Part shown: in pieces, positions 1-64,000 of the stretch | How the letters are laid out: each line of letters starts with the position of its first letter | How positions within the stretch are numbered: position 1 is the stretch's first letter | Translations under genes and position numbers: made by a program | From: Desulfarculus sp. | Lineage (GTDB): Bacteria; Desulfobacterota; Desulfarculia; Desulfarculales; Desulfarculaceae | NCBI GenBank assembly: GCA_016218705.1 | Contig: JACRDC010000119.1 | Span: forward strand, 1 to 64,000 | Reading direction: 5' to 3' | DNA length: 64,000 nucleotides | Notes under the pieces: generated by a model | Seen by the model: only the letters and a program-made list of their open reading frames with translations | Database searches by the model: none | What the model was told of the DNA's origin: nothing

Positions 1-132
1 CCCCCGCCGCTCCGGACCAAAGCTCGGGAAGGCCTGGGCGTACTTGCCCTCGGCGATGGCCGCCAACGCCATCAACTCCGCCGAGGTCACCGCCCCCTGA
101 CCACCGCGGCCATGGAAACGTACCTCAATCAT
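1..132 (-). CDS. porG: 2-oxoacid:ferredoxin oxidoreductase gamma subunit (PorG-type), N-terminal fragment
   Basis: Only the first 44 codons lie in the window; the gene runs off the left edge. The product starts [20 protein letters not shown] and continues to a [10 protein letters not shown] stretch, the typical N-terminus of the gamma subunit of pyruvate (or 2-oxoacid):ferredoxin oxidoreductase, which helps convert pyruvate, CoA and oxidised ferredoxin to acetyl-CoA, CO2 and reduced ferredoxin. ATG at 132 is preceded by AAGGAG at a spacing of 7. The other subunits, if adjacent, lie outside. Substrate (pyruvate or another 2-oxoacid) cannot be told from this fragment. Confidence 0.85.
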
Positions 133-360
133 GGAAGACTCCTTATCGGTAAATGGTCAAGCCAAACAGGACAACGAGAAGCCATTGTATTTGCACAAAC
201 AGGCGGTGTCAATCGCTCAATGAGCAGCGTTCAGCAAATTGGTCATACCGCTTACCGGCTGATTGCACAACGCCGCGGGCCGGGTCCATGGGTGGAATGC
301 ACAATTCTAACGGGGCGTTGGCGCCTGTCAACCCAGGGCCTGGTCTAGAATGGCGATTCC

Positions 361-385
361 GGCCGGCGCCAATCAGGCGCCGGCC
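361..385 (-). terminator. perfect 10-bp palindrome downstream of the BI-1 gene
   Basis: GGCCGGCGCC, loop AATCA, GGCGCCGGCC. It lies 25 bases past the stop of the minus-strand BI-1 gene. No U-run follows on the minus strand, so intrinsic termination is only possible, not clear. The rest of 133-410 shows nothing gene-like. Confidence 0.4.
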
Positions 386-410
386 GGGAGGCTTATGCGG
401 GCGGGGCCGT

Positions 411-1139
411 CTATCTGCGGTCGCCGAAGAGGCGCAGGAGCATCAGGAAGAGGTTGATGAAGTCCAGGTAGAGCTGCAAGGCCCCGAAGATGGCCATCTT
501 GGAGACCGTGACCTCGTTGGCCGCCTCCAGGACCATGACCCGTAGGCGCTGGGTGTCGTAGGCGGTCAGCCCCACGAAGACGCCCACGCCGATGATGCTG
601 ATGATGTAGTCCATCATGGGCGAGCGGAAGAACATGTTGACCAGCGAGGCGATGACGATGCCGATCAGGCCCATGAACAAGAAGGAGCCCCAGGCCGTGA
701 GGTCCTTCTTGGTGGTGGAGGCCCACACGCTGGTGATGGCGAAGGTGCCGGCGGTGACCAGGAAGGCCTTCATCACCGAGGCGCCGGTATAGGCCAAGAG
801 CACCATGCTGAGCGTCACGCCGTTCAAGGCGGCGTAGACCACGAACATGGCCGCGGCGGTGCCCACCTGCATGCGCCGGATGCCGGCCGAGATGGCAATG
901 ACCAGGCCGAACTCGCCGATGATGGCCGCCCAGAACCACATGGTGGGCGCGCCCGTGCGCAGGTTGAAGAAGACGCCCAGGGCCGCCGGGCTGGTGGCCA
1001 CGTACCAGGCCAGGAGGGCCGACAAGGCCAGGCCACCGGCCATCCAGTTGTAGACCTTGCGCATGAAGGCGTTGACCAGGGTCAGTTCGCCCACGCCGCC
1101 CAAGGTCTGGGGGTAGGGCTGTTGGGAATAGGGGTTCAT
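411..1139 (-). CDS. BAX inhibitor-1/YccA family membrane protein
   Basis: 242-residue integral membrane protein with about seven hydrophobic segments starting near residue 31 (NWMAGGLALSALLAWYVA). The pattern LVNAFMRKVYNWMAGGLALS near the N-terminus and the closing LQLYLDFINLFLMLLRLFG are characteristic of the bacterial BI-1 family (YbhL/YccA group), proposed calcium-leak or protease-modulating inner-membrane proteins; the physiological role in bacteria is not settled. ATG at 1139 follows AAAGGAG. A single-gene unit with its own -10 box upstream and a palindrome downstream. Family assignment is firm; function is not. Confidence 0.93.
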   Translation of the reverse strand: MNPYSQQPYPQTLGGVGELTLVNAFMRKVYNWMAGGLALSALLAWYVATSPAALGVFFNLRTGAPTMWFWAAIIGEFGLVIAISAGIRRMQVGTAAAMFVVYAALNGVTLSMVLLAYTGASVMKAFLVTAGTFAITSVWASTTKKDLTAWGSFLFMGLIGIVIASLVNMFFRSPMMDYIISIIGVGVFVGLTAYDTQRLRVMVLEAANEVTVSKMAIFGALQLYLDFINLFLMLLRLFGDRR

Positions 1140-1202
1140 GGCTGGCCGCTCCTTTTGCTACGTTGCGGTGCCCGGCCGGGGCCGCCGGGTTTAATCTTAA
1201 TA

Positions 1203-1230
1203 ATTATATCAGCCCTGGGGCCAAGCAAGG
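1203..1230 (-). promoter_or_regulatory. candidate sigma-70 promoter of the BI-1 gene
   Basis: On the minus strand a perfect TATAAT (1203-1208) lies 16 bases after a weak CCTTGC (1225-1230), about 65 bases ahead of the BI-1 start. The -35 match is poor, so the call depends on the -10 box. Confidence 0.35.
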
Positions 1231-1251
1231 AGGTTTTGGCATGCCCGGCGC

Positions 1252-1557
1252 CTAGAGCGCGCAGGACTGGGGGGCCCCCACCCCTTCCACCACCAGGCGG
1301 CGGAAGCGCCAGAAACCGGCCAGGCGGATGACCAGGGCCGGGCCGACGACCATCAGGCCCGGCGGCAGGAAAACCTCCAGGCCGTCCAGGCGGTGGCGTT
1401 GATAGGCCCTGGCCGCGCCCTCCGGGGGAGCACCCGGCGCCACCCGCGCCGGCAGTCCGCCCCTTCAGCCCACCCCCGGCTGGGGGGCGCTCACCGTCAC
1501 TTGGCCGCCCTGCTCTTTGATGTAGGCGCTGGCCTGGGGGTCAATCTGTATGCGCAT
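1252..1557 (-). CDS. small selenoprotein, CC/Se-motif-like family (in-frame TGA read as Sec)
   Basis: Read through one in-frame TGA (1467-1465) the gene gives 101 residues from ATG 1557 (preceded by AAGGAG, spacing 8) to TAG. The part before TGA (MRIQIDPQASAYIKEQGGQV) and the part after (GGLPARVAPGAPPEGAARAY, then DGLEVFLPPG and a hydrophobic stretch) make one coherent small domain: a short beta-alpha start, a G-Sec-R-G-G loop, a G-x-P-P segment and a DG-x-x-V strand. From memory this layout matches the small CC/Se motif (seleno)proteins of anaerobes, where the redox position is Cys-Cys or Sec. A SECIS-like hairpin follows the TGA. Function is unknown; a redox or metal-binding role is inferred from Sec only. 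Without recoding one would call either a 30-residue peptide or a 63-residue ORF starting at an unsupported GTG at 1443. Confidence 0.8.
1425..1464 (-). promoter_or_regulatory. SECIS-like hairpin after Sec codon 31
   Basis: Immediately 3' of the TGA, a 7-bp stem CCGGCGC/GCGCCGG closes a 5-base loop GGGUG. The loop G residues fall 20-22 bases after the TGA, close to the position of the loop GG in the E. coli fdhF SECIS (19-20). An outer GGGG/CCCC pairing and a 5'-side UG bulge below the stem complete a bacterial-type SECIS shape. Deduced by hand, not folded by software. Confidence 0.6.
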
Positions 1558-1650
1558 GCCTGGGGCTCCTTCTTTGTGGTCGCTATAAAGATGATGTCCC
1601 CGCGCCCAATGTCAAGGGGGCGGACCCTTTGGGCCGGGGGGGCCTGGGGC

Positions 1651-2826
1651 TCACAGCCAGGAGGCCAGCAGCGAGACCAGCGCGCCGGCCGTCACCACCC
1701 ACAGGATGTCCACCTTGAGGACCAGGGCCGTCAGGGCCGCCAGGGACAAAAGGGCCGTGGGCCAGCTCCAGTCCAAGGCCCAGGCGAAGCGCAGGGCCAT
1801 GGCCGCCAGCAGGCCTACGAAGGAGGCCAAGGACCCCCGCAGCAGGCGCTGGAAGGAGGGATTGCGCCGCAGGCGCTGGAAGCGGGGATAGACCAGCCAC
1901 AGGATCACCAGCGAGGGCGAAAAGACCGCCACGGTGCCCACCACCACCCCGGCCCAACCCGCCAGCAGGTAGCCTATGAAGGTGGCGGTGATGACGATGG
2001 GACCCGGCGTGACCTGCCCCAGGGCGATGCCGTCCAAAAAGGCCGGCCCGGGCAGCCAGGAGCGCGCCTGCACCACCTCGTGGTACATCAGGGGCACCGA
2101 GGCCAGGCCGCCGCCCATGGCGAAGAGGTCCACCTTGGCCATGAGCAGGGCCAGGTCCGCCAGCCGCTCATCCAGCAGGCGCAGGGCGCCCCAGCCCAGG
2201 ACCAGCCCCCCCAGCACCAGCAGGGCGCCCCCAGGAAAGGCCGCCTGGGCCTCCGCCAGGGGTGGGCTGTCCGGCTCCGGCGCCGCCCCCCCCCGGTAAA
2301 GGGCCAGACCGGCCAGGGAGGCCCCGGCGATGGCCAGGATGGGGTTGCCCCCCGCCAGGATGAGCAGCCCGGCCGAGGCCGCCAGTAGGCCGTCCGGCCA
2401 GCCCTTGATGGTCTTTTTGGTGAAGTCAAGGGCCGCGGCCGCCATCAGGGCCACCACCATGGCCCTGAGTCCCAGGGCCACCACCCCCGCCGCCGGCACC
2501 TGCCTGGTCTGGGCGTAGAGCACCGACAGGCCCAGCATCAGGCCGAAGGCGGGCAGGGCGAAGGCCGCGAAGGCGGCCAGGGAACCCAGGGGGCCGCCCA
2601 CCCTGAGCCCGATGTAGGCGGCCAGTTGCATCACCGTGGCGCCGGGGATGGATTGGCAGAGCGCCACACCGTCCTGGAACTCCCGGGGGCTGAGCCAGCC
2701 CCTTTGTTCCACCGCCACCCGGCGCAGAAAGGCCACCATGGCCGGCCCCCCAAAGGCGGTGAGCCCCAGGCGCAGGAAGCAGAGGAACAGCACGCGGGCG
2801 GGGACCTGGGCGGCGTGGGCCGTAAT
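1651..2826 (-). CDS. chrA: chromate transporter, CHR family (ChrA)
   Basis: Long-chain CHR family membrane protein with two homologous halves; each starts with a conserved motif: FLRLGLTAFGGPAMVAFLRR in the first half and a DLFAMGGGLASVPLMYHE segment in the second. Expected to export chromate from the cytoplasm, though many family members are uncharacterised. The start is unusual. A strong Shine-Dalgarno GAGGTGAT is followed at ideal spacing by an ATT at 2826, and the product then begins with residues ITAHAAQVPARVLFLCFLRL, which fits the usual ChrA N-terminus (391 residues). The first conventional start in frame is GTG at 2793 without a ribosome site and would remove 11 residues. No ATG is available in the open frame. 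Downstream lies the small selenoprotein gene, 93 bases away. Confidence 0.92.
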   Translation of the reverse strand: MTAHAAQVPARVLFLCFLRLGLTAFGGPAMVAFLRRVAVEQRGWLSPREFQDGVALCQSIPGATVMQLAAYIGLRVGGPLGSLAAFAAFALPAFGLMLGLSVLYAQTRQVPAAGVVALGLRAMVVALMAAAALDFTKKTIKGWPDGLLAASAGLLILAGGNPILAIAGASLAGLALYRGGAAPEPDSPPLAEAQAAFPGGALLVLGGLVLGWGALRLLDERLADLALLMAKVDLFAMGGGLASVPLMYHEVVQARSWLPGPAFLDGIALGQVTPGPIVITATFIGYLLAGWAGVVVGTVAVFSPSLVILWLVYPRFQRLRRNPSFQRLLRGSLASFVGLLAAMALRFAWALDWSWPTALLSLAALTALVLKVDILWVVTAGALVSLLASWL

Positions 2827-2922
2827 ATAATCACCTCATGGTGTAGGGTGATTGATTATGGCCCCCGGCCTCGGCCAAGTCAACCGCCTGGACGGCGGAG
2901 ATGGTTGGCTCGCTGGACGAAT

Positions 2923-3367
2923 GATACCAATTTAATGCCAATCATAGAGTATTGGGTTGTTGTCCCTTGATCCGGGCATCCACTGGCCGGCGAGCTTTGG
3001 TTTTCTGGCCGCCCAAGCCCCGTGTCCCGCTCTTAGCACGGCCATTCCTAGGGCACCGGCAGGGGGCTGCTATGATCCAACCCGGCAAAGAATACGAGAT
3101 ACCTGCGGCCCCTGCCCACGCCAGGGCGGACAGTCCACCCCGCGCCGGCACCCGCATCGGCAAAGCCAGTATGGCCGGGCGGCTCTAGCGGGACACGAAA
3201 AGAAACCGCTTGGGCTTTCTTGGGCCGCCTATACCGTAAGGGCTGTACCCAGAGGAAACCTGACGAGAAAACCATATGTCTGATCTGAAATGCGTATTAA
3301 TGGGCGGGGTTTATCCCCGCCCGTCTTACCAAAATCAAAGCATTATAATTGACGCTAAATTGGTATC
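2923..3367. repeat. copy F of the ATACCAA element family, enlarged 445-bp form with 12-bp terminal inverted repeats
   Basis: Perfect termini GATACCAATTTA (2923-2934) and TAAATTGGTATC (3356-3367) bound a stretch without a credible gene. Just inside the right end, a decayed version of the family's terminal hairpin is seen (TACCAAAATCAA ... TTGACGCTAAATTGGTA), and the left end resembles the left end of copies B and D. The interior carries a large self-complementary region (3011-3225) and a GGGCGGGG/CCCCGCCC hairpin (3302-3322). The right terminus overlaps the uppP stop codon TGA (3368-3366). This accounts for most of the 539-base gap between chrA and uppP. Confidence 0.65.
3011..3225. ncRNA. candidate structured RNA of about 200 nt inside copy F (class and strand unknown)
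   Basis: Nested perfect complementarities: CGTGTCCCGCT (3021-3031) with AGCGGGACACG (3187-3197); CGGCCAT (3039-3045) with ATGGCCG (3171-3177); GGG..CCGGC (3051-3060) with GCCGG..CCC (3144-3153); GGCAGGGG (3058-3065) with CCCCTGCC (3109-3116, competing with the previous helix by three bases); GGGCGG/CCACCC around 3124-3140. Outside, GCCCAAG/AAGCCC (3011-3020) can pair with GGGCTT or CTTGGGC (3212-3225). Four nested helices over 200 bases are unlikely by chance even at high GC. No match to 6S, tmRNA, SRP or RNase P signatures was recognised. Confidence 0.4.
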
Positions 3368-4226
3368 AGAAGCCGGCGCGGTGCAGGGTGTAGACGGCCG
3401 CCGCGGCCAACAGGCAGTACATGCCGAACCATTGCCAGCGCCCGCCCTCCAGCCAGCGCGACAGCCAGCGCAGGGCCACCAGGCCGGCCAGGAAGCTGAA
3501 GACCATGCCCAAGAGGCTGGGATAGAACATGTCCCACAGGGCGGCGCCGGAGAGCTGGGCCGTTGACTGGGCCTTTAAAAGCCGCCACACCGAGCGCACG
3601 ATCACCGGCGGGGTGAGCACCACCACCAGGGCGAAGCTGAACTCCTCGGCCCGGGCCTTGTTGATGCCCAAGAGCAGGGCCGTGCTGATGGTGGCCCCGG
3701 AGCGCGAGAACCCCCGGAAGGGCAGGCACAGGCCCTGCACCAGGCCTATTATCACGGCATCGCCGGGGAACAGGCCCAGGCGCCCGGAGCGCCGGCCCGC
3801 CTTGATCCCAGCTAGGATTATCAGGCAGCCCACGCTGGCCAGGGCCAGGGCCACCAGGCCCAGCTCGCCGAAGAGGTGCTCCACGGCGGCGTCGGCGCGG
3901 TGCCCCAGGAACACCTTCTCGATCAGGAACTTGAGCCCCAGGCCCAGCACGCCGGTGCAGGCGGTGGCGATGATGATCTGCTTGCAGAACTCCCACAGGT
4001 CGTGGCGCGAGCCGAAGTAGTTGAGCCGCCAGGCCCGCCAGAAATAGGCGATCACCGCGAACATGGTGCCGGTGTGCAGCATCACCAGCAGCATGACCAT
4101 CTCCGGGCTGGTGGGGTCCAAGCCCATGAGCTTGGAGGCCACGATAACGTGGGCCGAGCTGGAGACGGGCAGGAGCTCGGCGGCGCCCTGCACCACGGCC
4201 AGGATGAGGATTTGCCAGATGCTCAT
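3366..4226 (-). CDS. uppP: undecaprenyl-diphosphate phosphatase UppP (BacA)
   Basis: 286-residue polytopic membrane enzyme that removes a phosphate from undecaprenyl pyrophosphate so the lipid carrier can be reused in peptidoglycan and polysaccharide synthesis. Family signatures are present: QGAAELLPVSSSAH near residues 14-27 (catalytic Glu and the first PxSSSxH region) and PFRGFSRSGATISTALLLG around 168-186 (GxSRSG active-site loop). Length is normal (about 270-290). The stop codon TGA is part of the TGATACC end of the adjacent repeat element. The gene stands alone with the intergenic repeat at 4397-4478 behind its start side. Confidence 0.96.
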   Translation of the reverse strand: MSIWQILILAVVQGAAELLPVSSSAHVIVASKLMGLDPTSPEMVMLLVMLHTGTMFAVIAYFWRAWRLNYFGSRHDLWEFCKQIIIATACTGVLGLGLKFLIEKVFLGHRADAAVEHLFGELGLVALALASVGCLIILAGIKAGRRSGRLGLFPGDAVIIGLVQGLCLPFRGFSRSGATISTALLLGINKARAEEFSFALVVVLTPPVIVRSVWRLLKAQSTAQLSGAALWDMFYPSLLGMVFSFLAGLVALRWLSRWLEGGRWQWFGMYCLLAAAAVYTLHRAGF

Positions 4227-4565
4227 GGGTCAATCCGGGCCGTAAGGAGTGAACGAACGCCCCAAGGGCGGCAGCCGCCCGCCGGGGCCGGAGGCTACCA
4301 TAGTCCATAAGGGCCGGCTTGGCAACATCTCCCAGCGGGGCGCTGGGCCAGGTGGCTGGGGAAATGGAGTGCTGGATATCAAGAAACTAAAACAAAGTCA
4401 TTGCGAGCGTAGCGAAGCAATCTCTATAAACCATTGAAAGAGATTGCTTCGTCGCCCCAAGGGGCTCCTCGCAACGACAAGGCAGTTGGCGGACAACCTC
4501 TCGGCGGGAGCCAGCGGCCTCGGCCCCGGTCACGGCTCGACCCCTAACAGCCTAGGGGGGAGCAC
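4227..4565. other. intergenic stretch upstream of uppP
   Basis: 339 bases without a convincing reading frame. It contains the 82-bp palindromic repeat at 4397-4478 and otherwise shows no recognised RNA, operator or clear promoter. Confidence 0.6.
4397..4478. repeat. dispersed palindromic repeat of the GTCATTGCGAGC type, copy 1
   Basis: Starts GTCATTGCGAGCGTAGCGAA and ends GGGGCTCCTCGCAACGAC. The arms pair, and an inner GCAATCTC (4417 region) pairs with GAGATTGC, giving a long hairpin with an AT-rich loop. The same element recurs at 24408-24491. This type of repeat is known from many unrelated bacterial genomes and behaves like a small non-autonomous palindromic element. Confidence 0.8.
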
Positions 4566-5654
4566 TCAGGCTCCCCTTCCGAAGCCACAGACCGGGAAAC
4601 GGCAGCCGTCCGCGCAGTTCTGGCAAAAGCCGCCGTGGGCCAGGGCGGCGATCTTGGGGCGGGTGAAGCGCTCGCCGGCCAGCACCCGGGGCAGGACCAG
4701 GTCCAGCACGGTCACGGGGTGGAACAGGGCGCAGGCCGGCACCCCCAGTATGGGCAGCTCCCCGGCCGGTCCGTCCAGCATGCCCACCAGGAACATGGCC
4801 CCGGGCAGCACCGGGGTGCCGTAGAGCAGGTCGCGGCCTCCGGCGTCGGCGATGGCCAGGCGGGTGACGTCGTCGGGGTCCACGCTCATGCCGGCGGTGG
4901 TGATGATGATCTGTGCCCCCGCCCGCACCAGGCCCTGGATGGCCATGGCCACGGCCAGGCGGTCGTCGGGGCAGAAGCGCACGTCCAGCACGCTGCCGCC
5001 CAGGGCCTCGATCTTGCCGGTGACGATGGGCGCGAAGCGGTCCTCGATCAGCCCGCTGGCCACCTCGTTGCCCGTGACCACCACCCCGGCCTTCAGCGGC
5101 CTTAAGGGCAGCACCCTGAGCAGGCCGCCGTCCTGGCCGGCCACCTGGCAGGCCTGTTCCACCAAGCGGCGCTCGATGACCAGGGGTATGGGCCGGGTGC
5201 CGGCCAGGGCCTGGCCCTTCTTGACCACCGTGTGGCGGTGGATGGTGGCACACATCACCTGGTCCACCAGGTTGAAGGCCATGAGCTGCCCTACGTCCAG
5301 GTCAAACAGGCCGTCCCGGCTGGCGATGAGGGTGATCTTGCCCTCGCTGGGCGGGCCGGCCGGCGCCACGCCGGGGCCGCACAGTGCCCTGGCCATGAGC
5401 TGCACGGCCTCGTCCTCGTGCATCTGGCCGGGGGCCATCTCCAGCACGTAGAGGTGCTGCTTGCCCAGGCGGGCCAGGTGCTCGAGGTCGGCCGGCCCCA
5501 CCACGTGGCCCTTCTTGAAGGCCGGGCCCTTGTGGGTGCCGGGCACGATCTCGGTGATGTCGTGGGCCAGCACCAGCCCCACGGCGTCCTGAAGGTCAAC
5601 CAGGCGCCCGGCCGGGGCCGCGGCGCACTGATCGCCGCAATCGTAATCGCTCAT
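4566..5654 (-). CDS. molybdopterin-binding protein (MoeA/MogA-like domain)
   Basis: 362 residues. The middle and C-terminal part hold a MoeA/MogA-type molybdopterin-binding fold: VVVTGNEVASG, then GARxQIIITTAGMSVDPDDV and an LPILGVPACALFHPVTVLD segment. The extreme C-terminus is Cys-rich (C-x2-C-x3-C-x4-C within GGFCQNCADGCRFPVC), suggesting a bound metal or cluster. ATG 5654 overlaps the fmdE stop by four bases (ATGA), so translation is coupled. Likely acts in molybdenum or tungsten cofactor handling; it lacks the complete MoeA domain set, so it is not called MoeA itself. An upstream in-frame extension of 20 residues is ignored because of the ATGA overlap. Confidence 0.87.
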   Translation of the reverse strand: MSDYDCGDQCAAAPAGRLVDLQDAVGLVLAHDITEIVPGTHKGPAFKKGHVVGPADLEHLARLGKQHLYVLEMAPGQMHEDEAVQLMARALCGPGVAPAGPPSEGKITLIASRDGLFDLDVGQLMAFNLVDQVMCATIHRHTVVKKGQALAGTRPIPLVIERRLVEQACQVAGQDGGLLRVLPLRPLKAGVVVTGNEVASGLIEDRFAPIVTGKIEALGGSVLDVRFCPDDRLAVAMAIQGLVRAGAQIIITTAGMSVDPDDVTRLAIADAGGRDLLYGTPVLPGAMFLVGMLDGPAGELPILGVPACALFHPVTVLDLVLPRVLAGERFTRPKIAALAHGGFCQNCADGCRFPVCGFGRGA

Positions 5655-6310
5655 GGGGTCCTCGCGGGTTGATCCAGCATGCTGAAATAGGTCTGGCCAG
5701 CGCAGACCGCGCATAAACTTCGGCCATCCTGGCTATGCACCTGACCGCTGCGCACCAGCACTCCGCAGCCCTGGCAGGGCACCTTGGGCGGCCGGACGCC
5801 GGGCATCTCCTGGGGTGGCAGATTGACCCGCACCCATTGCAGGTCAAACAGTTCGTCGTCGGGCATCGCCCGGTAGGCGGCCACCTGGGCGGCCTGGGGG
5901 GTGGCCGCCCCTGGCGCGTACTGGGCGGCCAGGCCGCGGGCCTGGTCACGGCTGACCACCCGCACGGCCCGGCCGCTGGGCAGGTCCAGGAAGGTGACGG
6001 CCAAGAGCCCTAGGTTGATGAGCTTCAAGGAGCCTCGGCCGAAGCGCAGGCCCGTGGCCGTGGCCACGGCGTCGGCCAGGCAGCGCTCGATCTCCACGAT
6101 GCCCAGCAAGTCCTTGATCTCCGGCCAGCCCAGGGGGCAGGCGTGGCCCAGGCGCCCCAGGCCCAGGATGGACATGCGCACGCCTATTACCTGGCCGGGG
6201 CAGAGGTGGCCGTGGCTGCGGGCGCTGGCCTCCACCAGTTGGTCCACCAAGGCCAGGGGAGGGCGCCGCTCGTGGACCAGACCCTGGCCGATAGTTGGCT
6301 CCTGGCCCAT
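5651..6310 (-). CDS. fmdE: FmdE family protein with C-terminal zinc ribbon
   Basis: 219 residues. The FmdE domain covers about residues 15-165 and has the hallmark SHGHLCPGQVIGVRM (His33, His35, Cys37), a putative metal site. The C-terminus carries PCQGCG ... LCAVC, a treble-clef or DksA/TraR-like zinc ribbon. FmdE was named from the formylmethanofuran dehydrogenase cluster; in bacteria it usually sits with molybdopterin proteins, as here, and a role in molybdoenzyme or formate dehydrogenase maturation is inferred. ATG 6310 has no strong ribosome site. Second gene of a three-gene minus-strand operon; coupled to the next gene by ATGA. Confidence 0.88.
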   Translation of the reverse strand: MGQEPTIGQGLVHERRPPLALVDQLVEASARSHGHLCPGQVIGVRMSILGLGRLGHACPLGWPEIKDLLGIVEIERCLADAVATATGLRFGRGSLKLINLGLLAVTFLDLPSGRAVRVVSRDQARGLAAQYAPGAATPQAAQVAAYRAMPDDELFDLQWVRVNLPPQEMPGVRPPKVPCQGCGVLVRSGQVHSQDGRSLCAVCAGQTYFSMLDQPARTP

Positions 6311-6342
6311 AGCCGGCCACTGCCCGCTATTGCCGTGGGGTT

Positions 6343-7095
6343 TCACTGGTTGTCTGGCCTGCTCAGCAGGGTCACCCGGCCGTGGCTGTGGGCCGGCCTG
6401 GGCGAGCGCCGGCGGCTGGCCACCGGCACCACCAGGGGCCGGGTCATGTAGCGGGGTGTCACCGCCGCCGAAACCCCCACCAGGCCGGCCAGGGGCCAGG
6501 GACCCACGCGCGCCTTGGGCCACAGGGTGGCCCCGGCCCAGATGAGGGGCACCGGCCCCAGGACCTCGCGCACCAGGCGGCGCAGGGACCACACCGCCAG
6601 GGGATGGCCGCTGGACAGGGGGTGGCGCAGGTGGGGTAGGCGCCAGGCCAGGCGCGTGGCCGAGAAGGGGTTGAAGCTGACCAGGCAGACCCGGCTGGCC
6701 GCCACCCGGGCCGCCTCGGCCAGGGCCTGGGCCCGGCGCTCCAAGAGCTCCAGGGTGTTGACCATTATCACCGCGTCGAAGCTGTTGTCCTCGTAGGGCA
6801 GGTCGTGGGCGTCGCCCACCTCCACCTCCACCTTGTCGCCCAGGCGCTGGCTGGCCAAGCGGGCCAGCACCGGCCCGGCCTCCAGGCCCTGGCACAACAG
6901 ACCGCGCTCCATGAGGTGCTTAAGGTGCAGGCCCAGGCCACAGCCCACGTCCAGCACCCGCCAGCCGGGGCGGCAGTCCAGGACGTGGTCCACCAGGGCC
7001 AGGGAAGCCAGCAGATAACGCTGCCCGGCCGGGGTTTCCAGCCACTGCTCGTAGGCCGCCGCCTCCTGTGCTTCGAAGATCAGTTCCATAGCCAT
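6343..7095 (-). CDS. class I SAM-dependent methyltransferase
   Basis: About 250 residues. The SAM-binding motif I VLDVGCGLGLHLKHL lies near residues 47-61, acidic motif II near LEAG, and the post-motif DAHDLPYEDNSFDAVIMVNT near 95-115, as in the UbiE/BioC-like group. Substrate unknown. Starts at ATG 7095 or 7089. It heads an operon with fmdE (32-base gap) and the molybdopterin-binding gene, which hints at modification of a cofactor or small metabolite in that pathway, but this is only context. The C-terminus ends in a basic, Pro/Arg-rich tail. Confidence 0.85.
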   Translation of the reverse strand: MAMELIFEAQEAAAYEQWLETPAGQRYLLASLALVDHVLDCRPGWRVLDVGCGLGLHLKHLMERGLLCQGLEAGPVLARLASQRLGDKVEVEVGDAHDLPYEDNSFDAVIMVNTLELLERRAQALAEAARVAASRVCLVSFNPFSATRLAWRLPHLRHPLSSGHPLAVWSLRRLVREVLGPVPLIWAGATLWPKARVGPWPLAGLVGVSAAVTPRYMTRPLVVPVASRRRSPRPAHSHGRVTLLSRPDNQ

Positions 7096-7289
7096 CAAGA
7101 CTAGCGCCAGGCGTGAATAATGGCAAGTGGCGCCACCTCTGGCGTCGCGGCCTGGGGTGTGCTATTGTTTTTCAAAACAGTGCACAACCCTCGGGCCGCA
7201 GACCAGCCGCCGTCCCCAGCGGGCGTCCGGCCCCGGCCACCCCCCGCCCACGGGCGGAGCCCTAATTTTGCGGAGGAGCCTTGGGCCCC

Positions 7290-7535
7290 ATGCGTCACCG
7301 CAACCATCGCCCCCATGGACCCGCCTTTCTGGGGCAGGCCCTGGCCTTCGAGGAGGTGGGCGAGCACCGCAACCTGACCTGCGGCCTCTATGGCCTATGC
7401 CTGCAGGTGGCGGTGCGGCGGCGCTGGCCTTCCTTCACCTGCGGGCCGTGCTCCCTGTGGCGGCGCCACCCCGGCCAGGAGACCTGCCTGCCCGGACCAG
7501 CCACGGTGCTGGTCATGCCCATGCTGGGCCGCTGA
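7290..7535 (+). CDS. small cysteine-rich protein of unknown function
   Basis: 81 residues from ATG 7290, with GGAGGAG at 7272-7278. The product has LTCGLYGLCLQVAVRRRWPS (C-x5-C) followed by FTCGPCSLW (C-x2-C), spacing suited to a zinc or Fe-S site, and a fourth Cys pair member near CLPGP. Short proteins with a C..Y..CL..A.....W.SF.C..C pattern are common in deltaproteobacteria as far as I recall, but I cannot name the family. Codon composition fits the neighbours. A TTG start at 7281 would sit too close to the ribosome site. Confidence 0.6.
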   Translation: MRHRNHRPHGPAFLGQALAFEEVGEHRNLTCGLYGLCLQVAVRRRWPSFTCGPCSLWRRHPGQETCLPGPATVLVMPMLGR

Positions 7536-7633
7536 GGCCGGCGGCCAACCTCTGGCGCCCATGGCTACAACCAATTTGAAATCAAGGGTTTTTGGCCGGT
7601 GGTCCCTCCTGGGCCGCTGGCTTCGCGTGCCTC

Positions 7634-7662
7634 TTGACCCCCGGGGCCGGCGGGATTAGAAT
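7634..7662 (+). promoter_or_regulatory. sigma-70-like promoter for the OmpA-family gene
   Basis: TTGACC (7634-7639), 17-base spacer, TAGAAT (7657-7662). The predicted start of transcription lies about 110 bases ahead of the ATG at 7782. Confidence 0.5.
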
Positions 7663-7781
7663 CGCGCCAGCACAATGCATAACCGGATGGGCGCGGGCAC
7701 TTAAGCGGCTGGCGTTTTTTTATGGCGGCGCCGGAGGCCTGGAATTATGGCCGGCATACCGCCTGGCAGGGAGCAAAGCGC

Positions 7782-8618
7782 ATGAAACCTGGGAAACTGA
7801 TGGCCTGGGCCGTGGCCGGCCTGCTGATCGGTCTTTTGGCCCTGCCCGCCACCGCAGAGGATGTCACCAACGCCAAGGACCACCCCCTGTTCTCGCGCAT
7901 GCCCCGCTTCGCCATCACCAGCTTTGATTATAACTTCGACGCCGTGGAGTTCCCCACCGGTCCGGATGGCAACGTCACCCTGGAAGGCCAGAAGACCTAT
8001 CTGGAATACTGGCTGAGCGATGGCTCGCCGCGGCCCAGCAGCCTGCAGATCATCCGCAACTACAGTAACGCCGCGAAAAAGCTGGGTGGAGAGGTGGTCC
8101 ACGAGAGGGTGGCCGGCGAGGGCGCCCGTCAGGGCGTGTACAAGCTCAACAAGAGCGGCAAGGAAATCTGGGTCTGGGTGGTGCCCATTGACGATGGCCA
8201 GGGCTACCGCCTGACCGTGCTGGAGGTGGGCGAGATGCCCCAGGAGGTCACCAGCGGCGAGCTGATGAACGCCCTGGAGAAGGACGGCCGCGTGGCCCTG
8301 TACCTCAACTTCGACACCAACAAGCACGACCTCAAGCCTGAGGCCAGGCCGGTGATCGAGAAGGTGGTGGCCCTGCTCAAGGAAAACCCCGAGCTGCGCT
8401 TGAGCGTGGACGGCCACACCGACAACCAGGGCGACCCCCAGCGCAACAAGCTCTTATCCGAGCAGCGCGCCCAGGCGGTGGTCAAGGCCCTGGTGCGGGC
8501 CGGGGTGGACCAGCGGCGCCTGAGCGCCCGGGGCTTCGGCCAGGAGGTGCCCCTGGCCGGCAACGGCGACGAGGAGGGCCGGGCCCAGAACCGGCGGGTT
8601 GAGCTGGTCAGGCAGTAG
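7782..8618 (+). CDS. OmpA family outer-membrane/periplasmic protein
   Basis: 279 residues. Sec signal peptide at 1-26 (MKPGKLMAWAVAGLLIGLLA, cleavage near ATA-ED). Residues 40-150 form a mixed alpha/beta region with LGGEVVHERVAGEGARQGVY and WVWVVPIDDGQGYRLTVLE, seen in OmpA-like proteins with a DUF4892-type front domain. Residues 165-279 are a peptidoglycan-binding OmpA domain: YLNFDTNKHDLKPEA, LSVDGHTDNQGDPQRNKLLS, QRRLSARGFGQEVP, NRRVEL. It should anchor the envelope to peptidoglycan. ATG 7782 chosen because the signal peptide starts there; the frame is open 60 bases further upstream. A repeat copy begins 35 bases downstream. Confidence 0.93.
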   Translation: MKPGKLMAWAVAGLLIGLLALPATAEDVTNAKDHPLFSRMPRFAITSFDYNFDAVEFPTGPDGNVTLEGQKTYLEYWLSDGSPRPSSLQIIRNYSNAAKKLGGEVVHERVAGEGARQGVYKLNKSGKEIWVWVVPIDDGQGYRLTVLEVGEMPQEVTSGELMNALEKDGRVALYLNFDTNKHDLKPEARPVIEKVVALLKENPELRLSVDGHTDNQGDPQRNKLLSEQRAQAVVKALVRAGVDQRRLSARGFGQEVPLAGNGDEEGRAQNRRVELVRQ

Positions 8619-8653
8619 GACCGGCGGGTAGGCAGCGGCGCGCGGACCACTTA

Positions 8654-8894
8654 CACCAAGTTGCGATCAAACGAACAGTGTGATCGCAACTTGGTATGCT
8701 GGCCAGGTATCCACCCCAAGCAAACTGCGTTTGCTTGGGGACCCCGGGGGTTGGCCCGCCGGGCGCGTTAGCGCCCGGGAGGCCGGGCAAAACCCGGGGC
8801 CCCCACAAAGCGCCAGCTTTGTGGGGTGGAGTCACTCTTTTGCCCGGCCGATTAGCAACCAAGAGCCATGGATGGCTTTGGTTGCATATGGGTA
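8654..8894. repeat. copy A of the ATACCAA element family, extended 241-bp form
   Basis: Reverse orientation relative to copies B and D. It opens with the terminal hairpin (ACCAAGTTGCGATCA ... TGATCGCAACTTGGT, 8655-8696), then shows CCCCAAGCAAAC/GTTTGCTTGGGG, a GGGCGC/GCGCCC hairpin, GGCCGGGCAAAA ... TTTTGCCCGGCC with a second hairpin nested inside it (CCCCACAAAGC/GCTTTGTGGGG), and GCAACCAAGAGCC/GGCTTTGGTTGC. It decays at the right end (GCATATGGGTAC instead of GCATATTGGTAT) and abuts the ribosome site of the next gene. Confidence 0.8.
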
Positions 8895-8907
8895 CAGGGG
8901 AGAGCGC

Positions 8908-10398
8908 TTGGACAAGGCTTGTCAGCGAGGCGGGGCCGTGCTGGCCCTGTTTGTCCTGCTGGGTTTGGCCCTGGCCGGCCAGGCCCTGGCCCTGGGCCAG
9001 CCCGTGGCCCCCAGCGCCGAGGAGCGCGAGGCCCTGGACTCCCTCAAGGGCGTCACCCAGGGCGAGATAGTCTTCTCCTCCCGCCGCGACGGCAAGTGGA
9101 GGCTCTTCCGCGTCTACAGCGACGGCAGCCACTTGGTGCGCCTGTCCTCGGGCATCGCCAACCACACCCGCCCCGTTTTTGTGCTGGGCGGCAGCCGGCT
9201 CGTCTACCAGAGCGACGAGGAGGGGCCGGTTCAGATATGGATGGCCGAGCCCGACTTGTCCTCGCCCCGGCGCCTGTCGCCGCCCGGGCGCCAGGAGTGG
9301 TTCCAGGGACTTTCCGCCAACGGCAAGGTGATGCTGGTGGCCCGGAGCCGCCACAAGAACGAGTACTTCCTGCGCCGCCTGGGCAGCGGCCTGGAGGTGC
9401 CGGTGGTCTTTGAGGACCGCCGCCTGGGTGAAGGCCACCTGGAGGCCACCCTCTCTCCCGACGGCCGGCGCCTGGCCTATTTCTACAAGGACGACGCCCC
9501 CGGCGGGCCTGAGCGGGGCATCTACGTGGTGGACCTGGAGCCCGACGGCCGCACCGCGAACACCCGCTACATCTCAGACGGCTGCTTCGTCTCCTGGCGC
9601 GCCGACTCCCAGGCCTTCCTGGCCTCGCGCTTCCTCACCTTTCGGGGCGGGCCGGGCACCGAGATCTGGCTATGCGATCTGCAAGGACCCCGCGAGAAGC
9701 TCACCCGCAACCTGGACTGGAACTACCAGGCCGTCTTTTCGCCCGACGAGCAATGGATGGCCTGGGCGGCCAGCCCCCTGTACTCCCACGACATGGGCAC
9801 CGGCAAGTACGACATCCACGTCAAGCGCCTGTCCGACCGCTCGCCGGTGCGCCTGACCTTCCACACCGCCCCGGACATGGAGCCCACCTGGCGGGCGCAG
9901 CGCAGCCGCCTGCCCGCGGCCCGGCCCGACTTTGTCTACGAGGCCGAGGACTTCACCCACGAGCCCGCCAGCGTGTCCGAGGAGGGCGGGGCCAGCGGCG
10001 GACGGGTGTCCCTGGCGCGCCAGGACGCGCCCAAGGCCGGGGCCGTGGTCTATGGCCAGTATGACGTGTTGCCGGCCGGCTACTACGTGGCCCGCTTCCG
10101 CCTCAAGCTGGCACGCCCCCTGGGGCCGGGCCGGGTGGCCGAGCTGGACGTCAGCGTGGAGAACGGCCAGCGCATCCTGGCCAAGCGCGAGGTGCTGGCC
10201 GAGGAGTTCGTCTCGGGCAAGTTCCGCGACTTCGACCTGGCCTTCAGTTCCGAGCAACTGCTCACCGCCCTGGAGTGCCGGGTGTCCTTTTTTCCCGGCG
10301 TGGCCGACCTTTTGGTGGACGTCATCACCGTCAAGCCCGCCGCCCCGCCTCCCTGGTACCAGCCCTTCGTGGATATCTTCTCTTTCCTCGGCAACTAA
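8908..10398 (+). CDS. exported TolB-like beta-propeller (PD40 repeats) protein with C-terminal beta-sandwich-like domain
   Basis: 496 residues from TTG 8908, chosen because GGGGAGAG lies five bases upstream and a signal peptide follows (LALFVLLGLALAGQALA). Residues 50-330 contain repeated propeller blades with TolB/PD40 hallmarks: GEIVFSSRRDGKWRLFRVYS, SRLVYQSDEEGPVQIWMAEP, ATLSPDGRRLAYFYKDD, AVFSPDEQWMAWAASP. Residues 345-490 form a separate domain (FVYEAEDFTHEP ... YYVARFRLKLARP), similar in outline to carbohydrate-binding modules. Probable periplasmic or surface protein; ligand unknown. Upstream in-frame ATG codons lie inside the repeat and are not used. The stop TAA is directly followed by repeat copy B. 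Confidence 0.86.
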   Translation: MDKACQRGGAVLALFVLLGLALAGQALALGQPVAPSAEEREALDSLKGVTQGEIVFSSRRDGKWRLFRVYSDGSHLVRLSSGIANHTRPVFVLGGSRLVYQSDEEGPVQIWMAEPDLSSPRRLSPPGRQEWFQGLSANGKVMLVARSRHKNEYFLRRLGSGLEVPVVFEDRRLGEGHLEATLSPDGRRLAYFYKDDAPGGPERGIYVVDLEPDGRTANTRYISDGCFVSWRADSQAFLASRFLTFRGGPGTEIWLCDLQGPREKLTRNLDWNYQAVFSPDEQWMAWAASPLYSHDMGTGKYDIHVKRLSDRSPVRLTFHTAPDMEPTWRAQRSRLPAARPDFVYEAEDFTHEPASVSEEGGASGGRVSLARQDAPKAGAVVYGQYDVLPAGYYVARFRLKLARPLGPGRVAELDVSVENGQRILAKREVLAEEFVSGKFRDFDLAFSSEQLLTALECRVSFFPGVADLLVDVITVKPAAPPPWYQPFVDIFSFLGN

Positions 10399-10558
10399 TA
10401 CCAATATGCAATCAAAGCCATCCATGGCTTTGATTGCTGCTCGGCCGGGCAAAAGCGCGGTTTTGCCCGGTCTCCCGGGGGCTTACGCGCCCGGCGGGCC
10501 ATCCATGGCCCGCATAGCAAGTTGCGATCAAACTACTCGTTTGATCGCAACTTGGTAT
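10398..10558. repeat. copy B of the ATACCAA element family, full 161-bp form
   Basis: Runs from ATACCAA to TTGGTAT. In order: GCAATCAAAGCC/GGCTTTGATTGC hairpin, CGGGCAAAAgc/TTTTGCCCG hairpin, a CCCGGG/CGCCCGG hairpin, GGGCCATCCATGGCCC, and the terminal hairpin AAGTTGCGATCAAAC/GTTTGATCGCAACTT. Its first A is the last base of the preceding gene's stop codon (TAATACCAA). Copy D has the same length and order. Confidence 0.88.
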
Positions 10559-10597
10559 AAAGCGGCTGCCGGGTTGGCTGGTGGCGGCGCGCGGGCG

Positions 10598-10627
10598 TTG
10601 CCGTTGGGGCGGTGACCGGTTTAGAAT
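10598..10627 (+). promoter_or_regulatory. candidate sigma-70 promoter for the flavoprotein gene
   Basis: TTGCCG (10598-10603), 18-base spacer, TAGAAT (10622-10627), 42 bases ahead of the ATG. Confidence 0.4.
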
Positions 10628-10668
10628 TGAGCCAGGGTTGCGTCATCAAGCAGCGGGGGAGGGCGGCC

Positions 10669-11577
10669 ATGGCCGGGATGGGCTACGACATAGTAATACT
10701 GGGTACCGGGCCGGCGGGGCTGCAGGCGGCCATCCACGCCGCGCGCGGCAAGGTCTCGGTGCTGGTCTTGGGCCGGGACCAGCAGAGCAGCCTGTACAAG
10801 GCCCACGTGGAGAACTACTGCTGCCTGGTCCCCAGCTTTTCGGGCATAGAGATGCTCAGGGAAGGGCGCAACCAAGCCGCCCAGGCGGGGGCCCAGTTCC
10901 GCGAGGAGGACGTCATCGCCCTGGAGCCGGCCCCGGGTGGCGGCTTTGTGGTGCGCCTGGAGAGCGGCCAGGAGATCGCCTGCCAGGCCCTGATCCTGGC
11001 CATGGGGGTCTCGCGTAACCGCCTGGGCGCCCCCGGCGAGAAGGAGCTGCTGGGCAAGGGGGTGAGCTACTGCGTGGACTGCGACGGCGGCTTTTTCCGG
11101 GGCCAGCCCGTGGCCGTGGTGGGCGGGGCCAGCGCCGCCGTCTCCGGGGCCTTGACCATGCTGTTCATGGCCAGCCAGGTGCACCTGATCTGCCAGGAGC
11201 TGGCCGTGGGCGAGGTATTAAGCGAGAAGCTGAGACAGAGCGCCATCGTTCTGCACGAGGGGCGCAAGATCAAGGCCATTCGGGGCCAGGACCAGGTACA
11301 GGCCCTGGACCTGGACGACGGCACCAGCCTTGCCGTGGCCGGGGTTTTCATCGAGCTGGGGGCCAAGGGCGCCGTGGAGCTGGCCGGCGGCCTGGGGGTC
11401 CTTTTGGACAGCGAGTCCTTCAAGTACATCGCCACCGACAAGAAGCAGGCCACCAACCTGCCCGGGGTCTTCGCCGCCGGCGACATCACCGGCCCGCCCT
11501 GGCAGATGGCCAAGGCCGTGGGCGAGGGTTGCGTGGCCGGCCTGGAGGCGGCGGCCCATGTCAAGCGCCAGCGGTGA
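10669..11577 (+). CDS. thioredoxin-reductase-like FAD oxidoreductase
   Basis: 302 residues. N-terminal FAD Rossmann motif YDIVILGTGPAGLQAAIHAA (residues 6-25), redox-active YCVDCDGGFF (Cys135, Cys138), and C-terminal FAD motif GVFAAGDITGPPWQMAKAVG. This is the two-domain thioredoxin reductase fold. The second nucleotide site reads VAVVGGASAAVSGAL, but the HRR-x3-R patch that binds the NADPH 2'-phosphate in standard enzymes is replaced by HLICQELAVGEVL, so NADPH use is unlikely; NADH or a ferredoxin-type donor is possible. No thioredoxin gene adjoins. ATG 10669 chosen from GGGGAGGG upstream. Own promoter predicted; separate from the next gene by 109 bases. Confidence 0.9.
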   Translation: MAGMGYDIVILGTGPAGLQAAIHAARGKVSVLVLGRDQQSSLYKAHVENYCCLVPSFSGIEMLREGRNQAAQAGAQFREEDVIALEPAPGGGFVVRLESGQEIACQALILAMGVSRNRLGAPGEKELLGKGVSYCVDCDGGFFRGQPVAVVGGASAAVSGALTMLFMASQVHLICQELAVGEVLSEKLRQSAIVLHEGRKIKAIRGQDQVQALDLDDGTSLAVAGVFIELGAKGAVELAGGLGVLLDSESFKYIATDKKQATNLPGVFAAGDITGPPWQMAKAVGEGCVAGLEAAAHVKRQR

Positions 11578-11601
11578 GGATCTGTGAATGATTGTCCCTG
11601 C

Positions 11602-11631
11602 TTGATTTACCGGCCCCCCACGGGGTATGAC
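11602..11631 (+). promoter_or_regulatory. candidate sigma-70 promoter for the isochorismatase-like gene
   Basis: TTGATT (11602-11607), 18-base spacer, TATGAC (11626-11631), about 55 bases before the ATG. Confidence 0.4.
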
Positions 11632-11686
11632 CTGCCCTAGGCCCTTAACCCCGGTCCCCCCACATGCCCGAAAGGAGGAACGCGCC

Positions 11687-12235
11687 ATGTCGCACAAATC
11701 GGCCCTGCTGAGCCGCGAGGACTGCGTCCTGGTGGTGATTGACGTCCAGGAAAAGCTGATGCGGGTCATGTCCGAAAGGGACAAGGTGGCCGAGAACGTG
11801 CTCAAGCTGGTGCAATTCGCGGGGATCATCGGCCTGCCCGTCATTTTCACCGAGCAGGAGAAACTGGGCACCACCCTGCCGGGCATCCTGGCCGAGGCCC
11901 CGGGCGCCCAGCCCGTGGGCAAGATCACCTTTGATTGCTTCGCCAGCCAGGAGTTCCGCGCCCGCCTCAAGGACCTGAAGCGGCGCACCCTGCTTTTGTG
12001 CGGGGTGGAGGCCCACATCTGCGTGGCCCAGACCGCCCTGGGCGGGCTCAAGGACTACGAGGTGCAGGTGGTCAGCGACGCCATCTCCTCACGCTCACTG
12101 CACAATTGGGTCATCGCCGTGGAGCGCATGCGCTCATGCGGCGCGGTGATAACCTCCACCGAGATGGCCATGTACGAGCTTCTGCGCCAGGCCGGCACCG
12201 AGGAATTCAAGGCCACCCTGCCCCTGGTGAAATAG
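11687..12235 (+). CDS. isochorismatase-like cysteine hydrolase
   Basis: 182 residues, cytoplasmic. The catalytic triad of the family is visible: Asp19 in CVLVVIDVQEKLM, Lys79 in QPVGKITFDCF and Cys112 in LLLCGVEAHICVAQTALGGL. The family includes isochorismatases, nicotinamidases and N-carbamoyl hydrolases; the short length and lack of a distinct insertion place it with the small YcaC-type hydrolases whose substrates are mostly unknown. ATG 11687 follows AAGGAGGAACGCGCC. No metabolic partner gene adjoins. Confidence 0.92.
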   Translation: MSHKSALLSREDCVLVVIDVQEKLMRVMSERDKVAENVLKLVQFAGIIGLPVIFTEQEKLGTTLPGILAEAPGAQPVGKITFDCFASQEFRARLKDLKRRTLLLCGVEAHICVAQTALGGLKDYEVQVVSDAISSRSLHNWVIAVERMRSCGAVITSTEMAMYELLRQAGTEEFKATLPLVK

Positions 12236-12663
12236 CCAGGGGGCCGGCAGGGGCGGCGGGGCACGCCAGGGGCGAGGGGCCGACGTTGGCGTACCCTACA
12301 CTCACTAAGGCGGAGGGCGGTGCCCGTCAAGGCGGGAAAAACATGCAAGTCAGGGCCGTTGGATGCAAAAACATCCTTGACTTGCCAGCCCGGCTGTGTT
12401 GAACTAGGTTACAATTCAGCTACCGGGAGCGGGCGGCGCCTAGCCGCCATGCCCCCGCGCCTGCGCCAAGGGCGGGGGGACCGGGGCTGAAGCAAGGCAA
12501 TAGGCGCCCCCCGGGGCGCTGAAGGCAGGGCCGGACCCTTGAAGGGTCTGGGGTGAGCCCCCCATAGGGTGCGGCCCAATACATGGCCTGGCCAGGCCGG
12601 CGGGGAAAGCTGGTTGTCGTAAGCCGAGCATGGCCGGGCGAAATCTGAAAAGGAGCAAAGGGA
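12236..12663. other. 428-base non-coding stretch ahead of the porin gene, with a two-part hairpin
   Basis: No convincing frame. At 12345-12385 GCAAGTCA pairs with TGACTTGC and an inner GGATG/CATCC closes a CAAAAA loop. Further hairpins follow (GGCGCCCC/GGGGCGC near 12510, GACCCTT/AGGGTC near 12535). It ends with the porin ribosome site AAAAGGAG. It could be a long leader; no known riboswitch signature was recognised. Confidence 0.5.
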
Positions 12664-13845
12664 ATGAAGAAGTTTTTCGCGATCATGATGGCGCTGGCCG
12701 CCCTGGTGGTCTTCACCGCCCCGGCCTTCGCCGCCGATGAGCCCGGCCCCAGCTTCGTGGTTGGCGGCCGCATGCTGACCGACGTCGGCTACAACAGAAT
12801 GAGCAAGGAACTGACCAGCAACAAGAAAGAGGACGTGACCACGGCCTTCGTGAACCTGGCCGCCCACTCCTATCTCAACGCCAAGTTCACCAGCGTGGAC
12901 AAGACCACCGGTGGTTTCGTCGAGCTGGGCCTGTCCTCCAAGATCAACAACTCCGAGGGCGTCAGCCTGCGTTACGCCTACGGCTGGTGGAAGGTCGGCA
13001 ATTGCAAGCTGCTGGCCGGCCAGGACGACGGTTGGCTGGGCTCCCTGGCCTTCGCGCCCAAGCAGTACCTGGGCCTGAGCCAGTCCGCCAAGCTGCTGCT
13101 CTCCAACTGGGGCTACACCTACAGCGGCCGTCATCCCCAGGCCCGCTTTGAGTGGGAAGCCGGCATGTTCGGCTTCTCGCTGGCCGTGGTGCAGCCTGGC
13201 GCCGAGAAGGTCCCGACCCTGGCCACCGGCACCGATGCCTACGCCAACTTCCCCCGTTTTGACCTGGCCACCAAGATCAAGGCCGGTGGCTTCCTGGCCA
13301 TGCCGGCTTTCGGCTTCTCCCAGTTGAAGGTTGAGGGCGTCGCCAGTGGCGCCGACAACACCATCAATTCCTGGATGGCCCTGCTGCCCGTGAAGTTCGC
13401 GGCTGGCCCCTTCACCGCCAAGGCCGAGATCCACTACGGTGTCAACAGCGAGATCGAGTGGAACGGTGTTGACAGCGGTCTGCGCACCCTGCCCCGCAAC
13501 TCTCCTTACATCGGCAGCAACGGCAAGATCGAGGACACCAAGATGGTGGGTGGTTTCGTCGCCCTCGAGTACAAGATCCTGCCCGTGTGGGAGGTCACCG
13601 CTGGCTTCGGTATGGAGAAGCTGACCAACGACGCGTGGAAGAAGTCCGCTGCTCATGGTGGCGCTGGCTACAAGAACGACGACTACACCCGCACGGCCTA
13701 CTTCGTGGCCCTGCCCTACACCGTCACCAAGAACTTCTCGGTTCACCCCGAGTTCTCTTACTTCAACTACGGCGACAACATCGTGGACAACAAGGACTCC
13801 GGCAACGAGTGGTTGCTGGGCCTGCAGTTCCGCTTCGTGTTCTAG
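12664..13845 (+). CDS. outer-membrane porin-like beta-barrel protein
   Basis: 393 residues with a classic signal peptide (MKKFFAIMMALAALVVFTAP, cleavage after AFAA). The mature part alternates short beta strands rich in Gly and aromatic residues and ends in LGLQFRFVF, a C-terminal Phe that serves as the outer-membrane assembly signal. Such single-gene porins with GGRMLTDVGYN-type starts are typical of deltaproteobacteria. Codon choice is noticeably restricted (GGC/GTC/AAG/AAC), in line with high expression. Preceded by AAAAGGAG and a long leader; followed by a strong intrinsic terminator. Pore selectivity cannot be inferred. Confidence 0.83.
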   Translation: MKKFFAIMMALAALVVFTAPAFAADEPGPSFVVGGRMLTDVGYNRMSKELTSNKKEDVTTAFVNLAAHSYLNAKFTSVDKTTGGFVELGLSSKINNSEGVSLRYAYGWWKVGNCKLLAGQDDGWLGSLAFAPKQYLGLSQSAKLLLSNWGYTYSGRHPQARFEWEAGMFGFSLAVVQPGAEKVPTLATGTDAYANFPRFDLATKIKAGGFLAMPAFGFSQLKVEGVASGADNTINSWMALLPVKFAAGPFTAKAEIHYGVNSEIEWNGVDSGLRTLPRNSPYIGSNGKIEDTKMVGGFVALEYKILPVWEVTAGFGMEKLTNDAWKKSAAHGGAGYKNDDYTRTAYFVALPYTVTKNFSVHPEFSYFNYGDNIVDNKDSGNEWLLGLQFRFVF

Positions 13846-13872
13846 TCGCCTGACCGCCTGAATCACCCCAGG

Positions 13873-13909
13873 GAGGGCCGGGGCCGCAAGGCTCCGGCCC
13901 TCTTCTTTT
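13873..13909 (+). terminator. intrinsic terminator of the porin gene
   Basis: 13-bp stem GAGGGCCGGGGCC / GGCTCCGGCCCTC with one G-T pair, GCAA tetraloop, followed by TTCTTTT. Confidence 0.88.
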
Positions 13910-13948
13910 GGCGATTGCCGGCGTGCCCCAAAAAGACGGGAGGGGATA

Positions 13949-14014
13949 ATACCAAGTTGCGATCAAACGAATAGTTTGATCGCAACTTGGTATGCGGGCC
14001 GTCCATGGCCCGCA
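13949..14014. repeat. copy C of the ATACCAA element family, terminal hairpin plus one module
   Basis: ATACCAAGTTGCGATCAAAC, short loop, and its mirror ending TTGGTAT (13949-13993), then GCGGGCCGTCCATGGCCCGC (13994-14013). The other three modules of the full element are missing. Lies after the porin terminator. Confidence 0.82.
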
Positions 14015-14132
14015 TCAGCCGCTGGGCTGCCACGCGTGTGTTTCACAAGTTACCGCCTGTTTTTACTGCTATATTGGTGTTTCACCGTGCAGCGGCCTCC
14101 CCCCACGAAAATCAAAAAACGATATGCCTTGC

Positions 14133-14765
14133 TCAGGCCCCGCCGCCGCCGGCCTTGAGTGCCGCGGCGATCCTGGCCACCCTTTGCCCCTGGTAGCGGG
14201 CCAGGTCCAGCTCGCCGGGGCTGGGCTGGCGGGCGCCGTCGGGCGCCGCCAGGGTGGTGGCGCCATAGGGGCTGCCGCCGGCCATATCGCCCACCACCGA
14301 CAACTGGGGCTGGCTGTAGGGCACGCCCACCAGGATCATGCCGTGGTGCAACAGGGTGGTGTGAAAGCTTAGGATGGTGGACTCCTGGCCGCCGTGCTGG
14401 GTGTTGCTGGAGGTGAAGACGCTGCCCACCTTGCCGATCAGGGCGCCCTGGGCCCACAGCCCGCCGGTACGGTCCAGGAAGCTGCGCATCTGGGCGCACA
14501 TCATGCCAAAGCGGGTGGGCGTGCCGAAGATCAGGGCGTCGGCCTGGGGCATGTGCTCCACCGAGGCCAGCGGGAGGCTGGCAAAGGCCTGGCGGCTCTC
14601 CACGGCCCCCATCTTCCCCAAAACCTCGGCGGAGAGCAGCTCCGGCACCTGCAACAGCTCCACCTCGGCCCCGGCAACCTGGGCCGCGCCCTCGGCCACC
14701 GCCTGGGCCATTTTGTGGATATGACCATACATGCTGTAGAAGATAACCTGCACCTTAACCGGCAT
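14133..14765 (-). CDS. wrbA: NAD(P)H:quinone oxidoreductase, WrbA type
   Basis: 210-residue flavodoxin-fold FMN enzyme that reduces quinones by two electrons. Key features: [18 protein letters not shown] phosphate-binding loop near residues 9-26, [20 protein letters not shown] (79-98), [17 protein letters not shown] (118-134) and [10 protein letters not shown] with [11 protein letters not shown] (152-176), all hallmarks of WrbA. ATG 14765 is preceded by GGGGAGG. Divergent from the elyC-like gene. Confidence 0.96.
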
Positions 14766-14789
14766 GGCGACCTCCCCTTGTGGGTGACA

Positions 14790-14818
14790 TTGGCTTGTCG
14801 GGTAATATTTATTATGAT
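14790..14818 (+). promoter_or_regulatory. sigma-70-like promoter for the elyC-like gene
   Basis: TTGGCT (14790-14795), 17-base spacer, TATGAT (14813-14818), in the AT-rich divergent region between wrbA and the elyC-like gene. Confidence 0.5.
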
Positions 14819-14891
14819 ACCCCAGGCCGAGGGGCCGCCAAGCGATAGTTGACCCGGGGCGGACCGCGACCGCCGGGAAAGAAGCGCCAAA

Positions 14892-15704
14892 TTGGATATC
14901 CTGGGTTTCTTGCTAAAAAAAGTGGTGTCGCGCCTGCTGTTCCCCGTGGAGCTGATCCTGGGCCTGGGGCTGGCCGGGCTGCTCTTGCTGGGTTGGCGCC
15001 GCCGCGCGCGCTGGGGTCTGGGGCTGTTGTGGGCGGCCTGGCTAACGCTGTTGCTATTGTCGGTGCCGGCCCTGACCTATCTGCTGCTGGCCCCCCTGGA
15101 GGAAGCCGCCGGCGATTACGCCGACCCGGCGCGCCTGGCCGCCGCCGGGGTGGAGCACATCGTGGTGCTGGGCGGCGGCGTGGGCCAGGGCCAGTTGACG
15201 GTGGCCGACCGTCTGCACGGGGCCAGCATGCTGCGCCTGATGGAGGGCCTGCGCCTGTTCAAGGCCCTGCCCGGCGCCAAGCTGGTGATTTCCGGGGGAG
15301 GCCACCGAGAGGGTGTCACCGTGGGGCAGGCCATGCGCGGCCTGGCCCTGGAACTGGGGCTGCCCGCATCCTCCCTGTTGCTGGAAGACCAGTCCTGGGA
15401 CACCGAGGACCAGGCCCGCCTGCTGGCCGGGCTGCTGCAAAAGCGCCCCTTCGCCCTGGTCACCTCGGCCTATCACATGCGCCGCTCCCTGGCCTTCTTC
15501 AAGGCCCACGGCCTCAACCCCTTGCCGGCGCCGGCTGACTTCCGCACCCGGGGCTTCCGCCTGGACTTCGACACCCTGTTGCCCTCCACCGGCAGCCTGC
15601 ACGGCGCCGAGATAGCCTTCTACGAGTACCTTGGCCATCTGTGGCTCAAGCTCAAATACTTGAACGGCACGCCGGCGGCCGCGCCGGCCCCGGGCGGCCC
15701 GTGA
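14892..15704 (+). CDS. YdcF/ElyC family membrane protein (DUF218)
   Basis: 270 residues. Two N-terminal membrane helices (about 13-35 and 42-66) are followed by a DUF218 domain: [66 protein letters not shown]. ElyC in E. coli is an envelope-biogenesis factor linked to undecaprenyl phosphate metabolism. The start is TTG 14892 (first hydrophobic helix follows at once); no ATG is nearby. The C-terminal Ala/Pro-rich tail is short. Monocistronic by position. Confidence 0.89.
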
Positions 15705-15810
15705 GGCGTCAGCCCCGCACCTTGCCGGGGCGCCTGGGCCGTGATAGCCTTGCCCCGGCTGGCCCCAGCGGGAAGCGGGCCACGGGTAATCAGGCTGGGC
15801 GAGGGGCTTA

Positions 15811-17712
15811 GTGATTGACCAAGGCGAAAACTTCGAGGTGATCGTGGTGGGGGCAGGCCACGCCGGCTGCGAGGCGGCCCTGGCCGCCGCCCGCCTGGGC
15901 CGTCGCACCCTGTTGGTCACCCTCAACCTGGAGCACCTGGGGGCACTGTCCTGCAACCCCGCCGTGGGCGGCCTGGCCAAGGGCCACCTGGTGCGCGAGC
16001 TGGACGCCCTGGGCGGCGAGATGGCCCTGAACACCGACGCCTGCGGTATTCAGTTTCGCCTGCTCAACCAGGGCAAGGGGCCGGCGGTCTGGTCCAGCCG
16101 CGCCCAGGTGGACATGGACCTTTACCCCCGCCGCCTGCGCCAGGTCTGCCAGGAGCAGCCGGGTCTGTGGCTGTTGGAGGCCGAGGCGCGGGGCCTGTTG
16201 ACCAGCCAGGGCCGGGTGGAAGGCATCGTCACCACCCTGGGGCAGGAGATCTCCGCCGCATCGGTGGTGCTCACCACCGGCACCTTTCTGCGGGGGGTGA
16301 TCCACGTGGGCCTGGAGCAGCGGCCAGCCGGCCGTCTGGGCGACCCGCCCAGCAACGCGCTCTGTGATCAACTGCGCGAGCTGGGCTTCAACCTGGCCCG
16401 GCTCAAGACCGGCACCACCCCGCGCCTGGACCGCCGCAGCCTGGACCTGGAGGGGTTGCCTCTTCAGGCCGGCGATGAGCATCCGCGCCTGTTCAGCTTC
16501 TTGAGCCAGGGGCCGCCGCCGCTGAGTCAGGTGGGCTGCTGGGTCACCCGCACCACCGAGGCCACCCACCGGGTCATCCGCGAGAACCTGGGGCACTCGC
16601 CCCTCTACGCCGGGGTGATAACCGGCGTGGGCGCCCGCTACTGCCCCTCCATCGAGGACAAGGTGGTGCGCTTCGCCCAGCGCGAGAGCCACCAAATCTT
16701 CCTGGAGCCCCAGGGGCTCAAGAGCAACCTGATCTACCCCAACGGCATCTCCACCAGCCTGCCGCTTTTCGTGCAGATGGCCATGGTCAGAAGCCTGCCG
16801 GGCTGCTCCCGTGCCCACATCGTGCGGCCGGGCTATGCCATCGAGTACGATATGTCCGACCCCCGCGACCTGACCCCGGACCTGCAATCCAAGCATCTGG
16901 GCGGGCTGTTCCTGGCCGGGCAGATCAACGGCACGTCGGGCTACGAGGAGGCCGCCGCCCAGGGGCTGTTGGCTGGCATCAACGCCGCCCGCCAGGCCAT
17001 TGGCCAGGGGCCGTTCATCCTGGACCGCTCCCAGGCCTACCTGGGGGTGCTGGTGGACGACCTGGTCACCCGGGGCACCAGGGAGCCCTACCGCATGTTC
17101 ACCTCCCGGGCCGAGTACCGCCTGAGCCTGCGCGAGGACAACGCCGACCTGCGGCTCACCCCCCTGGGCCGCGAGCTGGGCCTGGTGGACGACGCCCGCT
17201 GGGCCGTCTTCACCGCCAAGCGCCAGGCCATCGAGGAGGCTTGGGGGCGTCTGGAGGCGGTGCAAGTGCGCCCCACGGCGGCCAGCAATGAACGCCTGGC
17301 CGGACTGGGCAGCGCGCCGCTCAAGCGGCCCCTGGCGGCGTCTGAGCTTTTGCGCCGGCCCGAGCTGGGGCTAGGTCAGGTGGCGACCCTGGACCCGGCC
17401 CTGGAAGCCCTGGCCGGCCTGCCGGCCCCGGTGGCCGAGCAGCTAGAGATTCGCGCCCGCTACGCCGGCTATGAGGAGCGCGAGCGCCAGCAGGTGGAGC
17501 GCTTCCGCGCCCAGGAGGCCGTGGCCATCCCGCCGGACATGGAATACGCTGGCCTGCCCGGCCTGAGCCGAGAGGTACAGGAGAAGCTAACGCGCATCAG
17601 GCCGGCCAATCTGGGCCAGGCCGGGCGCATCAGCGGGGTGACGCCGGCGGCCCTGGCGGTGGTGAGCCTGCACCTGCACCGCCTGGCCCGTTCGGCCGGC
17701 GCGAGGGCCTGA
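15811..17712 (+). CDS. mnmG: tRNA uridine-5-carboxymethylaminomethyl modification enzyme MnmG (GidA)
   Basis: 633 residues, full length. FAD-binding VIVVGAGHAGCEAALAAARL at residues 10-29, SCNPAVGGLAKGHLVRELDA (48-67), GIQFRLLNQGKGPAVWSSRAQ, KTGTTPRLD, and the C-terminal helical region ending IRPANLGQAGRISGVTPAAL. With MnmE it installs the cmnm5 group on wobble uridines of certain tRNAs. GTG 15811 follows GCGAGGGG. MnmE and the usual rsmG/parAB neighbours are absent nearby. The stop TGA forms TGATACC, the start of repeat copy G. Confidence 0.97.
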   Translation: MIDQGENFEVIVVGAGHAGCEAALAAARLGRRTLLVTLNLEHLGALSCNPAVGGLAKGHLVRELDALGGEMALNTDACGIQFRLLNQGKGPAVWSSRAQVDMDLYPRRLRQVCQEQPGLWLLEAEARGLLTSQGRVEGIVTTLGQEISAASVVLTTGTFLRGVIHVGLEQRPAGRLGDPPSNALCDQLRELGFNLARLKTGTTPRLDRRSLDLEGLPLQAGDEHPRLFSFLSQGPPPLSQVGCWVTRTTEATHRVIRENLGHSPLYAGVITGVGARYCPSIEDKVVRFAQRESHQIFLEPQGLKSNLIYPNGISTSLPLFVQMAMVRSLPGCSRAHIVRPGYAIEYDMSDPRDLTPDLQSKHLGGLFLAGQINGTSGYEEAAAQGLLAGINAARQAIGQGPFILDRSQAYLGVLVDDLVTRGTREPYRMFTSRAEYRLSLREDNADLRLTPLGRELGLVDDARWAVFTAKRQAIEEAWGRLEAVQVRPTAASNERLAGLGSAPLKRPLAASELLRRPELGLGQVATLDPALEALAGLPAPVAEQLEIRARYAGYEERERQQVERFRAQEAVAIPPDMEYAGLPGLSREVQEKLTRIRPANLGQAGRISGVTPAALAVVSLHLHRLARSAGARA

Positions 17713-17755
17713 TACCAGGCCGGGGCCATACCGGCAGCCTAGTCACAACTTGGTA
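17712..17755. repeat. copy G of the ATACCAA element family, decayed single hairpin
   Basis: ATACCAGGCCGG ... TCACAACTTGGTA. Length (44) matches the terminal hairpin of the family and the right arm is close to GATCGCAACTTGGTA, while the left arm has diverged. It starts on the last base of the mnmG stop codon. Confidence 0.55.
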
Positions 17756-17853
17756 GCAAGCCGTGCCGGCCTTTAAAGCTTGCCGGGTGGCCCAGCTTGG
17801 GATATCATGCCTAACGCGGAGGTAACCTGCTTAAATCAAAGGAGGCTTGGCCC

Positions 17854-18546
17854 TTGAACCACCAGGGGGCACCACAAAAGGGAGCTGCTTTGGGGGCCGA
17901 GGCCGTGGCCGCTTCCGGCCCGGCTGGCGGAGGCCCGGCCGGGCCCGGGGGGCTGGCGGTGTGGATCGTGGGCCTGGTGCCCGCCTGGATCACCCCCAAC
18001 CACCTGACCATCTTGCGCATGGCCGGCACGGTGGCCATCCTCTTCCTGGGCTTGAGCCAAGCGCATCTGGGCTGGATAGTGGCCGTGGGCCTGCTCTCGG
18101 GCCTGAGCGACAACCTGGACGGCGCCGTGGCCAGGGTGCGCGGCCAGGTCACCGAGCTGGGGGCCATGCTGGACCCCCTGGCCGACAAGCTCTTCGCGGC
18201 CGTGCTGATGGTGGTGCTGTGGTGGCGGGGCATGGCCGATTGGCGGCTGTTGGCCCTGGCCGCGTCCATGGACCTGCACGCCCTGGCCATCCCCTTGCTG
18301 GTGTTTTGGCGGCGCTGGCGCCAGGGGCGGCCGCTCAGTCCCGCCCCCAAGGTCAAGGCCAACACCTGGGGCAAGTACAAGACGGCGGTGCTGGCCTGGT
18401 CCATGGGGTTCATAGTCATGGGCCACGCCTTTGGCCAGCCCTGGATGTTCATCTTGGGCACCTACACCATCTGGCTGGCCGTGGGCCTGGGCCTGGTGGC
18501 CATGTTCCGCTATTTCGCCGCCTTCGCCGCCGGAGAGTTCGACTAA
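17854..18546 (+). CDS. CDP-alcohol phosphatidyltransferase family protein
   Basis: 230 residues. The family signature DG-x2-AR-x8-G-x3-D-x3-D is complete: DGAVARVRGQVTELGAMLDP then LADK (residues about 89-112). Several membrane helices surround it. The N-terminal VPAWITPNHLTILRMAGTVA resembles phosphatidylglycerophosphate synthase. It transfers an alcohol to a CDP-activated lipid; the exact acceptor (glycerol-3-phosphate or other) is not certain. TTG 17854 follows AAGGAGGC. First of a likely three-gene run with the TPR protein and hbd, gaps of 44 and 25 bases. Confidence 0.9.
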   Translation: MNHQGAPQKGAALGAEAVAASGPAGGGPAGPGGLAVWIVGLVPAWITPNHLTILRMAGTVAILFLGLSQAHLGWIVAVGLLSGLSDNLDGAVARVRGQVTELGAMLDPLADKLFAAVLMVVLWWRGMADWRLLALAASMDLHALAIPLLVFWRRWRQGRPLSPAPKVKANTWGKYKTAVLAWSMGFIVMGHAFGQPWMFILGTYTIWLAVGLGLVAMFRYFAAFAAGEFD

Positions 18547-18590
18547 CCGGCCCAGCGGGCTTGTCCCTCGATCCCTGTGAGGAAACGACC

Positions 18591-19325
18591 ATGGCCCAGA
18601 CCCCGGAAATACCCCTTGGCTACTACGTGGAGCGCATCAAGGGCAAGGTGGGCACCGGTGACACCTCCAAGAACGCCACCATGGAGAACTACTGGCTGGC
18701 CAGCGAGGTGAACCAGGGCACCGTGCGCGTGGAGCTGTTGGACATGCACGACTCGCCCACCGGCTTTGTGGAGTGGGTGCCCTTTGATGAGTTTATAAAA
18801 CGCTTTGAGTACGCCCCCGAGTTCTCGCCGCGCAAGGTTTCCCTGCGCCAGCAGCAGGCCGACCGCGTGGCGGCCCGGGCCGAGCGCCACCTGGAAGCCA
18901 AGGAGTATCTCTCGGCCGAGTTCGAGTTCAGCAACGCCATCAAGCTGGACGAGCAGAACGTGCGCGCCAACTTCGGCCTGGGCAAGACCTACCTGGCCAC
19001 CGGCCAGCCCGAAAAGGCCGCCAACATCTTTCGCAAACTTGGCACCATCGAGGCCGTGCTGGAGCCCGAGAACAAGCACATCTTCAACGAGTTCGGCATG
19101 AGCCTGCGCAAGATGGGCCTGCATGCCGAGGCGGTGCGCCACTATCACCGCGCCCTGACCCTGGCCCCCGGCGACGAGAACCTGTGGTTCAACCTGGGCC
19201 GCGCCCTCTACGAGGGCGGTCAGCTCAAGCAGGCACTGGGGGCCGTCAAGAGGGCCCTGGACATCAACCCCAATCTCGAGGCGGCCCGCCAGTATTTGCA
19301 GGCCATGAGGCAACAGGCAAACTAA
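18591..19325 (+). CDS. tetratricopeptide-repeat protein
   Basis: 244 residues from ATG 18591 (GAGGAAACGACC upstream). Residues 1-85 are an N-terminal domain with [20 protein letters not shown] and [20 protein letters not shown]; residues 95-240 hold four TPR units, e.g. [80 protein letters not shown]. No signal peptide, so probably cytoplasmic scaffold. Proteins with this N-terminal segment plus TPRs are seen in deltaproteobacteria; function unknown. Confidence 0.86.
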
Positions 19326-19350
19326 GCCAGCAACCGCGAGGGAGACGAAC

Positions 19351-20199
19351 ATGGAAGTACGGACAATAGGCGTGGTGGGCGCGGGGCAGATGGGCAACGG
19401 CATCGCCCAGGTGGCGGCCGCCGCCGGCTATAACGTCATCATGAACGACATCAAGGACGAGTTCGTGCGGCGCGGGCTCTCGACCATCGAGACCAGCCTG
19501 GGCCGCCTGGTCAAGAAGGAGAAGCTCAGCCAGGCCCAGGCCAGCGAGATATTGGCGCGTATCAAGCCCAGCGTCAGTCTGGACGACATGGCTGCGGCTG
19601 ACTTCGTGGTGGAGGCCGCCACCGAGAACGTGGCCCTCAAGCTGGACATCTTCCGCAAGCTGGACGCCATCTGCCGGCCCGGCGTGGTGCTATCGAGCAA
19701 CACCAGCAGCATCAGCATCACCAAGATCGCCGGGGCCACCAGCCGCCCCGAGCTTATCATCGGCATGCACTTCATGAACCCCGTGCCCCTGATGCAGCTC
19801 GTGGAGGTGATCCGGGGCCTGGCCACCAGCGACGCCTGCTTCGACCTTACCGTGGATCTGTCCCGGAAGATGGGCAAGACCCCCGTGCCGGCCAACGACT
19901 ACCCGGGCTTTATCGCCAACCGGGTGCTCTTGCCCATGATAAACGAGGCCATCTACTGCGTGATGGAGGGCGTGGGCCTGCCCGCCGACGTGGACCAGGT
20001 GATGAAGCTGGGCATGAACCACCCCATGGGGCCGTTGGCCCTGGCCGACCTCATCGGCCTGGACACCTGCCTGGCTATCCTGAATGTGCTGCACGACGGC
20101 CTGGGCGACAGCAAGTACCGCCCCTGCCCCCTGCTCAAGAAATACGTGGACCAGGGCTGGCTGGGGCGCAAGACGGGGCGGGGCTTCTACCAGTACTAG
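19351..20199 (+). CDS. hbd: 3-hydroxybutyryl-CoA dehydrogenase (3-hydroxyacyl-CoA dehydrogenase family)
   Basis: 282 residues. NAD-binding [20 protein letters not shown] (6-25), [20 protein letters not shown] with catalytic Ser, [20 protein letters not shown] with catalytic His and the Glu, [20 protein letters not shown] and [11 protein letters not shown] at the end. It oxidises (S)-3-hydroxybutyryl-CoA to acetoacetyl-CoA, or the reverse, in beta-oxidation-type or butyrate pathways. Stand-alone type of normal length. No thiolase or crotonase adjoins, so the pathway direction is open. Confidence 0.94.
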
Positions 20200-20272
20200 C
20201 GCTTAGCACGGCTGCCCGCTGGTGGGGCCGGCGGGCAGCCGGAATATAGTTGGGGAAAGGGGATTGGGGGGG

Positions 20273-20893
20273 ATGATGTTAAGCGCGCGCATGTTGCGGC
20301 TGGCTGGGTGGTCAGCGCTAGGTACCATAATACTAGCTTTCCTTGTTCTGAGTGGGTTAATTTATTTCAAAGTGAACGAATTAGTGCATCGTGATATGGC
20401 GGAATGGTTTCGTGATGATTATGGGCGATTACCTTTGATGGTGTTTATAATATCTGCTTCAATTCTTGAATACCTCATGATGCTATTCCAATTATATGTA
20501 ATTAGAAATTATTATAAGTTGCGTCTAAGATATAGTAAATACGATATACTATTGCTGTTGGCTTGCCTATTGGCTTTTATTTCTACCTTGCTATACGTCA
20601 GGCATATTCTTGATGGTTCTGGCCTGGAATCTCCAGCGCCGTATACGGTAATTATCTCTTGTGTTGTAGCACTGTTGGGAGGGATATGGCTACTTTTAGT
20701 TCCGGGAAATATGTTTAAATTAAAAAAACCTTTGGCCTGGACCTGTATTTTGTATGGAGTGCTTTCTGTCGTTATATATTTGGAGGTTGTTGGTTTGGTG
20801 TTTGGGTTGGTTCATTATATTTTACTCGTGAAGTTTTTCTTTAGGGCTGCCAAAAATGAAGAATGGTTGGCCACCCAGCAGCAGACAACCTAA
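20273..20893 (+). CDS. AT-rich integral membrane protein of unknown function, probably acquired
   Basis: 206 residues from ATG 20273 behind a G-rich ribosome site. About five hydrophobic helices: near residues 13-35, 58-80, 92-112, 125-145 and 165-190. No recognised motif or family. Base composition is sharply lower in G+C (sampled lines are near 40%) than all flanking genes, codons such as ATA, TTA, AGA and GTT are common, and the boundary is abrupt on both sides (about 20270 and 20900). Sits between hbd and hisH, which are in the same direction. No repeats or integrase are seen beside it. Probably recent horizontal acquisition; real gene because of intact reading frame and helix pattern. 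Confidence 0.72.
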   Translation: MMLSARMLRLAGWSALGTIILAFLVLSGLIYFKVNELVHRDMAEWFRDDYGRLPLMVFIISASILEYLMMLFQLYVIRNYYKLRLRYSKYDILLLLACLLAFISTLLYVRHILDGSGLESPAPYTVIISCVVALLGGIWLLLVPGNMFKLKKPLAWTCILYGVLSVVIYLEVVGLVFGLVHYILLVKFFFRAAKNEEWLATQQQTT

Positions 20894-20920
20894 CAACTAG
20901 CATAACGAGAAGAACCAATC

Positions 20921-21565
20921 GTGATCGCCATCATCAACTACGAGGCCGGCAACCTGACCAGCGTGCAGCGGGCGCTCACGCACCTGGGCGCGGCCTCGGT
21001 CATCACCCAGGACCTGGGCGAGATCGCCCAAGCCGAGCGCGTGATCTTCCCGGGCGTGGGCGCCGCCGGCGCGGCCATGGGCTCGCTCAGGCGCCTAGGC
21101 CTGGATGAGGCGCTCAAGGACGCCGTGGCCAGCGGCAGGCCGGTCCTGGGCATCTGCCTGGGCACCCAGGTCATCTTCGAGAGCAGCCAGGAGGACCTGG
21201 CCTCTTGCCTGGGCATCCTGCCCGGCCAGACCGTGCGCTTCCCCCTGGAGCACCGGGACACCGGCGGCGCGGCCTTGAAGGTGCCGCACATGGGCTGGAA
21301 CAAGGTGCGCTGGCTCAAAAAGCACCCGGTCTTCGCCGGGCTGCCCCAGGAGGCGGAGTTCTACTTCGTGCACTCCTTTCACCCGGCCCCGGCTCGCCAG
21401 GCCGACGTGCTGGGCGTGACCGAGTATGGCTACGAGTTCGCCTCGGCGGTGGCGCGCGGCAATCTGGTGGCCGTGCAGTTCCACCCCGAGAAGTCGGGGC
21501 GGCCGGGCTTAAGCATCCTGCGGAACTTCATCGCCTGGGACGGCAAGGAGGGGGCCGATGCTTAG
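20921..21565 (+). CDS. hisH: imidazole glycerol phosphate synthase glutaminase subunit HisH
   Basis: 214 residues, class I glutamine amidotransferase. GTG 20921 opens [18 protein letters not shown]; catalytic Cys in [12 protein letters not shown], His and Glu in VQFHPEKSG. It supplies ammonia to HisF for histidine biosynthesis and the AICAR branch. It overlaps hisF by eight bases, so the two are co-translated. The other his genes are not in the window. Confidence 0.96.
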
Positions 21566-22337
21566 CAAGCGGATCATCCCCTGCCTGGACGTGCGCGACG
21601 GCAAGCTGACCAAGGGCATCAAGTTCAAGGGCAACATTGACATCGGCGACCCGGTGGAGATGGCGGCCTTCTACTACGAGCAGGGCGCCGACGAGCTGGT
21701 TTTCTACGACATCACCGCCAGCAGCGACGCCCGGGGCATCATGATCGAGGTGGTACGCCGGGTGGCGGCCACCATCTTCATGCCCTTCTCGGTGGGCGGT
21801 GGCCTGCGCACGGTCGGCGACATGTACGCCGTGTTGGCCGCCGGCGCCGAGAAGGTCAGCGTCAACTCCTCTGCCGTGCAGGACCCGCAGATCATCAGCG
21901 AGGGCGCCAAGCAATTCGGCTCCCAGTGCGTGGTGCTGGGCATGGACGTGCTCAAGGTGGGAGTGACCCCGGCCACGCCATCGGGCTACGAGATGGTCAT
22001 CCACGGCGGGCGCAAGCGCATGGGCCTGGACGCCCTGGCCTGGGCCAGGGAGGCCCAGGAGCGCGGGGCCGGCGAGATATGCTTGAACAGCATTGACGCC
22101 GACGGCACCCAGACCGGCTACGAACTGACCCTGACCCGCATGATAAGCCAGGCGGTGAGCATCCCGGTGATCGCCTCGGGCGGGGCGGGGGTGCCCCAGC
22201 ACCTGGTGGACGTGCTCACGGTCGGCCAGGCCGACGCGGCCTTGATCGCCTCCATGACCCACTACGGCCACTACACCGTGGCCCAGATCAAACAGTACTT
22301 GAGCGGCCAGGGCCTGCCGGTCAGGCTATACTGGTAG
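21558..22337 (+). CDS. hisF: imidazole glycerol phosphate synthase cyclase subunit HisF
   Basis: 259-residue TIM barrel. [19 protein letters not shown] at the N-terminus contains catalytic Asp; the second catalytic Asp lies in [37 protein letters not shown] and [16 protein letters not shown] are the phosphate-binding loops. It converts PRFAR and ammonia to IGP and AICAR. The short strand [20 protein letters not shown] differs from the commoner VVVAIDAKR form, so a role in a sugar amidine pathway (as for WbpG/H partners) is an alternative worth keeping, but the fit to HisF is close. Confidence 0.95.
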
Positions 22338-22410
22338 GGTACAGCCGTACCCGGGCGCCCCCGGACATGGGCGGCGCTGGCGCGGGCGGCCACAGGCAAA
22401 GGATTTGGAC

Positions 22411-23217
22411 ATGGTAGCGCCCAAGGACCTCTTCGAGATGGAGGGCCTGACCCACGCCTCGCTCTTCGAGGGGCTGGATTATGTCTGGCAGGCCCTGGAA
22501 CGCATCACCGAATACACCCGCCAGGCGGTGGCCATGGCCGGGGCCACGGCGCCCCTACTGCGCCAGCGGGGCGGCGACCTGTTGGCCCAGACCGTGGTGC
22601 TGCATCGGGGCCGGGTCCATGACGCCGGCTTCACCTTGCTGGGCGGCGACCCCACCAAGGGCAAGATGCGCGTGCGCCTTAATGGCCAGGAGGTGAGCGA
22701 CGCGGCGGTGATCCACGCCGGCGCGGTCTTCATGGACGACCAGGTGCACATAGCGCCGGGGGCGGTGGTGGAGCCGGGCACCTTGTTCAAGGGGCCCACC
22801 TTCATCGGCCCGGGCACGGAGGTGCGCCAGGGGGCCTATCTGCGCGGCGGCTGCCTGGTGGGCAAAGGATGCGTGGTGGGGCACACCACCGAGATCAAGA
22901 ACTCGGTGATGCTGGACGGGGCCAAGGCCGGGCACTTCGCCTACCTGGGCGACTCCATCCTGGGGCGGGAGGTGAACCTGGGGGCCGGCACCAAGTTGGC
23001 CAACCTCAAGATCATTGACCGGCCCTTCCACATCAAGGTGGGCGAGGCCACTCACACCATCGAGCGGCGCAAGTTCGGGGCCATCATGGGCGACGGAGCC
23101 GAGACCGGGTGCAACAGCGTCACCAACCCAGGCACGGTGCTGGGCAAAAGGGTCCTGGTGGCCCCCTGCAAGTCGGTGCCCGGCGGCTTCCACCCGGCCA
23201 AGAGCATCATTCGCTAG
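22411..23217 (+). CDS. left-handed beta-helix acyltransferase/nucleotidyltransferase-like protein
   Basis: 268 residues. Residues 75-260 contain hexapeptide repeats typical of GlmU/LpxA-type left-handed beta helices: VIHAGAVFMDDQVHIAPGAV, EPGTLFKGPTFIGPGTEVRQ, GAYLRGGCLVGKGCVVGHTT, HFAYLGDSILGREVNLGAGT, GDGAETGCNSVTNPGTVLGK. The GHTTEIKNSVM, HFAYLGDS and LGAGT elements are those of the GlmU acetyltransferase domain; the N-terminal pyrophosphorylase domain is missing, replaced by a 60-residue helical region. Likely an acetyltransferase or UDP-sugar-related enzyme. ATG 22411 fits AAAGGA better than TTG 22405. The next gene starts five bases after its stop. Confidence 0.88.
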   Translation: MVAPKDLFEMEGLTHASLFEGLDYVWQALERITEYTRQAVAMAGATAPLLRQRGGDLLAQTVVLHRGRVHDAGFTLLGGDPTKGKMRVRLNGQEVSDAAVIHAGAVFMDDQVHIAPGAVVEPGTLFKGPTFIGPGTEVRQGAYLRGGCLVGKGCVVGHTTEIKNSVMLDGAKAGHFAYLGDSILGREVNLGAGTKLANLKIIDRPFHIKVGEATHTIERRKFGAIMGDGAETGCNSVTNPGTVLGKRVLVAPCKSVPGGFHPAKSIIR

Positions 23218-23221
23218 ACCC

Positions 23222-24361
23222 TTGACCAACTCCGGCCTTACCCTGACGCGGGCCGGCGACTCCGGTCCGCGTCTGTTGTTTATCGAGCCCTATGCCAACG
23301 CCTCCCACCGCGCCCTGCTGGAGGGCCTGCTGACCCATGTGCCGGCGCGCTGGACGGTGTTGACCCTGCCGGGGCGGCATTTCCGCTGGCGCCTGCGCGG
23401 GGCGGCCTCGTTCCTGGCCAGCGAGGCCGCCGGCCTCCTGCGCGAGGGCTGGGACGGGCTCATCTGCTCCTCCATGCTGAACCTGGCCGAGCTAAAGGGC
23501 CTGTGCCCGGCCCTGGCGGCCACGCCGTGCCTGGTCTATTTCCACGAGAACCAGCTTTGCTACCCCGCGCCCGGCCAGGCCGGCGAGGAGCAACAAGAGC
23601 GCGATCTGTTCCTGGCCTTCAGCAACCTGAGCAGCGCCCAGGCCGCCCAGGTGGTGGCCTTCAATTCGGCCTATCACCGGGATGAGTTCTTGAGCGCCGC
23701 CCGCGGCCTGCTATCCCGCCTGCCCGACGCGGTACCCGCCGGGCTGGTGGAGGAGATAGGGCGCAAGGCCCTGGTGCTGCCGGTGCCCCTGGAGACCGGG
23801 CCAGCCGCCGGGCTGGAGCGGGAACCACGCGGCGGCCTCCTGCGCCTGCTGTGGAACCACCGCTGGTCCCAAGACAAGGACCCCGAGGCCTTTTTCGCGG
23901 CCCTGAAGGCCTTGGCCGCCGAAGGTCTGGCCTTTGAGGTGGCGGTGCTGGGGCCGGCCTCGGGCCGGCCACCCAAGGTGTTCGCCCTGGCGCGGCAGGA
24001 GTTGGGCGCGCGCCTGCGCCAGTGGGGCCTGGTGGCGGAGCGCCGCGAGTACTGGCGCTGGCTGTTCTGGGCCGATGTGGTGGTGAGCACCGCCCGGCAG
24101 GAGTACCAGGGCCTCAGCGTGGCCGAGGCGGTGTGGGCCGGCTGCCGGCCGCTGTTGCCTGCCGCGCTGGTCTATCCCACGCTGTACCCGGCGCGCTATC
24201 TGTACGAGCCCGGCGGCCTGGCGGCGGCGCTAAGGCCATTGGTGGCGGAGCCGGCCCTGGCGCGGGGCGAGGAGACGCGGGCATTGGCGGAGGGGTGGAC
24301 GTGGGCGGCGCGGGCGGTGGGCTGGCGGCAGGCGGTCGGCCAGCTATGCGGCCCAGCCTGA
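23222..24361 (+). CDS. DUF3524 glycosyltransferase, tRNA-queuosine alpha-mannosyltransferase (QTMAN/GTDC1) homologue
   Basis: 379 residues from TTG 23222. LLFIEPYANASHRALLEGLL at the N-terminus, TLPGRHFRWRLRGAA, and LVYFHENQLCYPAPG are diagnostic of the DUF3524 family; the C-terminal half is a GT-B fold with LLRLLWNHRWSQDKDPEAFF and VVSTARQEYQGLSVAEAVWA (EFxGxxxxEA-like donor site). Human GTDC1/QTMAN mannosylates queuosine in tRNA-Asp; bacterial members are less studied. The assignment to the family is good, the tRNA substrate here is inferred. Tightly coupled to the beta-helix gene upstream. Confidence 0.88.
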   Translation: MTNSGLTLTRAGDSGPRLLFIEPYANASHRALLEGLLTHVPARWTVLTLPGRHFRWRLRGAASFLASEAAGLLREGWDGLICSSMLNLAELKGLCPALAATPCLVYFHENQLCYPAPGQAGEEQQERDLFLAFSNLSSAQAAQVVAFNSAYHRDEFLSAARGLLSRLPDAVPAGLVEEIGRKALVLPVPLETGPAAGLEREPRGGLLRLLWNHRWSQDKDPEAFFAALKALAAEGLAFEVAVLGPASGRPPKVFALARQELGARLRQWGLVAERREYWRWLFWADVVVSTARQEYQGLSVAEAVWAGCRPLLPAALVYPTLYPARYLYEPGGLAAALRPLVAEPALARGEETRALAEGWTWAARAVGWRQAVGQLCGPA

Positions 24362-24407
24362 CCGAAAGTGGGCTTTTGAACTGCTTGTCAGGTTGTGTCC
24401 TTCATCT

Positions 24408-24491
24408 GTCATCGCGAGCGCAGCGAAGCAATCTCTTGTTTTGGTTAAGCCAAGAGGTTGCTTCGTCGCCCTGCGGGCTCCTCGCAATGAC
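24408..24491. repeat. dispersed palindromic repeat of the GTCATTGCGAGC type, copy 2
   Basis: Starts GTCATCGCGAGCGCAGCGAA and ends GGGCTCCTCGCAATGAC; inner GCAATCTCTTG pairs with CAAGAGGTTGC. Same organisation as 4397-4478, here between convergent genes. Confidence 0.82.
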
Positions 24492-24513
24492 TCACAGTGC
24501 TATGGATTGCTCA

Positions 24514-24535
24514 GGGGCGGGGTTTACCCCCGCCC
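24514..24535. repeat. GC-rich hairpin repeat (GGGGCGGGG / CCCCGCCC, loop TTTA)
   Basis: One of five copies of a short palindrome with an AT loop (others at 3302-3322, 32986-33007, 44721-44743, 44780-44801). It sits between convergent genes and could terminate both transcripts, though no strong U-run is seen. Confidence 0.65.
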
Positions 24536-24545
24536 GTGTATTTCC

Positions 24546-26531
24546 TCACACCAGCGCCACCCGCAGCACGTCGTAAAAGGCGTCGGCCTTGACCACCTTT
24601 ATCATCACCTTCTGGCCGGGCTCCAGCTTCTGGCCGGCTTCCACGGGGATGGTGGTCAGGAGCATGATGTCGGTGATGAGCAGTTGCCAGCGCTTGAGCT
24701 GGTGCTCCATGACCAGGGCCTCCAGGGGCTCGTCCCCCCTGGCCCGCAGCCAGCGGATGAGCCAGTAGCGCTGGCGGGCCTGGCGTATCTTCATGCCCTT
24801 GCGCACCACCGGCTCCACGCGCATGGCGTAGTCCTTCAGCCCGGCCTCGCCGAAGGGCGGGGCCTGGCCGTCCAGCACGGCGCCCACCTGGCGCTGCATC
24901 ACCAAATCCAGGTAGCGCCGGATGGGGCTGGTGGCGTGGGTGTAGTTCTCCACCCCCAGGCTGGAGTGGCGGCCGGGCTTGGTGGAGATGTCCACTCGGT
25001 TCAAGAGCCGGCGCTGCCGAAAGTGCAGGAACAGGTCGCTGGGGTCGCCCTCCTCAAAGGGCTCGCGGGGCGGGGCCTGGATGCGGTACAGGGCCGGCAC
25101 CCCCTGCTGGGCCAGGTACTGGCCGCAGAGGGTGTTGGCCAGGATGGCCGTCTCGGCCACCATCTCCCGGGAGGGGCCGTCGCGGTCCAGGCGGCGCACC
25201 CACACCTGGCCCTCCTCGTCCACGCCCATGATAACCTCGGGCAAGGGCAGGAAGTAGGCCCCGGCCTGGCCCCGGCGCTGGCGCGAGGCCAGGCAGGTCT
25301 CGTACAGGCCCTTGAGGCAGGGCTCAAAGGTTATGAGCTGGTCGGCCTCGTCGTAGGTCAGGCGCTTGTGCACCTTGAGCCGGCTGCGGCACAGGCGGTA
25401 ATCCAGGATTTGGCCCTGGCCGTCCAGGCGGGCCAGGAAGCTGATGGCCGGGCGATGCTCGCCCTCGCGCAGGCTTAGGGCGTCCTCGCTCAGCCTGGGC
25501 GGCAGCATGGGTATGCGGGCGTCGGGCAGGTAGATGGAGCTGCCCCGGCCCAAAGCCTCCAGGTCCAGGGGGCTACCCAGGGGCAGCACCGCCGCTGCGT
25601 CGGTGATGTGCACGCCCAGGGTGCCGCCGCCCTCGGGGTGGGGCTCGAAGCTTAAAGCGTCGTCAAAGTCGGTGGTGTACTGGCCGTCAATGGTGAAGGT
25701 ATACAGCTCGGTTAGGTCCTCGCGGCCGCCGTCCAGGCCGGCGAAGGGGGCCAACTGGCTGGCCTGGATTTCCAACTCAGCCCCAAAGGCCTGGGGGATG
25801 CCCTCGCGCCTGAGCTCCAGGTTCTCATGGGGCGAGAAGACCCCCAGGCGCACCAGGAGGTCGAAGACCTGCCGCTTGCCGCCCAGGTTGGCCAGGGCCG
25901 CGATCTCCTTTGCCTTCTTGGCGCGGGGCGCCTCGTCCTCCCAGACCACCAGTTCGATCAGCAGATCATAGAGCCCCGCTGGTGGCTCGCCGCTGGGCGG
26001 GCCGGAGGCCGGCAGGGACTTTAGGAAGCCCACGGCCTGGTCCAAAAGGGCCTGCTGGCTGGCCTCGCGCTGGGCCTGTTCCAGCTTTTGCCGCAACTGC
26101 TCGGCGGTCAGGGGCAGGAAGGCTCCGTCAACCAGACGGAAGTGAAGCCTTTCGTTGAACAAGGCCCGCAGGGTGGCAGAGAGGTGGTCGCTGCCCGCCT
26201 CCTGGCCTAAACAGAGCTGAGCCAGGTCCTTAAGGGGCAGGGGTTCCTGCTCCTCGTGCACCAGCTCCCACAGCTCGGCCACGTCCACGCCAGCGGCCAG
26301 CTCCTCGCGGCGGGCCTCCACCTTGCGCATGTACTCCACCTGGCTGGCGCGGGGGCGGTCCGGCGAGACGGCGGCCGGGGTCATGAGCAGGATGCGCCCC
26401 TGGGGGAGGGCCTCCTGGCGGTCCTGGGCGGTCCACAGCCCCAGGCGGCCCTTTTTGTTGGAGTTGACCAAGCCCAGGACGATGCGATTTTTATCTATAT
26501 ATTCGACTAGATGTCCCGTGGGGTCGGTCAT
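24546..26531 (-). CDS. RNase II/R family ribonuclease (RNB domain)
   Basis: 661 residues. An N-terminal helical/winged region (1-270) precedes the RNB catalytic domain, which begins at LYTFTIDGQYTTDFDDALSF (the D-x-D-D-A metal site near residues 275-285) and continues through GVENYTHATSPIRRYLDLVM; a C-terminal S1-like tail is short (LEPGQKVMIKVVKADAFYDV). It degrades RNA 3' to 5'. The N-terminal segment differs from the cold-shock domains of E. coli RNase II/R, which is common for the cyanobacterial/deltaproteobacterial variant. GTG or ATG at 26531 is the start of the open frame; alone in its unit. Confidence 0.92.
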   Translation of the reverse strand: MTDPTGHLVEYIDKNRIVLGLVNSNKKGRLGLWTAQDRQEALPQGRILLMTPAAVSPDRPRASQVEYMRKVEARREELAAGVDVAELWELVHEEQEPLPLKDLAQLCLGQEAGSDHLSATLRALFNERLHFRLVDGAFLPLTAEQLRQKLEQAQREASQQALLDQAVGFLKSLPASGPPSGEPPAGLYDLLIELVVWEDEAPRAKKAKEIAALANLGGKRQVFDLLVRLGVFSPHENLELRREGIPQAFGAELEIQASQLAPFAGLDGGREDLTELYTFTIDGQYTTDFDDALSFEPHPEGGGTLGVHITDAAAVLPLGSPLDLEALGRGSSIYLPDARIPMLPPRLSEDALSLREGEHRPAISFLARLDGQGQILDYRLCRSRLKVHKRLTYDEADQLITFEPCLKGLYETCLASRQRRGQAGAYFLPLPEVIMGVDEEGQVWVRRLDRDGPSREMVAETAILANTLCGQYLAQQGVPALYRIQAPPREPFEEGDPSDLFLHFRQRRLLNRVDISTKPGRHSSLGVENYTHATSPIRRYLDLVMQRQVGAVLDGQAPPFGEAGLKDYAMRVEPVVRKGMKIRQARQRYWLIRWLRARGDEPLEALVMEHQLKRWQLLITDIMLLTTIPVEAGQKLEPGQKVMIKVVKADAFYDVLRVALV

Positions 26532-26739
26532 GGGGCCTTGGTCCTCGGCCTGGAGGCGAGCTTGGGGGCCGCCGGCACGGCCCTCGGCGCTGCTGGGCGC
26601 CGCTCATGGTCATGGCCGGCGAGGGGGCACTGGTCTATGGGGATTCACGCCGACACCCGTGGGGCATCCCCGGAAAAACCCAGAAGTGCCAGGTTATTCA
26701 GCGTGAGTTAGCATACCGGCCCCCCACCCGGGTGTCAAC

Positions 26740-26767
26740 TTGCCCCGGGCCGGTTAAATGGTATTAT
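26740..26767 (+). promoter_or_regulatory. candidate sigma-70 promoter for the TlpA-like gene
   Basis: TTGCCC (26740-26745), 16-base spacer, TATTAT (26762-26767), 28 bases ahead of the ATG. The remainder of 26532-26739 holds nothing recognised. Confidence 0.45.
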
Positions 26768-26795
26768 GTGTTGACGTTCTAACCGGGAGTCGCCC

Positions 26796-28178
26796 ATGAT
26801 CCGCAAACGTGCCGCCCTCCTGTTCCTTCTGTCCATATGCATGATATTGCTGCTCAACTCTCCGGTGGCCCTGGCCCAGGGCAATCAGGCGGTGGACTTC
26901 AACCTGCCCAGCATCTACGGGGGCAAGCTGAGCCTGTCGGACTTCAAGGGCCGGGTGGTGCTCCTGGATTTCTTCGCCACCTGGTGCCGCCCCTGCAAGG
27001 ACGGCATACCCAAGCTGAACAAGCTCCAGCAGGAATACGCGGGCAAGGGCGTGAGCGTGGTGGGCTTCTCCCTGGACACCGGCGGCCTGTCGGTGGTCAA
27101 GCCCTTCGCGGTGCGCAACAACGTGGAATTCCCCGTGGTCATGGGCGACAAGGACCTGGCCATCAAGCTGGGGCAGGTCAAGGTACTGCCCACCACCCTG
27201 GTGATTGACCCCCAGGGCCGGGTGGTGGACCGCTTCGAGGGCCTGGCCAGCGAGGAGAAGCTCCTGGCGGCGGTCAAGCCCTACCTCAACGCCTCGGCGC
27301 CTCCGGCCCCCACGGCGGCCATGGTGCGCAACCGCCAGCCCAACGAGCCCCGCTTCACCTCGGTGTACGTGGAGGACAACCACGAACTGGGCGGCGCGCG
27401 GGGCCTGGCGGTGTACGTGCGCGCCGAGGTCACCGACCTGGTGCCCGAGCAGGGCCTGTGGCTGCGCCTGGACCTCCAGCCCGTGGGCAAGGGGGCCGGG
27501 GCGGTCAAGTCCCTGTACCAGCGTATAGAAGACGGCACCAAGAACCGCCACGTGCTCTTCGTGCGCTGCGACCAGTTGCCGCCGGTGCCGCCGGACGGCC
27601 AGCTCAAGGCCTCCCTGACCATCCTGGGGGCCGGCCAGAAGCCGGTGGAGAAGAGCCCCGAGGTGGAGGTGCCCCGGCCCTGCCAGTACGGCCAGGGCCT
27701 GGCCAGCCGCTCGGAGGGCGGCCGGGACCATGTCTCGATCCCCTCCAAGGAGGGCGACAGCGCTCCGGCCTGGGGCAACAACGACGAGAAAGGTCAGCCG
27801 CGCTTCCAGCGCATCTGGGTCAGCGACGACAGCGAGGGCGCGGGCAAGCCGGGGCTGTCGGTGCACGTGCTGGCCGACCTGAGCGACCTCAAGTCCCAGA
27901 AGGCCTTGTGGATGCAGCTCAACCTGCAACCCGAGGTCCGCTCCAAGAGCGGCGACATGACCCCGGCCGGCGAGCCCAAGGCCCTCTACGTGCGCGTGGA
28001 GGACCCCACCCGCCAGAACTTCCAGCTCTACGTGCGCTGCGACCAGTTGCCCAAGGTGCCCGACGGCGGGGCCTTTCGGGCCTGGCTGAACATCCTGGGC
28101 GGCGACAAGCAGTCCCTGGAGAAGAGCAACGACTTCATGATCCCCGGTCCCTGCCAGGTGGCGGCCCGCGCGAGATGA
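26796..28178 (+). CDS. TlpA-like thioredoxin-fold protein with a duplicated C-terminal domain
   Basis: 460 residues. Signal peptide 1-28 (LLFLLSICMILLLNSPVALA), then a TlpA/ResA-like thioredoxin domain at 33-165 with active site ATWCRPCKDGIP (Cys64, Cys67) and cis-Pro in KVLPTTLVID. Residues 184-297 and 334-454 are two copies of one domain: PRFTSVYVEDNHELGGARGL against PRFQRIWVSDDSEGAGKPGL, and FVRCDQLPPVP against YVRCDQLPKVP, both ending GPCQ/RPCQ. The repeated domain is not recognised. Each copy carries two Cys (C258/C296; C415/C453), possible disulfides. Probably a periplasmic thiol oxidoreductase acting on or with envelope proteins. The 29-base gap to the ABC exporter suggests co-transcription. 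Confidence 0.9.
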   Translation: MIRKRAALLFLLSICMILLLNSPVALAQGNQAVDFNLPSIYGGKLSLSDFKGRVVLLDFFATWCRPCKDGIPKLNKLQQEYAGKGVSVVGFSLDTGGLSVVKPFAVRNNVEFPVVMGDKDLAIKLGQVKVLPTTLVIDPQGRVVDRFEGLASEEKLLAAVKPYLNASAPPAPTAAMVRNRQPNEPRFTSVYVEDNHELGGARGLAVYVRAEVTDLVPEQGLWLRLDLQPVGKGAGAVKSLYQRIEDGTKNRHVLFVRCDQLPPVPPDGQLKASLTILGAGQKPVEKSPEVEVPRPCQYGQGLASRSEGGRDHVSIPSKEGDSAPAWGNNDEKGQPRFQRIWVSDDSEGAGKPGLSVHVLADLSDLKSQKALWMQLNLQPEVRSKSGDMTPAGEPKALYVRVEDPTRQNFQLYVRCDQLPKVPDGGAFRAWLNILGGDKQSLEKSNDFMIPGPCQVAARAR

Positions 28179-28207
28179 CCTTAACCCGCGCCGGGGGGTA
28201 ACGGCCC

Positions 28208-29956
28208 ATGGCCAACGGCTGGCGGCTTCTCAAGGACCTGGCCTGGGAGCGCCGCTGGGCCATCGCCGTGGGGCTTGCGGCCCTGGTGGCCGTGGACTTC
28301 TTGCAACTCTGCGTGCCCCGCCTGATCAAGTTCGCCGTGGACGACCTGGCTTCAGCCCGGGCCACCTCCATCTCCCTGCTCTGGCAGGCCGCCGGAGTGC
28401 TGGGCCTGGCCCTGGGCATGGCCTGCTTGCGCCTGTTGTGGCGGCCCCTGCTGATGGGCTTTTCACGCCAGGTGGAACGCGGCCTGCGCCAGCGGCTCTT
28501 CGAGCACTTGCAGGACATGCACCTGGGCTACCTGGTGGACCACTCCCCGGGCGAGCTGATGGCCCGCTCCACCAACGACCTGAACAACATCCGCATGGCC
28601 ACCGGCATCGGTCTGGTGGCGGCCATGGATGGCCTGGTGCTGGGCACGGCGGCCCTGGGCTTCATGCTCTACATCAGCCCGCTCCTGACCCTGCTGGCCG
28701 TGCTGCCCATGCCCCTGATCGTGGCCCTGACCCGCGTGCAGTCGGGCCGCCTGCACCGCCGCTACCAGGAGGTGCAGGAGGCCTTCGGCCAGATCACCGA
28801 GCAGGTGCGCGAGGTGATGAGCGGCATCGGCCTCATCAAGGCCTATGCCCTGCGTGAGGGCCAGGAGGCACGTTTGGCCACGGCGGGCCGGGGCTACCTG
28901 GAACTGAACATGGGCCTGGCCAAGCTCCTGGCCCTGTTCTTCCCCCTGATGATCTTTTTCACCAACCTGAGCCTGGCCGTGGTGCTGGGGGCTGGCGGCT
29001 GGCTCACGGTGGGCGGGAGCATCACCGCCGGCGACTTCGTGGCCTTCGCCGCCTACCTTAGCCTCTTGACCTGGCCCATGATGGCCCTGGGCTGGGTGGT
29101 TAGCCTGGTGCAGCGGGCCAAGGCCTCCCTGCTCAGGGTGGAGGAGGTGCTCTCGGCCCGGCCCCAGGTGCAGGACCCCGCGCGGCCGCGCTTCATCGCG
29201 GCCGGCGCGCCCCTGGGCCTGGAGGTGCGCGGGCTGACCTTTGCCTACCCCGGCCAGGCCGCGCCGGCCCTGCAAGACGTAAGCCTCTTGGTGCCCGACG
29301 GCCAGACCACGGCCCTGGTGGGGCGGGTGGGCTCGGCCAAGTCCACCCTCCTGGCCCTGCTCTGCCGCGTCTATGACCCGCCGGCCGGCAGCGTGCTCCT
29401 GGCCGGGGTGGACGTGCTGGAGTTGAGCCAGGCCCACCTGCGCTCCCTGGTGGTGCAGGTGCCCCAGGAGGCCTTTCTGTTCTCGGCCACGGTGCGGGCC
29501 AATCTGCTCCTGGGCCGGCCCCAGGCCAGTGAGGAAGAGATGTGGGCGGCGCTCACCGCCGCCGAGCTGGCCGGCGAGGTGCGCGCGCTGGAGCAGGGCC
29601 TGGACACCATGCTGGGCGAGCGCGCCCATACCCTGAGCGGAGGCCAGCGCCAGCGCCTGGCCCTGGCCCGGGCCTTGATCCTGGACCCGCCGGTACTGGT
29701 GCTGGACGACCCCCTGAGCGCCGTGGACACCGAGACCGAGCAGCGCATCCTGCACAACCTGGCGGCCCTGCGCGCCGGGCGCACCACCCTGGTGGTGAGC
29801 CACCGCCTTAAAAGCGTGGCCTTTGCCCAGCGCATCTACGTGCTGGACCAGGGCCGGGTGGTGGAAGAGGGCCGCCACCAAGACCTGATGCGCGCCGGCG
29901 GGGTGTACCAGCAACTCTTTGCCGAGCAGGCCATCCTGGCCGAGCTGGAGGCCTGA
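28208..29956 (+). CDS. heterodimeric ABC exporter, subunit 1 (degenerate ATP site)
   Basis: 582 residues: six-helix exporter domain (1-320) and ATPase domain (335-582). Walker A reads GRVGSAKST at 372-380, with Ala in place of the last conserved Gly before Lys. The signature is a canonical LSGGQ (476-480). After Walker B (VLVLD, 496-500) the catalytic Glu is Asp501 in LDDPLSAVD. Glu-to-Asp at this place marks the degenerate-site subunit of heterodimeric exporters such as TM287/288. Substrate unknown; MdlA-like by layout. The next gene starts six bases after the stop and encodes the partner. Confidence 0.93.
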   Translation: MANGWRLLKDLAWERRWAIAVGLAALVAVDFLQLCVPRLIKFAVDDLASARATSISLLWQAAGVLGLALGMACLRLLWRPLLMGFSRQVERGLRQRLFEHLQDMHLGYLVDHSPGELMARSTNDLNNIRMATGIGLVAAMDGLVLGTAALGFMLYISPLLTLLAVLPMPLIVALTRVQSGRLHRRYQEVQEAFGQITEQVREVMSGIGLIKAYALREGQEARLATAGRGYLELNMGLAKLLALFFPLMIFFTNLSLAVVLGAGGWLTVGGSITAGDFVAFAAYLSLLTWPMMALGWVVSLVQRAKASLLRVEEVLSARPQVQDPARPRFIAAGAPLGLEVRGLTFAYPGQAAPALQDVSLLVPDGQTTALVGRVGSAKSTLLALLCRVYDPPAGSVLLAGVDVLELSQAHLRSLVVQVPQEAFLFSATVRANLLLGRPQASEEEMWAALTAAELAGEVRALEQGLDTMLGERAHTLSGGQRQRLALARALILDPPVLVLDDPLSAVDTETEQRILHNLAALRAGRTTLVVSHRLKSVAFAQRIYVLDQGRVVEEGRHQDLMRAGGVYQQLFAEQAILAELEA

Positions 29957-29961
29957 AGCCC

Positions 29962-32097
29962 ATGCCGCCCATGGACTACGGCTACATGGAGGGCGATCAC
30001 CTGGGGCGGCCCTATGACCTGCGCCTGCTGGGGCGCCTGCTGGCCTTCTCGCGCCCCCACCTGCGGCGCATCGCACTGGCGGCGCTTCTGATTCTCTTAA
30101 GCACCGGCCTGGAACTCTTGCTGCCCTACCTGACCCGCCTGGGCATAGACCTGTACATCGTGCGCCAGGTGCAGGAAGTGGACCTGTCCCGCCTGCCCGG
30201 CGAGCTGGCGGAGAAGCTGACCGCCCAGGCCGGGCCGGCGGCCTGGCCCCTGGAGGGCCAGAGGCTTCTGCTGCCCGCCGAGACCTGGCGCGGCCTGGAC
30301 CCCAAGCTCTCCGAGGCGGTGAGGCAGGCCGGGGCACTGGCCGGGCACGCCTGGTACCAGGCCCCGCCCGGACCCCAGGCCCAGGAGGTGGCCGCGGCCC
30401 GGCCCGAGCTGTTCATAGGCTCCGGGGACCGGCTGTTGATACGTGGGGACCACCTGGCGCGCCTGGACCACGAACAACTCATGACCCTGCGTGGCGCTGA
30501 CGCCTGGGGGCTGGTGCGTCTGGCCCTGGTGTTCACCCTGGCCGCGGCCCTGGCCTTTGCCCTGGGCTTTGGCCAGCAGATGCTCCTGGAGCGCACCGGC
30601 CAGGAGATCATGTTCAGCCTGCGCCAGGGCCTCTTCGGCCACCTGCTGGGCCGCTCCCTGGGCTTTTTCTCCAAGAACCCGGTGGGCAAGCTGGTCACCC
30701 GCCTGACCAACGACGTGCAGAACCTCAACGAGCTCTACACCTCCACCCTGGTGGCCATGTTCCAGGACATGTTCCTCATCGGCGGCATCGTGGTGGTGCT
30801 GTTGATGCTCAACCAGCGCCTGGCCCTGGTCTGCCTGGCGCTGACCCCGGCCATCGCGCTGATGGCCTGGCTCTTCTCGCGTCTGGCCCGCGAGGCCTTC
30901 CGCGACCTGCAAGGCCATCTGGGGCGCATCAACTCCCGCCTGAGCGAGACCCTCTCCGGCCTGCTGGCGGTCAAGCTCTTCCGCGCCGAGGAGCCGGGCC
31001 GGCAGGAATTCCAACGCCTCAACGACGACTACTACCGCGCAGGCATGCGCCAGATCAAGGTCATGAGCGTCTTCATGCCGCTGACCGAGCTGTTCTCCAG
31101 CCTGGCCGTGGGACTTATCCTGTGGCACGGCGGCGGCCAGGTGGTGCAAGACACCCTGAGCCTGGGCACCCTGGTGGCCTTCCTCACCTACATGCAGATG
31201 TTCTTTCGCCCAGTGCGCGACCTGGCCGAGAAGTACAACATCCTGCAGGCGGCCATGGCCTCGGCCGAGCGCATCTTCCACCTGCTGGACAACGACGAGG
31301 CCTTGGCCCCACCAGCCGCTGCCGTCCTGGAGCCGGGTCCGGGGCTGGGCCAGGTGCGTTTCGAGAACGTCACCTTTGGCTACCAGGAGGGCCAGCCGGT
31401 GCTCAAGGGGGTGGATTTCACCATCCCGCCCGGCCAGACCTGGGCCGTGGTGGGGGCCACCGGCGCCGGCAAGACCAGCCTGGTCAGCCTGCTGATGCGC
31501 TTTTACGATCCCCAGCAGGGCAGGGTGCTCTTGGACGGGGTGGACCTCAGGGACCTGGACGAGAGCGCCCTGGCCCGGCGGGTGGCCCTGGTGGCCCAGG
31601 AGGTGTTCCTCTTGGCCGGCACCGTGGAACAGAACATCACCCTGGGCCGGCCCTGGGTGACGCCCCAGCTCTTGCGCCAGGCCCTGGAGGTCAGCGGCGC
31701 CCAGGGCTTCGTGCAGGGCCTGGAGCAGGGCCTGTCCACCCGCCTGGGCGAGGGCGCCCGCAAGCTCAGCGCCGGCCAGCGCCAACTGCTGGCCCTGGCC
31801 CGCGCCCTGGCCGGTGGCCCCCGGGTGCTGGTCCTGGACGAGGCCACGTCCTCGGTGGACCCCGAGTCCGAGCGCTTGATACAACAGGCGCTGCCCCGGG
31901 TCATGGCCGGCCGCACCTCCTTGGTGGTGGCCCACCGCCTGACCACGGTGCGCCACGCCGCGCGCATCCTGGTGCTGCACAAGGGGCGCGTCGCCGAGCA
32001 GGGCAGCCACGAGGAACTCATGGCCCTGGGGGGCATCTACGCCCGCCTGGTGCGCTTGCAGGCCCTGCGCCAGGGCCTCGACCAAGAACCGCGTTAG
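29962..32097 (+). CDS. heterodimeric ABC exporter, subunit 2 (consensus ATP site, large extracytoplasmic insert)
   Basis: 711 residues, about 110 more than usual. The extra length is a hydrophilic insert at about residues 68-180 between the first and second membrane helices, on the outer side. ATPase domain 460-700: Walker A GATGAGKTS (498-506), signature LSAGQ (602-606, Gly to Ala), Walker B VLVLD followed by Glu627 in LDEATSSVD. So this subunit keeps the catalytic Glu. MdlB-like. Together with the preceding gene it would make an asymmetric exporter; the insert may gate or recruit an external partner. Confidence 0.93.
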   Translation: MPPMDYGYMEGDHLGRPYDLRLLGRLLAFSRPHLRRIALAALLILLSTGLELLLPYLTRLGIDLYIVRQVQEVDLSRLPGELAEKLTAQAGPAAWPLEGQRLLLPAETWRGLDPKLSEAVRQAGALAGHAWYQAPPGPQAQEVAAARPELFIGSGDRLLIRGDHLARLDHEQLMTLRGADAWGLVRLALVFTLAAALAFALGFGQQMLLERTGQEIMFSLRQGLFGHLLGRSLGFFSKNPVGKLVTRLTNDVQNLNELYTSTLVAMFQDMFLIGGIVVVLLMLNQRLALVCLALTPAIALMAWLFSRLAREAFRDLQGHLGRINSRLSETLSGLLAVKLFRAEEPGRQEFQRLNDDYYRAGMRQIKVMSVFMPLTELFSSLAVGLILWHGGGQVVQDTLSLGTLVAFLTYMQMFFRPVRDLAEKYNILQAAMASAERIFHLLDNDEALAPPAAAVLEPGPGLGQVRFENVTFGYQEGQPVLKGVDFTIPPGQTWAVVGATGAGKTSLVSLLMRFYDPQQGRVLLDGVDLRDLDESALARRVALVAQEVFLLAGTVEQNITLGRPWVTPQLLRQALEVSGAQGFVQGLEQGLSTRLGEGARKLSAGQRQLLALARALAGGPRVLVLDEATSSVDPESERLIQQALPRVMAGRTSLVVAHRLTTVRHAARILVLHKGRVAEQGSHEELMALGGIYARLVRLQALRQGLDQEPR

Positions 32098-32109
32098 GGG
32101 GAGGTTTTC

Positions 32110-32901
32110 ATGGACATGGGCATCAAGGACCGCGTGGCCTGCGTGGCCGGGGCCAGCAAGGGCCTGGGCCGGGCCGTGGCTTGGGGCCTGGCCGCCGAGG
32201 GCTGTCACCTGGCCCTGTGCGCGCGCAACGGGGCGGCCCTGGAGGCCCTGGCCGCCGAGATAAAACAGGCCCACGGGGTCAAGGTGCTGACCCGCGGCCT
32301 GGACCTCTGCCAGCCCGGCCAGGGCGAGGCCTTCTGCCAAGAGGCGGCCCATAACCTGGGGCGGCTGGACATCCTGGTGACCAACTGCGGCGGGCCGCCG
32401 GCTGGCGGGTTCGAGGACTTCGGCGAGGATGACTGGCTCAGGGCCGTGGGGCTGATCCTCTTTTCGGCCCAGGCCCTGGCCCGCGGCGCCCTGCCGGCCA
32501 TGCGCGGGCAGGGCTGGGGGCGCATCGTCAACCTGACAAGCGTCTCGGTAAAGCAGCCCCTGAACGCCCTGATTCTAAGCAACAGCATCCGGGCGGCGGT
32601 GATCGGCTGGGCCAAGACCCTGGCCGACGAGGTGGCCCCGGCCGGCATCACGGTCAACAACATCTGCCAGGGCTGGATACTCACCGAGCGGGTGGAGGAG
32701 CTATTGGCCCACCGCAGCCAGGCCCAGGGCATCAGCCGCGACGAGGCCCTGGCCCAAGCCGTGGCCGGCATACCCCTGGGGCGCATCGGCCGGCCCGAGG
32801 AGATGGCCGACCTGGCGGTGTTTCTGGCCTCGGAGCGGGCCAGCTACATCACCGGCGCCAGCTACCTGATTGACGGCGGGCTGTATAGGGGGCTGATGTA
32901 G
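32110..32901 (+). CDS. short-chain dehydrogenase/reductase family protein lacking the catalytic Tyr
   Basis: 263 residues. NAD(P)-binding CVAGASKGLGRAVAWGLAAE (11-30), NCGG at 96-99 in place of NNAG, conserved Ser in RIVNLTSVSV, C-terminal FLASERASYITGASYLIDGG. Where SDRs have Tyr-x3-Lys the sequence is LILSNSIRAAVIGWAKTLAD, with no Tyr and Arg in place of Lys. This LxLSNxxR variant is a known FabG-like subgroup of uncertain activity. It starts 12 bases after the exporter gene behind GGGGGAGG, so likely in the same transcript. Confidence 0.9.
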   Translation: MDMGIKDRVACVAGASKGLGRAVAWGLAAEGCHLALCARNGAALEALAAEIKQAHGVKVLTRGLDLCQPGQGEAFCQEAAHNLGRLDILVTNCGGPPAGGFEDFGEDDWLRAVGLILFSAQALARGALPAMRGQGWGRIVNLTSVSVKQPLNALILSNSIRAAVIGWAKTLADEVAPAGITVNNICQGWILTERVEELLAHRSQAQGISRDEALAQAVAGIPLGRIGRPEEMADLAVFLASERASYITGASYLIDGGLYRGLM

Positions 32902-32985
32902 CCGCGAGCCACGGCGGGCGTATACGGGCCGAGGGGCGCTCTACCCCAGGCCGGCGCTGGCGGCTTACCACGTTGTCTTAATGCA

Positions 32986-33007
32986 GGGGCGGGGTTTGTC
33001 CCCGCCC
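32986..33007. repeat. GC-rich hairpin repeat between convergent genes
   Basis: GGGGCGGGG, loop TTTG, TCCCCGCCC. Lies between the SDR gene and the potassium-channel gene, which face each other; possible bidirectional terminator. Confidence 0.65.
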
Positions 33008-33040
33008 GAACAGTCTGGATATGCAGCGAATTGAGTCGGC

Positions 33041-34057
33041 TCAATCGCCCCCGCCGCTGACCATCTGACCCAGCTTCTGCATGGAAGCGTGGGAGCCCAG
33101 GGCGATGAGAGTGTCATCCTTCTCGATGACGGTGCCGGCCGGCGGGTTGAAGATCATGTGGTCGTTGGGCTTTTTCACGGCCAGCACGATCAGGTCCAGC
33201 TTCTGGCGGATGCCCGAGTCCTTGAGGCTGACGCCCACCAGGTCGCTGCCGGCGTCCACCTGCACCTCTTCCATGAGCAGGGCCACGTCGGTGCTGTGGA
33301 AGGTCAGGTCCACGAAGTCGGCCACCGAGGGGCGCAGCACCGTCTGGGCGATGCGCCGGGCGCCGATGAAGTAGGGCGAGACCACCTTGTCGGCCCCGGC
33401 CCGTTTGAGCTTGCGCTCCGAGCCCGGCTCGGTGGCCCGGGCGATGACCAACAGGTCGGGGCGGATGCCCTTGGCGGTGAGCACGATGTAGACGTTGTCG
33501 GCGTCGGAGTTGACCGTGGCCACCAGGCCCTTGGCGCGCTCGATGCCCGCGGCCAGGAGGCTCTCGTCCTCGGTGGCCGAGCCCAGCACGTAGTGGATGC
33601 CCTCCTGGCCCAACCGGCGGGTGACCTGCTCGTCGCTTTCGATGACCACCATCTCCACCGACTGCTCGCGCAGCATGTCGGCCACCAGGGCGCCGATGCG
33701 CCCGTAGCCGCAGATGATGTAGTGGTCCCTGAGGGAGCGTATCTTGCGTTCCAAGCTCCTCCTCCCCATTACCTCCCTGAGCTTGCCTTCCACCACCACC
33801 TGGGTGAGCATGCTCAGGATGTACAGCACCACCCCCACGCCGCCCAGGATGAGCATCATGCTGAAGGAGCGCCCCGCGCGGGTCATGGGGTGCACCTCGC
33901 CGTAGCCCACGGTGGTGACCGTGGTGACGGTCATGAACAGGGAGTCGTGGAAATCCCAGCCCTCGATGAGCATGTAGCCCAGGGTGCCGCCGCCCAGCAC
34001 CAAGGCCGCCAGGGCCGCCCCCGCCACCATGCGGCTTTGCATGATCTTGGCGAACAC
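33041..34057 (-). CDS. two-helix potassium channel with RCK (TrkA-N/TrkA-C) domains
   Basis: 338 residues. Outer helix 10-32, pore helix and selectivity filter MTVTTVTTVGYGEVHPMTRA (filter at 48-53), inner helix 66-90. The RCK N-lobe begins HYIICGYGRIGALVADMLRE with the GxGxxG nucleotide site; VLGSATEDESLLAAGIERAK and VARATEPGS-like elements follow; the RCK C-lobe ends EKDDTLIALGSHASMQKLGQ. MthK-type ligand-gated K+ channel. Third in a likely minus-strand operon hpt, DUF3426 gene, channel (29-base gap). Confidence 0.95.
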   Translation of the reverse strand: MFAKIMQSRMVAGAALAALVLGGGTLGYMLIEGWDFHDSLFMTVTTVTTVGYGEVHPMTRAGRSFSMMLILGGVGVVLYILSMLTQVVVEGKLREVMGRRSLERKIRSLRDHYIICGYGRIGALVADMLREQSVEMVVIESDEQVTRRLGQEGIHYVLGSATEDESLLAAGIERAKGLVATVNSDADNVYIVLTAKGIRPDLLVIARATEPGSERKLKRAGADKVVSPYFIGARRIAQTVLRPSVADFVDLTFHSTDVALLMEEVQVDAGSDLVGVSLKDSGIRQKLDLIVLAVKKPNDHMIFNPPAGTVIEKDDTLIALGSHASMQKLGQMVSGGGD

Positions 34058-34086
34058 TGGCTACATGCCTGGGGACGCCGGGGTCT

Positions 34087-34959
34087 TCAACGCGCGGCCG
34101 GCTGCTGGGCGGCGGCCTCGGAGCCCACCACCTCGGCGGTGAACTCCGCCAGGTTGGCGGGCAGGTTGGCGAAGACGATCATGAAGGGCTGGGTGGCCCC
34201 GGGCTTGACAGTGACCTTGGAGCCGTCGGGACCCTCGGGCTTGCCCAGGCGGGTCTGCAACTCGGCCAGGGGCATCTGTTGCAGCTCGTCGGGGTTGAAG
34301 ACCTGGCCGGCGTAGACCACCTCCTGGCGGGCCACCTGGCCCTGGGTGTCGGTGAGCCGTCCGCGCACCATCACGGCGGTGCGTTCCTGCTGGCCCTGGT
34401 TCTCCACCAGGCCCTGGATGACGAACAGGCGCCCGGCGGCCTGGTTGACGCGGAAGTAGCCGCGCACCTGGTTGAGCAACAGCCCCTGGTACTCGGCCTC
34501 GGCGGCGGTCTTGGCGGCCTTGCCCGCCCCGGCTTGGGACAACAGCAGGCTTAAGACCGGCAGGCCCCGGAAGCGGTCCACCAGCTTGGGCGAGAGCCCC
34601 AGGCGGTCCAGGGTGACCAGACCGCCGGCGGCCAGGACCGCCAGGGTCAGGGGGATGGCCAGCAGCCAGAAGACGATCTTGAAGCCCTTGCCCCGGCCCT
34701 TGGCCTTGGCCTTGGGGGCGGGGGCGTCCAGGTCCAGGCCGAAATCGGCCGCCTCCTCGGCGGCGCGGGCCTGGCGGGGAGCGCTACGGTCCAGTTCCAG
34801 GGTCTGGTCCGGGGGCTGCGGGGCCATCTGGGGCGCGCCCGGGGGCAGCACCTGGAAGACGTCCTGGCACTTGCCGCAGCGCACCCAGGAGCCGGCCGGG
34901 TCAAGTTTGCTCTCGTCCAACCGGAACTTGGTCTGGCAATTCTGGCACTGCACGATCAT
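34087..34959 (-). CDS. zinc-ribbon membrane protein (MJ0042 motif, DUF3426)
   Basis: 290 residues. The N-terminal MIVQCQNCQTKFRLDESKLD and RCGKCQDVF give the C-x2-C ... C-x2-C zinc ribbon. A Lys-rich region is followed by one membrane helix (about 98-118) and a DUF3426 extracytoplasmic domain with LFVIQGLVENQGQQERTAVM and a GATQPFMIVFANLP strand. Topology: zinc ribbon inside, DUF3426 domain outside. Function unknown. Between hpt (26-base gap) and the K+ channel gene. Confidence 0.9.
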   Translation of the reverse strand: MIVQCQNCQTKFRLDESKLDPAGSWVRCGKCQDVFQVLPPGAPQMAPQPPDQTLELDRSAPRQARAAEEAADFGLDLDAPAPKAKAKGRGKGFKIVFWLLAIPLTLAVLAAGGLVTLDRLGLSPKLVDRFRGLPVLSLLLSQAGAGKAAKTAAEAEYQGLLLNQVRGYFRVNQAAGRLFVIQGLVENQGQQERTAVMVRGRLTDTQGQVARQEVVYAGQVFNPDELQQMPLAELQTRLGKPEGPDGSKVTVKPGATQPFMIVFANLPANLAEFTAEVVGSEAAAQQPAAR

Positions 34960-34985
34960 GGTATCAGTCCCAAATCCTCGGCTGG

Positions 34986-35519
34986 TTAGTGCTCCACCAG
35001 GATTTCGTACACACCGGGCAGGTGGCGGTACTGCTCGTTGAAGTCCAGGCCGTAGCCCACCAAAAAGCCCTGGGGCACGTGGAAGCCCACGTAGTCAATG
35101 GCCAGCTCCACCTCGCGGCGCTCGGGCTTGTCTATCAGGGCGCAGACCTTGATCACGCTGGGACCCAGGCCGGCCAGGTGCTCCTTGAGCCAGGCCACGG
35201 TGCGGCCGGTGTCCACGATGTCCTCCACCAGCACCACGGCCCGGCCCTTGAGGTCCAACTCCGGGGCCTTGGTGAGCTGGATGTTGCCCGAGGAGACGCT
35301 GGAACTGCCGTAGGAGGCCACGCGCAGGAAATCCACCTGCACCGGCACGGTCATGCAGCGGGCCAGGTCGCCTAAAAAGACAAAGGCCCCCTTGAGCACG
35401 CCCACCAGCACCGGCTGGTCACCCAGGTCCCGGGATATCTGGCCGCCCAGTTCGCGCACCCGGGCCTGTATGCGCTCGGGCGAGAGCACCACGGTCATGG
35501 CGGGGAGGGTGTTGGTCAC
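34986..35519 (-). CDS. hpt: hypoxanthine phosphoribosyltransferase
   Basis: 177 residues. PRPP-binding motif VVLVEDIVDTGRTVAWLKEH at about 93-112, flexible loop SYGSSSVSSGNIQL, and VDYVGFHVPQGFLVGYGLDF with YRHLPGVYEI at the end, all typical of HPRT. It converts hypoxanthine (and guanine) with PRPP to IMP/GMP for purine salvage. Start taken at GTG 35519, since AGGAGG lies upstream, although spacing is long (14); ATG 35498 is the alternative. Confidence 0.95.
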   Translation of the reverse strand: MTNTLPAMTVVLSPERIQARVRELGGQISRDLGDQPVLVGVLKGAFVFLGDLARCMTVPVQVDFLRVASYGSSSVSSGNIQLTKAPELDLKGRAVVLVEDIVDTGRTVAWLKEHLAGLGPSVIKVCALIDKPERREVELAIDYVGFHVPQGFLVGYGLDFNEQYRHLPGVYEILVEH

Positions 35520-35652
35520 GTTGGGTTGCGAAGCCTCCTATCGGGTGGACTGGGCGGGGCCGCCCGGCGGCCGGATGGCCCCAACCCCAAAAATATCCCG
35601 TTTTCCGCGTGGTTGTCAAACAGAATATCCGGCGCCCTGGCCTGGGTGGGGT

Positions 35653-35688
35653 AAAAGAGACCCCGCGCCCCCTTTGGGGACGCGGGGT
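35653..35688 (-). terminator. intrinsic terminator of the fumarase-fumarate reductase operon
   Basis: On the minus strand ACCCCGCG ... CGCGGGGT with inner CCCC/GGGG pairing, then CTCTTTTACC. Lies about 30 bases past the frdB stop. Confidence 0.82.
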
Positions 35689-35716
35689 AGGCAAGGCCAG
35701 GCCGGGCTGAGGTCGG

Positions 35717-36460
35717 CTAGCCTTTACGCTTGAAGATACTCTTGAGGGCGATGAAGCCCATCTTGCGGCGCAGGAGGCCCAGTTGGTCCTGCAAGGGTAT
35801 GGAGCGCGGGCAGACGTCCTCGCAGGCCAAGAGGCCCATGCAGCCGAAGATGCCCTGGTCGGTGCCCACCACCTCGAAGTAGTCGGCGTCCTTGCGCTTG
35901 TCACGGGGGTCCATGATGAAGCGGGCCATGCGGTTCAGGGCGAAGGCCCCCACGAAGTCCTCCCGCATGTTGGCCGTGCCGCAACTGGCCACGCAGCAGC
36001 CGCACTCGATGCAGCGCTCCAGCTCGAAGATGGACTCGGCCAGGGCGTTCTCCATGCGTTCCTCGGTGGCCTGCGGATCGAACTCCTGGTCGGTGTGGAT
36101 CCAGGACTCGATCTTGCTGTTGGTGGCCCGGAACCAGGTGCCGGTGTCCACCGACAAGTCGCCCACCAGCTTGAAGACCGGCAGGGGCATCAGGGTGATC
36201 TCGGCCGGCAGATCGCTGGTGAGCGTGCGGCAGGCCAGGCCGGGGCGGCCGTTGATGACCATGCCGCAGGAGCCGCAGATGGCCATGCGGCAGGCGAAGT
36301 CGAACATCAGCGAGGGGTCCTGCTCCTCGCGCAGCTTGTTGAGCGCGATGAACAGGGTGAGGCTGGGGGTTTCCTCCAACAGGAAGGTGTCGGCGTGGGG
36401 CACCGAGGCCGGGTCCTGGGGGTTGTAGCGGAAGATATTGAATTTCAGTTGTCTACTCAT
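35717..36460 (-). CDS. frdB: fumarate reductase iron-sulfur subunit FrdB
   Basis: 247 residues. [2Fe-2S] ligands in FACRMAICGSCGMVINGRPG with the fourth Cys in LACRTL; [4Fe-4S]/[3Fe-4S] ligands in ELERCIECGCCVASCGTANM and CMGLLACEDVCPRSIPLQDQ. It passes electrons between quinol heme subunit FrdC and flavoprotein FrdA at the inner face of the membrane. Sequence style is that of the Wolinella/deltaproteobacterial QFR. Starts nine bases after the frdA stop. Confidence 0.96.
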   Translation of the reverse strand: MSRQLKFNIFRYNPQDPASVPHADTFLLEETPSLTLFIALNKLREEQDPSLMFDFACRMAICGSCGMVINGRPGLACRTLTSDLPAEITLMPLPVFKLVGDLSVDTGTWFRATNSKIESWIHTDQEFDPQATEERMENALAESIFELERCIECGCCVASCGTANMREDFVGAFALNRMARFIMDPRDKRKDADYFEVVGTDQGIFGCMGLLACEDVCPRSIPLQDQLGLLRRKMGFIALKSIFKRKG

Positions 36461-36468
36461 GCCTCACC

Positions 36469-38310
36469 TCACTCGCTCATTTCTTCGCGGCAGATGATCT
36501 CGCACTTGCCATAGCCGCGGTCGCCCGGAGGCAGGTGGAAGACCTTGGTGGCCGGCTCGTACTCCAACTGGGGCAGATCGCCGTTGGGATCGCGCCAGTA
36601 GGCCAGGGTGCGGGTGAGCCAGTCGCGGTCGTTGCGGGCCGGGTAGTCCTCGCGGGCGTGGGCCCCGCGGCTCTCGGTGCGCGTGAGGGCGCCGTAGGCC
36701 ACGCACAGGGCCAGGCGCAGCATGCCCGAGATCTTGATGGCCATGGCCAGTTCGGGGTTGGCGCCGATGCCGCTGCTTTTCAGGCCCACCTTCTTGGAGC
36801 GGGCGTAGATGACCTGCAGATCGTCCACGGCCTTTTGCAGGTCGGTGCCGTTGCGGAAGATGCCCACGCCCTCCATCATGACCTGCTGCATGGCGTTGCG
36901 CACCTCGTAGACGCTTTCCTTGCCGTCGCTGCCGGCGATGATGCGCTTGATGCGCGCCTCGTCCTTGGCCACGGCCTGGCGGGCCAGGTCGGTGCGCAGG
37001 GTGGCCTCGGCGCCCTTCAGGTACTCCACCAACTGGCGGCCAATGTGGCGGCCGGCCACGATGGTCTCGGCGAGCGAGTTGCCGCCCAGGCGGTTGAAGC
37101 CGTGCATGTCCCAGCAGGCGCTCTCGCCGGCCGAGAACAGGCCCTTGAGGCCGTAGGCGTAGCCATCTTTGTTGATGCGCACGCCGCCCATGGAGTAGTG
37201 ATGGCAGGGGCGCACGGGGATGAGCTGGGTGATGGGGTCCACGCCCAGGAAGTGGCGGCAGGTGTCGTAGACCTCGCGCAGGCGGGTGGTGATGTGCTTC
37301 TCGCCCAGATGGCGGATGTCCAACCACAGGTGGGGGCCGTAGGGGCTGGGCACGCCCTTGCCCTCGCGGATGTGGTGCATCATCCAGCGGCTGACCACGT
37401 CGCGGCTGGCCAGCTCGGCCTTCTCGGGCTCGTAGATGTGCATGAAGCGCTCCTGGTTGACGTCCAGGAGGGTGCCGCCGTCGCCGCGGCAGCCCTCGGT
37501 CACCAGGATGTTGGTGGGCACCACGCCCGTGGGGTGGAACTGCACGGCCTCGGGATTGCCGAAGGGCACCAGCCCGGTGTCCAGGGCCACGATCTGCCCG
37601 CCGCCCTCGTTGATGACCGTGTTGGTGGTCTCGGAGTAGAGCTTGCCGTAGCCGCCGGTGGCGATGAGCACGGCCTTGGCCAGGTAGACCCTAAGCGCCC
37701 CGGTCTTGAGGCAGCGGGCCACCACGCCCTGGCAGGTTTCACCGTCGTGGATCAGGCTGACGGCCTCCACGCGGTCGTGCACGGTGATGCCCAGCTCGGT
37801 GACCTTGTTGTCCAGGGTGTAGAGCAGGGTGTGGCCGGTGCCGTCACTGGTGTAGCAGGTGCGCCATTTGGCGGTGCCGCCGAAGGCCCGGGCGGTGATG
37901 AGCCCTTGCTTTTCGGGCTTCTCGTCCACCTCGAAGCAGACGCCACCCTTGAAGCACAGGGCCTTGCCGGCCTCCACGCGGTTCCAGGGCATGCCCCAGT
38001 GGCCGGCCTCGCGCACGGCGATGGGCGCGGTGTCGGCGAAGATGCGGGCGCACTCCTGGTCGCAGCCCCAGTCGGAGCCCTTGACCGTGTCGGCGAAGTG
38101 CACGTCCGGGCTGTCGCCCTCGCCCATGGCGCAGTTGCCCAGGGCGGCCTGCATGCCGCCCTCGGCGGCGCAGGAGTGGGAGCGGCGCGGCGGCACCAGG
38201 CTCAGCAGGATGGTCTTGAAGCCGGCCGCCGCCGCCTCCACGGCCACGCGCTCGCCGGCCAGGCCGGCGCCTATGCAGACCAGATCGCTGTAAAAGGTTT
38301 CATGTGGCAC
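36469..38310 (-). CDS. frdA: fumarate reductase flavoprotein subunit FrdA
   Basis: 613 residues. N-terminal FAD site SDLVCIGAGLAGERVAVEAA, covalent-FAD His in PRRSHSCAAEGGMQAALGN, active-site EAVQFHPTGVVPTNI, YSMGGVRINKDG, SAGESACWDMHGFNRLGGNS and RTESRGAHAREDYPARND. Closely resembles Wolinella succinogenes FrdA segment by segment (GSDWGCDQ, KWRTCYT). Reduces fumarate to succinate, or runs the reverse in an oxidative cycle. GTG 38310 was chosen because AAGGAGGT lies upstream and the product then starts PHETFYSDLV; the ATG at 38303 is out of frame. Confidence 0.97.
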   Translation of the reverse strand: MPHETFYSDLVCIGAGLAGERVAVEAAAAGFKTILLSLVPPRRSHSCAAEGGMQAALGNCAMGEGDSPDVHFADTVKGSDWGCDQECARIFADTAPIAVREAGHWGMPWNRVEAGKALCFKGGVCFEVDEKPEKQGLITARAFGGTAKWRTCYTSDGTGHTLLYTLDNKVTELGITVHDRVEAVSLIHDGETCQGVVARCLKTGALRVYLAKAVLIATGGYGKLYSETTNTVINEGGGQIVALDTGLVPFGNPEAVQFHPTGVVPTNILVTEGCRGDGGTLLDVNQERFMHIYEPEKAELASRDVVSRWMMHHIREGKGVPSPYGPHLWLDIRHLGEKHITTRLREVYDTCRHFLGVDPITQLIPVRPCHHYSMGGVRINKDGYAYGLKGLFSAGESACWDMHGFNRLGGNSLAETIVAGRHIGRQLVEYLKGAEATLRTDLARQAVAKDEARIKRIIAGSDGKESVYEVRNAMQQVMMEGVGIFRNGTDLQKAVDDLQVIYARSKKVGLKSSGIGANPELAMAIKISGMLRLALCVAYGALTRTESRGAHAREDYPARNDRDWLTRTLAYWRDPNGDLPQLEYEPATKVFHLPPGDRGYGKCEIICREEMSE

Positions 38311-38321
38311 GGGCGACCTCC

Positions 38322-38975
38322 TTACACGGCCAAGGTGGCGAAGCGGATGATGGTGACCAGGCCGATGAAGATCATGATGGCGGTCAGGATATTCTCCGAG
38401 CGCTTGAACTTCTTGCGGCCGTCCCGCTTGACGAAGCCCCACTTGACCCCGATGCGATAGAAGCCGATGCCCACGTGCAGCTCCACCATGGGCAGCAGGA
38501 TCAGGTAGAAGACCATCCAGAAGCCGCCCTGGATGCGCAAGGCGCTCTTCTGGGCGGTGATGGGCAGGTCGGTGAGCACCGTCCACATGTGGATGGAGCC
38601 CATGATGAGGATGATCATGGCCGTCACGGCCTGCACCACCCACATCCAGGTGTCCTGGTGGTGCAGCATCTTGGCGTGGCGCCAGATGGAGCCCTGCTCG
38701 CTGCTGGTGAAGGGTATCTTGCGGGCGGCCAGCACGAAGTGCAACAGCATGGTGGCGCCGATCATGGGCCCGCCCACCTGGGCCATGTAGGTGGCCTCGA
38801 AGAAATGGGCGATGAAGTTCATCACGTTCACGCCCAGGTTGACGCTGGCCACCAGCACCATGTGCGACCACATGAAGGCGATGAGCCCGGCGCCGGTGAG
38901 CATTTGCAGCCAGTCCAGGTAGGCGCTTGCCCGGCTGGGCGGCTTGACGTAGATGGCGGTATCTATGCTGGCCAT
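38322..38975 (-). CDS. frdC: fumarate reductase cytochrome b subunit FrdC
   Basis: 217 residues, five membrane helices. Candidate heme ligands: His in AFMWSHMVLVA and MLLHFVLAARK, and later His in KMLHHQDTWMW and VELHVGIGF, as expected for the di-heme cytochrome b of Wolinella-type QFR. Links fumarate reduction to the menaquinone pool. Eleven bases ahead of frdA. Confidence 0.94.
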   Translation of the reverse strand: MASIDTAIYVKPPSRASAYLDWLQMLTGAGLIAFMWSHMVLVASVNLGVNVMNFIAHFFEATYMAQVGGPMIGATMLLHFVLAARKIPFTSSEQGSIWRHAKMLHHQDTWMWVVQAVTAMIILIMGSIHMWTVLTDLPITAQKSALRIQGGFWMVFYLILLPMVELHVGIGFYRIGVKWGFVKRDGRKKFKRSENILTAIMIFIGLVTIIRFATLAV

Positions 38976-39050
38976 GGCAACTCCCAGATAACGGTTGGGC
39001 GGCGCCGCGCCGCGGGAGGGTGGCGCCGCCGGTGATTATGAAAAATGCGT

Positions 39051-39605
39051 CTAGCGCTGATAGGCCCGGCGGCCCTCCAGGTAGAGGTCGCCACCGTGCG
39101 TGTCGTTGACGCAGACCAAGGGCATGTCCTTGACCACCAGGCGGCGCACCGCCTCCGGCCCCAACTCTGGATAGGCGATCACCTCGGCCTCCACGATGGC
39201 CCGGGCCATCAAGGCCCCGGCCCCGCCGATGGCCCCCAGGTACACGGCCTTGTGCTGGGCCATGGCCGCCTTGACCTCGTCGCCCCGCTTGCCCTTGCCG
39301 ATCATGGCTTTCAGCCCCTGGGCCATGAGGGTGGGGGCGTAGGCGTCCATGCGGTAGCTGGTGGTGGGGCCGGCGGCGCCGATGACCCTTCCTGGCGGGG
39401 CCGGCGAGGGGCCAACGTAGTAGATCACCGCCCCCGCCAGGGGGAAGGGCGGCTCCTGGCCGTTGGCCAGGGCCTCCACGATGCGCTTGTGGGCGGCGTC
39501 GCGGCCGGTGTAGATGGTGCCGCTGATGAGCACCCGGTCGCCGATCCTAAGCGCCGTGGTGTCGGCGTCGCCGAGCGGCGGGGTGAGGCGGAAGGTACGG
39601 CTCAT
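39051..39605 (-). CDS. fumarate hydratase, beta subunit (class I, C-terminal domain)
   Basis: 184 residues. GDADTTALRIGDRVLISGTI, AAHKRIVEAL, GPTTSYRMDAYAPTLMAQGL and GGAGALMARAIVEAEVIAYP with ELGPEAVRRLVVKDMPLVC are typical of the beta subunit of two-subunit Fe-S fumarases. ATG 39605 overlaps the alpha-subunit stop by four bases. Interconverts fumarate and malate with the alpha subunit, feeding FrdABC encoded downstream. Confidence 0.95.
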   Translation of the reverse strand: MSRTFRLTPPLGDADTTALRIGDRVLISGTIYTGRDAAHKRIVEALANGQEPPFPLAGAVIYYVGPSPAPPGRVIGAAGPTTSYRMDAYAPTLMAQGLKAMIGKGKRGDEVKAAMAQHKAVYLGAIGGAGALMARAIVEAEVIAYPELGPEAVRRLVVKDMPLVCVNDTHGGDLYLEGRRAYQR

Positions 39606-40450
39606 AGCACCGCCTCCTTGTGCCGCGCGGCGTGGCACTGCACGTTGACCGCCAGCGGCAGGCTGGCGATGTGGCAGGGTTTGATGTCCACGAAGACCCC
39701 CAGGCAGGTTACGCGGCCGCCCAGGCCGGCCGGGCCAATGCCGGTGTTGTTGACCATGGTCAGGAGTTCGGCCTCCAGGGCCGCGGCCTCGGGGTCGGGG
39801 TTGACCGAGCCCAGCTCCCTGAGCAGGGTGCGCTTGGCGCGCAGGCAGGCGTCGTCAAAGGTGCTGCCGATGGCCACCCCCAGGATGATGGGCGGGCAGG
39901 GGTTGGGTCCTGCCGCCTCCACGGTCTCCAGCACCCGCTCCTTGACCCCGGGCAGGCCCTGGGCCGGCGTGACCAAAAAGACCTTGGACATGTTCTCGCT
40001 GCCACCGCCCTTGGGCACCACCCACAGGTGCAGCCGGTCGCCGGGCACGATGCGCACGTGCACCACCGCTGGGGTGTTGTCGCCGGTGTTGGCCCGGGTG
40101 AAGGGGTGGCAGACGCTCTTGCGCAGGTAGTGCTTTTCGTAGCCCCGGCGCACGCCCTCGTTAACCGCCGCCACCAGGTCGCCGCCGATGAGGTGTAGGT
40201 CCTGGCCGATATCCAGGAAGACCACCGCCAGGCCGCAATCTTGGCAGATGGGCATGGACTCGGCGGCGGCGATGTCGGCGTTCTCCAGCAGCCGCGTTAG
40301 TATCTCCTTGCCCACCGGCGACTCCTCGGCCGCCAGGCCCTTCTCCAGGGCGCGGCGCACGTCGGCTGGCAGGAGCAGGTCGGCCTGGCCGCACAGATCG
40401 GCCACGGTGTCGCGGATGAGCGCCACGTCTATGGTTCGCAAATTGGACAA
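39602..40450 (-). CDS. fumarate hydratase, alpha subunit (class I)
   Basis: 282 residues. MPICQDCGLAVVFLDIGQDL carries the first cluster Cys; GDNTPAVVHVRIVPGDRLHL, KGGGSENMSKVFLVTP and PCPPIILGVAIGSTFDDACL are family hallmarks, with Cys in NPCPP and later VTCLGVF. The oxygen-sensitive [4Fe-4S] enzyme fits an anaerobe. First gene of the operon fumarase alpha, beta, frdC, frdA, frdB, giving malate to succinate in one transcript. Confidence 0.95.
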   Translation of the reverse strand: MSNLRTIDVALIRDTVADLCGQADLLLPADVRRALEKGLAAEESPVGKEILTRLLENADIAAAESMPICQDCGLAVVFLDIGQDLHLIGGDLVAAVNEGVRRGYEKHYLRKSVCHPFTRANTGDNTPAVVHVRIVPGDRLHLWVVPKGGGSENMSKVFLVTPAQGLPGVKERVLETVEAAGPNPCPPIILGVAIGSTFDDACLRAKRTLLRELGSVNPDPEAAALEAELLTMVNNTGIGPAGLGGRVTCLGVFVDIKPCHIASLPLAVNVQCHAARHKEAVL

Positions 40451-40513
40451 GGCAATATTCCTCCTCCCCGCCGCGCCGAGGCGCCGGCCGGGCAGTGGCT
40501 AGATGGTAGTTAC

Positions 40514-40542
40514 TTTTTATGCGGGTGGCGCACCCCTGTCAA
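40514..40542 (-). promoter_or_regulatory. sigma-70 promoter P1 of the fumarase-frd operon
   Basis: On the minus strand TTGACA (40542-40537), 17-base spacer, TAAAAA (40519-40514), 63 bases ahead of the first start codon. Confidence 0.6.
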
Positions 40543-40617
40543 CCCCAAGCCCCTGAATATCGCGTAACAATGTTATGGATAAAGGCTCAATCCTGTATTT
40601 ACACAAAGTTGGCCTAA

Positions 40618-40647
40618 TATTTAGTGCAGCTCAACCCCGGTTGTCAA
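40618..40647 (-). promoter_or_regulatory. sigma-70 promoter P2 of the fumarase-frd operon
   Basis: On the minus strand TTGACA (40647-40642), 18-base spacer, TAAATA (40623-40618). The 287-base gap 40451-40737 is otherwise AT-richer than average and holds no gene; an operator for a redox regulator could lie here but none is recognised. Confidence 0.55.
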
Positions 40648-40737
40648 GGCATATTTGGGAAATAGAGTAACGTTGTTTTCGTGAAAACGCGCACTCTGTG
40701 CCCTGGTGGCCGCTGGCCGAATGGCCGTGCCCAGGTG

Positions 40738-42066
40738 TTAGGGTAGGGGCTTGGTCCCGCCCTGGTACCAACGCCGCAAGGTGGCGGGCGGCACCCCCAG
40801 GTGGAAGCCCAGCACGATCAGTTGATTGACCAGGGTGGTGCGGATGAGCCCCAGTTGACGCCAGCGCCGGCCCGAGGTGCTGGCCTTCAGGCCGGCCTGG
40901 ACCACCCGCCCCTGGCGGCTTAAGCGCCGGACCAGCTCGTAGTCCTCCATGATGGGCATTTCGGCATAGCCGCCGGCCTGGGTGAAGCGCTCCGCCGTCA
41001 GGAAGAGCCCCTGGTCGCCGTAGGGCAGGCCCAGGCGGCGGGTGCGGTAGTCTACCATCCTTTCCACCAGGGCCGCGCCCGTGCCGCCCTGGTCCAGGGC
41101 GAAGCGGAAGCAGCCCAAGGCCACGCCGGGCTGGGCCAGCACCCGGCGCGCCTCGGCCCGCCAGCCGGCGGGCAGCCTGGTGTCGGCGTGCAGAAAGAGC
41201 AGGAGGCCCCCCCGGGCCAGGGCGGCGCCCAGGTTCATCTGGCGCGCCCGGCCCCGGAAGCTGAGCAGGGCCTCCGCCCCCAAGGCCTGGGCCGTCTCAA
41301 AGGTGCCGTCGCCGCTGCCGCCGTCCACCACCAGCATCTCTACTCCTGGCAGGCCCAGCAGGGGCGCCAGGGTGGCGGGCAGGCCCGCGGCCTCGTTCAG
41401 GGCCGGCATCACCACCGAGATGAGCCCGGGGTCCGGTTCCAGCCGGGGAGGCTGGGGGGCTTCCTTTAGGCTGGGCAAATCCTCGGGGCGGTCAATATCG
41501 GGCAGGGTGGCCAGCAAGTGGGTACTCAGGCCGGCGCGCCCAGCCGCGTCCAGGGTCTGCCGCAAAACCTCCGGTCCGCCCCAGGAGATGCCCTGGAAGA
41601 TGGCCGGCGCCGGCTGGCGCAGCCCCACCAGGTAGTAGCCCCCATCCTGGGCTGGCCCCAGCACCAGGTCATGGCTGGCCAAGGCCTGGAAGGCCTGAGA
41701 CATCAGGCGGTCGTCGCGCCGGGGGCAGTCAATGCCCACCAGCACCACCCGCTCCTCGCCTTCTTGCAGGGCCTGGTGCAGGGCCCGAGCCATGCGCTGG
41801 CCCAAATCGCCCTCGCCTTGGGGCCGGTACAGGGGGGCCAGCCCCAGCCAGGAGCGCATGGCCGTCTCGTCGCCTCCCGCGAAGCGCACCTCCAGGCGCA
41901 CGGGCTCTTGCCGGGCCAGGGACATGCCCCAGGCCAGGGTGTCCTGGGCCAGGCGGCGGGCCAGGCCGGCGGCGCCCTCCTCCCCCAGGGCCGGGATTAG
42001 CCGCGTCTTGACCTGCCCCGGCTCTGGGTAGCGAGTGAAGATGATTAGGCGTTGGGCTTTTGCCAT
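40738..42066 (-). CDS. fused TIGR04282/TIGR04283-type glycosyltransferase of arsenosugar-type clusters
   Basis: 442 residues in two parts. Residues 1-205: DUF2064-like nucleotidyl/glycosyltransferase, with RLIIFTRYPEPGQVKTRLIP, VVLVGIDCPRRDD and LVLGPAQDGGYYLVGL. Residues 215-442: GT2-type transferase, with LISVVMPALNEAAGLPATLA, LVVDGGSGDGTFETAQALGA, LLLFLHADTRLPAGW and LPYGDQGLFLT. In many genomes these are separate neighbours beside arsS; here they are one polypeptide. Probably builds or transfers the sugar part of an organoarsenical or similar metabolite. Last gene of a three-gene operon, 24 bases after the Sec-extended arsS. Confidence 0.92.
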   Translation of the reverse strand: MAKAQRLIIFTRYPEPGQVKTRLIPALGEEGAAGLARRLAQDTLAWGMSLARQEPVRLEVRFAGGDETAMRSWLGLAPLYRPQGEGDLGQRMARALHQALQEGEERVVLVGIDCPRRDDRLMSQAFQALASHDLVLGPAQDGGYYLVGLRQPAPAIFQGISWGGPEVLRQTLDAAGRAGLSTHLLATLPDIDRPEDLPSLKEAPQPPRLEPDPGLISVVMPALNEAAGLPATLAPLLGLPGVEMLVVDGGSGDGTFETAQALGAEALLSFRGRARQMNLGAALARGGLLLFLHADTRLPAGWRAEARRVLAQPGVALGCFRFALDQGGTGAALVERMVDYRTRRLGLPYGDQGLFLTAERFTQAGGYAEMPIMEDYELVRRLSRQGRVVQAGLKASTSGRRWRQLGLIRTTLVNQLIVLGFHLGVPPATLRRWYQGGTKPLP

Positions 42067-42076
42067 GGCTGGCTGT

Positions 42077-42111
42077 CCTGGGGCCTGAACTCAGGCCAGG
42101 ATGGCCCCGCC
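42077..42111 (-). promoter_or_regulatory. SECIS-like hairpin after Sec codon 314 of arsS
   Basis: Directly after the TGA, GGCCUG/CAGGCC closes an AGUU loop whose G-U falls 22-23 bases past the TGA; below it CCU pairs with AGG across a two-base bulge. Geometry matches bacterial SECIS elements. Part of the hairpin overlaps the last six codons, the rest lies before the next gene's start. Confidence 0.6.
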
Positions 42112-43053
42112 TCAGGTGAAGCCGGCCCCGGCGGTGCAGGTGAAGCAGTGCTCGCCCACGGCGATGGCCTGGCCGGCCGGCGGCGGCCCCTGCATCTGCG
42201 AGAGGTGGGTCCTCTGCCCGCCCAGGGGCAGGCCGGCGGCCTGGTTGAAGTCGCAGTCGTAGAGAAGGCCGTCCCAAGCCACCGAGACCAGGCCTCGGCA
42301 CATCACCCCCGGCAGGGCGCAGGGATTGAAGCCCTCGGCCAGGCGGCGCACATAGGCCTCGTAGCCGCCCGAGGCCATGAGCCAGTCCTTGAAGCGCCCC
42401 AGGGGCACGTTGGCGAAGACATAGAGGCGGTTGAAGGCGATGCCCCAGCGCTGGGCCAGCACCTGGTGAAAGCGCTTCTCGGTGGGGGCCTGTTCCGGGG
42501 GCTGGAAGGCCCCGGCCGGGTTGACCACCAAGTCCAGTTCCAGGCCCGTGCCGGGTTGGCCATAGCCGGCCTGGTTTAGCAGGCGCATGCATTCAAGAGA
42601 GCGCTCGAATATGCCCTGGCCCCGCTGGGCTTGGGTCTGCTGGGCGCTCAGCGAGGGAAACGACGCGGTTATGGCCACCTGCTCGGCCGCCAGCCGGGGG
42701 ATCAGCCCCCGGTATGGGGGGCTCAACAAGGCCGTGAGGTTGGCCCGCAGAATCACCCGGCAGGCCAACCCGCGCAAGCCATCCAGCAAAAGCTCCAGGT
42801 GGGGGTTGAACTCCGGCGCCCCGCCGGTGATGTCCACCGTGCTGAAGCCACCCCGCCGGGCATAGGCCAGCACTTCTTGCACGGTGGCCGCGTCCATGAC
42901 CTCGCCCCGGCCGGGTCCGGCCGAGAGGTGGCAATGGCGGCAGGCCTGGTTGCACTTTAGCCCCAGGTTGACCTGCAACACCGTGGTCTGCCCCCTGGTC
43001 AGCTCCAAATGGTGCCGGCGCAGGGTCTGGGCAAAGGTGGGCGCCATGGGCAT
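42091..43053 (-). CDS. arsS: arsenosugar biosynthesis radical SAM protein ArsS, C-terminal selenocysteine
   Basis: 320 residues including Sec314. Radical SAM cluster motif at Cys34, Cys38, Cys41 (LGLKCNQACRHCHLSAGPGR), SAM-binding VDITGGAPEFNPHLE, and a Cys-rich C-terminal region: NPCALPGVMCRG, LLYDCDFNQAAGLPL and HCFTCTAGAGFT. At that point the frame meets TGA (42114-42112), then GGAILA and a second TGA. In Cys-form family members the end reads CTAGAG-x-x-C-GGA, so TGA stands exactly at the conserved last Cys. The TIGRFAM for this family was itself named for selenocysteine forms, as I recall. Catalyses radical steps toward arsenosugars; no arsM methyltransferase is near. ATG or GTG at 43053 starts 13 bases after the upstream gene. 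Confidence 0.88.
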
Positions 43054-43066
43054 GGGGTCGGCGGCC

Positions 43067-43399
43067 CTAGAAGGAAACCTTGGCGGCCTGCTTGCGCATC
43101 TGCACCCCGTGCACCAGGGCCGCTCCGCCCCTGAGCGCGCAGGCCACGTGCACCGCCTCGGTCATCTCGGCCAGATTGGAGCCCTTCTCCAGGCAGGACT
43201 GGGTATAGGCGTCTATGCAATAGGGGCATTGCAGGGCATGGGCCACGGCCAGGGCGATCAAGGACTTCTCGCGGGCGCTCAACTCGCCCTCGGCAAAGAC
43301 CGCGCCGTAGTAGTCAAAGAATTTCTGGGCCAGGTTGGGAGCCTCCTGGCCTATTTCGGCGAAGCGGGGCAGGTCCTGGGGATCGTAGTAGGTGCTCAT
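43067..43399 (-). CDS. arsenosugar-cluster peroxidase-like protein (AhpD/CMD fold)
   Basis: 110 residues from ATG 43399 (GCGAGGAACCCC upstream). AhpD-type motif ALQCPYCIDAYTQSCLEKGS with the C-x2-C pair and downstream His of the fold, preceded by LSAREKSLIALAVAHALQ and followed by EMTEAVHVACALRGGAALVH. Full length for the small arsenosugar-biosynthesis-associated peroxidase-like family that regularly adjoins arsS. First gene of the operon. Role probably thiol-redox support; substrate unknown. Confidence 0.9.
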   Translation of the reverse strand: MSTYYDPQDLPRFAEIGQEAPNLAQKFFDYYGAVFAEGELSAREKSLIALAVAHALQCPYCIDAYTQSCLEKGSNLAEMTEAVHVACALRGGAALVHGVQMRKQAAKVSF

Positions 43400-43473
43400 G
43401 GGGTTCCTCGCTGGTTGGGGGGGCAAGGGGCCGCGCGCTGGTCTGGCCCGGGCGCCAGGGCCGGTTTACATCA

Positions 43474-43502
43474 ATCATAGGCATTGGATTCGGCCTTGTA
43501 AA
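43474..43502 (-). promoter_or_regulatory. sigma-70 promoter of the arsS operon
   Basis: On the minus strand TTTACA (43502-43497), 17-base spacer, TATGAT (43479-43474), giving a leader of about 65 bases to ATG 43399. The rest of the 397-base gap (43503-43796) shows no credible gene or other signal. Confidence 0.58.
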
Positions 43503-43796
43503 CCGACAGATTATCAATGAATATCGCGAATAAACCTCGAAATGGCCGATGGCTGATTGTCTGCTTGCCTGGCGGGCCGGCCCCACTTCATACTATTGGC
43601 AGGCCCTGGCCGGAAACCCCGCGTCCGGCAATGGTCCACAGACCTGGTCCTTGGGATGCCTGCCCCAGCCCGCATGTCATGGCCACCAGGTAACCAACAA
43701 TTTAATCGCGGCCGGGCAGGTTCTCCGCCAGCCGGGCCGGGGGCGCTGACTTTTCCCCGGGGCCGGGCAAGGCCCCCGGGCGGGGGGAATTAGATC

Positions 43797-44489
43797 ATGG
43801 CCATACATCCCTTGAACGCCCCACCTCGCCGCATCGCCGAGGGGGTGCACATGGTGGGCGGGCCGGACCTCTCCGATCCGCGGGATTGCCTCTGCTACCT
43901 GGTGCAGGGCCCAGAGGCCCGGGTGCTGATTGACTGCGGGGCCGGCCCCAGCGCGGCGCGCATCCTGGAACTGGTGGGCCAGGCCGGCGGCCAGCCGCCC
44001 ACCCACCTGCTCATCACCCACGCCCACATTGACCACGCCGGCGGGGCCGCCGGGGTGCGCCGGCTCAGCGGCTGCCAGATAATCATCCACCAGGACGACG
44101 CCCCCACCCTGGCCCAGGGCGACCCCCTGCGCAGCGCCGCCCAGTGGTACGGGCTCAAGCTGGAGCCGGCCCAGGCCGACCTGGTGCTGGGCCAGGAGCA
44201 CAGCCTGGACCTGGGCGGGGGGCAGGCCCTGAACATCCTGCACACCCCCGGCCACACCCCGGGCTCGCTCAGCGCCTGGTGTCAGGCCGAGGGGCAACGG
44301 GTGCTCTTTGGCCAGGACATCCATGGCCCCTTCTCGCCTTCCTTCGGCTCCGACCTGGGGCTGTGGCGTGAGAGCATGCAAGCCCTGCTGGCGCTCAACT
44401 GCGACATCCTGGCCGAGGGGCACTACGGCGTCTTCCGCCCGGCCCAGGAGGTGGCGGCCTTCATTAACAAACAACTGGGCATGCACTGA
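43797..44489 (+). CDS. metallo-beta-lactamase fold hydrolase
   Basis: 230 residues. Metal site THLLITHAHIDHAGGAAG (HxHxDH near residues 76-81), distal His in LNILHTPGHTPGSLSAWC, Asp in VLFGQDIHGP and His in LAEGHYGVF. Glyoxalase II-like layout, but the substrate is open. Cytoplasmic, single gene. ATG 43797. Its TGA is directly continued by TACCAA of repeat copy D. Confidence 0.92.
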   Translation: MAIHPLNAPPRRIAEGVHMVGGPDLSDPRDCLCYLVQGPEARVLIDCGAGPSAARILELVGQAGGQPPTHLLITHAHIDHAGGAAGVRRLSGCQIIIHQDDAPTLAQGDPLRSAAQWYGLKLEPAQADLVLGQEHSLDLGGGQALNILHTPGHTPGSLSAWCQAEGQRVLFGQDIHGPFSPSFGSDLGLWRESMQALLALNCDILAEGHYGVFRPAQEVAAFINKQLGMH

Positions 44490-44649
44490 TACCAATATGC
44501 AATCAAAGCCATCCATGGCTTTGATTGCTGATCGGCCGGGCAAAAGCGTGATTTTGCCCGGCCTCCCGGACGCTTACGCGCCCGGGGGGCCGTCCATGGC
44601 CCGCACACCAAATTGCGATCAAACTATTCGTTTGATCGCAATTTGGTAT
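44489..44649. repeat. copy D of the ATACCAA element family, full 161-bp form
   Basis: Same order, orientation and length as copy B: GCAATCAAAGCC/GGCTTTGATTGC, GGCCGGGCAAAA/TTTTGCCCGGCC, a CCGG..GCGCCCGG hairpin, GGGCCGTCCATGGCCC, and AAATTGCGATCAAAC/GTTTGATCGCAATTT ending TTGGTAT. Compensatory change is visible in the last stem: GTTGCG..CGCAAC of copy B is ATTGCG..CGCAAT here. First base lies on the stop codon of the upstream gene. Confidence 0.9.
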
Positions 44650-44727
44650 GAGACGGGGTGACCTTGAAGGTTCGCTAATCTGGGCGCCAGCGGCCCTGGG
44701 GCCTGGCTGCTCAAAGCCGGGGGGGGG

Positions 44728-44801
44728 TAAACCCCGCCCCTACGTTAAGACATCAATCTGCCAAGCTTTTCTTCATGTAGGGGCGGGGTTTATCCCCGCC
44801 C
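44728..44801. repeat. paired inverted GC-rich hairpin repeats
   Basis: TAAACCCCGCCCCTAC (44728-44743) and its exact complement GTAGGGGCGGGGTTTA (44777-44792) face each other across 33 bases; the right copy is also a hairpin by itself (44780-44801). It fills the space between repeat D and the dppF-like gene, which is convergent with the upstream gene. Confidence 0.75.
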
Positions 44802-44825
44802 TCTTCGGGTATCCGGGGCCTCGCC

Positions 44826-45803
44826 CTAGCGAAAATGGCAGGCGCACCAGTGGCCGGGCTCGAGCTGGCGCAGCTCGGGCATTTGGCGGGCGCAGATCTC
44901 CTGGGCCTCTGGGCAGCGGGTGTGGAAGCGGCAGCCCGGTGGCGGGGCGATGGGGCTGGCCACGTCGCCCTTGAGGGCCGGCGGACGCATCCGCCGCCGG
45001 GGGTCGGCCACCGGCGCGGCCAGCAAGAGGGCCTCGGTGTAGGGGTGCAGGGGCGGCGTCTGGAAGCGGCCGGCTGGTAGCACCTCCATGATCTTGCCCA
45101 GATACATCACGGCCACCCGGTCGGAAAGGTGGCTGACCACCGACAGGTCGTGGGCTACCAGAAGATAAGTCAGGCCGAAGCGCTCCTTGAGGTCTATGAG
45201 CAGGTTGATGACCTGGGCCTGGATGGAGACGTCCAGGGCGCTGACCGGCTCGTCGGCCACCACCAGGCGGGGGCGCAGGGCCAGGGCGCGGGCTATGCCG
45301 ATGCGCTGGCGCTGGCCGCCGCTGAACTGGTGGGGGTAGCGGTTGGCGTGCTCGGGCCGCAGTCCCACCTCGTGCAGAAGCTCCTCCACCCGGGCCTGTA
45401 TCTGGGCCTGGTTGCCCATGCGGTGGATGCGCAGGGGCTCGGCCAATATGCCGCCCACGGTCAGGCGGGGGTTGAGGCTGGTCACCGGGTCTTGGAAGAC
45501 GATCTGCATCTGGCGGCGCAGGCCGCGCATCCGCGAGCGCCCCAGCCCGCTGATCTCCTGGCCGTCGAAGAAGACCCGCCCGGCCGTGGGCTCGGCCAAG
45601 CGCAGGATCAGGCGGCCCAGGGTGGACTTGCCGCAGCCGCTCTCGCCCACCAGGCCCAGCGCCTCGCCGGCCAGCACGCTCAAATCCACCTGATCCACGG
45701 CCTTGAGCACCTGGCGGGTGGCGCCCAAGAAGCCGCCGCCCACCTGGTAGTGCTTGGTCAGCCCCTCCACCCTGACCAGTTCCTGGGCCTGGGGGGCGCT
45801 CAT
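44826..45803 (-). CDS. oligopeptide/dipeptide ABC transporter ATPase, DppF/OppF type
   Basis: 325 residues. Walker [22 protein letters not shown]-loop IVFQDPVTSLNPRLTVGGIL, signature HQFSGGQRQRIGIARALALR, Walker B LVVADEPVSALDVSIQAQVI. The C-terminal extension has PPPGCRFHTRCPEAQEIC and a final Cys, the oligopeptide-transporter Cys cluster that can bind an Fe-S centre. Its ATG overlaps the dppD-like stop by four bases. Pairs with the next gene as the two ATPases of a peptide or nickel importer. Confidence 0.94.
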   Translation of the reverse strand: MSAPQAQELVRVEGLTKHYQVGGGFLGATRQVLKAVDQVDLSVLAGEALGLVGESGCGKSTLGRLILRLAEPTAGRVFFDGQEISGLGRSRMRGLRRQMQIVFQDPVTSLNPRLTVGGILAEPLRIHRMGNQAQIQARVEELLHEVGLRPEHANRYPHQFSGGQRQRIGIARALALRPRLVVADEPVSALDVSIQAQVINLLIDLKERFGLTYLLVAHDLSVVSHLSDRVAVMYLGKIMEVLPAGRFQTPPLHPYTEALLLAAPVADPRRRMRPPALKGDVASPIAPPPGCRFHTRCPEAQEICARQMPELRQLEPGHWCACHFR

Positions 45804-46804
45804 GCCGCCGCCCGCTTCTGGCGCCGGGACAGGCGGTGGTGCAGATAGCAGCGCACGCCATGCCCCGGGGCCACCTCCACCAGGGCCGGCTCCTCCTCCT
45901 GGCAGGGGGCGAAGCGTTCCGGGCAGCGGTCGCTAAAGGCGCAGCCCGGGGGCAGGGCGTCCAGGGGCGGCACGATGCCGGCGATGGTGGGCAGGCGCTG
46001 GCCCCGGCCCGGGGAGCGCGAGGGCAGGCAGGCCAGCAGCCCCCGGGTGTAGGGGTGCAGGGGCTCCTGGAACAGCTCGCCCACCGGGGCCTGCTCCACC
46101 AGGCGGCCGGCGTACATCACCGCCACCCGGCCGGCCATCTGGGCCACCACGGCCAGGTTGTGGGTGATGAGCAGCACGCTGGCCCCGCTTTGCTCCTGCA
46201 GTGAGCGCAGCAGGTGCAGTATCTGGGCCTGGATGGTCACGTCCAGGGCCGTGGTGGGCTCGTCGGCCATGACCAGGCGCGGACTTAAGCCCAGGGCCAT
46301 GGCGATCATCACCCGCTGGCGCAGGCCGCCGCTGAGCTGGTGGGGATAGGCCCTGGCCCTTTTCTCCGGCTCGGGGATGCCCACCTGCCCGAGCATCTCC
46401 ACGGCCTGGTCCCAGGCCTCCTGGGAGGAGACGTCGCGGTGGGCCGAGACCAGCTCGGCCACCTGGCGGCCCACGGTGAAGACCGGGTTGAGGCTGGTCA
46501 TGGGCTCCTGGAAGACCATGGAGATGCTGGCCCCCCGCAAGGCGCGCAGGCTGGCCGGGGCCAGGGTCAACAGGTCCTGGCCCGCGAAGAGCGCCCGCCC
46601 GCCGGCCACCCTGCCCGGAGAGGGCAACAGGCCCAGCACCGACAGGGCGGTCACCGACTTGCCGCAGCCGCTCTCGCCCACCAGGCCCAGCACCTCGCCG
46701 GCCCGGACCTGGAGTTCCAGGCCGTCCACGGCCTTGAGCTCCCCCGCCGGGCCGGGGAAGACCGTGGTCAAGTCCTGGATGTCGAGCAGAATCTCGCCAG
46801 ACAC
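45800..46804 (-). CDS. oligopeptide/dipeptide ABC transporter ATPase, DppD/OppD type
   Basis: 334 residues from GTG 46804. Walker [22 protein letters not shown]-loop [20 protein letters not shown], signature [20 protein letters not shown], Walker [21 protein letters not shown], and the terminal [17 protein letters not shown] cluster. No permease (DppB/C) or substrate-binding gene flanks the pair within the window: the next upstream gene on this strand is a glycosyltransferase. So this is either a split transporter or a pair shared by permeases elsewhere. Confidence 0.94.
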
Positions 46805-46902
46805 GGCCTGACCTCGCGCGGGTGAAGAGGGATGAGCCGGTTTGATTCTAGCACGGCCTGGGGCGTGGGCAAAGCCAGGGTGGCGTGGGCTGGGCTGGCC
46901 TC

Positions 46903-48081
46903 TTACAGATGGTTGAATCGCCCGGGGCCTTCCAGCAGGGGGTCGCTGGCCTCCTGGCCCAGCAGGGCCTCGGCGGCCAGGAGCAGGAGCGCCGGGGTGA
47001 CGCGGGTCAGGAAGCGGCCGTCCCAGTCGGCCCAGGTGAGCATGCAAAGGCCTAGTTGCATGAGCACCACCATCCAGGCCAAGGCCCGCTGGCGGCCCCC
47101 CTCCCCGCCGGCCAAGGCGCCCCACAGGGCCAGGCCCAAGAGGAGCAGGCTGGACAGCCCGGCCCAGAGGTTGTGCGCCAACGAGTAAAAGGGCCGGGCG
47201 TGGACCAAAAACCAGAAGGCCCGCTGGCCCATGGCCACCAGGAGGTTGTAGGTGTCCCGCCACAGGGCCGCCCACAGCCAGCCCATCAGGGAGTGGCCAG
47301 CCGTGGGCAGGGCCGGGGGGTGGTCCAGGGCGGCATGGCCCCAGATCACGGTGCCCCGTCCCCAGTGCTCCAGGATCTCGGCGCTGGTGGCCGGGGAGGG
47401 TCCCTTGAGCAGCAGGGCCAGGCCCAGGCTGGCCAAGAGCAGCACCGTGGCCGCCGGCCCGCGGTTCAGCCCGAAATAGGCCGCCAGGGGCAGCAGGAAG
47501 AACAGGCCCTCGGGCCGGGTGAGCACCAAAAGGCCCAGGACTGGAGCCAGGGCCAGCCAGTACCAGGGCTGGCGGTTGCTCAGGAGGGCCAGGCCCAGCG
47601 AGGTGGCCAAGAGGCTGTTGAAGGGGCCGTCGCTCAGGATGTAGCAGTTCCAGCGTTGCAGGTCGGGCCAGAGCACATAGGCCAGGGCCGCGGCCAGGCC
47701 GGCGGTGGGGCCGAAAGCCCGGCTGGCCCCCAGGAAAAGCGCCAGGCCGGCGGCCAGGGACATGAGCCCCTGCACCACCACCACCCCGGCCTGCCCGCCG
47801 TCCAGGGACAGCACCGCCGCCACCAGCCAGCCGTAGGCCAGGAAGTCGGCCTGCTTGTCCACCAGGGGCAGCCCGGCCAAGAGGCGGGCGGCGGCCTCCA
47901 GGTAGCGGGGGCTATCGCCGCCCAGGCGCGTGCCCAGCACCAACCAGTGGGCCGCCAGGCTCAACAGGCCCACCAAGAGCAGGAGGTAAATCCCCCGCCG
48001 GTCCCCCCAGGGGGAGCGGGGGCGCCCGCCCAGGGGGGTGAACTCGCTGGCCTGGTTCAGGTGCAGGATGTCTATCTTCAG
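46903..48081 (-). CDS. GT39/ArnT-like membrane glycosyltransferase
   Basis: Polytopic membrane protein with about nine helices. GDSPRYLEAAARLLAG near the first loop (acidic residue typical of GT-C enzymes), FLGASRAFGPTAGLAAALAY, LVLTRPEGLFFLLPLAAYFG and a late DWDGRFLTRVTPALLLLAAE. Likely transfers a sugar from a polyprenyl carrier on the outer face; acceptor unknown. The start is unclear. With GGGGAGG five bases upstream, a CTG at 48081 would give MKIDILHLNQASEF before the first helix (392 residues); the first standard start in frame is TTG 47976, which cuts into that helix. Confidence 0.78.
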   Translation of the reverse strand: MKIDILHLNQASEFTPLGGRPRSPWGDRRGIYLLLLVGLLSLAAHWLVLGTRLGGDSPRYLEAAARLLAGLPLVDKQADFLAYGWLVAAVLSLDGGQAGVVVVQGLMSLAAGLALFLGASRAFGPTAGLAAALAYVLWPDLQRWNCYILSDGPFNSLLATSLGLALLSNRQPWYWLALAPVLGLLVLTRPEGLFFLLPLAAYFGLNRGPAATVLLLASLGLALLLKGPSPATSAEILEHWGRGTVIWGHAALDHPPALPTAGHSLMGWLWAALWRDTYNLLVAMGQRAFWFLVHARPFYSLAHNLWAGLSSLLLLGLALWGALAGGEGGRQRALAWMVVLMQLGLCMLTWADWDGRFLTRVTPALLLLAAEALLGQEASDPLLEGPGRFNHL

Positions 48082-48268
48082 GGAAACCTCCCCCCAGGGA
48101 CCGCACGCTGGTCGCCCGCCCCGGACAGGCGGGCGTCCGGGCGGCGGGCGGCCAGGTAGCGGCGCGGCCCCGGCGCCCCTAAAATATCAGAAACCTTGGC
48201 CTGTCTTCAAGATGCCCCTAGCGGCGCGGTAGGCAAGGCGCGCGTTGCAGCAGAGGGCGTTTTGCGCT

Positions 48269-48844
48269 ATGACTGACCGCATGCGCGCAAGCACCCTGAT
48301 ATTGGGCGGGGCCAAGAGCGGCAAGACCGCCCTGGCCCTGCGCCTGGCCCAGACCCTGGCCCCCAGCCAAGGCCGCCTGGTCTACATCGCCACGGCCCAG
48401 GCCCTGGACGGCGAGATGACCGGGCGCATCCGCCGCCACCAGGAGGAGCGCGGCCCCCGCTGGACCACCCTGGAGGAGCCCCTGGACCTGCCCGGCGCGC
48501 TGGCCCAGGCCGGCGGCCCGGGGGACGTGCTCCTGGTGGACTGCCTGACCCTGTGGCTCAGCAACCTCTTGACGTGCGCCGGCCTGGAGGCCGGCGCCGT
48601 AGAGGCCCGGGCCGGCGAGCTGTGCCGGGCGGTGGCCGCCTGCCAGGCCTCGGTGATCCTGGTGGCCAACGAGGTGGGCCTGGGCATCGTGCCCGACAAT
48701 GCCCTGGCCCGGGCCTTCCGCGACCAGGCTGGATGGCTCAATCAAAACCTGGCCCAGGTCTGCCAAAACGTTATCCTGGTGGCGGCCGGGCTGCCCCTGG
48801 CCCTCAAGGGCGCGCCACCCATCCAACCCCACGGAGACTCTTAG
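48269..48844 (+). CDS. cobU: adenosylcobinamide kinase/guanylyltransferase CobU
   Basis: 191 residues from ATG 48269. P-loop LILGGAKSGKTALALRLAQT, VYIATAQALDGEMTGRIRRH with the guanylylated-His region RRHQEERGPRWTTLEEP, LLVDCLTLWLSNLL and VANEVGLGIVPDNALARAFR. Phosphorylates adenosylcobinamide and attaches GMP in assembly of the B12 nucleotide loop. First of cobU-cobT-cobS, all contiguous. No cobalamin riboswitch was recognised in 48082-48268. Confidence 0.95.
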   Translation: MTDRMRASTLILGGAKSGKTALALRLAQTLAPSQGRLVYIATAQALDGEMTGRIRRHQEERGPRWTTLEEPLDLPGALAQAGGPGDVLLVDCLTLWLSNLLTCAGLEAGAVEARAGELCRAVAACQASVILVANEVGLGIVPDNALARAFRDQAGWLNQNLAQVCQNVILVAAGLPLALKGAPPIQPHGDS

Positions 48845-48846
48845 GC

Positions 48847-49911
48847 ATGCAGCGACTGCACCAACTGCTGGCGGCCATCCCGGCCCCTGACCTCTCCCTG
48901 GCCCAGGCCGCCCAGGAGCGCCTGGACAACCTGACCAAGCCCCGGGGCGCCCTGGGCCGCCTGGAGGAGCTGGCCCGCGAGCTGTGCGTGATGAAGGGCG
49001 GCCTGGAGTTGACCCAGCCTAAGGCCGCGGTGACGGTGTTTGCCGCCGACCACGGCGTTACCAGCGCCGGGGTGAGCCTGTACCCCCGGGAGGTCACCGC
49101 CCAGATGGTCTTCAACTTTCTGAACGGCGGCGCGGGCATCAACGTGCTGGCCCGCCAGGCCGGGGCCGCGGTCAAGGTGGTGGACGTGGGCGTGGACTTT
49201 GACTTTGCCGACCTGCCCGGGCTGGTGCAGGCCAAGGTCATGCCCGGCACGGCCAACATGCTGGAGGGTCCGGCCATGACCCGCGAGCAGGCCCTGGAGG
49301 CCATCCTGGCCGGCGCCACGGTGGCCATGGGGCTCATGGACCAGGGTATGGACCTCCTGATTCCCGGCGACATGGGCATCGGCAACACCACGGCCAGCGC
49401 GGCGCTCACGGCGGTGTTCTGCGGCCTGGCCCCGGCCTTGGTTACCGGCCGGGGCACTGGCCTGGATGATGCCGGCCTGGCGGCGAAGGTCGCCGTGTTG
49501 GAGAAAATCCTGACCCGGCGCCACCCCGACCCGGCCGACCCCCTGGGGGTGCTGGCGGCCGTGGGCGGCCTGGAGATCGCGGCCATCTGCGGCTATTGCC
49601 TGGCCGCCGCCGGCCGCCGGGTGCCGGTGATACTGGACGGCTTCATCTCCACCAGCGGGGCACTGGTGGCCGCCCGCCTGGCGCCAACGGCGGCCCATTA
49701 CTTCATCGTGGGTCATTCATCCCAGGAGCAGGGACACCGCGCCCAATGCCAGGCCCTGGGCAAGCGGCCGCTGTTGGACCTGGACCTGCGCCTGGGCGAG
49801 GGCACCGGCGCGGCCCTGGCCCTGCACCTGGTGCGCTCGGCGGTGGCCATCTACAACGAGATGGCCACCTTTGCCTCGGCTGGCGTCACCGGCGAGCCGG
49901 AGCAGCGCTAG
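48847..49911 (+). CDS. cobT: nicotinate-nucleotide:dimethylbenzimidazole phosphoribosyltransferase CobT
   Basis: 354 residues. LDNLTKPRGALGRLEELARE, VFAADHGVTSAGVSLYPREV, FLNGGAGINVLARQAGA, GDMGIGNTTASAALTAVFCG, and the C-terminal VILDGFISTSGALVAARLAP with GHSSQEQGHR. The Glu of EMATFASAGV near the C-terminus is the catalytic base. Activates the lower ligand base of cobamides. Two bases after cobU; its stop overlaps the cobS start by one base. Confidence 0.97.
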   Translation: MQRLHQLLAAIPAPDLSLAQAAQERLDNLTKPRGALGRLEELARELCVMKGGLELTQPKAAVTVFAADHGVTSAGVSLYPREVTAQMVFNFLNGGAGINVLARQAGAAVKVVDVGVDFDFADLPGLVQAKVMPGTANMLEGPAMTREQALEAILAGATVAMGLMDQGMDLLIPGDMGIGNTTASAALTAVFCGLAPALVTGRGTGLDDAGLAAKVAVLEKILTRRHPDPADPLGVLAAVGGLEIAAICGYCLAAAGRRVPVILDGFISTSGALVAARLAPTAAHYFIVGHSSQEQGHRAQCQALGKRPLLDLDLRLGEGTGAALALHLVRSAVAIYNEMATFASAGVTGEPEQR

Positions 49912-50642
49912 TGACGGCCTTCCTGCTGGCCTTGCAGTTCCTCACCGTGGCCACGCTACGCTCGGACCTGCGGGCCGGCCCCGAGGACTTGCGGCGCTCG
50001 CGGGCCTGGTACGCGCCGGTGGGGCTCCTTTTGGGGCTGGTGCTGGCCGGCCTGGCCTGGCTGTTGGCCTGGCGGCTGCCGCCCCTGCTGGTGGCGGGGC
50101 TGATGGTTGTGCTGTGGGGGGCGCTGACCCGCTTTCTGCACCTGGACGGGGTTTCGGACACCGCCGACGCCCTGGTGCACATCACCAGCCGTGAGCGCGC
50201 CCTTCAGATCATGAAGGACTCGTGGGTGGGGGCCTTCGGCCTGTGCGCGGTGGTGGGGGTGCTCCTGGTCAAGTTCGCGGCCCTGGCCAGCCTTCCCACC
50301 CCGCGCCTGTGGGCCGGGCTGGTCCTGGCGCCGGCCCTGGGGCGCGGCCTGGCCGCGCTCATGGCCGCGCTGTTGCCGCCGGCCCGGCCCCAGGGCCTGG
50401 GCGCCTCCGTGGCCGGCGGCGCCGGTCTGTGGCCCGAGTTGGCCGGCGCCGGCCTGGCCCTGCTGGCCGCCGGGGTGGCCGCCGGCCGGGCCGGGGTGGC
50501 GGCGGCCCTCTTGGTGGGGCTGTGGGGCCTGCTCTTGGGGCTGTGGTTTCGCCGCCGCCTGGGCGGGGTCACCGGCGACACCCTGGGCGCGGCCATCGAG
50601 AGCGCCGAGGCCCTGGCCCTGGTGGCGCTGACGGCTTTTTAA
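49911..50642 (+). CDS. cobS: adenosylcobinamide-GDP ribazoletransferase CobS
   Basis: 243-residue membrane enzyme, GTG start inside TAGTG of the cobT stop. FLLALQFLTVATLRSDLRAG, RAWYAPVGLLLGL, and the signature LHLDGVSDTADAL followed by RERALQIMKDSWVGAFGLC; GVTGDTLGAAIESAEALALV at the end. Joins adenosylcobinamide-GDP and alpha-ribazole(-phosphate) to give adenosylcobalamin(-phosphate). Stop TAA is directly followed by repeat copy E. Confidence 0.95.
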   Translation: MTAFLLALQFLTVATLRSDLRAGPEDLRRSRAWYAPVGLLLGLVLAGLAWLLAWRLPPLLVAGLMVVLWGALTRFLHLDGVSDTADALVHITSRERALQIMKDSWVGAFGLCAVVGVLLVKFAALASLPTPRLWAGLVLAPALGRGLAALMAALLPPARPQGLGASVAGGAGLWPELAGAGLALLAAGVAAGRAGVAAALLVGLWGLLLGLWFRRRLGGVTGDTLGAAIESAEALALVALTAF

Positions 50643-50798
50643 TGCTGATTTGCAACCAGTAGATAACTAATCAGCATAAAGAGCGGGCCATGGATGGCCC
50701 GCCGGGCGCGCGAGCGCCCGGGAGGCCGGGCAAAACCGCGTTTTTGCCCAGCCGAGTTGCGGTCAAAGCCATGGATGGCTTTGACCGCATGGCGATAT
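50641..50798. repeat. copy E of the ATACCAA element family, 158 bp, reverse orientation with altered left end
   Basis: Modules in reverse order: GCGGGCCATGGATGGCCCGC, GGGCGC/GCGCCC, GGCCGGGCAAAA ... TTTTGCCCAGCC, and GCGGTCAAAGCC/GGCTTTGACCGC. The terminal hairpin is replaced by ATGCTGAT ... ATCAGCAT (50642-50678), and the right end is eroded (GCATGGCGATAT). In the third stem both arms changed together (GATTGC to GACCGC), keeping the pairing. Begins at the cobS stop codon. Confidence 0.82.
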
Positions 50799-50806
50799 CA
50801 AATGCC

Positions 50807-50835
50807 TTGCCACCACCAACGGCCTGTGCTATGAC
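50807..50835 (+). promoter_or_regulatory. candidate sigma-70 promoter of the hydrogenase-related cluster
   Basis: TTGCCA (50807-50812), 17-base spacer, TATGAC (50830-50835), 65 bases ahead of the first ATG. Confidence 0.45.
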
Positions 50836-50900
50836 CGACAGCGGAAAGTAATACACTTTGGCCCATTGCGGCCCCAGTACATAGCCTCAAGGAGCGTGCC

Positions 50901-51404
50901 ATGAGCGTGGCCCAGGACATATCCAAGCAGATGCCCGAGGACGTCACCCCCGAGATGCTGGCCCAGTTGGACGATATCTGCCAAAAATACCGCGGCAAGC
51001 CCGGCGGGCTCATCCCGGTCTTGCAGCAGGTGCAGGGCGTGGTGGGGTATCTGCCGGTGGCAGTGCAGGACCGCATTTCCCAGAAGCTGGGCGTGCCCGG
51101 CCACGAGGTCTTCGGCGTCACCACCTTCTATTCCTTCTTCAGCATGACCCCCAAGGGCCGGCACACCGTGCGCGTGTGCATGGGCACCGCTTGCTACGTG
51201 CGCGGTGGCAAGGAGGTCCTGGACCGCCTGGAGCGCCACCTGGACATCCCGGTGGACAGCACCACGCCCGACCGGCGCTTCACCCTGGAGCAGGTGCGCT
51301 GCCTGGGCGCCTGCGGCGTGGCCCCGGTGGTGGTCGTTGACCAGGACACCCACCGCAAGGTCATGGCCGACACCGCGGTGGACCTGGTCGAGCGCTACCA
51401 GTAG
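50901..51404 (+). CDS. NuoE-like [2Fe-2S] subunit (HndA/HydC type)
   Basis: 167 residues. A helical N-terminus (LAQLDDICQKYRGKPGGLIP) and thioredoxin-like [2Fe-2S] domain with Cys in RVCMGTACYVRGGKEVLDRL and EQVRCLGACGVAPVVVV. This is the 24-kDa subunit that accompanies NuoF-type diaphorases in NAD-dependent hydrogenases, formate dehydrogenases and related bifurcating complexes. Its likely partners HndB-like and NuoF-like are encoded 5 kb downstream on the same strand, with signalling-type genes in between. Gap to the DRTGG gene is 13 bases. Confidence 0.94.
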   Translation: MSVAQDISKQMPEDVTPEMLAQLDDICQKYRGKPGGLIPVLQQVQGVVGYLPVAVQDRISQKLGVPGHEVFGVTTFYSFFSMTPKGRHTVRVCMGTACYVRGGKEVLDRLERHLDIPVDSTTPDRRFTLEQVRCLGACGVAPVVVVDQDTHRKVMADTAVDLVERYQ

Positions 51405-51417
51405 GCCGGTCACGCCC

Positions 51418-51792
51418 TTGCCGGCCAGCCTGGCCCAGGTGGCTCAGTGGCTTAGGGCCGACGTGCTTTGTTGCGCCCACGTCCTGGACCGCAGCATCAC
51501 CATGTGCCACGGCTCCGACCTGATGAGCGACGTGCTGGCCTTCAGCCACCCCAACACCCTGCTGCTGACCGGCCTGACCAACCCCCAGGTGGTGCGCACC
51601 GCCGAGGTGGCCGGCATCTATGGGGTGGTCTTCGTGCGCGGCAAGCGCCCCCGCGAGGTGATGGTGGCCCTGGCCGAGGAGTATGGCCTGCCTCTGATGG
51701 TCTCTCCCTATGCCATGTTCGACGCCTGCGGACTGCTCTTTAGCCAGGGCCTGAGGGGTTGGTCCCTGTGCGGGCCGGGGCAGCGGCCATGA
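51418..51792 (+). CDS. stand-alone DRTGG-domain protein
   Basis: 124 residues from TTG 51418 (GTG 51436 is an alternative). LCCAHVLDRSITMCHGSDLM, SDVLAFSHPNTLLLTGLTNP and VVRTAEVAGIYGVVFVRGKR match the compact DRTGG fold, found as a regulatory domain in PTS-type kinases and phosphotransacetylases. Ligand unknown. The same domain type is fused to the hydrogenase-like protein two genes on. Stop overlaps the next start (ATGA). Confidence 0.82.
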   Translation: MPASLAQVAQWLRADVLCCAHVLDRSITMCHGSDLMSDVLAFSHPNTLLLTGLTNPQVVRTAEVAGIYGVVFVRGKRPREVMVALAEEYGLPLMVSPYAMFDACGLLFSQGLRGWSLCGPGQRP

Positions 51793-52241
51793 GCGCCGGC
51801 CTGGCGCCCGAGGGTGGCGAGCCCGAGTTTCTGCGCGCCTTCGACATCCAGGCCGGCGACTTCGCCGGGGCGGGCAACGTCTCCATCGCCGTCAAGAACC
51901 TGCTCAAGGAGCTGGGCTTCGCCCCCGAGGTCCTCCGGCGGGCGGCCATCGCCGCCTTCGAGGCCGAGATGAACGTGGTGATGTACGGCGGCGGCGGCCA
52001 CATGGAGGTCTTCATCGCCCCCCGGGCGGTGCGCCTGGTCATCAGCGACCACGGACCGGGCATCCCCGACCTGGATTTGGCCATGCAGGAGGGCTGGTCC
52101 ACGGCCACGCCGGAGATGCGCGAGATGGGCTTCGGGGCCGGCATGGGCCTGCCCAACATCAAGCGCAACAGTGACCAATTGCGGATCACCACCGCCCCTG
52201 GCCAGGGCACCCGCCTGCAAGTGGACATATTCCCCAGATAG
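51789..52241 (+). CDS. anti-sigma-factor-like ATP-binding protein (RsbW/SpoIIAB-type HATPase)
   Basis: 150 residues. The GHKL fold is visible: AIAAFEAEMNVVMYGGGGHM (N-box region with E-x-x-x-N), VISDHGPGIPDLDLAM (G1) and GFGAGMGLPNIKRNSDQLRI (G2). No His-phosphotransfer or sensor domain, so it is not a classical sensor kinase; anti-sigma-type kinases have this make-up. No sigma factor or anti-anti-sigma gene adjoins. Translationally coupled to the DRTGG gene. Confidence 0.88.
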   Translation: MSAGLAPEGGEPEFLRAFDIQAGDFAGAGNVSIAVKNLLKELGFAPEVLRRAAIAAFEAEMNVVMYGGGGHMEVFIAPRAVRLVISDHGPGIPDLDLAMQEGWSTATPEMREMGFGAGMGLPNIKRNSDQLRITTAPGQGTRLQVDIFPR

Positions 52242-52294
52242 TCTAGAATCCAGACACAGGGCCAGGTTCGCGTTAAGTTAGCTCCCGGAGGGGC

Positions 52295-53950
52295 ATGGCG
52301 CACGACAATCACCAGCGGGGGGGCCAGGGCAACGGCAACGGCCAGGACCTGCCCACCATGTGGATAGACCCCCAGGCCTGCCAGGGCTGCGTGCTGTGCC
52401 TCAAGGCCTGCTCGGCCAAGGCCATCCGGGTGCGCGGCGGGGTGGCCCACATCCTGCCCCAGGCCTGCGTCAACTGCGGCGATTGCTTCCGGGCCTGCCC
52501 CCACATGGCCGTGCGCTGCCGCACCACTCCCCTGGAGCACATGCGGCGCTTCCAGCACCCCGTGGCCGCGGCCAGCCCCACCCTGTTCAGCCAGTTCGGC
52601 TACCGCACCACGCCCAACCAGATACTCCTGGCCCTGGAACGCCTGGGCTTTCAGCAGGTGATGGACATGGGCTGGCTGTGCGAGATGAACTCGGTGGCCA
52701 TGGAGGAATACCTCCTGGCCCACCCCGAGCTGCGGCCGGGCATCAGCCCCAGTTGTCCGGCGGTGATACGGCTCATCGCCGGGCGCTTTCCCAGCCTGTT
52801 GGGCAACGTGCTGCCCATCCTGCCGCCCCGGGTCTTCGCCGGCAAGGTGGTCAAGGAGCGCCTGGCCCAGAGCCAGGGCTGGGACCCCCGCGAGGTGGGG
52901 GTGTTCCACATCGCCCCCTGCGCGGCCAAGATGGTGGGACCCCATGACCCGGTGGTGCTGGACCAGCCCTACGTGGACGGGGTCTTCAGCTTCCGCGAGA
53001 TTTATGGCCCCTTGCTTCAGGCCCTGCAGGGCCTGGAGGAGGACCACACCCTGCAGAAGTGCTCGGGCGCGGGCATCGCCTGGGCCATGAGCGGCGGCCA
53101 GGCCGCGGCGGTGGACGTGGAGCACACCCTGGACGTGGCCGGCTTCGACGAGGTGGTGCGCATCCTGGAGATGCTGGAGGCCGGCCGCCTGCGTGACCTG
53201 CGCTTTCTGGAGGCCCACATCTGCCCCGACGGCTGCCTGGGTGGACCCCTGGTGGTGGAGAACCACTACCGCGCCAAGAGTGTCACCCTGCGCCAGATGC
53301 GCCGCTTCGGGGCCATGAGCCGGGTCAACCGGGCCAAGATCAAGCAGTTCATGGCCGAGGGGCTCTATGACTGGCGCCAGGAGGCCCGGCCCTGTCCCCT
53401 GCCGCCCCTGGACCCCGACACCAGCCAGGCCATCGCCAAGATGAAGGCCATACAGTCCCTGACCGCCCGCCTGCCGGGCATTGAGTGCGGGGTCTGCGGC
53501 TCGCCCGACTGCCAGACCTTCGCCGAGGACGTCATCCTGGGCCGGGCCGGCGAGGACCTGTGCCCCTTCACGCTTCAGCGCGGCGGTCCTCATCCGGCCC
53601 CCGCCGGGAGGCAAACCGTGACAGTCAAGGACCTGGTGGACAAACTGGGGCTAGAGGTGGCCGCCGGCGCCGGCGGTCTGGGGCGCGAGGTCAAGGGCGG
53701 CTACATCTCCGACCTCTTGTCGGACGTGATGGCCAACGCCCAGACCGGCGCGGTGTGGCTGACCATCCAGGCCCACCAGAACGTGGTGGCCGTGGCGGTG
53801 CTCAAGGAGCTGGCGGCGGTGATCCTGGTGGGGGGCCGCGCCCCGGCCGAGGAGACCGTGGCCAAGGCCGAGCAGGAGGCCGTGCCGGTGCTGGCCGCGC
53901 CAGACGACGCCTTCACCCTGGCCGGCAGGCTCCATGCCCTGGGGCTCTAG
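52295..53950 (+). CDS. [FeFe]-hydrogenase-like iron-sulfur protein with C-terminal DRTGG domain
   Basis: 551 residues. Two [4Fe-4S] sites: Cys29, 32, 35, 39 and Cys58, 61, 64, 68. Then a hydrogenase large-subunit-like domain (90-365) keeping the four H-cluster Cys: SPSCPAV (154), IAPCAAKM (209), EAHICPDGCLGG (310, 314). The motifs are relaxed compared with catalytic enzymes (PSCPAVIRL for TSCCPxW; APCAAK for MPCxxK). A further Cys4 cluster (398, 401, 406, 423) resembles a CoA-dehydrogenase-type 4Fe-4S domain. The last 110 residues (443-551) are a DRTGG domain. Organisation suggests a sensory (group C-like) hydrogenase rather than an H2-producing enzyme. Ribosome site CCCGGAGGGG before ATG 52295. 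Confidence 0.9.
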   Translation: MAHDNHQRGGQGNGNGQDLPTMWIDPQACQGCVLCLKACSAKAIRVRGGVAHILPQACVNCGDCFRACPHMAVRCRTTPLEHMRRFQHPVAAASPTLFSQFGYRTTPNQILLALERLGFQQVMDMGWLCEMNSVAMEEYLLAHPELRPGISPSCPAVIRLIAGRFPSLLGNVLPILPPRVFAGKVVKERLAQSQGWDPREVGVFHIAPCAAKMVGPHDPVVLDQPYVDGVFSFREIYGPLLQALQGLEEDHTLQKCSGAGIAWAMSGGQAAAVDVEHTLDVAGFDEVVRILEMLEAGRLRDLRFLEAHICPDGCLGGPLVVENHYRAKSVTLRQMRRFGAMSRVNRAKIKQFMAEGLYDWRQEARPCPLPPLDPDTSQAIAKMKAIQSLTARLPGIECGVCGSPDCQTFAEDVILGRAGEDLCPFTLQRGGPHPAPAGRQTVTVKDLVDKLGLEVAAGAGGLGREVKGGYISDLLSDVMANAQTGAVWLTIQAHQNVVAVAVLKELAAVILVGGRAPAEETVAKAEQEAVPVLAAPDDAFTLAGRLHALGL

Positions 53951-53962
53951 AGCACCCCGGCC

Positions 53963-54724
53963 ATGAGCCTGGTCAAGGCTGATCTGCATATGCACTCCTG
54001 CCTGAGCCCCTGCGCCGGCCTGGACATGACCCCCAGCGCCATGGTGGAGCGCGCCCGCGACCTGGGCCTGGGGCTGATGGCGCTCACCGACCACAACAGC
54101 GCCGAGAACGTGGCCGCCCTGCGCCAGGCCGCCGGCCGCCTGGGGCCTGGGGCGCCGGTGGTGCTGGCCGGCCTGGAGGTGACCACCGCCGAGGAGGCCC
54201 ACCTCCTGGCCCTGTTCGAGGACCTGCGCGCGGCGCTCACCATGCAGGCCATGGTCTACAGCCACCTGCAGCCGGGAGTCAACGACCCCGAGGTCTTCGG
54301 CTACCAGATCATCGCCAACGCCGACGACGAGGTGGAGGAGTTCAACCCGCGCCTCTTGATCGGCGCCACCGACCTGCCGGTGAACAACCTGGTGCGGCGC
54401 ATCCACGGCCTGGGGGGCCTGGCCGTGGCCTGCCACGTGGACCGGCCCGCCTACAGCCTGGTGGGGCAGTTGGGCATGATTCCCCCTGACTTGGCCCTGG
54501 ACGCCGTGGAGCTTTCCTGGCTGGCCGGCCCGGCCACGGCCGGCCAATACCTGGGGGGGCTGAATCTGCCGGTGGTCAGTTCCTCCGACGCCCACGGGCT
54601 GGATGACATGGGCCGGGCCTGGACCGAGTATGAAATCGAGGCACCCACCCTGGCCGAGCTGGGCCTGGCCCTGGCCGGCCAGGAGGGCCGGGGCATCGTG
54701 GCCATCCAACGGCGGGGGGCCTGA
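53963..54724 (+). CDS. PHP-domain phosphoesterase
   Basis: 253 residues. PHP metal motifs: KADLHMHSCLSPCAGLDMTP (motif I), LMALTDHNSAENV (II), GLAVACHVDRPAYS (III) and VVSSSDAHGLDDMG (IV). Family enzymes hydrolyse phosphoesters (e.g. nucleoside 3',5'-bisphosphates, histidinol phosphate); this small single-domain form commonly accompanies the hydrogenase-like/DRTGG genes. Twelve bases after the preceding stop, four bases before the next start. Confidence 0.9.
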   Translation: MSLVKADLHMHSCLSPCAGLDMTPSAMVERARDLGLGLMALTDHNSAENVAALRQAAGRLGPGAPVVLAGLEVTTAEEAHLLALFEDLRAALTMQAMVYSHLQPGVNDPEVFGYQIIANADDEVEEFNPRLLIGATDLPVNNLVRRIHGLGGLAVACHVDRPAYSLVGQLGMIPPDLALDAVELSWLAGPATAGQYLGGLNLPVVSSSDAHGLDDMGRAWTEYEIEAPTLAELGLALAGQEGRGIVAIQRRGA

Positions 54725-54727
54725 GCC

Positions 54728-55300
54728 ATGGAGGACCTGTCCCTGCACATCCTGGACATCGTGGAGAACTCGCTCATGGCCGGGGCGCGCCTGATCGAGG
54801 TGGCCATGGAGGAGGACCCGGCCGGCGACTCCATGACCATCACGGTCAGCGACGACGGCCAGGGCATGGCCCCTGAATTCCTGGCCCAGGCCACCGATCC
54901 CTTCGTCACCACCCGCACCACCCGGCGGGTGGGCCTGGGCCTGAGCCTGTTCAAGGCCAACGCCACCTCCTGGGGCGGCGGCCTGGAGGTCAAGAGTCAG
55001 CCCGGGGCGGGCACCACGGTGCGCGTCTGGTTCCAGCGCGGCCACCTGGACCGGCCGCCCCTGGGTGACTGGCCGCGCACCCTCTGCGGCCTGATTCTCA
55101 CCCGCCAGGAGGTGGACTTCCGCTACCTGCACCGGGTGGGCGACCAGGAATTCGAGCTGGACACCCGCGAGCTTAGGGAAGAGCTGGGGCCAGAGGCCCT
55201 GGCCGACCCCCAGGTCATGGCCCTATTGCGCCAGCAGATCGCCCAGGCCCTGGACCAGATCGGAGTGGCGCAGGTGCCGGCCCCGCCCGGCGGTTTCTAG
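54728..55300 (+). CDS. GHKL ATP-binding protein (histidine-kinase-like ATPase domain)
   Basis: 190 residues. MEDLSLHILDIVENSLMAGA contains the N-box, VSDDGQGMAPEFLAQATDPF the G1 box, TRRVGLGLSLFKANATSWGG the G2 box, with SQPGAGTTVRVWFQ closing the fold. Residues 115-190 form a small C-terminal extension. No phosphoacceptor His domain or sensor. Second ATPase of this type in the cluster. Confidence 0.9.
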   Translation: MEDLSLHILDIVENSLMAGARLIEVAMEEDPAGDSMTITVSDDGQGMAPEFLAQATDPFVTTRTTRRVGLGLSLFKANATSWGGGLEVKSQPGAGTTVRVWFQRGHLDRPPLGDWPRTLCGLILTRQEVDFRYLHRVGDQEFELDTRELREELGPEALADPQVMALLRQQIAQALDQIGVAQVPAPPGGF

Positions 55301-55461
55301 CGGTGGCGGGTGCTCGCTGGGTGTACCCTGCCCGGCCTCGCCGGGGGTTGGGCCACTTTTAGGTTCACCAAGCGTCTTCTCGGGTTATCCTGTAGGTGAG
55401 CGGCCCGGGGCGCCGTGCCCACTGGCGCGGGGCCGGGCCAGACCAGCGCCAGGAGGCCCCC

Positions 55462-56349
55462 ATGAGCACCCCGCCGGACGCCCCCGCTTCCCCCCTGGGC
55501 CTGGACTCCCTGCCGCCGCCGGAGATGGCCCTCAAGGCCGAGCAGGTGGGCCTGGCCAAGGCCTCCATGTCCTTTACCAAGACCTTTACCCTGGCGGTGT
55601 TGGCCGGGGCCTTCATCGCCCTGGGGGCTGTGTTCTGCACCACGGTCACCACCGGGGCGGTAGCGTTGCCCTATGGCGTGGGGCGGCTGCTGGGGGGCCT
55701 GGCCTTCTGCCTGGGGCTGATCCTGGTGATCGTGGCCGGGGCCGAGCTGTTCACCGGCAATGCCCTGATCGTCATGGCCTGGGCCGGCGGGCGCGTGAGC
55801 ACCGTCCGCCTGCTGCGCAACTGGCTGATCGTCTACCTGGGCAACTTGGCGGGGTCCCTGGGCACCGTGGCCCTGGTGCTGGCGGGCGGGCAGTACGCCA
55901 TGGCCGGCGGGGCCGTGGGGCTAAACGCGCTCAACCTGGCCCAGGCCAAGTGCTCTCTGGAATTCGTGCCTGCCCTGGCCCTGGGCCTGCTGTGCAACGC
56001 CCTGGTCTGCCTGGCGGTCTGGCTGTGCTTCAGCGCCCGCACCTTGGGCGACCGCGTGGCGGCCATCGTTTTTCCCATCACGGCCTTCGTGGCTTGCGGC
56101 TTTGAGCACAGCGTGGCCAACATGTACTTCATCCCCGCCGGTCTGGGCGTCAAGGCCCTGGCCGGCCAGGATTTCTGGCGGGCCATCGGGCGTGCGCCGG
56201 CCGACTTCCCCCTGCTCACCTGGTCTAATTTCCTTCTGGCCAACCTGCTGCCCGTGACCCTGGGCAACATCATCGGCGGGGCGGTCCTGGTGGGGCTGGC
56301 GTACTGGTTCGTGTTCCTGCGGGGCCGGGCGCGAGACCGCCAATCTTGA
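55462..56349 (+). CDS. formate/nitrite transporter family channel (FocA/NirC-like)
   Basis: 295 residues from ATG 55462 (AGGAGGCCCCC upstream). Six membrane helices; AGAELFTGNALIVM and FVACGFEHSVANMYFIPAGL are FNT hallmarks (the central His/Asn region of the pore), as are GLLCNALVCLAVWL and LGNIIGGAVLVGLAYWF. Carries small monocarboxylates or anions such as formate or nitrite; HCO3- or HS- have also been proposed for members. Placed between the signalling genes and the diaphorase genes, which points to formate but does not prove it. Confidence 0.93.
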   Translation: MSTPPDAPASPLGLDSLPPPEMALKAEQVGLAKASMSFTKTFTLAVLAGAFIALGAVFCTTVTTGAVALPYGVGRLLGGLAFCLGLILVIVAGAELFTGNALIVMAWAGGRVSTVRLLRNWLIVYLGNLAGSLGTVALVLAGGQYAMAGGAVGLNALNLAQAKCSLEFVPALALGLLCNALVCLAVWLCFSARTLGDRVAAIVFPITAFVACGFEHSVANMYFIPAGLGVKALAGQDFWRAIGRAPADFPLLTWSNFLLANLLPVTLGNIIGGAVLVGLAYWFVFLRGRARDRQS

Positions 56350-56504
56350 GGCGGCGCGCCATGTTGAGGGCGGCCAGCCCGCCCTGGCCGCCCCAGGCCA
56401 GCCCCGGGGGATGGCGCGCAAAAGACGTGGACTTGCCTTATATATCCTGCTAGTATGCCCAAGCGAAAATCACCCCACAGATCAAGGGTTCGGGGAGGAT
56501 GAAT

Positions 56505-56882
56505 ATGGCCAAGCTGAAGATCAGCGATCTCGCCAAGATCAAGGAACAGGTCACCGCCAGCACCAGTCTGCGCGAGGGCGGGGCCTCGGTTAAGGTCACC
56601 GTGCACATGGGCACCTGCGGCATCGCCAGTGGCGCCCGCACCGTGCTCAACGCCGTGATGGACGAGCTGGAGAAATCCGCCCGCAAGGACGTGATCATCA
56701 CCACCAGCGGCTGCATGGGGTTGTGTAGCGCCGAGCCCCTGGTCACGGTGGAGAAGCTGGGCGAGGAGCCCATCAAGTACAGCTATGTGGACGATCCCAA
56801 GATGCGCCAGATCTTCAACCGCCACGTGCTGGAGGGCGAGATTCAGACGCAGTGGGTGCTGGCCAAGGGCAGCGAGCAGTAA
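56505..56882 (+). CDS. [2Fe-2S] thioredoxin-like ferredoxin, HndB type
   Basis: 125 residues. VTVHMGTCGIASGARTVLNA and TTSGCMGLCSAEPLVTVEKL hold the four Cys of a thioredoxin-like [2Fe-2S] ferredoxin. This family accompanies NuoE/NuoF-like subunits in NADP/NAD-reducing hydrogenases (HndB of Desulfovibrio fructosivorans). ATG 56505 is better spaced from GGGGAGG than ATG 56499. Followed after 13 bases by the NuoF-like gene. Confidence 0.93.
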   Translation: MAKLKISDLAKIKEQVTASTSLREGGASVKVTVHMGTCGIASGARTVLNAVMDELEKSARKDVIITTSGCMGLCSAEPLVTVEKLGEEPIKYSYVDDPKMRQIFNRHVLEGEIQTQWVLAKGSEQ

Positions 56883-56895
56883 TAGGGGGCCTGTC

Positions 56896-58686
<1,791 letters not shown>

Positions 58687-58719
58687 GCTAAAGGGCGGCG
58701 GAGCCGCATCCGGTTTAAG

Positions 58720-58760
58720 CAATCGCCCCCTCCGTCAGCCAACGGTGGGGGCGATTGTTT
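58720..58760 (+). terminator. intrinsic terminator after the NuoF-like gene
   Basis: Perfect 11-bp stem CAATCGCCCCC (58720-58730) / GGGGGCGATTG (58747-58757) followed by TTT. Ends the cluster that begins at 50901. Confidence 0.82.
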
Positions 58761-58794
58761 GTGGGGCCTAGCCAAACCCATCAATAAATTATAG

Positions 58795-60894
58795 CTACTT
58801 TCCCGGTATGGGCATGGAGGCCGCCGGCAGGAGTATCACCCCCCGCTCGGGGTCGGGCACCACCTGGAAGACCAGGTCCATCTCCTTGCGGGTGCCGGGG
58901 GTGAACAGGCCGCCGAACTGCTCCCAGAACTGGCGGTCACCCTTGGCCAGGAAGACGTAATCGAACTTCTCGTCCTTGAGCATCCTGGCCCAGGCCTCGG
59001 CGGAGAGCGGCTCGGTCCACACATCGCCCTCGAAGTAGGGCTTGCCCAGGGAGAAGAACCACTTGTTGGCCGGGCGCGGGGTGATCTCGTAGCGGATGAT
59101 GTGGAAGTTGCGCCCCGAGGAGTTCTGCCAGACGATGAAGACCCGCTTATCCAGGGGCACGGCCTTCTTGACGATCTCCACCATGGGCGTGATGCGGGCG
59201 CGGTCGTCGCTGGCGTCGCCCTTGGCCAGCCACTTGGGCATGCCCGGCCAGGAGGGCGCCTGGCTGGTCAGCAGCAGGGCGAAGGCCAGCAGGCAGGCGC
59301 CATGGAGGCCACGCCGCCAGCCGGCCAGCACCTGGTCCCCGGCGGGGCCGCGGCGCTCGGGCAGGGCGAAGCCCCAGGCCACCAGGGCCAGGGGTATGAG
59401 CATGGTGTTGACGTAGCGCACGAAGCTGGCCAGGCGCGGGCCCTCGAACTCCGAGAACGAGAACATGTACAACAGGGTCAGCCCCACCAGGTAGAAGGCC
59501 CCGAAGAACAGCAGCAAGGCGTACACCGTGGCCATGTGCCGGCGCTGGGCGGCCTCATGGTGGCGCAAGAAGCCAGCCAGGATCAACAGGCCCACCAGGC
59601 CCAGCCAGGGCATGAGGCCCAACCCCGGCACCAGCTCCTTGAAGGGCAGGCCCAGGCCCTGTTGGAGCCAGTGCACCAGCGAACGCTCCTCCTCCACCCG
59701 GTAGTTGGAAAGGGACTGGCTGAGCAGGGCCTCGCCAAAGCGCTGGCGGATGAGCTTCTGTTTTTCCGTGGCCTGCCCGGAAAAGGCCTGCCGGGCCGTG
59801 GGCCAGTCTATCTTCTGGGTCTGGAAGGATTGGCCGATGTCCAGCTCCAGCAGGCGATGCTTCCAGGTCTGGCCGGCGGTAAGCGGCGCGGCCAGGAGCA
59901 GCACCAGGGCCAGGCCCATGAGCCAGGCCGGGGTGGCCCGGGGGGCGGGGCGGGTTTCCTGGAGATGCACCTCCAACTCCACCAGGGCCACCCGAGGGGC
60001 GGTGTCCGGTTCGGCGGGCGGCGGCGCGGCGGCGGCCCGGCGGCCGGCCCGCCAGCGGGCCAGGCCCTCCACCAGGCTGTTGACCAGGATGAGGCTGAAG
60101 ATCATCCAGGCGAAGAGGATGCCCGTGGACTTGATCAGCGGCAGGGCGAAGAGCACCGGAACGAAGAGGATGACCTGGCGCTGGGTCAGGTCGCAGCGCG
60201 CGGCCAGGAACATGCCCGCCGCCAGGTAGAGCCCCAGCACCACGTCCACCATCAGCGAGCAGACAAAGACGCTCAGGGTGACCACCAGGGCGCAGACCAT
60301 CAGCAGATTGGCCAAAAGCCACCAGGGCCGGCGCCAGCCCAGCGGAGCGAAGAAGGCCGCCAGGGGCGCGGCCAGCAGCATGAAGTGCCCCAGGTAGTAG
60401 GAGGCCTCGCTGGGGGTGGAGTTGACGGCGGCGAAGTAGTGCAGCAGGTTGACGCCGGGCGGGTAGTCCTTGAACATCACCGCGCCCTGGGGGCCGGGCA
60501 ACTGGTTGGTGACCAGCATCTCCTTGGTCATCACTCCCCAGTGGGAGAACTCATCCCACAACTGCATGGTCACGTCGGGGAAGATAAGGTGGTAGCCAAG
60601 GGTGGCCAGCAGGAACAGGGTGACGCCGGGGGTGAGGAAGCGCCCCAGCCAGCGGCCATGGTCGTGGTGGCGCCAGGCCAGGAACAGGCCCCAGGCCAGG
60701 CAGACCAGCCCGCCGTAGAACACGCACACCGCCCCTTCCAGCAGCATGCCGGCCAGGGCCGCCATGTACAGTAGCCCCATCACCCCCGAGATGGCGGCCA
60801 GCAGGCACAGCTCGGCCTGGCGGCGCCAGCCGGTGTGCAGCACCAGGGCGTAGCCGATCAGGCTCAGGGGCAGGAGCAAGGCCACCGGGGGCAC
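58795..60894 (-). CDS. large polytopic membrane protein, glycosyltransferase-like
   Basis: 699 residues, about 12-14 membrane helices with a hydrophilic stretch at 275-310 and a soluble C-terminal part (590-699). An acidic pair in the first large loop (QLWDEFSHWGVMTKEMLVTN) and KDYPPGVNLLHYFAAVNSTP recall GT-C glycosyltransferases, but no family is certain. Starts at GTG 60894, directly after the stop of the methyltransferase gene. In a minus-strand group with a methyltransferase and a GT2-GtrA gene, so a role in cell-surface glycan or lipid-linked sugar assembly is inferred. Confidence 0.8.
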   Translation of the reverse strand: MPPVALLLPLSLIGYALVLHTGWRRQAELCLLAAISGVMGLLYMAALAGMLLEGAVCVFYGGLVCLAWGLFLAWRHHDHGRWLGRFLTPGVTLFLLATLGYHLIFPDVTMQLWDEFSHWGVMTKEMLVTNQLPGPQGAVMFKDYPPGVNLLHYFAAVNSTPSEASYYLGHFMLLAAPLAAFFAPLGWRRPWWLLANLLMVCALVVTLSVFVCSLMVDVVLGLYLAAGMFLAARCDLTQRQVILFVPVLFALPLIKSTGILFAWMIFSLILVNSLVEGLARWRAGRRAAAAPPPAEPDTAPRVALVELEVHLQETRPAPRATPAWLMGLALVLLLAAPLTAGQTWKHRLLELDIGQSFQTQKIDWPTARQAFSGQATEKQKLIRQRFGEALLSQSLSNYRVEEERSLVHWLQQGLGLPFKELVPGLGLMPWLGLVGLLILAGFLRHHEAAQRRHMATVYALLLFFGAFYLVGLTLLYMFSFSEFEGPRLASFVRYVNTMLIPLALVAWGFALPERRGPAGDQVLAGWRRGLHGACLLAFALLLTSQAPSWPGMPKWLAKGDASDDRARITPMVEIVKKAVPLDKRVFIVWQNSSGRNFHIIRYEITPRPANKWFFSLGKPYFEGDVWTEPLSAEAWARMLKDEKFDYVFLAKGDRQFWEQFGGLFTPGTRKEMDLVFQVVPDPERGVILLPAASMPIPGK

Positions 60895-61566
60895 CTACCT
60901 TTGGAGGGCCGGGGCGGTTTGCGCCGCGCCCGTCTTTATCACCACCAGGCCCTGAGTATAAACGATGGGCCAGATGATGTCTTGCTCAACCACCTCGCCC
61001 TTGCCCTCCAGGTCCTGGAGCACCTCGGCCATCTGAAGGGGGCGCTCATCGGGGAACCGCCACAGGCGCAAGGCCTCGGCCAGGCGGCGGGCCAGGCGGT
61101 AGAGCCAGGTGGGGGTGGGGAAGGTGATTATCACCAGCCCCCCCGGCGCCGCGTGGGCGAAATGGGTGTCTATGACCCGGCGGGTGTCCTGGGGGGTGAA
61201 GTGCTCGATGAGCCCCACGCTGAAGACCAGGTCGGCCTTGAGGGGCAACCGGCAATCGCGCACGTCGCAGACGTGGCAGAACACGGCCGGGTCGGCCAGG
61301 GGCGCCGAGCCCAGGCTGGTCAGGCCGGCCAGGCTGCGGTCGGCCAGGTGGTGGCGCAGGGGCCGCAGGCGGCGGCTGATGATCTCGTGGAAGCTGCCGC
61401 CGCCCCCGCCCAGTTCCAGCACCACCATTTGGCCGGGCGGCTGGGGCGGCAGATGGCGCCGCACGGCCCCCAGCAGGCGGCGGCCGGTGATGGCCCGGGT
61501 GAGCAAGGCGGTGGCATGGGGGCGTCGGTAGTATTGCTCCCAGTCGGTTTTGTCAGGCCGCGTCAT
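60895..61566 (-). CDS. class I SAM-dependent methyltransferase
   Basis: 223 residues. Motif I VVLELGGGGGSFHEIISRRL (residues about 47-66), CDVRDCRLPLKADLVFSVGL as acidic and post-I motifs, and HAAPGGLVIITFPTPTWLYR. Substrate unknown; WcaA/UbiG-like general fold. Overlaps the upstream GT2-GtrA gene by 14 bases and touches the downstream membrane-protein gene, so all three are one transcript. Confidence 0.87.
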   Translation of the reverse strand: MTRPDKTDWEQYYRRPHATALLTRAITGRRLLGAVRRHLPPQPPGQMVVLELGGGGGSFHEIISRRLRPLRHHLADRSLAGLTSLGSAPLADPAVFCHVCDVRDCRLPLKADLVFSVGLIEHFTPQDTRRVIDTHFAHAAPGGLVIITFPTPTWLYRLARRLAEALRLWRFPDERPLQMAEVLQDLEGKGEVVEQDIIWPIVYTQGLVVIKTGAAQTAPALQR

Positions 61567-62596
61567 GCTTGCGGAATATCAGGGTGCGCTGGGTGGCGAA
61601 GTTGATGAGATACAGCCCTGTCTCGGCCAGGATCTTGGCCGGCACCACGCCGATGCCGGTCTGGTCCACGATCAGGCGGATGAGCGAGTAGGAGACCGCG
61701 CCCATGACCACCACCAGGGCCAGGTACTTGGCGAAGGCCCGCCACTTGTCGGCTTGGTGCTTGAAGACGAAGTTGCGGTTCAGGGTGAAGTTGACCACCG
61801 TGGCCACGCAGCGGGCCAGGGCTTGCCCCAGCAGGATGTTGCCGCTGGCGTTGTAGACCAGGATGAAGACGATGTTGTCCACCAGGGCCGTGAGCAGGCT
61901 GGAGCCGATGAAGCGCAAGAAGACCAGGTATATCTTGGCCGAGTCTATGATGGGGTTGAAGTGGGAGGAGCGGTTGTCGTCAATGTAGACCGTGGCGATG
62001 GGCACCTGCACGATGGGGTGGCGGTTGGTGGCGCACTGGATGAGCATGTCCAGCTCGTACTCGTAGCGATTGGCGGTGATGCGCAAGAAAACCGGGATCA
62101 GGGACAGGGGCACCCCGCGCAGGCCGGTCTGGGTGTCGGTGATGCGCTCGCCCACCAAGAAGCGGAACACGGTCTGGGTCAGGGAGTTGCCGAAGCGGCT
62201 GCGGAAGGGCACCTGGCCCTGGAAGGATCGCACCCCCAGGATGAGGGCCTCTTGGTTCTCGGCCAGGGCCTGGGCGATACCCGCGATGTCGGCCGGCAGG
62301 TGTTGGCCGTCGGCGTCGGCGGTGACGACCCCCAGGTAGCCGGGGTCGTGCTTGTGGGTGTTGTGGGCGTGATTGAAGCCCATGCGCAGGGCCGCGCCCT
62401 TGCCCAGGTTGACCGCGTGGCGCAACAGGGTCACCTGCCCCGCCTGCTCCAGGCGGGTGAAGATGGGCTGGCTGGCCTGGTGGCTGCCGTCGTCCACCAC
62501 CACGATGTCGCTGAAGCCGGCCTGGTGAAGTTGTTCCACCAGGGACAACAGGGTTTCGTTGGGGTTGTAGGCCGGGATGAGCACGGTTACGTTCAT
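61553..62596 (-). CDS. GT2 glycosyltransferase fused to a GtrA-like membrane domain
   Basis: 347 residues. Residues 1-215: DPM1/GtrB-type GT2 with VTVLIPAYNPNETLLSLVEQ, IVVVDDGSHQASQPI, GKGAALRMGFNHAH, VVTADADGQHLPAD (DxD) and DTQTGLRGVPLSLI. Residues 225-347: GtrA domain of four helices (FLRFIGSSLLTALVDNIVFI, RCVATVVNFTLNRNFVFKHQ). Makes polyprenyl-phosphate-linked sugar and probably flips it; the fusion combines GtrB and GtrA roles. First gene of the three-gene group. Confidence 0.94.
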   Translation of the reverse strand: MNVTVLIPAYNPNETLLSLVEQLHQAGFSDIVVVDDGSHQASQPIFTRLEQAGQVTLLRHAVNLGKGAALRMGFNHAHNTHKHDPGYLGVVTADADGQHLPADIAGIAQALAENQEALILGVRSFQGQVPFRSRFGNSLTQTVFRFLVGERITDTQTGLRGVPLSLIPVFLRITANRYEYELDMLIQCATNRHPIVQVPIATVYIDDNRSSHFNPIIDSAKIYLVFLRFIGSSLLTALVDNIVFILVYNASGNILLGQALARCVATVVNFTLNRNFVFKHQADKWRAFAKYLALVVVMGAVSYSLIRLIVDQTGIGVVPAKILAETGLYLINFATQRTLIFRKHDAA

Positions 62597-62708
62597 GGGC
62601 TTGGCGACCTTGTCAGGGTGGAGGCGGCCCGGAGTCCCGCGGTTGCGGGCACAAGGGGAATATTAGCACACCCGATCCCCAGTCTCCATGGCCCTCCTCC
62701 CTGGTCAT

Positions 62709-62754
62709 AAAAAGCACACCGGCCAGCCAGGCCCGGTGGGGTTTGGCTGGCCGG
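62709..62754 (-). terminator. intrinsic terminator of the TolC-family gene
   Basis: On the minus strand CCGGCCAGCC ... GGCTGGCCGG (10-bp perfect stem) and, four to five bases later, TTTTT (plus-strand AAAAA at 62709-62713). Confidence 0.85.
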
Positions 62755-62784
62755 GGCGGGCCGCCGGGTGGCTTTAGCCCCTGT

Positions 62785-64000
62785 CTACCACCAGGGCTTG
62801 GGGTAGGGGGCCCGCTGTTGCTCCTCCACCTGGGCGGAGTCCTCGCCCAGGGTGCCGGTGACCCAGACCAGGGTGACCTTGGCCACCAGGTAGTCGCGCT
62901 GGGCCCGGGCCAGGTTGCCCTGGGCCTGCTGGAGGTTGAGCTGGGCGTCGTCCACCTCCAGGCGGGTCTTGACCCCGTACTCGAAGCCCTTCTCGGCCAT
63001 GAACAACAACCGCTGGGCCTGCTGCACGGTGCCAGAGAGGCCCTTGACGATCTCGCCGGCCTCCTCAACCTTGTTCACGGCCTCGGTCACCTGCAGGCCG
63101 ATGTTGTCCTTGAGCTGGGCCTCCTCGATCTTGAGGCGCTGGTGGTCGCTCTTGGCCTGGCTGACCTTGCCCCGGGTCTTCAACCCGTCGAAGATGGGCC
63201 AGGTGAGGAAGACCCCGGCCATGCCCGTGGTGCCCTCCTCGCTGGTGGTGTAGACGTCCATGTTGCGCTGACCGTAGGAGGCCTGCAAATCCACCCTGGG
63301 CTTGTCGCCGGCGTCGTATACCTCCACCAGGTAGCCGGCCATCTGCTGGCGGTGCCTGAGGTCCATCAGTTCGGGGCGGTATTTCAGGGCCTGGCGCAGG
63401 GGCTCGTCGTAGCCGGGGTAGGCCGTCACGTCGCTGGCCAGCCCGCCGGTGACGTCCAGGAAGCGGCCGTCCTTGCCCAGCAACAGGCCCAGGCGCTCGC
63501 GGGCGGTGCGCACCAGGTTGTCGCTGCGTATCACCTCGGGTAAAGCGTTGGCCAGGGCCACCTGGCTGGCCAGCACGTCGTAGTCGGTGGCCAGGCCGGC
63601 CTCGAACTTGCGTTGGGCCTCGTCCAGGTGGCGCTGGCGCTGCTCGTGGTTCTGGCGGGCGATGGCCAACAGTTCCTTGGCCAGCAGGATGTCGTAGAAG
63701 CCGGCGGTGACGTCGCGCCGCACGGCCTGGCGAAACAGGCGCAGTTGGTCGTCGGCGGTCAAAAGCCCCACCTCGGCGCCCTTGATGGCCGCGCCGATCT
63801 GCCCCCAGGTGTACAGGGCCTGGTTGAGGGTGATGGCCACCTGGGTGGTGTCCTTCTGGATGGGCATCTGCCCCCTGGTGAGCGCCCGCTGGCTCTCGTC
63901 GCGGTCGCGCAGCACCCCGGCGCTGCCGGTGAAGTGGGGCAGGGCGGCGGAGCGCTCCTCCACGTAGCGGCCCTCCACCAGGTTGCGGTACTCCTTGGCC
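62785..64000 (-). CDS. TolC-family outer-membrane efflux protein, N-terminus beyond the window
   Basis: At least 405 residues; the frame is open to the right edge (NLVEGRYVEERSAALPHFTG continues inward). Two long coiled-coil repeats with TolC hallmarks: QVAITLNQALYTWGQIGAAI, EAQRKFEAGLATDYDVLASQ, TWPIFDGLKTRGKVSQAKSD, and AEKGFEYGVKTRLEVDDAQL. Forms the outer-membrane channel of an export system whose inner partners are not visible. Followed by a good terminator, so the GT2-GtrA operon is separate. Confidence 0.95.
   Translation of the reverse strand, partial: AKEYRNLVEGRYVEERSAALPHFTGSAGVLRDRDESQRALTRGQMPIQKDTTQVAITLNQALYTWGQIGAAIKGAEVGLLTADDQLRLFRQAVRRDVTAGFYDILLAKELLAIARQNHEQRQRHLDEAQRKFEAGLATDYDVLASQVALANALPEVIRSDNLVRTARERLGLLLGKDGRFLDVTGGLASDVTAYPGYDEPLRQALKYRPELMDLRHRQQMAGYLVEVYDAGDKPRVDLQASYGQRNMDVYTTSEEGTTGMAGVFLTWPIFDGLKTRGKVSQAKSDHQRLKIEEAQLKDNIGLQVTEAVNKVEEAGEIVKGLSGTVQQAQRLLFMAEKGFEYGVKTRLEVDDAQLNLQQAQGNLARAQRDYLVAKVTLVWVTGTLGEDSAQVEEQQRAPYPKPWW

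Follow-up and report, generated by a model that had tools for sequence, protein, structure and literature searches.

The locus

The window, i.e. the whole stretch of 64,000 nucleotides of Desulfarculus sp. DNA analysed here, contains a short gene with a single in-frame TGA codon, which is flanked by a chromate transporter gene and by a gene of the Bax1-I/YccA family. The features relevant to this work are the following:

411..1139, minus strand: gene for a Bax1-I/YccA-family membrane protein (Pfam PF01027), the conserved downstream neighbour
1252..1557, minus strand: predicted selenoprotein gene, a member of the NF041239 family; 101 codons from ATG to TAG, with TGA at codon 31
1261..1263, minus strand: codon of Cys99, a C-terminal Cys invariant in the clade and candidate partner of U31
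1434..1452, minus strand: bacterial SECIS-like hairpin CCGGCGC-GGGUG-GCGCCGG, with covariation
1465..1467, minus strand: in-frame TGA, probably read as selenocysteine (U31); the identical codon occurs in 18/18 aligned genes, and Cys homologues have a C of their CC motif opposite it
1566..1571, minus strand: Shine-Dalgarno sequence AAGGAG, recognised from the sequence

As an earlier note on this DNA had pointed out, one frame runs from ATG 1557 to TAG 1252 with TGA 1467-1465 as its sole interruption, and a good ribosome site precedes the ATG (spacing of 8 nt). Fourteen frames in the window have this general shape (ATG start and a single TGA, with 25 or more codons before it and 60 or more after it), and a Shine-Dalgarno-like site was found ahead of only one of them, the putative selenoprotein gene. 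The opinion that the part downstream of the TGA has no plausible start of its own turned out to be nearly right: an in-frame GTG does exist at 1443 (63 aa), but it is not a conserved start, because many homologues have GTT, GTC or TTC in its place. TGA otherwise serves as an ordinary stop in this genome and terminates, for instance, the neighbouring chromate transporter gene.

The Bax1-I gene is found downstream of the selenoprotein gene in 8 loci from four genera (g1, g2, g5 and g6), while in genus g4 the neighbours are instead an MFS transporter and a multicopper oxidase. Since the neighbours differ between genera, no single pathway follows from the context. In the window, the selenoprotein gene and the Bax1-I/YccA gene are separated by a terminator-like site on the same strand.

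Family assignment

The search of NCBIfam with the read-through protein identified family NF041239, 'CC/Se motif family (seleno)protein' (score 64.4 bits, cut-off 40), with residues 1-93 of the protein matched to the entire profile (positions 1-91 of 91); this is the family that the earlier note had proposed. The same note had called the protein an 'unannotatable' small selenoprotein, of which the identification as a selenoprotein stands, but not the adjective, as NCBI already uses the NF041239 model and Table 1 of a review (PMC13188914) includes the family, with its motif given as CxxU. The gene adds a genuine but ordinary member to a family for which a model exists.

Compared with the Moorella-type members of NF041239, which it matches over the full length and with the Sec at the motif, the window protein differs in having Arg after the Sec (other members of its clade have G, A, S, K or C), in carrying the C-terminal Cys99, and in lacking the CxxU motif of the review. 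With no Cys at position -3 or -1, the second Cys/Sec (CC, UC or CxxU) is absent from the vicinity of the Sec; since the UC form occurs in another genome of the same bacterial family (G009), the window protein is a variant inside the NF041239 family. Both the family title and the review mention the second Cys/Sec, which is however not part of what the NF041239 cut-off requires, and membership rests on the score of the curated model.

Predicted fold and similarity to HesB/IscA proteins

The Pfam search detected no domain in the protein, PF01521 included, the NCBIfam search yielded neither a HesB match nor a TIGR01911 match, and no relatives were found by the PDB sequence search or among phage records. 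Because Pfam finds no domain and the PDB sequence search no relative, the fold assignment rests on a structural model and a profile comparison. The AlphaFold2 model, calculated from three sequences (the window protein and two relatives), has a pLDDT of 79 (best model) and a pTM of 0.69. Its nine best PDB matches in Foldseek are all of the HesB/IscA kind (SufA, IscA, HI1723, AQ_1857 and one YneR model), with probabilities of 0.72-1.00, followed by a drop to 0.08 or less; the E-values of the HesB/IscA-kind matches range from 0.005 to 0.08, i.e. none reaches 0.001. In the alignment of the family profile to the HesB-like proteins of the same bacteria (hhalign: 94%, E 1.2e-7), U31 falls opposite their Sec/Cys. 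On the basis of this three-sequence model and weak profile match, the fold of the 101-residue product is most likely that of HesB/IscA proteins (A-type iron-sulfur carriers), and the prediction supports the location of U31 in the loop that holds the first metal-ligand Cys of IscA and HesB-like proteins, which is Cys35 in IscA.

The predicted fold and the Sec at the equivalent position would be shared with the HesB-like (IscA-HesB) selenoproteins (TIGR01911, NF038090), whose U-S-G-P and C-terminal CG..CSC motifs, as well as their PF01521 and NCBIfam HesB signatures, are however missing from the window protein. The A-type carriers IscA, SufA and ErpA are likewise similar to it in the predicted fold, but the identity in the structural matches is only 8-18% and the C-terminal CGC motif of IscA is missing, so that of the three Cys ligands only U31 and C99 are present. 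Cys99 is invariant in the Desulfarculaceae clade and missing at that place in distant homologues; in the clade of the window gene the adjacent Cys is mostly lacking, but the C-terminal Cys is present. Cys99 may stand in for the second Cys of the CC motif; the U31-C99 pair itself, like a metal or redox function of the protein, is inferred.

Could the protein be a selenoprotein that works as a metal-free thiol/selenol redox protein, with a function unrelated to the A-type carriers? The adjacent CC, UC or UU kept in some family members elsewhere would be compatible with redox sites, and the invariant ligand set does not extend beyond U31 and C99, whereas the fold and the profile match point to HesB/IscA, although function is not fixed by fold; we regard this possibility as a serious one, if somewhat short of an even chance. 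A more specific and decidedly tentative idea, which we consider rather unlikely as a whole, is that the CC/Se family is the sister branch to the A-type Fe-S carriers, with Sec in place of the first metal ligand, and that in Desulfarculaceae the ligand set was rebuilt as U31 plus the C-terminal Cys; the product would then carry a metal or cluster through selenolate ligation and perhaps be linked to a Bax1-I/YccA membrane protein.

Decoding of the UGA codon

The reading of the UGA as selenocysteine, common to the carrier and redox possibilities, is consistent with the gene content of the genome (4.2 Mb, 99% complete). The earlier note had suggested looking for selA, selB, selC and selD and had regarded the absence of selB or selC as fatal to its reading; all four were found, namely a tRNA-Sec with the anticodon UCA, SelB (368 bits), SelA (610 bits) and SelD (364 bits), the last with a TGA of its own inside the gene. 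Four formate-dehydrogenase-type (FdhA-type) genes with one TGA each and a gene for a HesB-like protein with a TGA in the same genome also point to Sec decoding.

A stem-loop with G residues in the loop 20-22 bases after the TGA had likewise been noticed, and indeed a 7-bp hairpin with a GGGUG loop beginning 20 nt past the UGA is found there. It fits the bSECIS model quoted in PMC13188914, i.e. a stem-loop just downstream of the UGA, at a distance of 16-37 nt, whose loop has G in its first positions. The Rfam scan of the window detected no RNA, and minimum-energy folding of the single sequence by itself gives no support for a SECIS element (z about -1 to -1.4 in this GC-rich sequence). The hairpin of the window gene is equalled by 4.7% of synonymous shuffles; for most members fewer than 10% of synonymous-codon shuffles match, the exceptions being L023, L032, L036 and the distant L043 and L046. 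Among the aligned relatives, the stem columns (16-22/28-34, counted from the UGA) form standard pairs in 88.7% of the cells, five of the seven stem pairs have changes on both sides, and the covariation score was reached by 0/500 shuffles, a count that can be inflated by the relatedness of the sequences; slid versions, which keep this relatedness, score about half or less. The evidence for the putative SECIS element is therefore covariation across relatives, and not the stability of a single hairpin.

One more tRNA deserves mention: a tRNA-Cys with the anticodon GCA (C1:54779-54871; positions 1501-1597 of locus L002) scores above the tRNA-Sec threshold (56.7 bits); its gene is flanked by an MvhD-like gene on one side and a large HdrA-like gene on the other. 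This tRNA has the look of the selC*-type tRNA-Cys treated in PMC7609411, a class resembling tRNA-Sec in which some members carry the opal (UCA) anticodon. A tRNA of this class could in principle cause the UGA to be read as Cys; however, with GCA instead of UCA the extra tRNA-Cys was rejected as a UGA decoder, and given the full Sec pathway in the genome and the covarying hairpin after the UGA, we consider decoding as Cys very improbable.

Selenocysteine at this codon is also in agreement with its conservation. NF041239 genes were found in 17 of the 60 genomes searched (that of the window gene included), all within one family, Desulfarculaceae, and 17 further aligned genes of the NF041239 family, one of them a paralogue in the same genome, have TGA at the same column. 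Across the 18 aligned genes the TGA and one TGG (Trp) are the only identical codons; the invariant residues are G17, P25 and G30 before U31, and P44, G59, G81, W83, G92 and C99 after it. With pN/pS downstream of the TGA at 0.6-1.0 in most comparisons, the purifying signal shows up not as a low ratio but as residues conserved between genera. Cys homologues aligned at residue 31, for which the earlier note had proposed to search, do exist (L034, L044 and a protein from Halomonas sp. PA16-9, all with CC at the Sec site); among distant homologues, L043 has UC, L046 has UU, and L045 has neither. No homologue with a true stop at this position, the other observation named there as refuting, was encountered: apart from the distant L045, TGA or Cys is found. 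The Sec/Cys exchange at this site is what is expected for a selenoprotein. That the TGA is instead a true stop, a pseudogene mutation or an assembly error, followed by a frame open by chance in GC-rich DNA, might seem natural from the use of TGA as a stop in the chromate transporter gene and from the 14 one-TGA frames of similar size in the window, but is largely refuted by the conservation of the same TGA column in 17 more genes, of residues past it up to Cys99, and by the Cys homologues without a stop, and we give it hardly any credence.

Proposed function

Taken together, these data make it highly probable that the gene encodes a functional NF041239 selenoprotein in which the UGA is decoded as Sec, most likely of the HesB/IscA fold, with a proposed metal/Fe-S or redox role for U31 and Cys99. 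According to this model, SelA and SelD would make Sec-tRNA-Sec(UCA), SelB would carry it, and the hairpin just past the UGA would recruit SelB, leading to the insertion of selenocysteine at codon 31. With Cys99 at the C-terminus as the partner of U31, the product would bind or transfer a metal or an Fe-S cluster, or work as a selenol/thiol redox pair.

Annotation without the handling of selenoproteins truncates or misses such genes, hence confirmation of one is useful for curation. For a family known only under a hypothetical label, the predicted fold suggests a role open to experiment, namely Sec as a possible metal/Fe-S ligand at the first ligand position of IscA, and a natural comparison is offered by this clade, where a C-terminal Cys has taken the place of the adjacent one. 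The family itself has already been described; the link to the SufA/IscA fold together with the position of U31, and the changed Cys pattern of the clade, are modest additions made here.

Other members of the family

Distant members of NF041239 exhibit further variation. L046 (G352 C44:19336-19623) has two consecutive TGA codons in frame (UU) at the position of the motif, and the member from Halomonas sp. PA16-9 (L076, 2501-2761; 78.4 bits), with CC at the Sec site, lies in a stretch without listed genes. The TGA-less members L034, L044 and L045 (with L062-L064), which come from other genomes, adjoin a gene for a CstA-type carbon-starvation/pyruvate transporter in 3/3 cases. The paralogue in the genome of the window gene (L036/L060, C56:29988-30266), a second TGA-containing NF041239 gene with 44% identity, is located near two genes for ArsA/GET3-family ATPases and a CstA-like gene.
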